Of a stretch of DNA of 42,041 bases, positions 1 to 42,041 are shown piece by piece (the stretch's first letter is position 1; each line of letters begins with the position of its first letter). Origin of the DNA: Candidatus Woesearchaeota archaeon (GTDB lineage Archaea > Nanobdellota > Nanobdellia > Woesearchaeales > BM511); NCBI GenBank assembly GCA_018221135.1, contig JAAOYB010000002.1, forward strand, positions 1-42,041, given 5' to 3'. The notes under the pieces are model-generated. The model did no database searches, was not told where the DNA came from, and worked only from the letters and a program-made list of their open reading frames with translations. The position numbers and the translations under genes are program-made.

Positions 1-74
1 ATGGAGTTTACCTGATAATAAGCTTCCTGCTTACTATCATCAGCGAAAATTATCTGCTTTTTCTTAAACAGATA

Positions 75-94
75 CCTCACCCTGAAGGGTGAGG
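75..94. repeat. Perfect inverted repeat (CCTCACCCT-GA-AGGGTGAGG), extended by GATA/TATC arms
   Basis: Read directly: gatacctcaccctgaagggtgaggagtatc; 9-bp arms with a 2-nt centre just downstream of the 99-413 minus-strand stop codon. Confidence 0.8.
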
Positions 95-98
95 AGTA

Positions 99-413
99 TC
101 ATTTTATTTTCTCAAACTTTTTTATTAGTTCGTTTCCTAATAAGTTAAGTTTTGTTGAGCCACCCGCGTTTTTACCGCCTTTTGTTGTATCAACTATTTT
201 TTCTCCGAGGCGTTTTTCTATTCTGGAGATATAATTGTGCGCGGTTTTTTCAGATATCTTAACAATACTAGCGCTTTTTTTCAAACTATTAGTTTTTTGT
301 ATTTCTTTAAGCAGAGAATACCTTCCTTGTCCTATTAAGGCTTTGCCGTTTATCTCTAGCCAAAACTTTTTTTTAGAAACCACACCACCCAATTCTTTAG
401 CCATTAAGCCCAA
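99..413 (-). CDS. ModE-like N-terminal winged-HTH transcriptional regulator
   Basis: Protein pattern ALIGQGRYSLLKEIQKTNSLKKSASIVKISEKTAHNYISRIEKRLGEKIVDTTKGGKNAGGSTKLN resembles the ModE HTH (G-x-GR..LL..I...GS...AA...S...A...I......G..LV....GG..GGG..LT). Confidence 0.75.
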   Translation of the reverse strand: MGLMAKELGGVVSKKKFWLEINGKALIGQGRYSLLKEIQKTNSLKKSASIVKISEKTAHNYISRIEKRLGEKIVDTTKGGKNAGGSTKLNLLGNELIKKFEKIK

Positions 414-495
414 AAAAATACGAGTGGAATTTAAATACGTTTCGCTAACTCGGCCATAAATTATTTAAGTCAATACTTCCACAAACAAAAGATAT

Positions 496-1233
496 ATGCT
501 TGAAATATTACTTACGATACTGGTTTTGCTATGAATATTACTTACGATACTGGTTTTGCTATGTGGTGTGATACTAGCACTAATAAATTATTACAGCCAC
601 GTAATAAGCAACTTAATAGACCAATACCATTACAAAGTCCTTAGTTTTAGTGGAGGCACTCTTATCGCAACGATTTTTCTAATATTGCTTCCTGAAGCGA
701 TGGTTCATATATCTTCTGAGATAAGTTTTTTTTTGATGCTCTTAGGCTTCATACTTTTTCACTTATCTGAGAAATACTTATACCAACATGTTAGGAGCAG
801 AAAAATCTTAAAAGAAGACTTAAAAGAACTCCACGAAATTGGGTTCTTCATTGACCAATTCATCCTCGGCTTCATATTCGTAACTTTTGTTGAGGTAGGA
901 AACTATGTGGGTTTCTTATTACTGATTCCTATAAGTTTGCAAATCGCGTCTAGTAGTGTTAGCTTAGAGCACTTATTTCATAAAGTAAAAGACAAGATAA
1001 ATTTGGTGTTATTAGCAGGGGCGCCGCTCATAGGGGTATTAGTAGCATTAGTAGTTGACTTAAATGAGTTCTCAAGAGCTTTCTTCTTATCTTTTATTAT
1101 CGGCATGTTATTATACACAGTCAACAAAGACATAATCCCTGCTGGAAGAAAAGGTCACCCAAAATATTTTGTGACAGGAGTCTCATCAGTTGTTCTTATC
1201 TGGTTACTTATAAGAATATTTACTATAATCTAA
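496..1233 (+). CDS. ZIP-family-like metal transporter; N-terminus interrupted by a duplication-derived stop (intact ORF from TTG 556)
   Basis: Multi-TM protein with SFSGGTLIATIFLILLPEA and HLSEKYLYQH ZIP-like segments; ATG 496 is in the same frame but blocked by TGA 532-534. Confidence 0.6.
504..563 (+). repeat. Perfect 30-bp tandem duplication (aatattacttacgatactggttttgctatg x2)
   Basis: Copies at 504-533 and 534-563 are identical; the junction creates an in-frame TGA at 532-534. Confidence 0.97.
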
Positions 1234-2225
1234 TCATTGGGTTCTACGCCGTAGAGCTCTGTGTCTGGGTGGAACGCGTACCAAGCAAACCAGAAATCTC
1301 TTTCCTTTACTATTTCTTTTTTTGTGTCAAGGTTTAATATCATAACAATTCCTGCTTCGTCACGCACCAACCTTATACTAACACCGCTTACTTCGTCTTC
1401 TATAACACCTACTTCTTTTAAGTCATCTTCTCTGTAAGCCTTAAAACTGTTGTTTATCTCAACTCCAAAAACAACGGTTTTGGGATGAACCCTGTCATCC
1501 TCAGCTTCTAATGGGAATATGACAAAGCTATCCTCATAATAATTACCATAAGGGTCTGTTCCGTACTGCCTGAAAAAACCCGTGCTTTGACTGAGAACCT
1601 CGCTGTCGGGGTGGGCTTCTTTCCAGTCACGCCACACAACTGTGTCAATTGATATCTCTTTTAATTCGTAACCTGTGAGTTCACCAATGATTGCTAAACC
1701 TTCGATTTGACTCCAGTAAGTATCAGTTTTTCTATCATACATCACAAGATTGGAGTTGTATAGTTTCCCGCTTGTTCCAAACTCAACGGTTTCACCACCG
1801 AGTTTCCTCTCATACGCTATTCCTGAGCCGCAAAGAGGACAATAAGTGATGAGTATCGGGTCGCCTGCTATGAAGTCGTTTACTATCTCGTGCCAAACCA
1901 ATATCTGCAAAGGATACACGCGCTTGACATCTTTGTAAACTATGGCAAGAACTAATTCGTTGTCTTCTATCCACTCATCAGCTTCTGCTACTGTGACGTA
2001 TTTTGGGTTATCAATACTGGGGATTCCGTCTTTTGGCGGGCCTCCACCAACAATTTTATTTGGGTCAACTATGTATTTTACGCCATCTTTTGTGACTTTA
2101 ATCTCATCTCCGAGTTCTTCGCTAATATTTACGTCGATACTCTCAAAACCGTTTTGAGGAGTGCAGGAACTAATGATGAAAAGTAAGGAAATCAAAAAAA
2201 AGATTTTCTTCCTCACTTTTTTCAT
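1230..2225 (-). CDS. DUF3179 domain-containing lipoprotein
   Basis: Lipobox-like LLFIISSC; VNDFIAGDPILITYCPLCGSGIAYER and GTSGKLYNSNLVMYDRKTDTYWSQ are DUF3179-type motifs. Confidence 0.85.
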   Translation of the reverse strand: MKKVRKKIFFLISLLFIISSCTPQNGFESIDVNISEELGDEIKVTKDGVKYIVDPNKIVGGGPPKDGIPSIDNPKYVTVAEADEWIEDNELVLAIVYKDVKRVYPLQILVWHEIVNDFIAGDPILITYCPLCGSGIAYERKLGGETVEFGTSGKLYNSNLVMYDRKTDTYWSQIEGLAIIGELTGYELKEISIDTVVWRDWKEAHPDSEVLSQSTGFFRQYGTDPYGNYYEDSFVIFPLEAEDDRVHPKTVVFGVEINNSFKAYREDDLKEVGVIEDEVSGVSIRLVRDEAGIVMILNLDTKKEIVKERDFWFAWYAFHPDTELYGVEPND

Positions 2226-2905
2226 ATTCCTCCAAAGATTTTGAACACGAAAATCAAGTAATACAAAGACACCCCGAGCATTAAGAGACCTGCTACTAAA
2301 TTAATCCTTTTTTTGTGCAAGGTTAAGAAACTTATCACTACTCCGCTCTTAGTTGATGAAAGAGCAGCTAATACTAGTAATGGTAAAGCCATTCCAATTC
2401 CAAAGAATAAGAAGTTAAGTAAGTTGTTTAAGAAACTTATAGTAGAGGTGCTAACCGCGAAGAGCAACGCTAGACTCGCTGGGTTGCAAGGTAAGACTAT
2501 TGCTCCAAAAAAGAATCCGAAAACAAAACTGCTCCTATAAGGATTCTTAGTTATCGGCGCATGAATCTTTGGAAAAAAACGACCGATATCTACGTTAAAA
2601 ATTAATAAAACACTAATAATCGCTAATAACCCGAAAGCTATAGGGCTGATTACTCCTATCACGTTTGTTAATGATGAGCGAAGAATCGCGCTGAAAACTA
2701 ATCCGATAAGAAACATGCTACTAATAACTCCTAAACTCACTATCAGTCCTAATTTCAGAATTTTGTATTTTGAATCCCCGCTTTCTATCTGCCCAGCGAG
2801 GTACGCTAAGAAACCAGGGTACAAAGGCAGGACGCAAACCGCGCCTAGAGGCGCTAGTAATCCCCCAAGAAAACTCAACCAATAATTAGTGATAGCACTT
2901 ACCAT
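2222..2905 (-). CDS. ccdA: CcdA-like cytochrome c biogenesis / thiol-disulfide electron transfer membrane protein
   Basis: PLGAVCVLPLYPGFLAYLAGQ motif and about six TM segments, with the second Cys in IVLPCNPASL. Confidence 0.85.
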   Translation of the reverse strand: MVSAITNYWLSFLGGLLAPLGAVCVLPLYPGFLAYLAGQIESGDSKYKILKLGLIVSLGVISSMFLIGLVFSAILRSSLTNVIGVISPIAFGLLAIISVLLIFNVDIGRFFPKIHAPITKNPYRSSFVFGFFFGAIVLPCNPASLALLFAVSTSTISFLNNLLNFLFFGIGMALPLLVLAALSSTKSGVVISFLTLHKKRINLVAGLLMLGVSLYYLIFVFKIFGGI

Positions 2906-2908
2906 TAG

Positions 2909-3499
2909 TTAACACCCCTTCTCCACTTCTTCTTTTAAGGCATCAGCGTTTTTAACACCGCTTCTAAGAAGCCTCGCACTTTGATCCTCACAGATTAACA
3001 GTACTGGTGCGAGGGGTGCGTTAACAAAGCTAACGCCGAACTCGTCAACTAAGCTCTGAGTGACTTCTCTTGGGCTAATCGCGTAGTACCAACCAAAACC
3101 ATTGCTCGTCGCGTGTTGCAGTACTCTTTCTTCATCTTCGTTAGGGTCAGTGTCTAAACTTATACTAATAATGTCGTCACCGACGGACTCGTGAAATTCC
3201 TTTATCTCTTTTTGTTGCCTTGTACACGTAGGGCACCACACCGCGAAGCTCTCAAGCAATATCAGTTTTCCTTTGAAGTCATTTATCCTAAATTCTTCGC
3301 CGGTGTTCACATCTTTTAACAAGGCGTTTTTCCAATCAAAAACATCCACTTTAACAGTTTTCTCATCATCACTATTAGAAGTTTGTGTGGCGTCTTGTTG
3401 TGTTGTGTCTTGAACAAAAGTATTAGTTGTTGTGCAACCCACTAAGAATAACATAAGGATTATCAGTGGAAAAAAAGTTTTTTTATTCACACATTCCAC
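2909..3499 (-). CDS. TlpA/ResA-like thioredoxin-fold lipoprotein
   Basis: Lipobox LMLFLVGC; active site VWCPTCTRQQKE. Confidence 0.85.
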   Translation of the reverse strand: MECVNKKTFFPLIILMLFLVGCTTTNTFVQDTTQQDATQTSNSDDEKTVKVDVFDWKNALLKDVNTGEEFRINDFKGKLILLESFAVWCPTCTRQQKEIKEFHESVGDDIISISLDTDPNEDEERVLQHATSNGFGWYYAISPREVTQSLVDEFGVSFVNAPLAPVLLICEDQSARLLRSGVKNADALKEEVEKGC

Positions 3500-3573
3500 C
3501 CAGATTTTATTATTAAAGCTTTGGTTGTACTTGTAAAGATTATATTAAAAGGTATTGTTTAATAAAAAAAAAT

Positions 3574-4779
3574 TTACATATTACTTATTATTGCGTCGCC
3601 GAACTCAGAGCACTTCAACAATTTTGCTCCAGTCATTTGGCGTTCAAGGTCGTACGTGACTTTTTTTTGCATCACTGTTTTTTCAAGTGCGTCAATTATT
3701 AGTTTAGCAGCTTTTTCCCAGCCTAGGTATTTAAGCATCATAACACCGCTTAATATGAAACTAGACGGGTTTACTTTGTCAAGACCAGCGTATTTTGGAG
3801 CGGTTCCGTGCGTAGCTTCAAAAACAGCGACGCCGCTCACATAATTAATGTTACTCCCAGGAGCCAAGCCCAAGCCCCCAACTTGAGCAGCTGCTGCGTC
3901 GCTAATGTAATCTCCGTTAAGATTAGTACTAGCAATCACGTCATACTCATCAGGTCTTAGTAGGATTTGTTGAAACATACTGTCGCTGATTCTATCATTA
4001 ATAACGATTCTTTTATCGTCTTTTTCTTCTTCTCCTTCAAAGACGACTTCTTCTTTGAACTCATCTCTTGCTACTTCGTAACCCCAATTCTTAAACGCTC
4101 CCTCTGTGTACTTCATGATGTTTCCCTTATGCATCAACGTAACTTTCCGCCTATCATTTTTTAATGCATAATTAATAGCTGCGCGAACCAAGCGCTTACT
4201 AGCAAACTCGCTAATAGGCTTTATCCCAATACCTGAATCGGACCGTATTCTTTTGTTCATCTCTTCTTCTAAGAAATCAATGACTTTTTTTGCTTCTTCG
4301 CTTCCACTTACCCATTCTATCCCTGCGTAGACATCCTCTGTGTTCTCTCTAAAAATCACTACGTCAAGTTTTTCAGGGTTAGTAACAGGGCTAGGAACAC
4401 CTTTGACGTGTTTTACAGGTCGTACGCACGCGAATAAATCAAGTTCTTTTCTAATACTTACATTAAGACTCCTAAAACCTTCGCTGATAGGCGTAGCCAA
4501 TGGGCCTTTAATACTAACAACGTAGTCTTCGAACGCTTTTAATGTTTCAACAGGGAGGTACTCACCTGTTTTTTCTTTGGCTTTCTCCCCAGCAAATACT
4601 TCCAACCAACTAATCTTTTTTTTATCACCGTAAGCTTTTTTTACAGCGGCATCAATAACCTTTCTGCCTGTCTTAGAAACATCAACACCTATGCCATCAC
4701 CCTCAACATAAGGAAGGATAGGGTTAGTAGGAACTACTAGTTTATTCTTATTTTTATCAAAGACTATTTTCTCCCCCAT
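3574..4779 (-). CDS. icd: Isocitrate dehydrogenase (NADP-type, bacterial-like)
   Basis: [74 protein letters not shown]; start trimmed to MGEKIVF. Confidence 0.95.
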
Positions 4780-4815
4780 AAATAGAAACAAGTGTACATT
4801 ATTATTTATTAAGCT

Positions 4816-5517
4816 TTAGTCTTCTAGGCTTACTAGAACAAAACTGTTTTTTATTCTCTCAACATACTTTGCAGGCATGCTATGATAATCCAAAGTCTTA
4901 TCCAAGAATTTGTTAAACGCGTCTTTTTTAGAACTCCCAACAAAGAGCAACACAGCATATTTTGATTTTAGCAGTAAATTTCTTGAAGCACTCATCCTCT
5001 CCGCAGGAGGTTTAGGGCTATCACTCATAGTTATGAAGTAATCTGAGTCGTCACGTATGCTATGATGATTAGGGTACAACGCTCCTATGTGGCCGTCTTC
5101 TCCAGAGCTTAAGAAAACTACGTCGAAAACTCCATTGAATCTTAATAATTCTTCCTCGTAGCGTTTAGTTCCTTTATCATCTACGGATTCGTCATATGAG
5201 AAGTAGTGGGCGTTTTGTTTTGGAAGAACATCTTGTTTTACTAATTCGTCAACCAATCCTTTTTTTAGAAGTGCGCTGTTACTCTCTTTATCACTCATAG
5301 GTACGAGTCTGTCATCAAAAACAAATAAATGAATGTTATCCCAATCTATTTCTTTGTTTTTTTTGAGTTCTTCAAAAACTCTTTTTGCGCTTCTGCCACC
5401 AACGACTCCGAGCACGGCTTCTTCTTTGATTTCAAGAACTTTTTTAAGATTAGTACTTATTATATCTGCGGCTTCTAAGAATAAATCCTCTTGGTTTTTC
5501 TTATTTGAGATCTTCAT
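4816..5517 (-). CDS. pgl: 6-phosphogluconolactonase / glucosamine-6-phosphate isomerase family
   Basis: VVGGRSAKRVFEEL, IHLFVFDDRLVP, GEDGHIGALYPNH. Confidence 0.85.
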   Translation of the reverse strand: MKISNKKNQEDLFLEAADIISTNLKKVLEIKEEAVLGVVGGRSAKRVFEELKKNKEIDWDNIHLFVFDDRLVPMSDKESNSALLKKGLVDELVKQDVLPKQNAHYFSYDESVDDKGTKRYEEELLRFNGVFDVVFLSSGEDGHIGALYPNHHSIRDDSDYFITMSDSPKPPAERMSASRNLLLKSKYAVLLFVGSSKKDAFNKFLDKTLDYHSMPAKYVERIKNSFVLVSLED

Positions 5518-6304
5518 ACTCTTTTACCACATCCTTTGTAAATGAGACCATGCCTTCAAACGTTTTGGGATGTTTTAACATATCCTTTATCACGTCGTAT
5601 GGGATTGTCGCGATGTGCGCGCCTACGAGCGCTGCTTCTCTTACTTGCCTTGTGTTTCTAAGACTCGCAGCGATGACCTCGGAGCCATACCCATGCTTTT
5701 CTAGTATGTCAACGCATTCTTCTACTAAGTGGACTCCGCTTACTATTCCTTCATCATGAAGTAATCCTTGCCCGTTACTCATTCCTTTTCTTGGAAAATA
5801 ATCAGTTTTTTCAAAGCTTAGACCAGCACTTTTTCTTAGGTGATCATCGATTCTTCCAGCGAATGGGCTGATGTAATCAGCTCCTGCTTTCGCAGCAAGC
5901 AATGCTTGTTCAGGTGTGAAGATTAATGTCGCGTTTGTTGGTATATTGCTTTTTTTTAGTTCTTGAAGCACTTTTATTCCATCAAAATGGGTGTTGTCAC
6001 CGTCTTCAAACGCCGGGTTAACAGGGACTTTGATATTAACATTGCCACTCTCTTCGAATAAGTCGTAGAGCTTCTTAGCTTCGCTTATCATCTCCTCAGC
6101 GGTTGTCTTTGTGACTTCTAAACTCACAGGGGAGTCGCCGGAGGTTCTTAGTATTTTTTTGATGTAACTTTTTAGGTCTATACCAACATGTTTTTCTACT
6201 GCTTTTTTTATGAGGCTAGGATTAGTGGTGACTCCATCGCCTACTCCCCAACTAAAAACATCATTTATTTCTTCGATGTCTGCTGAGTCAATAAAAATCT
6301 TCAT
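5501..6304 (-). CDS. tal: Transaldolase / fructose-6-phosphate aldolase-like
   Basis: MKIFIDSADIEEI, GVTTNPSLI, VSLEVT, IKVPV, NATLIFTPEQALLAAKAGADYISPFAGRIDD; overlaps the start of the next gene. Confidence 0.93.
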   Translation of the reverse strand: MKIFIDSADIEEINDVFSWGVGDGVTTNPSLIKKAVEKHVGIDLKSYIKKILRTSGDSPVSLEVTKTTAEEMISEAKKLYDLFEESGNVNIKVPVNPAFEDGDNTHFDGIKVLQELKKSNIPTNATLIFTPEQALLAAKAGADYISPFAGRIDDHLRKSAGLSFEKTDYFPRKGMSNGQGLLHDEGIVSGVHLVEECVDILEKHGYGSEVIAASLRNTRQVREAALVGAHIATIPYDVIKDMLKHPKTFEGMVSFTKDVVKEYEDLK

Positions 6305-6427
6305 TTGTTTTTGTGTGTATTTTGTTTTTATTATATAAACCTAACCTCTAACAAACAATAATTTCAGTTAAAGTTATAAAGAACAAATACTCTTCTTTAA
6401 TTCCCATAAGAGAAATAGTTGGGATTT

Positions 6428-8140
6428 ATGGGAGCTAAAAATAATATTCTAAGTGGCGTAAGTGATACTAGTAGTGATGAGTTCTACACCCCGATACCAA
6501 AAGGTTACGAGCCAGGAAACACAAAATATGTTATTACTTTTGGAACGGTTATGAGCGGGTTAGGTAAAGGAATCTTCTCATCAAGTCTTGCTAAAGTCCT
6601 AAAAGATAAGGGCTTTCGAGTTAGCCCCATTAAACTAGAAGGATACCTAAACATAGATAGCGGCACCCTCAACCCATTCAGACACGGAGAAGTCTTCGTG
6701 TTAGACGATGGCATGGAATGCGACATGGACTTAGGAACATACGAGAGACTCTTAGATATTAATCTTACAAAAGATAACTTCTCAACCAATGGTCAGCTCT
6801 TCTCAAAAATTTTAGAAAACGAGCGAGATGGCAAATTCCTTGGTAGAGACGTACAATTCATACCTCACGTCACAGGCGAGATTAAATTAATGCTTCGAGA
6901 ACTAGCGATGAAATCAAAAGCAGACGTGGTCTTCGTAGAGATAGGCGGAACAGTAGGAGACATTGAGAACAGCCACTACATAGAAGCAATGAGGGAATTA
7001 GCATACGAGGAAGGAGAAGGAAACGTGTGCTTTGCAGCTTTAACATACATTATCGAACCAGATTTTTTGGGTGAACAAAAAAGCAAAGCCGCTCAGCTAG
7101 GAATCCGAAACTTGCAAAGTCGAGGAATTCAACCTCATATTATCGCGTGCAGAGCAAAAAACAACATAAGTCAAGGTATAAAAGAAAAAATAAGTATTAA
7201 CGCAAACATACCAACAAACAGAGTTTTTGACATGCACGACGTAGACAGTATTTACTTGATACCAAGCAAGATAATAGAAGAAAAAATTGATTTTCGAGTA
7301 CTCAAAATACTAGGGTTAGAAGACAAAGCAGACTCAAAAAAAGGATTAGTTGAGAAGAAGAAGTGGGATGAGCTCACTAGAAAAGCATTAGAGAAACCCA
7401 AAAAAGAAGTCGTTATTGGCATAACAGGCAAGTACACGAAGATTCGAGACGCGTACGCCTCCATTCTAAAAGCTTTAGAACACTCAGGGCTAGCATTAGG
7501 TGTGAGGGTTAAGACTAAATGGATTGAAACAACAAAGATAGAGAGTGGAGAACTAAGCGTAAACGAGGCTTTTAGAGGCGTTGACGGAGTAATAATTCCG
7601 GGGGGGTTTGGCAAGCGCGGAATCGAAGGAAAAATACTATGCGCAAAACACGCAAGAGAAAACAAGATTCCTTTCTTAGGGATCTGCTTAGGTTTTCAAA
7701 TGGCAGTCATCGATTATGCTAGGTGTGTGTGCGGTCTTAAAGGAGCTAACAGCACCGAGTTTGAAGATAGTCCTTCTCATAAAGTAATTGATTACTTACC
7801 AGAACAACTAAAAATTGAGGGTTTCGGCGGGAACATGAGACTAGGTGGCAGAGATGTCGATGTCAAAAAAAATAGTTACGCAAGTAAGGTCTACGATGAC
7901 AAAACATGTATTAGGGAGCGATTCAGACACCGTTACGAAGTAAACCCAGAATACATCAAAAAAATAGAAGATAAAGGATTAATTTTTAGCGGGAAAGCAC
8001 CTAACCAACCAATAATGCAAATACTCGAATTAGTTGACCACCCTTATTTTGTGGGGGTTCAGTACCACCCAGAATTCTTAAGTAGGCCGCTTCGACCAGC
8101 GCCGCTATTCTACGAATTAGTACGAGCCTCGCGTAAATAA
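6428..8140 (+). CDS. pyrG: CTP synthase (divergent)
   Basis: MSGLGKGI P-loop, HGEVFVLDDG, VFVEIGGTVGDIE, glutaminase FLGICLGFQMAVIDYAR, RFRHRYEVN, QYHPEF; start set at the second Met. Confidence 0.93.
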   Translation: MGAKNNILSGVSDTSSDEFYTPIPKGYEPGNTKYVITFGTVMSGLGKGIFSSSLAKVLKDKGFRVSPIKLEGYLNIDSGTLNPFRHGEVFVLDDGMECDMDLGTYERLLDINLTKDNFSTNGQLFSKILENERDGKFLGRDVQFIPHVTGEIKLMLRELAMKSKADVVFVEIGGTVGDIENSHYIEAMRELAYEEGEGNVCFAALTYIIEPDFLGEQKSKAAQLGIRNLQSRGIQPHIIACRAKNNISQGIKEKISINANIPTNRVFDMHDVDSIYLIPSKIIEEKIDFRVLKILGLEDKADSKKGLVEKKKWDELTRKALEKPKKEVVIGITGKYTKIRDAYASILKALEHSGLALGVRVKTKWIETTKIESGELSVNEAFRGVDGVIIPGGFGKRGIEGKILCAKHARENKIPFLGICLGFQMAVIDYARCVCGLKGANSTEFEDSPSHKVIDYLPEQLKIEGFGGNMRLGGRDVDVKKNSYASKVYDDKTCIRERFRHRYEVNPEYIKKIEDKGLIFSGKAPNQPIMQILELVDHPYFVGVQYHPEFLSRPLRPAPLFYELVRASRK

Positions 8141-8187
8141 AAAAACTAAACTTTTTTATATACAACCCTCATAAACTTTTTTTGCAG

Positions 8188-8715
8188 ATGGTTGAACAAG
8201 ATTATAATTTATCTCTTCCAAAAAAGTATTATATGCAAATAGGGGCGCCTATCCATAAAAGAGCGTTGGCTTTCTTAATTGATTTTCTCATACTTGACTT
8301 CGTGGTTTTTAGCACGACGACACAAACACTAAAAAACGTGCTTCCTGACTCGTTGAGTTTCTCACAAAGCCTTAGTTTTTTGCAAAGCAACTCGGCATTG
8401 ATGAATAAGCTGAGCGTCTTACTAGTAATAAATGCGGGTTTGATGTTCTCATATTTTTATTATACTCAGAAGAATTTCTCGCAAACAATAGGGATGAGAA
8501 TCCTCAAATTATATGTTGAGCCAATAAAAAAGCAAGGAAGAAAAGAAGAAGGAGTGATGAAGTCTTGGCAAGTAATTGTTAGGAATTTGTACATGATACC
8601 TATTTTTCCATTATTTATATTGTTCTTTATTGACGTAGCGTATTTATTGCTTTATAATAATCGTTTCAGCGAGAAGATTAGCAACACACAACTAGTAGAG
8701 GAGCACGAACTATGA
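8188..8715 (+). CDS. RDD-family membrane protein
   Basis: KRALAFLIDFLILDFVVF plus TM segments and QTIGMRILKLYV. Confidence 0.75.
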   Translation: MVEQDYNLSLPKKYYMQIGAPIHKRALAFLIDFLILDFVVFSTTTQTLKNVLPDSLSFSQSLSFLQSNSALMNKLSVLLVINAGLMFSYFYYTQKNFSQTIGMRILKLYVEPIKKQGRKEEGVMKSWQVIVRNLYMIPIFPLFILFFIDVAYLLLYNNRFSEKISNTQLVEEHEL

Positions 8716-9653
8716 CTAAGAAGATAAATAGGATTGAGCAACCAAGACAGGGTTTTGGTTGGAAGAAAATAATAATGTTTTTACTAACGCTTTGGATATT
8801 AAGCTTTTTTGTAAGTTTATTATTCTTAGATGATGATGGGATAGAGAGTGGGAACGTCGCGGTGATAAACATAAAAGGCGTGATAAGTAATGATGCTTCT
8901 AGTGGTGGTTTTGTTCAAAGCACAAGCGCTAACCCAGAAACCATCATTGATTTAATAGACAAAGCAGAAAACAACCCAGAAGTAAAAGCGGTTCTCTTCG
9001 ATATTAATAGCGGGGGGGGAAGCCCTGTAGCAACAGATGAGATATCAAGAAGGATACTTAAGTTGAACAAGACTTCTGTAGCGCTAATACGTGATGTTGG
9101 TGCTAGCGGTGCTTATTGGATTGCTTCAAGTGCTGATGCCGTATTTGCTAATAGGATGAGTATTGTTGGAAGCATAGGCGTAACCGGCGCGTACCTTAGT
9201 TTCGAAGGCTTACTCGATGATTACAACGTAACCTATAATCGCTTAGTAGCAGGCAAATACAAAGATATCGGGAGCCCGTTCAAAGAGATAACAAGTGAGG
9301 AAGAAACAATAATACAATCATTATTAGATGAGTTTCGAGACGAATTCATAACTCACATCAGTACTAATCGGGGTATGAGCGAAGAAAAAGTAAGAGCTCT
9401 GGCTACAGGAGAGTTCTGGAGTGGGGCTAGGGCTAAAGAGTTAGGCCTAGTTGACATGCTAGGCTCAAGAAGCGACGTCGAAGAATACTTAGAAGAATTT
9501 CTTAACGAAACAGTTGAGTTCGCAGAGTATAAGAGACCAACGAGTATAAGGGATTTATTAAACGTTGCTTCTAGCGGTTTTGGAAAAAGCATAGGAGAAG
9601 GCATCTCGAAGAACGCATATGAGACCGAAGCTAAAAAATCAATAATTATATAA
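8712..9653 (+). CDS. sppA: Signal peptide peptidase SppA (S49 family)
   Basis: N-terminal TM, NSGGGSPVATDEI, GASGAYWIASSADAVFANRMSIVGSIGV. Confidence 0.93.
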   Translation: MTKKINRIEQPRQGFGWKKIIMFLLTLWILSFFVSLLFLDDDGIESGNVAVINIKGVISNDASSGGFVQSTSANPETIIDLIDKAENNPEVKAVLFDINSGGGSPVATDEISRRILKLNKTSVALIRDVGASGAYWIASSADAVFANRMSIVGSIGVTGAYLSFEGLLDDYNVTYNRLVAGKYKDIGSPFKEITSEEETIIQSLLDEFRDEFITHISTNRGMSEEKVRALATGEFWSGARAKELGLVDMLGSRSDVEEYLEEFLNETVEFAEYKRPTSIRDLLNVASSGFGKSIGEGISKNAYETEAKKSIII

Positions 9654-9701
9654 AGTATTAATATCAAATATAGCTTTATCAAAAAGAGGTGGGCCTATAA
9701 A

Positions 9702-10031
9702 TTGGGTAATCATAAAAGGCATGTTAATATTTTTGAGAGAATAGTTTTGATAGTCGCGTTCAGCGTTGGCGTAATCGGATTCTTTATGATAAGCACTGCT
9801 TCGACTACTAATCAATGGCTTGAACTAATCGCGATTTTTACTTGGCTTAGCCTCATATTCTTAATGATACTCGCAGCTACTAACGAAGACGTAAAAGAAG
9901 AATTAGGAGTTATCATAAAAGAACACATCGAAGAAACAAAAGTCATAAAAGAACTCAATTATGATCTTCTAAGCGAGAACAAATTACTAAGAGATGATCT
10001 TAGAAAAATACTCAAAATAGACAAAAAATAA
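9702..10031 (+). CDS. Small membrane protein with two TMs and a C-terminal helical tail
   Basis: TTG start preceded by gaggtggg; two hydrophobic stretches, then a charged helix. Confidence 0.55.
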   Translation: MGNHKRHVNIFERIVLIVAFSVGVIGFFMISTASTTNQWLELIAIFTWLSLIFLMILAATNEDVKEELGVIIKEHIEETKVIKELNYDLLSENKLLRDDLRKILKIDKK

Positions 10032-10033
10032 AC

Positions 10034-10279
10034 TTATTTACTTCTCTTTTTTTTTAGGAATAGTGGGATCGCGTAGTGAGAATTGCATGTCTTGCCTGTT
10101 TTTTTTATTCTTGAGCCGCAAAAAAAGTTGTCAAAACACACCAGTGCCATGAGGAAAGTTACTAAGCTTGTCAAAAATTTTTGTTTCAAAAAAAGTATTG
10201 GTGTTAATATCAGCATTAGCATTCCTAGTATTCCATACAGACTTGTTTCGATTATGTACGCCTTATATGATTTGCTCAT
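10034..10279 (-). CDS. Small hypothetical membrane protein
   Basis: 81-aa ORF with two hydrophobic segments filling the gap before argS. Confidence 0.35.
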   Translation of the reverse strand: MSKSYKAYIIETSLYGILGMLMLILTPILFLKQKFLTSLVTFLMALVCFDNFFCGSRIKKTGKTCNSHYAIPLFLKKKRSK

Positions 10280-10327
10280 TTTATGAGTTATTTTTATAAA
10301 GTCCTACTTATATCTTTATTGCTTAAG

Positions 10328-11995
10328 ATGACCAAAATCGTTAGTCACGTACTCAGAGTCTTAAAAAAAGCAGGGGTTAAGAACCCAATCTTAGAAGTCC
10401 CCCCTGATGATAGGTTTGGGGATTACGCTTTTGGATGCTTTATACTTTCTAAGGAGTTAAGAAAAGCGCCGAATCAAATAGCTGTTGACTTAGAAAAAAA
10501 AGTAAGATCAGATGATGTTATAGAAGGGGTTAAAGTTGTTGGTCCATACCTTAATTTCTTTATTAAAAAAGAAGTTTTTCTTGAAAGCCTCAAAACGAGC
10601 GGTGTGACTAAGAATACTAAACCTGAAAAAGTCGTGGTAGAGTACAGCAGTCCTAACACTAACAAACCACTTCACCTAGGACACGTGAGAAACATAGTAT
10701 TAGGCGAGAGCACTTCAAGGCTTTTAGAAGAAGTTGGTAATAAGGTCATAAGGTCATGTCTTGTTAATGATAGAGGAATCCATATATCTAAGAGCATGCT
10801 AGCATACCAAAAATGGGGTGATGAGAGGAACCCTGATAAGAAAACTGATCATTTCGTTGGGGATTGGTATGTTCGCTACAACAAAGAAGCAGAGAAGAAT
10901 CCTGATTTAGAAGAAGAAGCTTTCGAGTTACTCCGAAAGTGGGAAGCAGGAGATAAAAAGGTTGTTACTTTATGGAAGAAGATGAACTCTTGGGTTTACA
11001 AAGGATTCGATGAGACCTACAAAAAACTAGGTATTATTTTTGATAAGACTTATTATGAGAGCGACCATTTTAGTAGCGGAAAAGAAATAGTAAAGAACGC
11101 GTTGAGTAAGAAAATATTTGTTCTTGATGACAAAAAAAACATAACGGTTCCTTTATCTAAGTATGGTTTTGATAATGACAAAGTAGTTCTTCGAGCTGAT
11201 GGCACAGGGGTTTACTTAACCCAAGACATCTACTTGGCTAAGAAGAAGTTGGATGATTACAAGTATGATAAATCAATATACGTCGTTGGGTCTGAGCAAA
11301 AACTTCACTTCGAGCAGTTATTTAAGACACTCGACTTATTAGGATTGGTTAAGACTAAGGACTTGTTTCACTTATCGTATGGCTTGGTGTATTTGCCAGA
11401 TGGCAAGATGAAGTCAAGAGAAGGCGTCGTTGTAGATGCTGATGACATAATAAGCGAGATGACGTCTTTGGCTGTTGAGGAGATTAATAAGAGGCACAAA
11501 TTATCAAAAGCAGAAGTTGATAGGCGCGCTGATATTATTGGTTTGGCTGCTTTGAAGTTCTTTATCTTAAAACACGACCCTTTAAAAGACATGACGTACG
11601 ACCCTAAAGAAAGTATATCGTTCGAGGGTGAGACTGGTCCTTACATTCAATACTCATACGCGCGCATCAAGAGCATATTAAGAAAAGCAAAAATATCAAA
11701 AGACGTGGTTCCTAAGAGTTTTAGCAGTGTTAGTTACAAAGAATATGTTTTGGCAAAGAAACTCTTAGAGTTTAGTGAAGTAGTAAGTTACGCTGCTAGT
11801 AATCTTAAGCCAAGCAGTGTTGCTAGGTACTTAATAGACTTAGCACAAATCTTTAACACTTTTTACATTAATCATAGGATTCTTGGCGAAGAAAAAAGTG
11901 TGTATGACAAAAGAATTTTTCTGATACAAAAAACTGCTGGTGTCTTAAAAGAAGGGTTATCTTTGCTTGGGGTAAGTGTTCTTGAAGAAATGTGA
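10328..11995 (+). CDS. argS: Arginyl-tRNA synthetase
   Basis: VEYSSPNTNKPLHLGHVRNIVLGES (HIGH signature), KMKSREGVVVDADDII (KMSK-like), C-terminal DALR region; start trimmed to MTKIVSH. Confidence 0.96.
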   Translation: MTKIVSHVLRVLKKAGVKNPILEVPPDDRFGDYAFGCFILSKELRKAPNQIAVDLEKKVRSDDVIEGVKVVGPYLNFFIKKEVFLESLKTSGVTKNTKPEKVVVEYSSPNTNKPLHLGHVRNIVLGESTSRLLEEVGNKVIRSCLVNDRGIHISKSMLAYQKWGDERNPDKKTDHFVGDWYVRYNKEAEKNPDLEEEAFELLRKWEAGDKKVVTLWKKMNSWVYKGFDETYKKLGIIFDKTYYESDHFSSGKEIVKNALSKKIFVLDDKKNITVPLSKYGFDNDKVVLRADGTGVYLTQDIYLAKKKLDDYKYDKSIYVVGSEQKLHFEQLFKTLDLLGLVKTKDLFHLSYGLVYLPDGKMKSREGVVVDADDIISEMTSLAVEEINKRHKLSKAEVDRRADIIGLAALKFFILKHDPLKDMTYDPKESISFEGETGPYIQYSYARIKSILRKAKISKDVVPKSFSSVSYKEYVLAKKLLEFSEVVSYAASNLKPSSVARYLIDLAQIFNTFYINHRILGEEKSVYDKRIFLIQKTAGVLKEGLSLLGVSVLEEM

Positions 11996-12000
11996 ATGTT

Positions 12001-12738
12001 TTAGTTTCTTAGGTTTTTCCAAAGTCTTGGCACTGCGTAGTTTGCTAATTCTTTAAGGTTTATTATGTCTTCTTCGTTGTACTTAACTAATAGGTTAAGA
12101 TAGTCTTCGTCTCCGGTCTTCTCATATTTCTTCCATAGTCTTACTGCTTCGTACCCGCTCATCCCTTGTACTTCATCTGCTCTAGTGATCTTGAGTTCTT
12201 CCTCGATTCTTTTTAGTCCGCCTCTCAACCCTATTTTTTGACAGACGTATCTAAGGTCCATGTGAAGATGGTTATCAAAGTTTATGTCGTATTCTCTTGC
12301 TAGGATAGGCAAGTCAAAGCATTGGCCGTTAAAAGTGATTATCATCTTGTACTTGTCAAGTTCTCTTTGGAGTCTTTTTTTGAACAAGGTCTGGTTTTTT
12401 ACAAATATTTGGGTGTTTAAGCCATCAAAGAGCCCCACTATTGTGGTGTTGCCTCTAAAACTAGTTGTTTCGATATCTAAGAAGACAATGTCTTCTTTAA
12501 AGTAATCATATAACCTCCAATGCTCAGAAGGCTTAAGTGTCTTTGTAAAAAAGGTTTGATCACAATTAAGAAGCGCTTCTCTTGCTTTTATTATCTGCGT
12601 TTTGTGATAATCAAAACTCTTTGTTAGCGCCTCATCACTATTTTGGAAGACGTTCCAGTCAAGTATTCCTTTTTGCCAAAGAGTGAGTTCTTTATCCTTA
12701 CTTATTTTGTCTAAGAAAATAAAGCTTTGACGAATCAT
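12001..12738 (-). CDS. RNase H-like / DEDD 3'-5' exonuclease (YprB-type ribonuclease H-like domain)
   Basis: IVFLDIETTSFRGNTTIVGL, IITFNGQCFDLPILARE, YNEEDIINLKEL. Confidence 0.8.
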   Translation of the reverse strand: MIRQSFIFLDKISKDKELTLWQKGILDWNVFQNSDEALTKSFDYHKTQIIKAREALLNCDQTFFTKTLKPSEHWRLYDYFKEDIVFLDIETTSFRGNTTIVGLFDGLNTQIFVKNQTLFKKRLQRELDKYKMIITFNGQCFDLPILAREYDINFDNHLHMDLRYVCQKIGLRGGLKRIEEELKITRADEVQGMSGYEAVRLWKKYEKTGDEDYLNLLVKYNEEDIINLKELANYAVPRLWKNLRN

Positions 12739-12858
12739 AAAAAAATTAAGGGGGTGGGTGGTTTATATTTTTTACTAATTTCTTTTTTTAAAAGCGCAAT
12801 TCTTAAATAAAGCTTGCTTGTTCTTTTTGATTACAAAAATATTTTTGGGAGTTGGTAA

Positions 12859-13290
12859 ATGATGGTTAAAAAAGGAGATAAAGTGCGTGTTGAATACGAA
12901 GGAACATTTGAGGATGGAGAAGTTTTTGATAGCAGCAAGAACCACGGAAAACCACTTGAGTTCGAACTAGGCGCAAAACAAGTCATTCCTGGTTTTGAGA
13001 GCGCAATAGAAGAGATGAAGGTTGGCGAAGAAAAAAGTATTAAGATAGAGTCAAAAGATGGGTACGGAGAAGTTAACGCTCAACTAATCCAAAAAGTCCC
13101 AAAAGAACACTTACCTAAAGACCAAGAAGTAAAAGAGGGAATGATGTTAGCAGTAGGATTGCCTAACGGGCAACAAATACCTGCGAGGGTCAGCCAAGTC
13201 AGTGACAAAGAGGTTACTCTTGACTTAAACCACCCATTAGCTGGTAAGACTCTTAATTTTAAGTTAAAACTATTAGAGATAGTAAAATAA
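12859..13290 (+). CDS. FKBP-type peptidyl-prolyl cis-trans isomerase (SlyD-like)
   Basis: KGDKVRVEYEGTFEDGEVFDSS, VIPGFESAIEEMKVGEEKSI, DLNHPLAGKTLNF. Confidence 0.93.
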   Translation: MMVKKGDKVRVEYEGTFEDGEVFDSSKNHGKPLEFELGAKQVIPGFESAIEEMKVGEEKSIKIESKDGYGEVNAQLIQKVPKEHLPKDQEVKEGMMLAVGLPNGQQIPARVSQVSDKEVTLDLNHPLAGKTLNFKLKLLEIVK

Positions 13291-13315
13291 AACTCTTTTT
13301 TTCTTATTATATTAT

Positions 13316-13546
13316 TTATTTCTTTTTTTTGTGAAAAGTTGTTAAGTAGAGGTGCGCAACTAATAGTAGTGCCAGGGGGATTATTAGTTTTTCGTGAATA
13401 ATAAAACTTCTTGCTTTAGTTAATAACCCAAAAGTCATTGCTTCTACTATTCTGTACTTTGTTATGCCATACCCTGTTAATATGTAAAGTATTACTATGC
13501 CTAGCATGGTCCAACTCAAAACTTTTCTTGTTTTTACAACATCCAT
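13316..13546 (-). CDS. Small membrane protein, possible cytochrome b-like partner of the adjacent molybdoenzyme
   Basis: Two TM helices with single His residues; 2-nt spacing to the 13549-14217 gene. Confidence 0.5.
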   Translation of the reverse strand: MDVVKTRKVLSWTMLGIVILYILTGYGITKYRIVEAMTFGLLTKARSFIIHEKLIIPLALLLVAHLYLTTFHKKKK

Positions 13547-13548
13547 TT

Positions 13549-14217
13549 TTAGTTTCCTATAAATCTTTTGTCTAGGTCTCCTGTGTTTGAATATCCTCTG
13601 CTCTCCCAGAAACCCTCGTAATCCTCGTCGTCGGATAACTCGATTTTAGTTATCCATTTTATCCATTTATACCCCCACTTAGTCTCTGCTACTAATTGGA
13701 ATGGGAATCCTCGCTCTGGAATGATTGTGGCGTTGTTCATCATATAAGCCATTAATATATCGTTTTCTGTTACGTATTCTAATGGGAAACTCGTTGAGTA
13801 CCCGTCGTACGCGTATAAGATTATGGTGTTCGCTTCAGGTTTTATATCATTTTGTTCTAATAATTCTCTTAATAGGATGCCTCGCCACAAAATCTTCGCG
13901 CTCCAGCCCTCGACGCAGTTTAGCTGCACGACTTTCTCATAACTCTCAAAACCGTTAATTACTTCGTCGTACGTGTACGTTGTTGGATTGTTTACTAACC
14001 CAACTATTTCTAATTCGTAGTTTGAGATGTTTATTAGTTGTGGTCCTTTTATGCTGTTTTCTCTAAAAGCATGTATTGAATCAAGTCGCTCTCCTTTGTA
14101 CTCACGCACTTCTACGACGTTGAGAGTCTTAATGGTTTGTTGACTTTGACACGAAACCACAAATAGTAGGGTGGTTAGTAATAATAAGAGTATAAGAGTT
14201 CTTTTCATGACTAACAA
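13549..14217 (-). CDS. Sulfite-oxidase/YedY-type molybdopterin-binding lipoprotein
   Basis: Lipobox TTLLFVVSC; QLNCVEGWSAKILWRGILLRELL, DGYSTSFPLEY, GFPFQLVAETKWGYKWIKWITKIEL. Confidence 0.85.
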   Translation of the reverse strand: MLVMKRTLILLLLLTTLLFVVSCQSQQTIKTLNVVEVREYKGERLDSIHAFRENSIKGPQLINISNYELEIVGLVNNPTTYTYDEVINGFESYEKVVQLNCVEGWSAKILWRGILLRELLEQNDIKPEANTIILYAYDGYSTSFPLEYVTENDILMAYMMNNATIIPERGFPFQLVAETKWGYKWIKWITKIELSDDEDYEGFWESRGYSNTGDLDKRFIGN

Positions 14218-14296
14218 TTATCTTTTCTTTCTTTTATAACCTTTTTCCTTTATGATTAATTTTATAAGTATTCTAGAACTCCCCCCTTTTTTTATA

Positions 14297-14734
14297 ATGA
14301 TTGAAGTCGTAGGGTTTGAGAGAGGCGTAGAAAAAGTAGTTGACACTGTTTTATCTTCAGGGGAGACGCCTAGCTTGGTTAGTATTCATGGATTCCCAAA
14401 TAATGGCAAGACTCAGCTAAGAAGCACTGCTCGTAACAAATTATTTGATAAGGGAGTGATGGGATGGGTTGGTATGTGCGGGGACTCTTTAGATAGCCTT
14501 ACTCGTTACGATGAAGAACCTTCTTTTTACTTGATTGAAGACTTATACTACACCTCCATGGTTCAAAGATACACAACAAAACATTTTGGGAGACTCCCTG
14601 AATTATCGATTTTTATAACAAAAAAATTTGATATGGTAACTGTCTCCCCTCTAATAAAAGAATTAATACTCGCAGAGGTGTACGGCCTCATCATTGAGAA
14701 CCCTTCTGCAGTTGTTAAGAATCCTCATTGGTGA
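14297..14734 (+). CDS. Putative P-loop NTPase / uridine-kinase-like
   Basis: Walker A-like GFPNNGKT; Walker B-like FYLIEDL. Confidence 0.4.
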   Translation: MIEVVGFERGVEKVVDTVLSSGETPSLVSIHGFPNNGKTQLRSTARNKLFDKGVMGWVGMCGDSLDSLTRYDEEPSFYLIEDLYYTSMVQRYTTKHFGRLPELSIFITKKFDMVTVSPLIKELILAEVYGLIIENPSAVVKNPHW

Positions 14735-14772
14735 ATAATTTTATATAGTACAAAAAACAAATATTTTTTTAT

Positions 14773-15024
14773 ATGGTAAGCGACAACAAATTTTTGAGTA
14801 TAGCTTTTGTGATGATAGCTCTTAGCGGCGCAGTACAAGCAATAGCAAGTTTTAGGAATTTTACGTACAGAATTGCTAGTCCGTGGGAGAAGTTCGCCTT
14901 CTTCTTAGTACTATTAATTGTGCTGATAATATTCGTCCTCGGAGCTCTTAGTGTTAAAGAATTAAAAAAAATAATTACTTTTTTAGTTTTGAGACTAAGA
15001 TTACTTATTGTATTTGTAGTCTAA
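14773..15024 (+). CDS. Small membrane protein
   Basis: Hydrophobic 83-aa ORF. Confidence 0.45.
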   Translation: MVSDNKFLSIAFVMIALSGAVQAIASFRNFTYRIASPWEKFAFFLVLLIVLIIFVLGALSVKELKKIITFLVLRLRLLIVFVV

Positions 15025-15354
15025 AAAGAATAAAAAACTAATTATTAGTAAAGGCAGGCTTAGTATCAGAAAGCTTGCTATGTCTTTGTACGTGTTAAAA
15101 AATATTGTGAAAATAAGCGCTATTCCTAGAAACGCGACACTAGCGATTTTTGGGTGTTTCCAAACAAGAAACAAAATCAAGCCTAAAAGTATGCTAGGTG
15201 TGAGGTGCATTAGCAAGGCCATCACTAATTCTATAGAGGAATAACTCTCACTGAAGACGTCGAGTGCGAATACGCTGATAAAAGCGATGAATAACAACAC
15301 AATACTTCTTGGAGTCCAAAACAAGACTTTTCCCTTAGTTTTTTTAGAAATCAT
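15001..15354 (-). CDS. Polytopic membrane protein, unknown
   Basis: Three to four TM segments, 3 nt from the next gene. Confidence 0.5.
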   Translation of the reverse strand: MISKKTKGKVLFWTPRSIVLLFIAFISVFALDVFSESYSSIELVMALLMHLTPSILLGLILFLVWKHPKIASVAFLGIALIFTIFFNTYKDIASFLILSLPLLIISFLFFLDYKYNK

Positions 15355-15357
15355 TTC

Positions 15358-15765
15358 TTAATCATCAGTGTTTTGGTGGAATTCTTCAAAAGCAGGGATT
15401 AATGTGTAATCCTCGATTACTAATCTGTTTTTTATCTTGAAACTAAAATCTTTTACTTGGTCTAATAATTTACCGGTTAGGATCCCATCGTTTTTTATTG
15501 CTTTATTTAGGCATTTCTGAACGTCTTTCTCTAGTTTTATCATGAGTCTATAGAAGCTTTTGCCTAATTCTTGGAATTCTTTGTGTTTAGAATTGCAAAG
15601 CGCGGGGTATAAGATTTCGTTCTCGGCGACTAAGTGCTCGCTTATCTTTCCTCTAAGCTCAATAACTTTCTTCCTATTACTCTTACTCTTAGGGTATTTA
15701 GTTATGTAATCGAATAATTCCATTATTCTTTTGTGTTCTTGCATTAATTCTTCTATATACACCAC
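15358..15765 (-). CDS. Hemerythrin HHE cation-binding domain protein
   Basis: EEL(M)QEHKRIMELFDY, HLVAENEILYPAL, VIEDYTLIPAFEEFH. Confidence 0.75.
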   Translation of the reverse strand: MVYIEELMQEHKRIMELFDYITKYPKSKSNRKKVIELRGKISEHLVAENEILYPALCNSKHKEFQELGKSFYRLMIKLEKDVQKCLNKAIKNDGILTGKLLDQVKDFSFKIKNRLVIEDYTLIPAFEEFHQNTDD

Positions 15766-15819
15766 TCTAATTTTTTCTTATGAGAAATAAGCTTTATAAA
15801 TTTTTTGTATTATTCTATA

Positions 15820-16506
15820 TTAATGTAGTTGTTTTCTTATTTTTGAGACGTATCTTTGCAGTAAGTTGCTTGGACTCCTTGTTTTTTTAGAATGAGCTTT
15901 GTCTAATGCTTCGTATCTTTTCTCAACGCCTTGCGCCATCCTCATGTACTCGCTAGCTTTTTCTGGGTTGTTAGACGCCATTTGGATAAGAGATGCGTAT
16001 AGCTTTGCCTCTGCGTCGAGCTCGGTGAAAAGCCTTCCCTTACTAAACGTCGATGTGTTTTGGGTGTCTGCGTGGATGTGCTCATGACTCAATGCTAAGT
16101 ACATAGCAGCAACGCTATTAATACCTGCTTCTCTTGATAACTGCTTATAATTAGCGTCTTTTTGGTCGCTTACACCAACACGTTTTTCTACTGGGTTAAC
16201 ATACGCGGCGGCGTGTCTGAGTAACTTGTTAACCTCGATTTTCTCGAATTTATTAATGTTTGAGTATCCTAAGTCACTTGTTGCTTTTCTAAAATCATCG
16301 TAGAAATCTGAGTCGTAGTATTGGTTTAGGTCTTCTTGGAAACCTCTTCCTACTTTTGTTAATTCATCAATGGTTTTGTTACCTGTCTCCTTGGGTAGTT
16401 CTTCGCTTCTCTCTGCTTGTAAGACTACTGGTTCAAACCCATTCTTTGTTGGGATAACCCCCACACTAGCGTCCAAGTAAGAACTAATCGCTCTTTCTAA
16501 ACCCAT
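15820..16506 (-). CDS. Hypothetical protein with HExxH-like motif (possible minimal zincin)
   Basis: ALSHEHIHAD followed by ELDAEAKLYASL. Confidence 0.5.
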   Translation of the reverse strand: MGLERAISSYLDASVGVIPTKNGFEPVVLQAERSEELPKETGNKTIDELTKVGRGFQEDLNQYYDSDFYDDFRKATSDLGYSNINKFEKIEVNKLLRHAAAYVNPVEKRVGVSDQKDANYKQLSREAGINSVAAMYLALSHEHIHADTQNTSTFSKGRLFTELDAEAKLYASLIQMASNNPEKASEYMRMAQGVEKRYEALDKAHSKKTRSPSNLLQRYVSKIRKQLH

Positions 16507-16581
16507 AAATATTAGTTGTGAGGGAGTATTATAAAAACTTAACGCTTAAATTTATTAATAAAACCAGTATTCCTTCTCTTT

Positions 16582-16902
16582 ATGGTTAAAGAATTAGGTT
16601 GTAAGTACAAACATGACTGCGTAGTCAAAAAAGAAATGGATTTCTATGTGGGGAAGGGTTTAAAGCCAATCAGACACATAAATATTTGCGAGTACAGTCT
16701 AAGAAGCGAGTTGGACCTCGGCGAGTGCGATGTCTATGACACCGTAAATTACCTTCATTTAGGAATAGTTAAGTTAATCGCAGAGAAAGCACAAGACGCT
16801 TTAAGAGGTCTGTCAGGATTAGCGATGCAGCTAGCAGATGCGAGTAATAAAATAGCTGCAGAACAAGCAATGATAGAAAAAAAAGGTAATACTGAACAAT
16901 AA
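16582..16902 (+). CDS. Hypothetical small protein with four N-terminal cysteines (possible metal binding)
   Basis: CKYKHDC ... CEYSLRSELDLGEC. Confidence 0.5.
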   Translation: MVKELGCKYKHDCVVKKEMDFYVGKGLKPIRHINICEYSLRSELDLGECDVYDTVNYLHLGIVKLIAEKAQDALRGLSGLAMQLADASNKIAAEQAMIEKKGNTEQ

Positions 16903-16969
16903 AACTTTTTTTTATTACTGCGGAGTTTTTCTAAAAGTTTATAAAGCATGCATTAAATATTATTTTATT

Positions 16970-17353
16970 ATGAAAACTATATCGGTTAGAAAAAAGATTT
17001 TGTTAGTAGAAGATTCGTTTGCTACGGCTAGCGCTGTGAAGATCTTGCTTGAATCAAAAGATTACTATGTTGAATACGCGCATAACGGGCAGAAGGCTTT
17101 AGAATTAATAAAAGTCGAGGATTATAATCTTATATTGCTTGATTTGATGATGCCAGAAGTAACAGGGATGGATGTCTTAAAAGTGTTAAAGGAAAATGAG
17201 AAAACAAAAAACATACCTGTTATTATAATAACTGCTAGGATGGACTTGCTAAAATGGGAAGCTATCACAAAGCAAGCAAACGAGATTATCAGAAAACCAT
17301 TTGATAACGCCGCGTTACTAGCAAGCATAGAAAAATACTTAAACAACACATAA
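16970..17353 (+). CDS. Stand-alone response regulator receiver domain
   Basis: ILLVEDS, LILLDLMMPEVTGMDVL, VIIITA, IRKPF. Confidence 0.93.
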   Translation: MKTISVRKKILLVEDSFATASAVKILLESKDYYVEYAHNGQKALELIKVEDYNLILLDLMMPEVTGMDVLKVLKENEKTKNIPVIIITARMDLLKWEAITKQANEIIRKPFDNAALLASIEKYLNNT

Positions 17354-17380
17354 AAAAAAAATTCATTGTTTTAAAAAAAA

Positions 17381-18868
17381 ATGAGGTTGTCAAAAAAACT
17401 TAATTTATTAGTTATTATACCAATTATTATATACTCTTTAATCATCGGTGTTATGTCTTACACTCTTTCTTATAACATATTACTTGAAGAAAAAAAAATC
17501 GAAGCTAGAACTGTTATGGACTTCTACATTGATGAAGTAACTCCTTATCTTATACAAGAAGATTGGGAGCGAGTTGAGTTTATCACTAATAACTTAATAA
17601 GCAACACAAGGGTGCTTGAATCATCTTTAGTAAACTCTGAAGGTGAAAAAATCTTTGAATACCTGAAAGAAGGATATGTTGACGATCACGCTTTTTGTGA
17701 TGAGGCAAAAGATAAAGCATTAATCACTAAAACGCATTGCGTAGGGGTAAGCAGAGATAAAATATTAGTCTTTGTTGAACCATTAAAAGTAAACAACAAA
17801 GATAATTATTTGATAATTGAATACTCAATAAGTGATATGTATGTTCTTCTAACAGAGATCATGACATATTTCTGTATAGTTACACTAATATTAGCGGTTA
17901 CTCTTTTCGTCTTTGGAAATAGGACTGCAAAGAAAATCTCAACGCCGATAAATAAGATTAAGGACTTCGCACATAACATAAGTTCAGGTGGCTTTGATGC
18001 CAAGCCTATCCCTATAGGAAGAAAAGAGATTTTTGAGATAAGAGAGCTCGCATTGGAGCTTGAGATTATGAGAGAAGAACTCATAAAAACAACAAGTGAT
18101 TTAAAAGACGAACTAAAAGCTGAGAAGTCTGCTAAAAACGAATTAGAAAAAGCGTATAATAAACTAAAAGAATTAGACACATTAAAAGATGAGTTCTTAG
18201 CAAACATAAGCCACGAGCTCAAAACCCCTCTAACAAATATTAAGTCATTCAACCAATTAATAAAGGATGAAGTACTAGGTCCTATCGGCAAAAAGCAAAA
18301 AGACGCTCTTGTGATGACTTTGCATAGCATTGACGAATTAACAGAGTTAATCAACAGCATCTTGAGCGTTACTAGTTACGAAAAACAAAAAGTTCATTTC
18401 GACCTAAGAAAAGAAGACCTAAACTTATTGCTAAAAAAAGCAGTGAAGAAATACTCTCACCAAATAGAAAAAATAGGGGGGAAGTTGAAACTAGACATCA
18501 AATTAGATGACAAAAAAATATTATTAGATAAATCTAAGATTTCAGAAGTATTACAAAACCTAATTAGTAACTCCATAAAATACAAAGACAGGAAAAAAAA
18601 GTTAGTATTAGAAATAAGTGCTAAGAGCACGCTAAAAAACGCTTTGATAACAATTAAGGATAATGGCATCGGCATACACGCAAAGAATCATTTTAAGATA
18701 TTCGAAAAATTCTTCCAAGTAGACGAATCATATTCACGAACAGTGCAAGGGTTAGGTATAGGGTTATTCTTAGTTAAGAAAATAATAGAAGAACATAAAG
18801 GAGAGATAAGTGTTAGTTCAAAACTTGGGGTAGGAACGATTTTTACGATAATCTTGCCTTACAAATAG
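17381..18868 (+). CDS. Membrane sensor histidine kinase (two TM, HAMP-like, HisKA, HATPase_c)
   Basis: DEFLANISHELKTPLTNI (H-box), NLISNSIKY (N-box), DNGIGI, GLGIGLFLVKKIIEEHKG. Confidence 0.95.
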   Translation: MRLSKKLNLLVIIPIIIYSLIIGVMSYTLSYNILLEEKKIEARTVMDFYIDEVTPYLIQEDWERVEFITNNLISNTRVLESSLVNSEGEKIFEYLKEGYVDDHAFCDEAKDKALITKTHCVGVSRDKILVFVEPLKVNNKDNYLIIEYSISDMYVLLTEIMTYFCIVTLILAVTLFVFGNRTAKKISTPINKIKDFAHNISSGGFDAKPIPIGRKEIFEIRELALELEIMREELIKTTSDLKDELKAEKSAKNELEKAYNKLKELDTLKDEFLANISHELKTPLTNIKSFNQLIKDEVLGPIGKKQKDALVMTLHSIDELTELINSILSVTSYEKQKVHFDLRKEDLNLLLKKAVKKYSHQIEKIGGKLKLDIKLDDKKILLDKSKISEVLQNLISNSIKYKDRKKKLVLEISAKSTLKNALITIKDNGIGIHAKNHFKIFEKFFQVDESYSRTVQGLGIGLFLVKKIIEEHKGEISVSSKLGVGTIFTIILPYK

Positions 18869-18869
18869 T

Positions 18870-20048
18870 TTATTTCATGTCGAAGATTAAGCCTGACCAA
18901 CAAAAATCTTTAGGACCTATGCCTATTCCTTCTTTTGAGTTGTAGTACTCACAAAAACCGTTTCTTTCTACTAAGCTAAAACTTATTTGTCTTAGTAAGT
19001 TTCTTGTTTTGTCTAGTTTGTAATCAGTTAGTCCTTTGTATACGAACCAGTTGATGTTCATCCAAGTACTCCCCCTCCAATACCTTCCCGCTTCGAAGTT
19101 GGGATTATTTGTTGATATAGTTGGGATTGGGTAATCCGACCAGAAAAAATCTTTTCGAAGCAAGTAGTCGTTGACTAATTTCTTTGCTTGCTTCTTTGTT
19201 AGGAGCCCTGCGAATAATGGGAGGAACACGCTGCTGTTCAAATAATCCTTGATCTCTTTGTTTCCGTTGTATTTTGAGATGAATAATTCTTTGTTCTCAT
19301 CGTATAACTGTTTCTTAATAGCTTTTGAAACCTTATTAACCATGTCATTGTAATACTTTTTTTGTTTGCCCACAACCCCAGATAGTTTCTTCATGCTTTT
19401 TAGGTTTCTTAAGTAGACGCAGTTGAATAACACGCATTTTACGTTGAAGACGTTTTTTTCTATGAATCTTTTGCTACGAAAACCGGTTAGTTCAAATTCT
19501 TTTACGAGTCTTATTTTGTGGTTTCTTAGTTCTTCTTTAGTAGGATTATTTAGTCCTAGGACGTTGTCCCACGCCACGAAGTCGTCTTCTCCTGACTCCC
19601 AAGGATGAATAATGCTTAATACGTAATCATCTGAGCGTTCTTTGTGCAGCCACTTGTAGTATTTGTCTAGTTTCTCAAAGACGTCTATTACGAAACCTTT
19701 ATCTTTTGTTTCTTCGTAGATTCTTTCTGCTGCGTACGCAATCATTGGTGGCTGCGTGATTGAAGACGTGTTCTTGTTTGTTCCCCAATCAATGTTGTGC
19801 TTTTTTGATTCCTGCCAGTAAGTCATGTGAGGGACCATGCCGCTCACCCACTGGTTTTCTAGTAATGAGCGTATTTCGTCTTTGGCTTTTTCAAACATTT
19901 CAAAAGAAGAATAAATGATTGAGTGAAAACAACTATCCCAAAGCCACTGATGAGGATAAACCTTGGAACTAGGCACAGTGTATCTGAAACCGTCGACCTC
20001 TCTTTGATTCGACATCAAAATCTTGAGATAATCATCTCTTAATGCCAT
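18870..20048 (-). CDS. (alpha/alpha)6 glycoside hydrolase, GH63/amylo-alpha-1,6-glucosidase/mannosylglycerate hydrolase-like
   Basis: YPHQWLWDSCFHSI, IHPWESGEDD, GRYWRGSTWMNINWFVYKGL. Confidence 0.8.
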   Translation of the reverse strand: MALRDDYLKILMSNQREVDGFRYTVPSSKVYPHQWLWDSCFHSIIYSSFEMFEKAKDEIRSLLENQWVSGMVPHMTYWQESKKHNIDWGTNKNTSSITQPPMIAYAAERIYEETKDKGFVIDVFEKLDKYYKWLHKERSDDYVLSIIHPWESGEDDFVAWDNVLGLNNPTKEELRNHKIRLVKEFELTGFRSKRFIEKNVFNVKCVLFNCVYLRNLKSMKKLSGVVGKQKKYYNDMVNKVSKAIKKQLYDENKELFISKYNGNKEIKDYLNSSVFLPLFAGLLTKKQAKKLVNDYLLRKDFFWSDYPIPTISTNNPNFEAGRYWRGSTWMNINWFVYKGLTDYKLDKTRNLLRQISFSLVERNGFCEYYNSKEGIGIGPKDFCWSGLIFDMK

Positions 20049-20093
20049 ACCTAAAAAAAATTGAGGAAACCAAATTATAAACTTTGTGATTCT

Positions 20094-20756
20094 TTAATAG
20101 ATTTCTAAGTCTGATTGTTCTTCTAACTGATTTTTTTGCAATGAATACACAGATGAACTCGAAGAGTAATGCTTGGTTTTTGGTGGTTCTTGTTTTCTTA
20201 CTATGAAATAATTGATTAAATCAGATAAGTCTTTTCCTTCTAATCTAAGCATTCTCTCAATTATTAAGTGGTCTATGTACCTGTTTTTTATTACTCCTCG
20301 AAAGTATTTTAAGTCCGTGCTTTTAGGTTTATGATCTTTTTGGTCTAAGTAGTCGATGTGCGCGTCTATTACGTCTTGGGTGGTTATTAAGTCTTTGTAA
20401 TAGTATTCTATCCCAAATAATCCTGGTTTGTAATTTAGGACTCTCTCAACATGTTCTTCTGGGAAAAGACTCCACTCAGAAGCAGGTCTTGGCCTGATAC
20501 CAACTAATGACATATCACCTATTAAGACGTTGTATAGTTGAGGGATTTCGTCAAGATGCCAGGGTCTTAATATTTTCCCTAGGTTTGTGACTCTGGAGTC
20601 GTTTTCAGGCGTGTTATACCATTTTCTTCCGTTTTGCTCGGTGAAGTTGTAGAATTCTTTGTCTGCTTCGCGAGTCATAGTCCTAAACTTAAGCTGGGTG
20701 AAAGGCACGCCGCCTTTACCTATTCTCTCTGCGCTATAAAAGATTACTCCTTCCAT
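20094..20756 (-). CDS. Bacterial-type sugar transferase (WcaJ/PssY core) lacking an N-terminal TM anchor
   Basis: ERIGKGGVPFTQLKFRTM, LGKILRPWHLDEIPQLYNVLIGDMSLVGIRPRP, KPGLFG; start assumed at MEGVIFYS. Confidence 0.85.
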   Translation of the reverse strand: MEGVIFYSAERIGKGGVPFTQLKFRTMTREADKEFYNFTEQNGRKWYNTPENDSRVTNLGKILRPWHLDEIPQLYNVLIGDMSLVGIRPRPASEWSLFPEEHVERVLNYKPGLFGIEYYYKDLITTQDVIDAHIDYLDQKDHKPKSTDLKYFRGVIKNRYIDHLIIERMLRLEGKDLSDLINYFIVRKQEPPKTKHYSSSSSVYSLQKNQLEEQSDLEIY

Positions 20757-20855
20757 TGGAAGAAGAGAGTTATACAACCACAATATTTAAGATTTCTTAT
20801 TTCGTAGTGATTACAACCATATAGTTTTATATATAAAAAAAGAACTTCTGCGCCA

Positions 20856-21932
20856 ATGAACCAACCTTTTGATACATTAGTAGACGCTGAGTACGCAGGA
20901 TTAGAAAAAGACTCCGTTGTTAGAAGAATAGCGCCTATAATCATAGAAGAAGACCTAAGCAGAGTAATACTAGTAGATGAGAAGCATAACAGGATACACG
21001 TAGCAAACCTTAGTGAAAACGTTCGTTTATCAAGCCAGAATAGCGAGGTGCAAGACTTCTGGGGGATGAAAGGTTTTGATACCAAGCACATCCTAAGCAC
21101 CGAATACTATGATGGCCTGATTCACTCAGTGATTTTTGCAAAACCTGTTGCTAAAAGGGAAGGTCTTGTCAAAGATAAAGACATGTTTTACTCGCATACT
21201 TGCGAGCTTGATGGAAGTAAATCAAAAAGCTACATGATTGGCTTAACAACAAAATCCTTAACAGAAGGATTAATCACGCCTGTGATAGGCTTAGCAAAAG
21301 TGAATGGGGATTTGTGGGGGACTACAGTGTTTTCTAGACCCGCTGATGGCTTAGCAAGGACTTATCCAGTAATTACTAAGTACAATCCAGAAAACAAAGA
21401 TTTTGGTTTGTTAAGTGGCGATATTAGTAGTCACATAGAAAAGTTGGACTTAGCCGATGAGAACACTGCTTTAGAATTACGCCTAACTAATGTTGGGAAT
21501 AATGTTGGTGCTTTTCTAAAAACCAGGCCAACCAGAGAAGACGCGTCGTATAAAGAAGCTGAGTACTTATTAATATTTAAAGATGACTTAGAATGCTGCA
21601 AGTACATAAATTTAGAAGCATTAACTGATTATGATATAAAAAACAATTTTGGTACGAGGCTCTACGCTGTTAGAGATGGAGAACTCGCGGTTTTCAGATT
21701 TGATAATGGGATCTTTGAAGGAGAAAAAGGTTTAGATGCTGATTACGTAAAAGATAATATGAGTACAAAAAGAGTTTTTAACGATCAAATCGTTAATTCT
21801 GGAATGCCAACTGTTTCAGAGAACCACATAATAATCCCTATAAATGACAAAGACAAAGGCCCCAAATTGGGAATCTATAACAAAACAAAGATTAATAATT
21901 CATCTGTGTTTGTTTTGAAGGCTAATTCCTAA
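20856..21932 (+). CDS. Hypothetical soluble protein, possibly beta-propeller-like
   Basis: Intact 358-aa ORF with beta-rich segments, no TM; no confidently recognised family. Confidence 0.6.
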   Translation: MNQPFDTLVDAEYAGLEKDSVVRRIAPIIIEEDLSRVILVDEKHNRIHVANLSENVRLSSQNSEVQDFWGMKGFDTKHILSTEYYDGLIHSVIFAKPVAKREGLVKDKDMFYSHTCELDGSKSKSYMIGLTTKSLTEGLITPVIGLAKVNGDLWGTTVFSRPADGLARTYPVITKYNPENKDFGLLSGDISSHIEKLDLADENTALELRLTNVGNNVGAFLKTRPTREDASYKEAEYLLIFKDDLECCKYINLEALTDYDIKNNFGTRLYAVRDGELAVFRFDNGIFEGEKGLDADYVKDNMSTKRVFNDQIVNSGMPTVSENHIIIPINDKDKGPKLGIYNKTKINNSSVFVLKANS

Positions 21933-21965
21933 AAATATATATACTTCTCTTATTAATAAGTAATA

Positions 21966-22949
21966 TTGATGGAGGTATCTAAGTCAAAAAAACTTTTTTT
22001 TTGGGTTATATTAGGTAGTCTTTCTGTTTTATTCGCTGAAGTCATCGCGGGCAGCTCAGCGTATCCTTTCTTTACAGCGTGGGGCTTGCTCGTAGTCTTC
22101 CCGTTGTACGCGTTGCACACAGTATTCTTTTTTTACATAATCTACACATATGGCAAACCAACGCTTCCAGTATTGTATACGGCGGGGATGCTTTTTGGGA
22201 TGTACGAGGCGTACATGACAAAAGTGGTTTGGACGTCGTACATCGACACCGGCCCCATACTTAGTCTTGGTGGCATCGCAGTTTTCGAAACACTATTATT
22301 AGTGCTTGTTTGGCACTCAATACTCGCATTCATGGTTCCTCTGTTTATAGCGGAAACTCACTTAACAAAGTCAAAAAACATAATTTCTTTACTCCCAGAA
22401 AAAATTAGGAAACACGGGAAAACATTGTTTATAGTCTTATTAGTGTTTGGGGGGTTGTTTACAAGTCTTAACTCACCAAACCTTGTTCATTCGTTGACTT
22501 CGACTTTGTTTTCAGGTGGAGTGGTGTTGTTATTGATGTTTTCTTGGAAGAAAAAAGGTTATGATAAGTATTCTATTGAGGATTTGCTTCCTTCAAAAAA
22601 AGCTTTCAAAACAATAACTTCGCTACTCATAGCGTTGTATTTAGTGTTATTGTTTATTATTAAGTTTGATTCGATACCTGGGTTCTTACCTCAACTAATC
22701 GTTTGGGTTGTTTACGCTTTACTCATCTGGTTGCTAGTTAAGAATTTAGCTAAGTCAAGAAAAGCAAAAATCTCAACAGTTTCATATAAAGAGATTACTA
22801 CAAAGAACTCTTTGTTGTATCTGGGCTTGTTTGTTCTCTCAGCGCTGATTGGAGAAATCTTAAAAATTGAGATAATCATGATATTAGCATCGTTTCTACT
22901 AATAGCGTTTCCAGGCATACCATTACTGGCGCATTCGATAAGAAACTAA
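21966..22949 (+). CDS. Polytopic membrane protein, unknown
   Basis: About 8-9 hydrophobic segments in a 327-aa ORF. Confidence 0.65.
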   Translation: MMEVSKSKKLFFWVILGSLSVLFAEVIAGSSAYPFFTAWGLLVVFPLYALHTVFFFYIIYTYGKPTLPVLYTAGMLFGMYEAYMTKVVWTSYIDTGPILSLGGIAVFETLLLVLVWHSILAFMVPLFIAETHLTKSKNIISLLPEKIRKHGKTLFIVLLVFGGLFTSLNSPNLVHSLTSTLFSGGVVLLLMFSWKKKGYDKYSIEDLLPSKKAFKTITSLLIALYLVLLFIIKFDSIPGFLPQLIVWVVYALLIWLLVKNLAKSRKAKISTVSYKEITTKNSLLYLGLFVLSALIGEILKIEIIMILASFLLIAFPGIPLLAHSIRN

Positions 22950-23023
22950 TTCTTATTTTAGAATCACTTTGGAGTGGTTAAGATTTCGAAAGTTTTTAAT
23001 ATAATCTTAAAAAAGTAGTTTAG

Positions 23024-23650
23024 ATGGTAAGAGACAATATAAGGTTAGGATACATGGCCTCAGGAGGAGGCTCAAGCGTAGAAGCACTAGCAACAAAAAT
23101 AGCATCAGGGCAATTACATGGTTATGAATCAAGCGTTATTCTTTGTAATAATTCACCTGGCAAAGCAGGGATATGGGAGAGAGGAGAAAAACTGGGCATT
23201 CCAGTAGTTCACACACCTAGTTCGGATCATCAACTAGAAACCTTGTTAGAATACAATCCTGATTTGGTTTTAGGACTTGGATGGGTTAAGTTAGTGAAAT
23301 CAGATTTATTAAACGCTTTTGAAGACCGAGTCCTAAACATTCACCCAACGCTTCTTCCTAAATATGGTGGGGATGGCATGTATGGTCTTAGAACGCACAT
23401 GGCAGTTCTTAATTCAGGCGATACACACACAGGGGCAACGGTTCACTTAATGAACTCTGTCTATGATGACGGCAAGATTCTTAGACAAGTAACAATCCCT
23501 GTGCCTGATCACTTAATAGGTAATCCTTCTGAGAAGAACGCTCAAGAGTTGCAGCAACGAGTGCTAAAAGAAGAATACGCTTTGATTCCCGTAGTCTTAG
23601 AAAGAATAAGAGATGGGGATCTAGAAACAGGGTTGGAACTAATTAATTAG
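23024..23650 (+). CDS. purN: Formyltransferase family protein, PurN-like
   Basis: MASGGGSSVEALATKIASGQL, LVLGLGWVKLV, VLNIHPTLLPKYGGDGMYGLRTHMAVL, TGATVHLMNSVYDDGKILRQ. Confidence 0.8.
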   Translation: MVRDNIRLGYMASGGGSSVEALATKIASGQLHGYESSVILCNNSPGKAGIWERGEKLGIPVVHTPSSDHQLETLLEYNPDLVLGLGWVKLVKSDLLNAFEDRVLNIHPTLLPKYGGDGMYGLRTHMAVLNSGDTHTGATVHLMNSVYDDGKILRQVTIPVPDHLIGNPSEKNAQELQQRVLKEEYALIPVVLERIRDGDLETGLELIN

Positions 23651-23660
23651 TTTATAGATT

Positions 23661-24236
23661 ATGAAATTAAACGTAGGCGCAGGTAATAGGTTAAGAGAAG
23701 ATTATCTGAATTGTGATATTAGAAAAACTGATGGGTTAAACCTAGTCTGTGACACACGCAGCTTACCTTTCCAATCTGGAAGTATCGACGAGGTTTTTAG
23801 CAGGCACACAATTGAACACTTCTCTTTAAAAGAAGCTTTAGAAGCGATGAGTGAGTGGAACCGCGTCCTAAAAAAAGGAGGAGAACTATACATAATCTGT
23901 CCTAACTTATTATTTCACTTAGAACAAACCCTTCATGGAAGCCATGAAAGCATGTATTCCAAAAAAAGAGGCGAGAATGAGAGGTATTGGGGTTTTGGCA
24001 GCTTGTTTGGTTGGCAACAAGGAGAAAACGACACCCATAAGTTCGGATGGTATTACGAGTTGCTAAGAGACGCGTTAGAAGACTCAGGGTTTAGCGAAGT
24101 CCAAAACATGACAGGCAATGCTAAAAGCATAGAAAAAGAGGAACACCACCTAGAAGTAAAAGCCAAAAAAACTAAAGAAGCACCAAACTTTGAAAAAACC
24201 AGGCTCTACACCTTATTTGACTACGTAAAACATTAA
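23661..24236 (+). CDS. Class I SAM-dependent methyltransferase
   Basis: KLNVGAGNRLREDYLNCDI, CDTRSLPFQSGSIDEVFSRHTIEH, EWNRVLKKGGELYI. Confidence 0.85.
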   Translation: MKLNVGAGNRLREDYLNCDIRKTDGLNLVCDTRSLPFQSGSIDEVFSRHTIEHFSLKEALEAMSEWNRVLKKGGELYIICPNLLFHLEQTLHGSHESMYSKKRGENERYWGFGSLFGWQQGENDTHKFGWYYELLRDALEDSGFSEVQNMTGNAKSIEKEEHHLEVKAKKTKEAPNFEKTRLYTLFDYVKH

Positions 24237-24270
24237 CATCTATGAATTAAAAAGATTCAAAAACCATACA

Positions 24271-24278
24271 TTTATAAA
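24271..24278 (+). promoter_or_regulatory. TATA-like box upstream of the DEAD-box helicase gene
   Basis: tttataaa about 140 nt upstream of the ATG, implying a 5' UTR of roughly 110 nt. Confidence 0.4.
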
Positions 24279-24414
24279 GGGTTGCGGAGTTCTTTAGTAT
24301 TATTAGAGAATATGTGTGAGAGAGCACTGGTAAAAAAAATAACAATTTATACTTTTCGCTTTTTCTAAAAAAATCATATTTTGTAAAAAAAATATTACGT
24401 AGAGGTAATTAATT

Positions 24415-25644
24415 ATGAATACATTTAAACAGCTTAATTTAAGCGAACAACTAACAATTGCGATTGATAGGTTGCACTTTACTGAGCCAACCCAGATCCA
24501 AAGAGAAACCATACCACTAATACTAGATGGTAAGGACGTAATCGGAGAATCAGCGACTGGAAGCGGTAAAACACTCGCGTTTGGCGCAGGGATAATCAAG
24601 AATTGCCATCCAAAAAAAGGAGTGCAAGCAATAGTCTTAGTGCCAACAAGAGAACTAGCAGAGCAAGTAAAAGATGAGATGATCAAGATATCCTATAATA
24701 AGCCACTAAGAATGCTAGCGGTTTACGGAGGAGTAAGTATTAACCCTCAAATCGAGCGGTTAAGAAGAACTGACGTCGTAATAGCGACTCCAGGGAGACT
24801 ACTTGATCACATGGATAGACGAACCATTAATATGTCTAACGTCAAAATCTTAGTCTTAGACGAAGCAGACAGAATGGTTGAGATGGGTTTCATCGACGAC
24901 GTAGAGAAAATAATTAGGGAATGCCCAAGGGACAGACAAACATTATTGTTCTCGGCTACTATGTATGGACCAGCGAAGAAAATCGCTATGAGACACATGA
25001 AAGACCCAGTGACGGTTCACGCTACTAAGATGGTTGATCCAACCAAGTTAAAACAAACTTATTATGATACGCCAGGAAACTTAAAAAACGATTTATTAGT
25101 GCACTTACTAAAAAAAGAAGAATCAGATTTAGTAATGGTTTTTTGTAATACTAGGCGAGCAACTGACATGGTAGTAAGAGCTCTTAAGACTAATAGTATT
25201 AGGAGCGCCGCGATACATGGCGGATTAGCTCAAGCAAAACGACTTAAAACTATTGAGTTGTTTCACAAAGGACAATTTAACGTACTTGTTTGTACAGACG
25301 TCGCTGCTCGTGGCTTGCACATCGAGGGCGTAACTCACATCTACAACTACGATATTCCTAGTGAGCCAGGTGATTACGTTCACAGAATCGGTCGTACAGC
25401 TAGAGCTGGAAAAGAAGGCGTAGTAATTAACATCCTTGCTAACAGGGACCACGACAGCTTCTCAAGACTTATAACTGTTCACAGAGAATTCGTAATCGAA
25501 AAAGTTGAGAGGCCTTACCTAAAAGCAAGTGTTAAAAATAGCAACGAGGATAGTTCTCCTAAGAAAACTGGTAGTTACCACCAAAATAGGAATAGGAAGC
25601 CTCGCAGAAGACATAACAATCATCAGTACAGGAGATCTTACTAG
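24415..25644 (+). CDS. DEAD-box RNA helicase
   Basis: ATGSGKT, PTRELAEQV, TPGRL, VLDEADRM, FSATM, VCTDVAARGLHIEGVTHIYNYDIP, HRIGRTARAG. Confidence 0.97.
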   Translation: MNTFKQLNLSEQLTIAIDRLHFTEPTQIQRETIPLILDGKDVIGESATGSGKTLAFGAGIIKNCHPKKGVQAIVLVPTRELAEQVKDEMIKISYNKPLRMLAVYGGVSINPQIERLRRTDVVIATPGRLLDHMDRRTINMSNVKILVLDEADRMVEMGFIDDVEKIIRECPRDRQTLLFSATMYGPAKKIAMRHMKDPVTVHATKMVDPTKLKQTYYDTPGNLKNDLLVHLLKKEESDLVMVFCNTRRATDMVVRALKTNSIRSAAIHGGLAQAKRLKTIELFHKGQFNVLVCTDVAARGLHIEGVTHIYNYDIPSEPGDYVHRIGRTARAGKEGVVINILANRDHDSFSRLITVHREFVIEKVERPYLKASVKNSNEDSSPKKTGSYHQNRNRKPRRRHNNHQYRRSY

Positions 25645-25652
25645 ATAAAAAA

Positions 25653-25814
25653 ATGGTTGATTACAAATTAGTAAAGTATTGTAGGACGTGCAAGACGAGG
25701 TTTGTTGTGCCAAAATCTGAGGCAAAAAAGAATTATTGTGACGCGTGCCAAAAAAGGTTCGAAGAAAAAATCAAGAAAAACAACGAAGAAGCACCAAAAA
25801 TAATTTCTGAATGA
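25653..25814 (+). CDS. Small zinc-ribbon-like protein (53 aa)
   Basis: Manually translated: MVDYKLVKYCRTCKTRFVVPKSEAKKNYCDACQKRFEEKIKKNNEEAPKIISE; CxxC-x16-CxxC-type; absent from the ORF track because it is short. Confidence 0.6.
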   Translation: MVDYKLVKYCRTCKTRFVVPKSEAKKNYCDACQKRFEEKIKKNNEEAPKIISE

Positions 25815-25834
25815 ATAAAATTTTTTTATTCATT

Positions 25835-26470
25835 TCATTTCTTTTTTTCTAACAAAGTTTTTGCTAGTAACCCCGAGATTTGTGCTAGTCCATTAAATGC
25901 GTGCAAGGAGACAAAAAACATTAGTACTCCTACGACGCCCCAAAGAAACGCGCTAAAATAACTGGTTATAAAACAAATATTGCCTACTACGCAAAACGTT
26001 GCTTTTAGTATTCCTATCTCAGTAATATAGTATAAGATTGGCGTTGCGACCAAGCTTAGACTAACAGAGAGCATGGTGACAAAAACGACAAAGTTGATTA
26101 TTCCTAATGGGAACTTAATAAAAAGGTAAGCTAAACTCCTCCACGTATACGAATCGCTAAGATATGCTTGGACTGTTTTCCATATCCCTTTTTGTTGTTT
26201 TATCTTAATCGGTGGAGAGATCTTGATGCCTAGCATAGCCGTTGTTAGTTCTCGCTCAAAAATCCCAAGCACCCTCCATAACAAGAGCGTACCAAACAAT
26301 AATGGGATGCCTAATAAAGTAATTAGTAATCCGAGTCCGAGAGATAACGCTGTTACGAGAAAAACAAAATAAAAAATTCCTATAGGAAAAGAGAGTAACA
26401 AATAAAACGTGCTAAGATAAGTCTGAGATTGCCAAACCACCTTAAAAAAATCAAGTGACGCCTTTCTCAT
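25835..26470 (-). CDS. Membrane protein resembling the archaeal/actinobacterial 'putative sensor' domain
   Basis: Two duplicated units FPIGIFYFVFLVTALSLGLGLLITLLGIPLL and FPLGIINFVVFVTMLSVSLSLVATPIL. Confidence 0.7.
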   Translation of the reverse strand: MRKASLDFFKVVWQSQTYLSTFYLLLSFPIGIFYFVFLVTALSLGLGLLITLLGIPLLFGTLLLWRVLGIFERELTTAMLGIKISPPIKIKQQKGIWKTVQAYLSDSYTWRSLAYLFIKFPLGIINFVVFVTMLSVSLSLVATPILYYITEIGILKATFCVVGNICFITSYFSAFLWGVVGVLMFFVSLHAFNGLAQISGLLAKTLLEKKK

Positions 26471-26545
26471 ACCAATATTAAAGTTGATATGTATATATAA
26501 ATTTATAGATATGTTTATAATTTAACTTATTTCTTTGATTAAGTT

Positions 26546-26749
26546 ATGAAACACATAGGTTGGTGTTTGGATAAAATACAAATCGTGCTTTCTAAGCTTC
26601 CTAAAACTATTGATTCTCCAAAAGAGAAGGATAAAGCCACCCAAATCTTAGATGAAGTAGAAGAATACGCCAATACTTTAGAACACTTTTTTACTCATCC
26701 TAAACTTCGTCATCACCTAAAAATCAGGGCGATCTTTGCAGATTCATAA
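26546..26749 (+). CDS. Small hypothetical protein
   Basis: 67-aa ORF between well-placed neighbours. Confidence 0.4.
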   Translation: MKHIGWCLDKIQIVLSKLPKTIDSPKEKDKATQILDEVEEYANTLEHFFTHPKLRHHLKIRAIFADS

Positions 26750-26783
26750 ATTTATTAAATAAAGGAATTCATAATTTTTTATT

Positions 26784-27878
26784 ATGAACAAAAAAGTAAA
26801 GGAGTTAATAGAGACTAGCAAACAAGTCATAAGAGATTGTTCTTTGCCTAACGGCGCATTAGTAGCCAGTAATAGTTCAAAGAAATATTTTCCGCGAGAA
26901 GCAAAGAATTATCGTTTTGTCTGGCCAAGAGACGCGATGTACACGTGCATCGCCGCAAATATCTTAGGAATAGAAGTTCACAAAAAATACTTTGACTGGT
27001 TGCTAAAAGCCGAAGGGTTTTCAAAAACTGGTTTGTTCTACGAGAATTACTATGTGAACGGGAAAAAACTAAGAAAACACTTCCAACCAGACCAAACAGG
27101 AAGCGTCCTAATAACACTACACGATTATTATAAGGATAAAAAAATCCCAAAAAAACACGAGAAACTACTTATTAAAGCAGCTAATGGCATTTGTGGCGTG
27201 TGGAGCAAAGACCATTTTAATGTATTAACTCAGGATTTATGGGAAGAAAGATACTGCTTTGCAGACCTCAAAGAAAACTTTAGTTACTCAACAGCTATTT
27301 GTTCTAAAGGCTTAATGCTGGCGAACGAATTAATGCCTAATAAGAAATGGGAAAAAGTCAGTGGTGAGATGAGACTTGCTTTGCTAAAGAACAAAGGCGC
27401 ATTTACTAGGAGTTTTGGTGGATACGTTGATAGCAGAGAAGACGCTTCTCTTCTTGGCTTGGTTTGGCCAGCAGAAATGGTTAAGCCAAGTGATAAAAGA
27501 ATTAAGAAAACAGTTGAGTTAATCAAGGAAAAAATAGTAGAAAATAATGGTGTTTACAGATACTTAGGAGATGAGTACGACGGGTGGATGTATATCGGCG
27601 GAGACAAAAAAGAGATTGAGGCGATGCAAAAAGGGCTTCATAGAAAAAAAGGGGCGGGTTACTGGCCTCTACTAACTTTCTGGATGAGTATATACTACTT
27701 AGAAGCCGGCAACAAAACAAAAGCATTAAATTATTATAACAAAGTCTTAAAAGACATAAAGAATAGTAAGTTTATTCCTGAGCAAGTCTTCAACAACAAA
27801 ACACAAATCTCAGTAAGCCCACTATGCTGGTCGCACTCAATGTTTGTAATCGCAAGTAAAAAACTAGGAAGACTCTAA
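26784..27878 (+). CDS. GH15-family glucoamylase-like glycoside hydrolase
   Basis: GALVASNSSKKYFPREAKNYRFVWPRDAMYTCIAANILG, QDLWEER, YGWMY/GDEYDGWMYIGGD, ISVSPLCWSHSMFVIA. Confidence 0.85.
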   Translation: MNKKVKELIETSKQVIRDCSLPNGALVASNSSKKYFPREAKNYRFVWPRDAMYTCIAANILGIEVHKKYFDWLLKAEGFSKTGLFYENYYVNGKKLRKHFQPDQTGSVLITLHDYYKDKKIPKKHEKLLIKAANGICGVWSKDHFNVLTQDLWEERYCFADLKENFSYSTAICSKGLMLANELMPNKKWEKVSGEMRLALLKNKGAFTRSFGGYVDSREDASLLGLVWPAEMVKPSDKRIKKTVELIKEKIVENNGVYRYLGDEYDGWMYIGGDKKEIEAMQKGLHRKKGAGYWPLLTFWMSIYYLEAGNKTKALNYYNKVLKDIKNSKFIPEQVFNNKTQISVSPLCWSHSMFVIASKKLGRL

Positions 27879-28116
27879 ACTCTTTCATTAATTTTTTTTA
27901 TATGATGTGTGTACGCGTAAAGTTTATAAGTTCATAAAATCTATGATAACCATCACCAAAAAAGAACACGAACCCTGCCACAAAAAAACAGGCATCGAAG
28001 TAAAAGGATAAAATAAGGATTAAGATTTATCACGCTATAAACTTTTTATTGAACTCTTAGTTATTACCATTAAAAACACTACTTTATTAAAGAATTAATC
28101 CTTATTAATAACACTA

Positions 28117-28284
28117 ATGGTTTCAGAAAAAAGTAAAGATGGGAAAACTTACTATCTCTGTGATATATGTAAATTAGTATATGAATCAAAAGAATTAGCT
28201 TTGCAATGCGAAGAATGGTGCAAAAATCATCCGGGAACCTGCAACCCCGAAGTCGCAAAGTACGCGCTAAACACAGAATTATAG
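28117..28284 (+). CDS. Small Cys-rich zinc-finger-like protein (55 aa)
   Basis: Manually translated: MVSEKSKDGKTYYLCDICKLVYESKELALQCEEWCKNHPGTCNPEVAKYALNTEL; 3 nt upstream of the CPBP gene; not in the ORF track. Confidence 0.65.
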   Translation: MVSEKSKDGKTYYLCDICKLVYESKELALQCEEWCKNHPGTCNPEVAKYALNTEL

Positions 28285-28287
28285 AGA

Positions 28288-28962
28288 ATGAGTAACACAA
28301 AATTTATTTTGTCATCATCAGTGATGATGGTATTAGCGATGTTCTTTTTTGATCAAGTCTTATCAATTCCCTACGCGTATAAAACCCTCTTAAAAATCGT
28401 TGTGTTTATTAGCTTGCCCATAACTTATTCTAAGTACTTCGCTAAGAAACCCATAAAGTACTTGCCGTCGCTTAAGAATTTTGGTGTTTACGACTTAAAA
28501 AAAGTGGTGGGTCTTGGAGTCTTTACTTTTAGCGTGGTGCTAGGCGCATATTTTATACTAAGACAATTCATCGACTTAGCCAACATCGCAGCCGAGCTAT
28601 CAAAGATAGGGGTGACGCCGATTAATTTTGTGTTCATCGCGGCTTACGTCACCTTTTTTAATTCGTTCATCGAAGAATTCTTTTTTCGAGGTTACGTATT
28701 CCTAAACTTACTAGAAGAAAAAAAGAGGTACGAAGCGTATCTAACATCCTCTTTATTATTTGCTTTGTACCACATCGGAATATTTTATACATGGTTCTCA
28801 CACGCCATAACCTTAGTAGCGTTACTAGGCTTGTTTTTTGGAGGCATAATCTTTAACTGGTTAAACCACAAATCAAAAAACATAACGAACTCCTGGCTCG
28901 TCCACGTAGCAGCAGACGCCTCAGTCATCATCGTAGGACTCATAGTCTTCGGCTTCATCTAA
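28288..28962 (+). CDS. CPBP-family intramembrane metalloprotease
   Basis: FIEEFFFRGYVF (EExxxR), ALYHIGIF, SWLVHVAADASV. Confidence 0.88.
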   Translation: MSNTKFILSSSVMMVLAMFFFDQVLSIPYAYKTLLKIVVFISLPITYSKYFAKKPIKYLPSLKNFGVYDLKKVVGLGVFTFSVVLGAYFILRQFIDLANIAAELSKIGVTPINFVFIAAYVTFFNSFIEEFFFRGYVFLNLLEEKKRYEAYLTSSLLFALYHIGIFYTWFSHAITLVALLGLFFGGIIFNWLNHKSKNITNSWLVHVAADASVIIVGLIVFGFI

Positions 28963-29012
28963 AGTTTTAATTAAACACTCATATTATATATTAATAGCTA
29001 TCATGGCGTGTT

Positions 29013-29249
29013 ATGAAATCTATGACTTGTAAACAACTAGGCGGAGCCTGCGACAAGGTTTTCTCAGCTGAGACCTTCGAAGAAATCGCAGAACTCAGTA
29101 AAAACCACGGCACAGAAATGTTTGAGAAAAAAGACGCTGACCACTTAGAAGCAATGAGTAAGATGCGAGAATTAATGAAAGACTCCGAAGCCATGGCTGA
29201 ATGGTTCGAATCTAAGAAAAAAGAATTCGAAGCACAACCAGAAGACTAA
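29013..29249 (+). CDS. DUF1059-like small protein
   Basis: MKSMTCKQLGGACDKVFSAETFEEIAELSKNHGTEMFEKKDADHLEAM. Confidence 0.65.
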   Translation: MKSMTCKQLGGACDKVFSAETFEEIAELSKNHGTEMFEKKDADHLEAMSKMRELMKDSEAMAEWFESKKKEFEAQPED

Positions 29250-29260
29250 AAACGCATATC

Positions 29261-29650
29261 CTATTTAATTTTTAGTGCTTTCATTATCTTGTTAAGCTTC
29301 TCGTTGATTATGTCCAAATCGTTCTCGGAGACTTTGTTAAATGATTTGTTAGAACTCGGTTTGTCTTGTTTTGAAAAACAATCCTTGCAAAAAACTGGTT
29401 TGTTCGAAGTAGGCTTGAAAGGAACCTCGCACTTATCTCCGCAACTAGCACAAGTAACTTGTGTTAATTCAAAGTCGCGGCTGCTCCTGCTTCTTGGAGG
29501 CTTCCAATCAGAATGCTCCTCTTTTCTTCCTCGCGTCTTACCCTCAAAGAAACTATTACTCTTAAAACCTCTTTTAGGAGAACTACTCCTAGAGCTACTG
29601 CCTTTAAAAGACTTGCTCTTCTTCTCTCTTGGACCATCGAATCTCGCCAT
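29261..29650 (-). CDS. CxxC zinc-ribbon protein with a low-complexity basic/Ser N-terminus
   Basis: VTCASCGDKCEVPFKPTSNKPVFCKDCF plus SSSRSSSPKRG...RSRSSRDF. Confidence 0.75.
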   Translation of the reverse strand: MARFDGPREKKSKSFKGSSSRSSSPKRGFKSNSFFEGKTRGRKEEHSDWKPPRSRSSRDFELTQVTCASCGDKCEVPFKPTSNKPVFCKDCFSKQDKPSSNKSFNKVSENDLDIINEKLNKIMKALKIK

Positions 29651-29719
29651 TTAACACATAAGAAATCAAGGTTGGTTTATAAGGTTATGTAAAAAAAAAA
29701 ATCAAAAACTGTGTTTCAA

Positions 29720-29805
29720 ACCACGTAACCCCCATGATTACACGACCGAACGAAACAAAGTGAGTGAGGACAAAGGCGAAGTCCGAAGAGTTGTGAATTG
29801 AGGCG
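29720..29805. repeat. Degenerate intergenic repeat copy A
   Basis: ccacgtaacccccatgattacacgaccgaacgaaacaaagtgagtgaggac..., similar to copy B at 30500-30583; contains GGAC-aaaggcgaa-GTCC. Confidence 0.5.
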
Positions 29806-29840
29806 AAAACCTTTTATACATATAACATCGTTTTAGAAGT

Positions 29841-30122
29841 ATGAAAAGAACACTTATCCTGTTATGTATCATCTCAATATCCTCTTTAATCGGATGTCAG
29901 AGTATTAACCAAGACAGCAACACTCAAGAAGTAGATAATTCTATGAAGTGCAAGCCATTATGGGAAATAAAAGGAGGACCTGAACTAACCGCGCACCAAA
30001 ATTATGTATGGGAATGCACAAAACAAACCAATAAAGAAGATTGCGAATCCATAGACATATACAGGTCTGCTACTGATGACTTCGTACAAGGAGACGGGAA
30101 TCCAGATTGCGAGTGGAGTTAG
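29841..30122 (+). CDS. Small putative lipoprotein
   Basis: Signal peptide with lipobox SSLIGC; C-terminal Cys residues. Confidence 0.6.
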   Translation: MKRTLILLCIISISSLIGCQSINQDSNTQEVDNSMKCKPLWEIKGGPELTAHQNYVWECTKQTNKEDCESIDIYRSATDDFVQGDGNPDCEWS

Positions 30123-30153
30123 CTATCATGACAAATTAGTATTAGTGAACAAA

Positions 30154-30423
30154 TCATCCCATACTTCCCTTTCTCATGATATAGAAATCACACGCGTGAC
30201 ATTTTCCCATTTTTGTTTTCGCATCACCTTGTTGAACGCCACCACATAATGTTCCTGTAGATACCCAACAACTCTTGCCTTTGTTTTTAACAAATGCAGG
30301 GCATGATTCTTTCCTATCTTGCGGGCAATTCTTAAAATTCCAGCAATCTATATTAATATCTCTTTCCATTGTATTATACACCTCATTAAGTAATAGGTTA
30401 TTATGCATATGGGCTCTATTCAA
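30154..30423 (-). CDS. Two-CW-domain-like cysteine-rich protein
   Basis: DCWNFKNCPQDRKESCPAF...GKSCWVSTGTLCGG...GKCHACDFY. Confidence 0.75.
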   Translation of the reverse strand: MNRAHMHNNLLLNEVYNTMERDINIDCWNFKNCPQDRKESCPAFVKNKGKSCWVSTGTLCGGVQQGDAKTKMGKCHACDFYIMRKGSMG

Positions 30424-30499
30424 ATATAGGATTTATAAATAAAACCCAAATATGTGTACAAAATATGTAAAACCAATAGAAAGTCTTATGTTTTATGAG

Positions 30500-30583
30500 T
30501 CATGTAATTCCTGATTACGCGCGCCGACCCCTACAAAGTGAGGTGAGCATAACGCAGTGAAGTGAAAGTGCAACGTCCCCTTG
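30500..30583. repeat. Degenerate intergenic repeat copy B
   Basis: catgtaattcctgattacgcgcgccgacccctacaaagtgaggtgagc..., similar to copy A. Confidence 0.45.
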
Positions 30584-30585
30584 AG

Positions 30586-31383
30586 TTAATTCCGAGCCCC
30601 GTTAATGTATTCTATTATTTTATTTTTAAATATTGAAGAAGACCAAATATCATTATGTCCTTTTCCTTCAATGAGTACATATTCCTTGTTTTTATTTGGG
30701 ATTCCATCAAATAATCTTCGTGAAAATCTTTTTGGGATTATTTGGTCATTCTCTCCATGAAGGATGATTATATTACCATTGTAATCTTTTAGCCATTTAA
30801 TATTATCATATTTCTCTCTCAACATGATCGAAGCTGGATATATCCTATATATTGATTGTGCAACCTCATCTAATGTTGAGAATGGCGAAACAAGAATCAA
30901 AGAATTTACATTCCCAAGATAAGCGTGATAACTTGCAGCCCCTGTTCCGATACTATGACCATAAATTAATACATCATTATATGAATTTTTCTTAACATAA
31001 TCATGCATATTTTGAACATCTTTAAGTATAAGCTTTCTTGATGGTTTCTTATCATCATTTGAATAACCAGCATATTCTACAAAAATCAATGAGGAATTAG
31101 ATTGTTCAAAAGTAGGCCTAAAATAACTTCTATCACAAGCTGAACCTGCATTACCATGATAATATATAATCACTTTGTCTGCAGAACCATGTTTATAATA
31201 AAAACGGGTTCCGTTATGATTTTTCTTTTGATAATCCAAAAAACCACTGCATTTCTCAAAATCTTGGTTATTTGGGTAATAAATCATCGATTTTTGATTC
31301 AGAAAAAGAAATATGCCAAATAAAAAATATATTATTATTAAAGGTATCAAGAAGTTAATTATTAATGATCTGAATACCATCAT
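30586..31383 (-). CDS. Alpha/beta hydrolase (Bem46-like) with N-terminal TM
   Basis: YYHGNAGSA, LIYGHSIGTGAASYHA, ILHGENDQIIP, GKGHND. Confidence 0.88.
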   Translation of the reverse strand: MMVFRSLIINFLIPLIIIYFLFGIFLFLNQKSMIYYPNNQDFEKCSGFLDYQKKNHNGTRFYYKHGSADKVIIYYHGNAGSACDRSYFRPTFEQSNSSLIFVEYAGYSNDDKKPSRKLILKDVQNMHDYVKKNSYNDVLIYGHSIGTGAASYHAYLGNVNSLILVSPFSTLDEVAQSIYRIYPASIMLREKYDNIKWLKDYNGNIIILHGENDQIIPKRFSRRLFDGIPNKNKEYVLIEGKGHNDIWSSSIFKNKIIEYINGARN

Positions 31384-31578
31384 ATAAATACTGTTTAAGA
31401 AATATTATATAAATCTTCTTTTAGGGGCACGAATTTATTGAACTTAACATAGACGTTTTAGAACATTAATCGCTATTTCTTGTTGTTATGTAAGGCTCTG
31501 TATACAAATGGATTACAAAGTCCGAGACACCGCTTTATTTGCGCTTAAACAAGTGTTTTGTTAGGAGGCAAAAATAAG

Positions 31579-31959
31579 ATGAGTGTTTTTGAAAAAACAG
31601 CTGAAGTAATAAAAAAGGTAGTTGAAGAGACAGGGCTATCAGAAAATGACATTAGAATGGTAGTTTCTAGGGTTGTCCCAGGATTTCATAATCCTAGCAG
31701 AGAAAAAAAGGTTGAGTTAACAAAGACTGATGTAATGGTTTACGAGACTTTACTGAATAACGGTTTTAACCCTAACACTGTTTACCGCTGGTTCTTAGTA
31801 ACGAGTGCTCCAAAAGACGTTCAAAGAAAGATACGAAGCGGAGAGATAACAATAAGGCAAGCACTAAACATGCGAAACAAGCTCCGACAACAGTACGGCA
31901 CAGATGACGACGCGTTCATTGACGAAGTTATTTGGTACGTGGAGGAATACATACTATGA
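31579..31959 (+). CDS. Small helical (HTH-like?) protein coupled to the recombinase gene
   Basis: taggagg Shine-Dalgarno-like site before MSVFEKTAEV; its stop overlaps the next start (ATGA). Confidence 0.5.
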   Translation: MSVFEKTAEVIKKVVEETGLSENDIRMVVSRVVPGFHNPSREKKVELTKTDVMVYETLLNNGFNPNTVYRWFLVTSAPKDVQRKIRSGEITIRQALNMRNKLRQQYGTDDDAFIDEVIWYVEEYIL

Positions 31960-32381
31960 AACCTGACAAATCGTTCAAAAAGAAGAGGAAGCCAAACAAG
32001 GAGCGTTTACCTGGCGTTTTCTCAAAAGAACAACTAGTAACACTACTGCACAACACTAATGATTCTAGGATGGCAATGATAATCTTTGTCGGCGTATTCC
32101 AAGGCTTGAGAATAGGCGAGATACTAAGACTAAAATGGAAAGACGTGGACTTAGAATCAGGGATGATATGGGTAAGAGACGGGAAAAACGTTAAGCGACA
32201 CGAAACAGGATACGGCAAGGATAGATGCGTTCCTATAAACAAGAAATTCCGCGAGTTATGGATGAAATGGAAATACTACAACCAAGACGAAGAATTCATA
32301 GTTCCAAGCAGATTCAAACACAGAAAAAGACCCGAGACGAAACCCTCAAACAATAGTAGCATCAGCACTCTACCTAGCTAG
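31956..32381 (+). pseudogene. Truncated tyrosine recombinase/integrase (catalytic domain 5' part only)
   Basis: FSKEQLVTLL...GVFQGLRIGEILRLKWKDVDLESGMIWVRDGKNVKRHETGYGKDRCVPI carries the Arg-I box; the HxxR...Y boxes are absent. Confidence 0.75.
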
Positions 32382-32493
32382 CAAGCTAAACAAAGACGAT
32401 AGAACACAAAGAGACATAGCAAACACAACAGGCGTAATAGAAGTAACAATAAGAAAAAGAAGCAAAGAAATAGCGAAAGCAATATCTTTTTAA
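32341..32493 (+). pseudogene. TFB (archaeal TFIIB-like) C-terminal fragment, copy 1
   Basis: In-frame reading NPQTIVASALYLASKLNKDDRTQRDIANTTGVIEVTIRKRSKEIAKAISF* matches the TFB second cyclin repeat C-terminus. Confidence 0.8.
32437..32471 (+). repeat. Direct repeat copy 1 (35 bp exact), att-like core in the TFB 3' end
   Basis: atagaagtaacaataagaaaaagaagcaaagaaat, identical to 38016-38050. Confidence 0.95.
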
Positions 32494-32518
32494 AGTAATA
32501 AAGTGCATAACTTATTTT

Positions 32519-35191
32519 ATGATAAAAAAGAGGTTGATTCTAATGGTATTTTTTGCTTTCTTATTAGCTTCTCTTAGCGTAAATGCTATAATATATGATA
32601 TGCATCCTGAAGTTTCATTTAGGTTTTTGCAAAGCTCACAAAACATTGAGGATAACAAGTTTAATGATCTTCAAGACATATATTTTTATTTATCAATATA
32701 TAACCAAGCAGAAAAAATGAATGAGATTGATAACAAAACCTTTTTTATTGAGACGATTCAAAACTTTCAAAATCCTGATGGGGGTTTTGGTGATTGGCTA
32801 AATGACCGCTCAAAAGCAGGTTCAACAAGGCTTGCATTAATGAGTTTAGAAATTCTTGATGCTTCCCCAGTTAATAAGACTAGTTTAAAAAACTTTTTGT
32901 ATGAGCTTCAAGTATTGAATTTGACATATGGTAATTATGGTTTTAAGTCTTCATTAAAGGATACCGATGCGGATTTATCAAGCACGTACGACGTTATTTA
33001 CTCATTAAACATACTCAATTTTGACATCCCAAATAAGCAAGGAGTTATTGCTTATTTAAAAGACCACCAGAATTTTGATGGTGGTTTTGGTCTTCAAACA
33101 AACAGAAAATCAGACATTTTTTGGACTTCTACACTTACACACACACGTAGAGGATTAGAGGCTTTGGATATCATAGGAGAATCTCCTGATTTCATGGATA
33201 AATCAATTAGTTTTATACATTCCTTGCAATCAGTTGATGGAGGGTATTCTAATGAGAAAGGTTCTAGTCCGAAAGTCACTTCGACTTATAACGCGATTTC
33301 ATCACTCCAAATACTTGGACAAAAACCAAATAATGTTGGTGGGATTGAAAACTTTATAAAAAACAATCAAGAACAAAACGGGGGGTTTGTTGAATACTCA
33401 TTAGATAACAAAGAAGGAATTCATACCGCTTTTTACGCTATGAGTGCCTTAAATAAAATAAATAAGAGATATGATGGGGGGAAAATTATTGGTTTTCTAG
33501 AAAGCTTTCTAAACAACAGGCTAGATGGAGGATTTCCAAATTATCCAGGTCTTGAATCAACATTGAAATCAACATTTAACTCAGTCTCATCTCTAAACCT
33601 TATAGGTAAAAAACCTTTAAACAGCACATTAACAATTAATTTTGTTGAAGGCTTCAAAAACAGTGACGGTGGATACGGACAAAACTCCGAATCTAATGTT
33701 GAATCCACATATAGATCTATTCTAGCTTTAAACGTTTTAGGCGCAACTATTACTGAGAAGGACAAAACAATCCAATACTTAAAAGATATGCAAAATAACG
33801 ATGGGGGTTTTGGCTTTGGAGAAAATTTAGTGTCAAGAGTTAGTTATACCTATCGAGCTATTAGAGCATTGTACTTATTAGGTTCAAAACCCCAAAACGT
33901 TGATGGAGCAATAAGTTTTTTGAAATCAGCCCAGAACATTGATGGAGGTTTCTCAAATAATATCGGGGACAAAACATCAGCTTTGGGCTCAACGTACAGA
34001 GCTATTAGAGCATTGCACCTATTAGGTTCTGTGCCAAAAGACAAAGTAAAGGCAAAAGATTTCATTATGGGCTGTAAAAACAGTGATGGGGGTTTTAAAA
34101 TATCGCCCATGAGTTTAGTCTCTCCGCAAAACCTGTCCAAATCCGTATACGCATACGACGCAGTTATAGCTTTGCATATCTTAGGTTATCCTTTAAATGA
34201 TGATTTAGATTCTTTAAATTTTATCAAAGAATTAAGAAATCCTGATTTAGGATTCGCGACAGCTGTTGATTTTACAAGTGATGCTTCCTCAACATTTACT
34301 TCGCTTTGGACTTATTACTACCTGGCAAGTTCTTTGAATGCGAAACCTGAACTAAAATTTTCAAAAGTAGAACACTTCTTAGATGAATCTGACACTTCTT
34401 ACTTTTTTAGTACGAGGTTCTATGATAATGACTCAATTTTTCCTGAATACGCTCACCTAATATTAGGTGGTGAGAGACATTTATTAAGTTTTGTTGATGA
34501 TAACCTAAAAGGAGAAAAGTACGTTGTTGATTTAAGCATATCATTAGGTGACTATAATTATTACTTTGAGGCGTCTGATGGAATAGAAATATATAAATCA
34601 GAACCTAAAACTTTTAGTGTGACTGAAAAAGGAGAAATCCCATTAATAATCGTAGAATCAGATTATAAAGAAGGAACCCCTGACACAATTTTTGATTTTA
34701 GAGCAGTTATCAAAAACATTGATTTAAACAGTATAAGAAGCGTTCACATAAAATTTAATGATAGAGCTTGGCATTCCATGAATGAAACCCAAAATTATTA
34801 CACCTATCAAAAAAGATTTAATCCTGGAGAATACACATATCAAGTAAAAGTTTATGATGGCCTAAATGTTGTGTCCTCAAAACAAAACCTGATTAAGGTG
34901 TACGGCCTTGATAATTCTAAGCCTGAATGGGATTTGTTTCTCAAAATAAAAAATTTGGTGTATTCTAAGTATAACACCACCATTTCTTATAACTATGTTA
35001 GTAAAGAAATTCTTGATGGCAATCTTTATTGGGGTGTAAGTCTTAGTGATAAAATCGTTTATGTTGATTACATCGGCGAAAATTTTTATGGAGAAAAACC
35101 TAATAATTCCTTAATGCCTTATTTATTGATTAGTATCGCGATATTAATTATCGGAATCACATTTTTTATATATAAGAAGCGACAAAAATAG
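32519..35191 (+). CDS. Secreted, membrane-anchored prenyltransferase/squalene-oxidase-type (alpha-toroid) repeat protein
   Basis: Signal peptide, about 10 QxxDGGF(G/S)-type repeats with STY.A...L..L motifs, C-terminal TM LMPYLLISIAILIIGITFFIYKKRQK. Confidence 0.88.
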   Translation: MIKKRLILMVFFAFLLASLSVNAIIYDMHPEVSFRFLQSSQNIEDNKFNDLQDIYFYLSIYNQAEKMNEIDNKTFFIETIQNFQNPDGGFGDWLNDRSKAGSTRLALMSLEILDASPVNKTSLKNFLYELQVLNLTYGNYGFKSSLKDTDADLSSTYDVIYSLNILNFDIPNKQGVIAYLKDHQNFDGGFGLQTNRKSDIFWTSTLTHTRRGLEALDIIGESPDFMDKSISFIHSLQSVDGGYSNEKGSSPKVTSTYNAISSLQILGQKPNNVGGIENFIKNNQEQNGGFVEYSLDNKEGIHTAFYAMSALNKINKRYDGGKIIGFLESFLNNRLDGGFPNYPGLESTLKSTFNSVSSLNLIGKKPLNSTLTINFVEGFKNSDGGYGQNSESNVESTYRSILALNVLGATITEKDKTIQYLKDMQNNDGGFGFGENLVSRVSYTYRAIRALYLLGSKPQNVDGAISFLKSAQNIDGGFSNNIGDKTSALGSTYRAIRALHLLGSVPKDKVKAKDFIMGCKNSDGGFKISPMSLVSPQNLSKSVYAYDAVIALHILGYPLNDDLDSLNFIKELRNPDLGFATAVDFTSDASSTFTSLWTYYYLASSLNAKPELKFSKVEHFLDESDTSYFFSTRFYDNDSIFPEYAHLILGGERHLLSFVDDNLKGEKYVVDLSISLGDYNYYFEASDGIEIYKSEPKTFSVTEKGEIPLIIVESDYKEGTPDTIFDFRAVIKNIDLNSIRSVHIKFNDRAWHSMNETQNYYTYQKRFNPGEYTYQVKVYDGLNVVSSKQNLIKVYGLDNSKPEWDLFLKIKNLVYSKYNTTISYNYVSKEILDGNLYWGVSLSDKIVYVDYIGENFYGEKPNNSLMPYLLISIAILIIGITFFIYKKRQK

Positions 35192-35194
35192 AAT

Positions 35195-36820
35195 ATGAGA
35201 TACGAACGCATAAAGAACCTTTTTCCTTTTTTCTTAATTTTATCCTTAATAATTTTTTGGGTGAGATACAATATTGATTTTATGAAGCCAATACTTTTGA
35301 GCTCAACACTCTTTTTTCAATTAATGATTTCTGTAACGCTAATCGCGGTGTTAAGAAACATAGTAGGAATAAGGTCTTTTGGCGTTTTTGGACCAACAAT
35401 CATAACTTTTGGAATACTTAAAACAGGATTATTTTTAGGTCTCACAATGTACCTAAACTTGTTTTTGATAGCTATGGCTTTGAGTTTTATTCTTTACAAG
35501 TACAATATTTCTTCTAGTTATAGAGTCGCAATAATTATTAGTTCGATAGTGGTGGCAATAACTTTTTTTGAAGTAGTAGGAGAATTGTATCACATAAAAA
35601 TTTTTGAGGCAATGATATTTTTTCCTGTGCTAATAACGTCTTGGTTAGCAGATAGGTTTGTTGTGCAAGTAAAAGAAGTTGATTGGGTTGAGACATCAAA
35701 AAAATTAGTTGGAACTATAATAATTATAATACTTGTTTATTTTGTGATAACTATAAGCCCCTTAATTAATTTTGTGAGTGTGAACCCAGAGACTTGGATT
35801 GGCTTGGTTATCCTGAATTTTTATCTCGCTAACAAGACAGGTTTTAGAGTAAGTGATTATCTAAGATTTAAAAACTTATTAGATAACAAAAAAGATATCT
35901 TAAGCTTAAATGTGAGAAACAGAGAGTACATAGCAAAGTATAACCCTCCCAACTTATACCCTAATTTATCTAAGGATAAGATGAAGCTTTCGTTTCACCA
36001 ACTAAACATACCAACACCAAAGACATATGCCATAATCGAGACAAAAAACGATATAGGCTTACTAGACAAAATCGTTTTTGAAAAAGAAAGCTTTGTGATT
36101 AAGCCAACAAAAGGTTTAGGAGGGGAGGGCATATTAGTAATTGATTCTAAAGGAAAAAATCCAAACAAAAAATTGTTTGTAACAGAAAAAGAAGTTTCTT
36201 TAGAGACTCTTAAAAGTCATATCAAACAAATATTAGAAGGCCAATACGCAAATAGCAATGAGGATAAAGCAATCATAGAAGAAAAAATAGAGGTAAGCCA
36301 ATATTTTCAAAAAAGTTTTGGCAAAGGCGTCTTTGATATAAGAGTAATAGTTTTTTATGGTTTTCCAGTTATGGCTATGATGAGAATCCCAACAAAAGAA
36401 TCAAAAGGATTTGGCAACATCCACAAAGGCGCAATAAGTGTGGGTTTAGACATAACAACTGGAAAAGCAATAAATCCTTTCTGGAAAGCTGGAGGAGGAG
36501 AGATAAAATATCACCCTGACACAAAAAAAGATTTGACAAAAATAAAGATACCTAACTGGGATGAAATCCTTAGACTATCCTGCTTGGCGCAAGGCGCAAG
36601 CAAACTAAACTATGCAGGCGTCGACGTCGTGCTTAGCAAGAAAGGGCCACTAGTCTTAGAAGTTAATAAAAGACCTGGTATAGAGATTCAAAACGCGAAT
36701 TTAGAAGGCTTATTAAAAAGATTAAGATACATAGAGAACAACTTAGGTTTATTAAGATTTGAAGACGTTGATAAAAGAGTTAGTCTCTCAAAAAAATTCA
36801 ATGAAAAAAAATGGGAATAA
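35195..36820 (+). CDS. 7TM membrane domain fused to ATP-grasp amidoligase (alpha-L-glutamate-ligase-like)
   Basis: N-terminal 220 aa with about 7 TM segments (7TM_transglut-like: GIRSFGVFGPTIITFGIL...); C-terminal ATP-grasp: SFVIKPTKGLGGEGILVI, VFDIRVIVFYGFPVMAMMRIPT, VDVVLSKKGPLVLEVNKRPGIEIQNAN. Confidence 0.85.
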   Translation: MRYERIKNLFPFFLILSLIIFWVRYNIDFMKPILLSSTLFFQLMISVTLIAVLRNIVGIRSFGVFGPTIITFGILKTGLFLGLTMYLNLFLIAMALSFILYKYNISSSYRVAIIISSIVVAITFFEVVGELYHIKIFEAMIFFPVLITSWLADRFVVQVKEVDWVETSKKLVGTIIIIILVYFVITISPLINFVSVNPETWIGLVILNFYLANKTGFRVSDYLRFKNLLDNKKDILSLNVRNREYIAKYNPPNLYPNLSKDKMKLSFHQLNIPTPKTYAIIETKNDIGLLDKIVFEKESFVIKPTKGLGGEGILVIDSKGKNPNKKLFVTEKEVSLETLKSHIKQILEGQYANSNEDKAIIEEKIEVSQYFQKSFGKGVFDIRVIVFYGFPVMAMMRIPTKESKGFGNIHKGAISVGLDITTGKAINPFWKAGGGEIKYHPDTKKDLTKIKIPNWDEILRLSCLAQGASKLNYAGVDVVLSKKGPLVLEVNKRPGIEIQNANLEGLLKRLRYIENNLGLLRFEDVDKRVSLSKKFNEKKWE

Positions 36821-37878
36821 AAAAAGCAATTACTACCCTCTTAATTTTGATTATAGTATCTAGCTTAGGCTATGTTTTTTTGACAAGTAAAAAAATTGAT
36901 ACGTACCAAGAAAGCAGTATAGGCTTAGTTGTTGAAGTAAACGTAAGAAATCTTGGGTCATACCCAGCGATTAATGTTCCATTAAGACTCGCTATACCAA
37001 CAAATCAAGAAAACCACCAATACGTTAAACAAATAATTTATTTAGAAGAACCTGAGAAAATCACAGAAGATTACTTAGGAAACAAATTCGTTCATTACAC
37101 AATAGAACAAATTAATGCGTTTTCATCAAAGAATCTAACAATAAACCTGTCGTTGCTGATGAAATCAACAGATTACAACATACAAAAAGATAAACTAGAA
37201 AACTATGATGACATAAGTGAAGAATTATATGAGAGCTCACTAATAAACTATAAAGAAGACGAGATACAATTATTAGCAAGACAAATCTCATCTAACTCAA
37301 GCAACATAGTAGACATCGCGTGGAACTCGTATGTTTGGGTAATACAAAACATTAATTACCAACAAATACCAGGGGAGTGGGATGCTCTAACAACACTAAG
37401 AAACAAGGAAGGTGGTTCTGCAGAACTAGGAAACTTATATGTCGCGTTATTAAAAGCAAACAACATTCCAGCGAGAAGAATATCTGGGTGGGGAAAAAAG
37501 TTTGTGGTAGGAGAAACATATCAACTATCCACCTTTGCTCACGGCTGGGCAGAGTTCTACCTCCCAGGGTACGGGTGGGTGCCAGTAGATCCTACCTGGG
37601 GAAAAAATCACAGATTTGACTACTTTGCAAAAACATATTCATCACACATAATCATGACTAAAGGAGCAGGGATCCACTTCATGAAAAGAGGGCCTTTCAC
37701 CAAGCCATATGGCGAAACAGAAATAAAAACGGACTACTCAATCACAATCAACGAATACTCAAACAAAAACCTAAGTCTAAAAAGAGCAATTCTACGAAAC
37801 ATAATTTACATAGCTCCAACTATGTTCTTACTATTTCTTCTATACAAAAAAATAAATCAAAGAAAAATACACGAATAA
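36811..37878 (+). CDS. Membrane-anchored transglutaminase-like protein, Cys-to-Ser at the predicted nucleophile
   Basis: N-terminal and C-terminal TM; NKEGGSAELGNLYVALLKANNIPARRISGWG...HGWAEFYLPGYGWVPVDPTWG. Confidence 0.85.
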   Translation: MGIKKAITTLLILIIVSSLGYVFLTSKKIDTYQESSIGLVVEVNVRNLGSYPAINVPLRLAIPTNQENHQYVKQIIYLEEPEKITEDYLGNKFVHYTIEQINAFSSKNLTINLSLLMKSTDYNIQKDKLENYDDISEELYESSLINYKEDEIQLLARQISSNSSNIVDIAWNSYVWVIQNINYQQIPGEWDALTTLRNKEGGSAELGNLYVALLKANNIPARRISGWGKKFVVGETYQLSTFAHGWAEFYLPGYGWVPVDPTWGKNHRFDYFAKTYSSHIIMTKGAGIHFMKRGPFTKPYGETEIKTDYSITINEYSNKNLSLKRAILRNIIYIAPTMFLLFLLYKKINQRKIHE

Positions 37879-37895
37879 AAAAAAATGGACTAAGA

Positions 37896-37996
37896 TTATC
37901 CATAAAACAGTAAGCTTTCGAAGTATTCTTTTTTTTCTGGCTCATCGTTAATCATCTTTTGTATTATTGCTTGTCTGACATAAGTTGATTGATATC
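37896..37996 (-). pseudogene. C-terminal remnant of an RHH-like protein
   Basis: Reverse-strand reading ...YQSTYVRQAIIQKMINDEPEKKEYFESLLFYG*, with a stop just upstream and no start codon. Confidence 0.4.
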
Positions 37997-38001
37997 AAGT
38001 C

Positions 38002-38073
38002 ACACAACAGGAGTTATAGAAGTAACAATAAGAAAAAGAAGCAAAGAAATCGAAGAAGTAATAAAGATTTGAA
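38002..38073 (+). pseudogene. TFB C-terminal fragment, copy 2
   Basis: Reading HTTGVIEVTIRKRSKEIEEVIKI*, homologous to copy 1. Confidence 0.75.
38016..38050 (+). repeat. Direct repeat copy 2 (35 bp exact)
   Basis: Identical to 32437-32471; upstream 14 nt match with 2 synonymous differences. Confidence 0.95.
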
Positions 38074-38136
38074 TTTACTCAAAGAATTCCTTCGTGATCT
38101 AATACTTCATGGTCTAAATGATCTTTTTCATTTTTT

Positions 38137-38475
38137 TCACCTATAAACGACTCGAGCCAGTAATGGTGCAAGCCAATATTTTAGTAAGATGAAGAAGACG
38201 ACCAATACAATAAAAGATATAACTATCAGTTTCCAATTTTGTTTTAATCCTTTTACATTACAGCATTTTCTTTTAGTAAGATAAAGAAAAATGGCAATTC
38301 CAAAAAAGATTAATGCTAATGTTGTGAATAGCCAACTATATTTCCCGATAGTCAGGGCAGTTGATACACTTCCAAGTCCAAATAAAACTAGAATTACAGG
38401 TCCAAGACAGCAAAGTGAAGCAATTGCTCCTGCAAATCCTCCTGCAACTAATAATTTTTTATCTTCTTTGTTCAT
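38137..38475 (-). CDS. merT: MerT-like mercuric ion transport membrane protein
   Basis: GAIASLCCLGPVILVLFGLGS; second CC pair TKRKCCNV; three TMs; start trimmed to MNKEDKK. Confidence 0.8.
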   Translation of the reverse strand: MNKEDKKLLVAGGFAGAIASLCCLGPVILVLFGLGSVSTALTIGKYSWLFTTLALIFFGIAIFLYLTKRKCCNVKGLKQNWKLIVISFIVLVVFFILLKYWLAPLLARVVYR

Positions 38476-38479
38476 TCTT

Positions 38480-39892
38480 TTACTCAACGCAACAAGCCAT
38501 GTCATCAAGGTTTTGGTCAAAGCTTTGTGCTACTTTTTTGATTACTTCACTCATTGTTGGAAATACGTGTACTGTGTCTCTTATGTCATAGATTGTCATT
38601 TTGTTTTTTATTGCGTAGGTTGCTGTTGTTATTATGTCTGCTGCCATGTGTCCGACCATGTGAACTCCTAGTACAACTTTTGTTTCTGGGTCAATAACCA
38701 TTCGTATAACGCCTCTTGTTTCTTTTATCGCGGATGCTTTTTCAACATGATTCCAATGTATAGTCTTACATAGGCATACATTGTATCTTTTCATGTGTTC
38801 TTCTTCAGTTATCCCAACAACTGCGACTTCTGGCGAGGTGAATACTGCTCTTGGTATTTCTTCATAATTAATTGTTAATTTAGTATTTTCAAACATGTTT
38901 TTCACTGCGTGACTCCCCTGTTTTGCGGCGACTGTTTCAAGAGGCATTATGCCATTAACATCCCCGACAGCATAAATATGTGTTTGATTAGTTTGTAAAT
39001 AATCATTTACTTGAACAAATCCTTTTTTGTTTAGTTCAACACCTGATTTTTCAATGTCTATATTATCTGTGTGTGGTTGTAATCCTGTAGCTATGTATAA
39101 TCGTTCAGCAACTATAGTTTCTAACCCCTTACCATTTACATCAAATAACACCTCAACGCCTCCATCTTTATTCTTAACTTCTTTAAGGGAAGTTCCAGTG
39201 TAGATTTTGATGCCCTCTTCTTCAATATGTTTTTTAAGCTCGTTTGCTATGTCTTCATCAAATTTTGTGAGAACCCTATCAGACCGCTGGATTACTGTAA
39301 CTTCTGTTCCAAAATGGCGGAATAATTGTGACATTTCCATTGCCTCGGACCCACCGCCGAGAATAACTATTGATTTTGGTTGATAGTCTAGATTAAAGAC
39401 ATTGGCATTTGTAAGATAATCGACGTTTCGTATACCTTTTACAGGTGGAATGAGTGTGGAGGCTCCTGTTGCAATCAAAATATTATCTGCGACATAGTTT
39501 TGATTTCCTACCTTAACAGTATTTTCATCCACAAAGGATGCTCTTCCTTCCTTAAATTTAACATGTTCTTGTTTTTCAATAACTTTACTATAATTTTTTT
39601 CTTGAAATCCCTTAACCATTTCTCTTGTTTCTTTTAATGCTTTAACAAAGTCTGCATCCCCATTTAGATTTAAAGCTTTAAAAGTGCTTCTTGGAGGATA
39701 ATAAGCAGTTGCTCCTTGATGAAGCATTATTTTTGAAGGTACACAACCTACGTTAACACAAGTTCCACCAAGTGGGAGAATATTCTTATCATTTATCATC
39801 AAAGTTTTTTTCTTTAGTTTATTAGCAGTGTTACCAGCTGCAAAAGCGCCAGCACCCCCACCAATAATAATCAATTCATAATCGTTAACCAT
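38480..39892 (-). CDS. merA: Mercuric reductase (no NmerA domain)
   Basis: IIGGGAGAFAA, GGTCVNVGCVPSKIMLH, C-terminal vicinal cysteines DDMACCVE. Confidence 0.9.
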   Translation of the reverse strand: MVNDYELIIIGGGAGAFAAGNTANKLKKKTLMINDKNILPLGGTCVNVGCVPSKIMLHQGATAYYPPRSTFKALNLNGDADFVKALKETREMVKGFQEKNYSKVIEKQEHVKFKEGRASFVDENTVKVGNQNYVADNILIATGASTLIPPVKGIRNVDYLTNANVFNLDYQPKSIVILGGGSEAMEMSQLFRHFGTEVTVIQRSDRVLTKFDEDIANELKKHIEEEGIKIYTGTSLKEVKNKDGGVEVLFDVNGKGLETIVAERLYIATGLQPHTDNIDIEKSGVELNKKGFVQVNDYLQTNQTHIYAVGDVNGIMPLETVAAKQGSHAVKNMFENTKLTINYEEIPRAVFTSPEVAVVGITEEEHMKRYNVCLCKTIHWNHVEKASAIKETRGVIRMVIDPETKVVLGVHMVGHMAADIITTATYAIKNKMTIYDIRDTVHVFPTMSEVIKKVAQSFDQNLDDMACCVE

Positions 39893-39950
39893 GTAAATCA
39901 CCATGAATTAGAATGGTTATTAAATATATAAAATCTGGGTTTAACTAAAT

Positions 39951-40205
39951 TTAATTTTGACAGCAAGAACAATTTACATTAGCAGAATCATTTCCTTTTT
40001 CTTTTAAAAGTTCCATTATCTCAACAGAACAACATCTTTTTTTTGGGTGCGTTTCTTTACAATTATTACCTGTGCATGCCAAAGTCATGTCTTGTATATC
40101 TCTTAAAGTTTTAGCACCATTATCTATGGCATTAACTATTTTTAACTTGCCTATATTTTTACAATAACAAATAATTTCATCGTTTTTAGTATTTGGGGAT
40201 TCCAT
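39951..40205 (-). CDS. BFD-like [2Fe-2S]-binding / metallochaperone-like small protein
   Basis: EIICYCKNIGKLKIVNAIDNGAKTLRDIQDMTLACTGNNC...RCC, plus C-terminal NCSCCQN. Confidence 0.7.
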   Translation of the reverse strand: MESPNTKNDEIICYCKNIGKLKIVNAIDNGAKTLRDIQDMTLACTGNNCKETHPKKRCCSVEIMELLKEKGNDSANVNCSCCQN

Positions 40206-40255
40206 TTATGATTAATAATTGTAATACTTTAAAAAATTATTCTTTAGGCAAAAAA

Positions 40256-40264
40256 TTTATAAAT
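40256..40264 (+). promoter_or_regulatory. TATA-like box of arsR
   Basis: atttataaat about 27-33 nt upstream of ATG 40289, consistent with a leaderless transcript. Confidence 0.55.
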
Positions 40265-40270
40265 ATCAAT

Positions 40271-40290
40271 ATATCAATGAGTATTGATAT
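40271..40290. promoter_or_regulatory. Putative ArsR operator: ATATCAAT-GAGT-ATTGATAT
   Basis: Perfect 8-4-8 palindrome overlapping the arsR start, plus an additional direct half-site at 40263-40270. Confidence 0.7.
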
Positions 40291-40582
40291 GAATAAAGAC
40301 AAATCTATCAAGGTTTTCAAAGCACTTGGTGAAGAGACTAGATTTTTGATAGTCCAATCTTTACTAAAAGATGAATTATGTGCTTGTGAAATTCCTGATT
40401 TGATTGGGAGAACTCAAAGCAATACATCTATGCATCTTGCAAAGCTACATGATTTAGGTTTGATTAAATCTAGAAAAGATGGGAAAATGATTATTTATTC
40501 TATTAAGGATGAAGATGTTATAAAGTTATTAAAATTCTTAAAAATTAGTCCAATTAAAGTAGGTAAAAGGAGGAGTTGTTAA
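40289..40582 (+). CDS. arsR: ArsR/SmtB-family metalloregulator
   Basis: FKALGEETRFLIVQSLLKDELCACEIPDLIGRTQSNTSMHLAKLHDLGLIKSRKDGK; start trimmed to MNKDKS. Confidence 0.92.
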   Translation: MNKDKSIKVFKALGEETRFLIVQSLLKDELCACEIPDLIGRTQSNTSMHLAKLHDLGLIKSRKDGKMIIYSIKDEDVIKLLKFLKISPIKVGKRRSC

Positions 40583-40583
40583 A

Positions 40584-41627
40584 ATGGAATCAGAAAGAAA
40601 ACTTAATTTGTTTGATGGTTATTTATCGTTGTGGGTCGCTATTTGTATTATCGCAGGTACTGCTATAGGTTTCTTTTTCCCTGCTTTCTCACAATTCTTA
40701 GGTGGTATGGAAGTTGCAAATATTTCAGTTCCTATCGCGTTAGTGCTTCTTGCTATGATGTATCCTATCATGCTTAAAGTTAATTTTGAAGAAATTTTTA
40801 ATGTAAAGAAAAATTCAAAACCATTAGTCCTTACGGTTGTTGTTAATTGGCTTATCAAACCATTTAGTATGGCGTTTATTGCATGGTTATTTATGAGAGT
40901 ATTCTATTCCTCATTAATTCCTCAAAGTCTCCAATCCGAATACATTGCTGGGATGATATTACTAGGACTTGCTCCTTGTACTGCAATGGTATTGGTGTGG
41001 ACTCACCTTGCAAAAGCTAACATTAATTATGCACTAGTTCAAGTTTCAGTCAATGACCTTATAATCTTGGTATTATTTGCTCCCTTAGGAAAATTTTTAT
41101 TAGGTGTCACGACCGATTTTCCTGTGCCTTTTATGACAATATTTCTTTCAGTCTTATTTTATGTTGCTTTGCCACTTAGTTTAGCATTTATTACAAGGCA
41201 TTTGCTTGTTAAGAATAAAGGAAAATCTTGGTTTGAGAATAAGTTTATAAAAGAAATAGAATGGATAACGCCAGCAGGATTATTAGTAGCACTAGTTTTA
41301 ATATTCTTGTTTCAGGGGGATAAAATAATCCATTACCCTTTACACATTGTACTTATAGCAATTCCTTTAATATTTCAAACTTACCTTATATTTTACATAA
41401 GTTATTTTGGTGCAAAAAAACTAAAAATTCCATTTAAAGAAGCAGCACCATCAGCATTTATAGGGGCGAGTAATTTCTTCGAACTTTCTGTTGCTGTAGC
41501 ACTGATATTGTTTGGTATGAACTCCGGGGCGACATTAGCAACAGTTGTAGGTGTTTTAGTAGAAGTTCCTGTAATGCTTCATTTAGTTAAGATCATGAAA
41601 ATGAATAAAAACAAATTTAATTTTTGA
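40584..41627 (+). CDS. acr3: ACR3-family arsenite efflux transporter
   Basis: VPIALVLLAMMYPIMLKV, LGLAPCTAMVLVWTHLAKANINYALVQVSVND. Confidence 0.93.
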   Translation: MESERKLNLFDGYLSLWVAICIIAGTAIGFFFPAFSQFLGGMEVANISVPIALVLLAMMYPIMLKVNFEEIFNVKKNSKPLVLTVVVNWLIKPFSMAFIAWLFMRVFYSSLIPQSLQSEYIAGMILLGLAPCTAMVLVWTHLAKANINYALVQVSVNDLIILVLFAPLGKFLLGVTTDFPVPFMTIFLSVLFYVALPLSLAFITRHLLVKNKGKSWFENKFIKEIEWITPAGLLVALVLIFLFQGDKIIHYPLHIVLIAIPLIFQTYLIFYISYFGAKKLKIPFKEAAPSAFIGASNFFELSVAVALILFGMNSGATLATVVGVLVEVPVMLHLVKIMKMNKNKFNF

Positions 41628-41629
41628 AA

Positions 41630-41692
41630 ATGATAAAAAATATATTATTTGTATGCACTGAAAACTCTGCAAGAAGCCAGATGGCATATTAG
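41630..41692 (+). pseudogene. Truncated ArsC-like (LMW-PTP fold arsenate reductase), 20 aa only
   Basis: MIKNILFVCTENSARSQMAY*; C-x5-R P-loop signature, then an immediate stop. Confidence 0.75.
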
Positions 41693-41701
41693 GAGGGAAA
41701 A

Positions 41702-42041
41702 ATGATAGAACAGACAGAACTTGTAATTAATGCATCAAAGAAATGTTTTGAAGAGAAAACAATAGATTGCCCAGAGATAATAGGGCCTGTTGATTATGGT
41801 TTAAAGCAATTTGAAAAGTACGGGAAGAATTATATCGCCTTTGGCAAAGGAATCCTGACAGGTTCAAATATCCCTGGAACAAAAAGGCTAATCTTCACCG
41901 CACATTCTCCCTTGTGGGATCATTTTTATATATCAACTATGGGCGGAGCAGCTTACACTTTCAATGGTCTTGGGATAAACTATGTGTGCATTACAAACTC
42001 ATGCGATGCTCCTTCAGTTCTTGAGATAAAACGGGAAAATG
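41702..42041 (+). CDS. Aldehyde:ferredoxin oxidoreductase N-terminal domain (partial, runs off the window)
   Basis: aggaggg before the ATG; KYGKNYIAFGKGILTGSNIPGTKRLIFTAHSPLWDHFYISTMGGAAYTFNGLGINYVCITN. Confidence 0.8.
   Translation, partial: MIEQTELVINASKKCFEEKTIDCPEIIGPVDYGLKQFEKYGKNYIAFGKGILTGSNIPGTKRLIFTAHSPLWDHFYISTMGGAAYTFNGLGINYVCITNSCDAPSVLEIKREN

Follow-up and report, generated by a model that had tools for sequence, protein, structure and literature searches.

Three co-oriented genes within the window, which is the whole 42,041-nt stretch of Candidatus Woesearchaeota archaeon DNA that was analyzed, are, with a probability of roughly 0.55, an archaeal and rearranged counterpart of the bacterial rloB-rloC gene pair, in which the product of the second gene (g2) would ligate glutamate and pass the chain outward to the products of the third and first genes (g3 and g1). 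The trio is a previously undescribed variant of the recently described Rlo system; the limited set of open-access literature searched contained no description of this layout. The features are listed below.

Features of the cassette and its upstream and downstream borders (positions in the window)
Feature	Position	Strand	Remarks
Tyrosine recombinase (integrase) fragment, context	31932..32381	+	PF00589 E 2e-12; PHROG integrase E 8e-19
62-nt direct repeat, upstream copy, in TFB C-terminal fragment	32423..32484	+	89% identical to 38002-38063
Gene 1 (g1), alpha-toroid repeat protein	32519..35191	+	890 aa, complete ORF
Gene 2 (g2), 7TM_transglut-ATP-grasp fusion	35195..36820	+	541 aa, complete ORF
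Gene 3 (g3), transglutaminase-like protein between two TM helices	36811..37878	+	355 aa, complete ORF
62-nt direct repeat, downstream copy (TFB C-terminal fragment)	38002..38063	+	translation TGVIEVTIRKRSKEI

The tight coupling proposed in the initial annotation was confirmed, with a 3-nt spacing between g1 and g2 (35192-35194) and a 10-nt overlap between g2 and g3 (ATGGGAATAA, 36811-36820). Hydropathy analysis also found the expected export or TM signals in all three proteins, and the earlier 7TM, ATP-grasp, toroid, and transglutaminase calls were matched by PF14402, PF14397, PF00432, and PF01841, respectively. All Pfam domain matches in the three proteins exceeded the curated cut-offs, including those for the N terminus and the ATP-grasp part of g2, on which the interpretation as a system had been made to depend.

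The g2 protein matched PF14402 (7TM_transglut) at residues 43 to 228 (E 7e-20; 72 bits against a cut-off of 25) and PF14397 (ATPgrasp_ST) at residues 241 to 514 (E 2e-64), and all of its hydrophobic helices lay within residues 5 to 200, in the N-terminal third. The closest NCBIfam family to the ligase was TIGR02291 (alpha-L-glutamate-ligase-like), which g2 matched with 254 bits, under the cut-off of 314, compared with 466 bits for one bacterial RloC. The ATP-grasp motifs were retained, namely, KPxxGxGGxGI, DIR, R397, N408, D477, and E489/N491, and the ligase is probably active because these ATP- and metal-binding motifs are in place. Judging from its relatives, its substrate is most likely glutamate or a similar compound.

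A scan of the genome collection with g2 recovered 79 bacterial loci, mostly from Gammaproteobacteria with a few from Verrucomicrobiota. Wherever both parts were readable, these loci carried a 7TM gene and a separate neighboring ATP-grasp gene, often 3 nt apart and in one frame; where the contig was long enough, the 7TM gene usually encoded about 500 aa, and the one bacterial representative scanned contained both PF14400 and PF14402. The g2 ATP-grasp domain was 30 to 43% identical to bacterial RloC in the best tblastn segment, and the g2 7TM domain aligned with RloB with an hhalign probability of 98% (E 2e-13), with the positions LR..VG, FFP..I..(E/D)R, and R.....RF in common. Furthermore, the junction between the 7TM and ATP-grasp parts of g2 coincided with the end of RloB and the start of RloC. 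Given this frequent close in-frame spacing of the neighboring rloB and rloC genes, their fusion would take little change. The initial annotation had pictured a rearranged amidoligase neighborhood, and the adjacent rloB-rloC pair provides its bacterial counterpart. Amidoligase neighborhoods with 7TM and inactive transglutaminase domains, the family combination named in the initial annotation, were reportedly described by Iyer et al. in 2009.

The rlo operon of Pseudomonas aeruginosa encodes RloA, RloB, and RloC and has a role in hypo-osmotic tolerance (PMC12239564). RloA is a secreted retropepsin-like protease that cleaves poly-glutamate of at least 8 residues, RloB consists of an inactive transglutaminase and a 7TM domain, and RloC is an ATP-grasp protein; the osmotic defect of the rloA mutant is rescued by the loss of rloB or rloC, and RloB was reported to be 96% proteobacterial (PMC12239564). 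Bacterial Rlo is a stress-tolerance system that probably makes poly-glutamate at the cell envelope. Of the known systems, rloABC of P. aeruginosa and other Gammaproteobacteria is the closest to the trio, which resembles it in its homologous 7TM domain and ATP-grasp ligase, its TG-like domain predicted to lie outside the membrane, and its tight operon. It differs in that the 7TM domain is joined to the ATP-grasp domain with a separate TG-like protein, whereas in rloABC the TG domain is joined to the 7TM domain and the ATP-grasp protein is separate; in addition, the archaeal trio has an added toroid protein, no RloA protease, and an archaeal host. An RloA-like gene was present at 73 of the 79 bacterial loci, and no RloA-like ORF was found at the three archaeal trios. 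The trio scored 45 bits against the RloB equivalog NF052267, for which the cut-off is 900, and it was classified as Rlo-like rather than as Rlo because the equivalog cut-offs of both RloB and TIGR02291 were not reached.

The genetics of the bacterial system bear on a different function, in which the 7TM and TG-like parts would form a sensor or transporter tuned by the ATP-grasp domain and no polymer would be exported. Such a function is compatible with the pleiotropic envelope phenotypes of rloB and rloC deletions in Pseudomonas and with a biochemical role of RloB that is not known (PMC12239564), but we consider it highly improbable, given that the bacterial partner RloA cuts polyglutamate specifically and that deletion of rloC rescues in the same way as deletion of rloB, which fits a product of both.

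The g3 protein matched the transglutaminase core PF01841 (E 2e-18) and did not match PF14400. Hydropathy placed one TM helix at each end (residues 1 to 29 and 326 to 345). Serine (Ser203) occupied the position of the catalytic cysteine, with His244 and Asp260 retained, so g3 does not have the Cys-His-Asp triad of active transglutaminases; this finding sharpens the earlier call of a transglutaminase-like protein. Ser, His, and Asp were found in all three g3 orthologues, in contrast to the Cys of archaeal paralogues, and eight aligned archaeal transglutaminase relatives had Cys, His, and Asp throughout. In the AF2 model (pLDDT 75), whose best PDB match was the transglutaminase-like protein 3isr (E 4.5e-16), Ser203 started the helix expected for the nucleophile. 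These features raise the possibility that g3 is an active enzyme with a Ser-His-Asp triad, a transferase or a hydrolase by which the product would be attached or trimmed at the surface, and that the trio thus covers both synthesis and attachment: the residue fixed at the nucleophile site in 3/3 orthologues is no random one, and His and Asp are kept. We regard a working g3 as unlikely, however, since only three sequences from a single order are at hand, the bacterial counterpart has been described as inactive (PMC12239564), and inactive transglutaminase domains have been proposed to be peptide binders (PMC3482391).

The g3 profile had matches in 279 of the 362 genomes of the order, and these transglutaminases were mostly 650 to 700 aa long. 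The source genome itself has a further transglutaminase gene (G000:C47:3320-3697), and others of the order were found at, e.g., L105 and L099. The hhalign comparison of g3 with archaeal transglutaminases gave 99.8% (E 6e-28), and that with RloB gave 12% (E 0.0024), while the alignment with the N-terminal half of RloB was collinear (TM, beta domain, TG, TM). Two origins of g3 are conceivable, namely, descent from a split RloB-type gene with later divergence or recruitment of a local transglutaminase that lost its Cys; the sequence comparisons lean toward recruitment because g3 is closer to common archaeal transglutaminases than to RloB.

The initial annotation described g1 as a prenyltransferase-type repeat protein, a label that held for the fold but not for the chemistry. 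Sequence homology to the alpha-toroid (prenyltransferase/squalene-cyclase) fold was strong, with a PF00432 match of E 1e-56 and with Rab-GGTase/FTase beta subunits among both the sequence and the fold matches in the PDB. The Foldseek probability of 1.00 for prenyltransferase beta subunits was obtained with a low-confidence AF2 model (pLDDT 61.5, pTM 0.43) and was read as evidence of the fold only. No Cys was common to the g1 orthologues, so the conserved Cys of the zinc-binding Asp-Cys-His site is absent, and the DxDD motif of class II terpene cyclases was absent from g1 and its orthologues. It is therefore unlikely that g1 carries out the chemistry of zinc prenyltransferases or class II cyclases, and it was excluded as an active prenyltransferase or cyclase. 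Hydropathy indicated a signal-like helix at residues 1 to 28 and a C-terminal TM helix at residues 862 to 888, with the toroid at about residues 30 to 600 and a beta-rich region at residues 640 to 800, which might, as a guess, be Ig-like, ahead of the C-terminal TM anchor. The g1 protein may act in binding or display. Membrane toroid proteins of the SCO2321 family (NF053823) share toroid repeats with g1, but the g1 score was far under the cut-off of that family (100 versus 300 bits).

The toroid also invites a reading as surface glycan or lipid modification, in which the ATP-grasp domain would amidate a sugar-linked acid, the toroid would bind a lipid or isoprenoid carrier, and no peptide would be made. 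Toroid folds of this kind bind isoprenoids in prenyltransferases and cyclases, and the best Pfam match of the g2 ligase, PF14397, is named for an association with sugar transfer; however, the closest NCBIfam family to the ligase is the alpha-L-glutamate-ligase-like TIGR02291, g1 has neither the conserved zinc Cys nor DxDD, and no glycosyltransferase was recognized beside the trio among the flanking genes that were scanned. Glycan or lipid modification thus appears quite improbable. Pseudomurein-type synthesis, which employs another set of ATP-grasp and Mur-ligase enzymes (PMC11915815), was also discarded.

In the preferred reading, that of an Rlo-like module handling glutamate, the g2 ATP-grasp domain would act on the cytosolic side, where it would spend ATP on linking amino acids, with glutamate as the most probable one, to each other as a chain or to an acceptor, and the fused 7TM domain would hold or deliver the ligase product at the membrane. 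Outside, beside the 7TM domain, g3 may bind the emerging peptide, performing in trans the function that RloB provides in cis through its N-terminal half. Anchored on the outer face, the g1 toroid would take the place of RloA and bind or display the product. By analogy with these relatives, the trio may build or attach a peptide-like modification. A bolder version, in which g2 is a single-chain synthase that exports a nonribosomal amino acid chain and the Ser-type g3 attaches this chain to the toroid g1, is a long shot; if true, such a ribosome-independent surface modification has not been described in archaea in the literature searched.

Recurrence of the trio was surveyed in 362 genomes of the order by profile searches with PF14402, g1, and g3. 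PF14402 had a match in 6 of these genomes, and the full trio was present, in identical gene order, in 3 of them: the source genome (a 1.05-Mb assembly of 62 contigs with the cassette on one contig), G139, and G462. The co-location that the initial annotation required thus extended to two further genomes. Strong orthologues of g3 (>740 bits) and g1 (>1400 bits) were limited to the three trio genomes, and g1 and g3 orthologues never occurred without g2 among the 362 genomes; the three genes are co-inherited. The G139 proteins were 66, 80, and 78% identical to the source g1, g2, and g3, respectively, and this closest other trio belongs to Candidatus Woesearchaeota archaeon DPANNHV_H2.bin.54, in agreement with the archaeal host proposed earlier. 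When the flanking genes of the three loci were compared, no match in common was found, and chance adjacency of g1, g2, and g3 was ruled out because the trio recurs with unrelated flanks. The three occurrences are not fully independent, since G139 and the source genome are of one family. In G462, g1 and g2 each contained a frameshift; that in g2 lay at an A7 run, which fits a sequencing error, with decay also possible. A Cas1 gene (L090:13267-14469) and a type I restriction gene (L090:14551-16545) neighbored the G462 trio.

Upstream of the cassette in the source genome, the integrase fragment continues into part of a TFB gene (TFB match at 32338-32478, E 8e-10). The intact TFB gene lies elsewhere in the genome and, as DNA, is too divergent to give a match. 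Directly downstream of the trio, at 38137-41627, were mercury and arsenic resistance genes, which encode MerT-like, MerA, and BFD-type proteins, a regulator of the ArsR type, and the arsenite transporter ACR3. The integrase remnant, the direct repeat, the resistance genes, and the patchy occurrence of the trio suggest that the cassette lies in an island, and the integrase-TFB fragment and the repeat look like what is left of an integrative element. Neither a TFB fragment nor an integrase was seen at the G139 and G462 trio loci. A role in anti-phage defense was set aside because PADLOC gave no match, and a virus-borne cassette was set aside because the patterns applied to viral contigs recovered no relative of g2 or g3.

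A second archaeal 7TM-ATP-grasp fusion was found on plasmid CP007061 of Halobacterium sp. DL1, as an unannotated gene for a 584-aa protein (L093:11839-13593) with 36% identity to g2 over 93% of g2. This plasmid gene is surrounded by transposases and has neither g1 nor g3 as a neighbor; the fusion thus extends beyond a single order. In the ATP-grasp tree, which bears on a bacterial origin of g2, long branches were joined with low support (80/29); a single and separate origins of the archaeal fusions were both kept in consideration for this reason.

For RloB and RloC, genetics exist and the biochemistry is not known. That the 7TM and ATP-grasp domains are found fused in nature argues that both parts work across the membrane as a single unit, and the separately encoded TG-like partner suggests that the TG piece can work in trans. 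The module extends from bacteria with peptidoglycan and outer membranes into archaea, which do not have bacterial peptidoglycan, so models of Rlo that rest on peptidoglycan only are limited.

The source genome also contains a RimB-like and RimK-like gene pair apart from the trio (G000:C3, L095:5447-6917). The RimB-type copy is short, without a signal, and away from the trio, as in most relatives. RimB was discarded as a hidden RloA partner and is not linked to the trio, because it is present in 43 of 61 relatives. The RimB-RimK ribosomal glutamylation pair shares RimK-type ATP-grasp chemistry with the trio but is cytosolic, without membrane or surface parts, and the g2 ATP-grasp domain is only a distant relative.

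Other PF14402 matches in the order were a 49-codon fragment at a contig end (G426), a sub-threshold match with an internal stop that was taken as chance (G163), and a match on a 3.7-kb contig of 60% GC with separate 7TM and ATP-grasp genes and bacterial-looking neighbors (L005, G275:C51), which is possibly contamination in an archaeal assembly. The 7TM gene of this contig had no TG part, and apparent superoxide dismutase and LysM-type hydrolase genes, named from the sequence, were also present on it.
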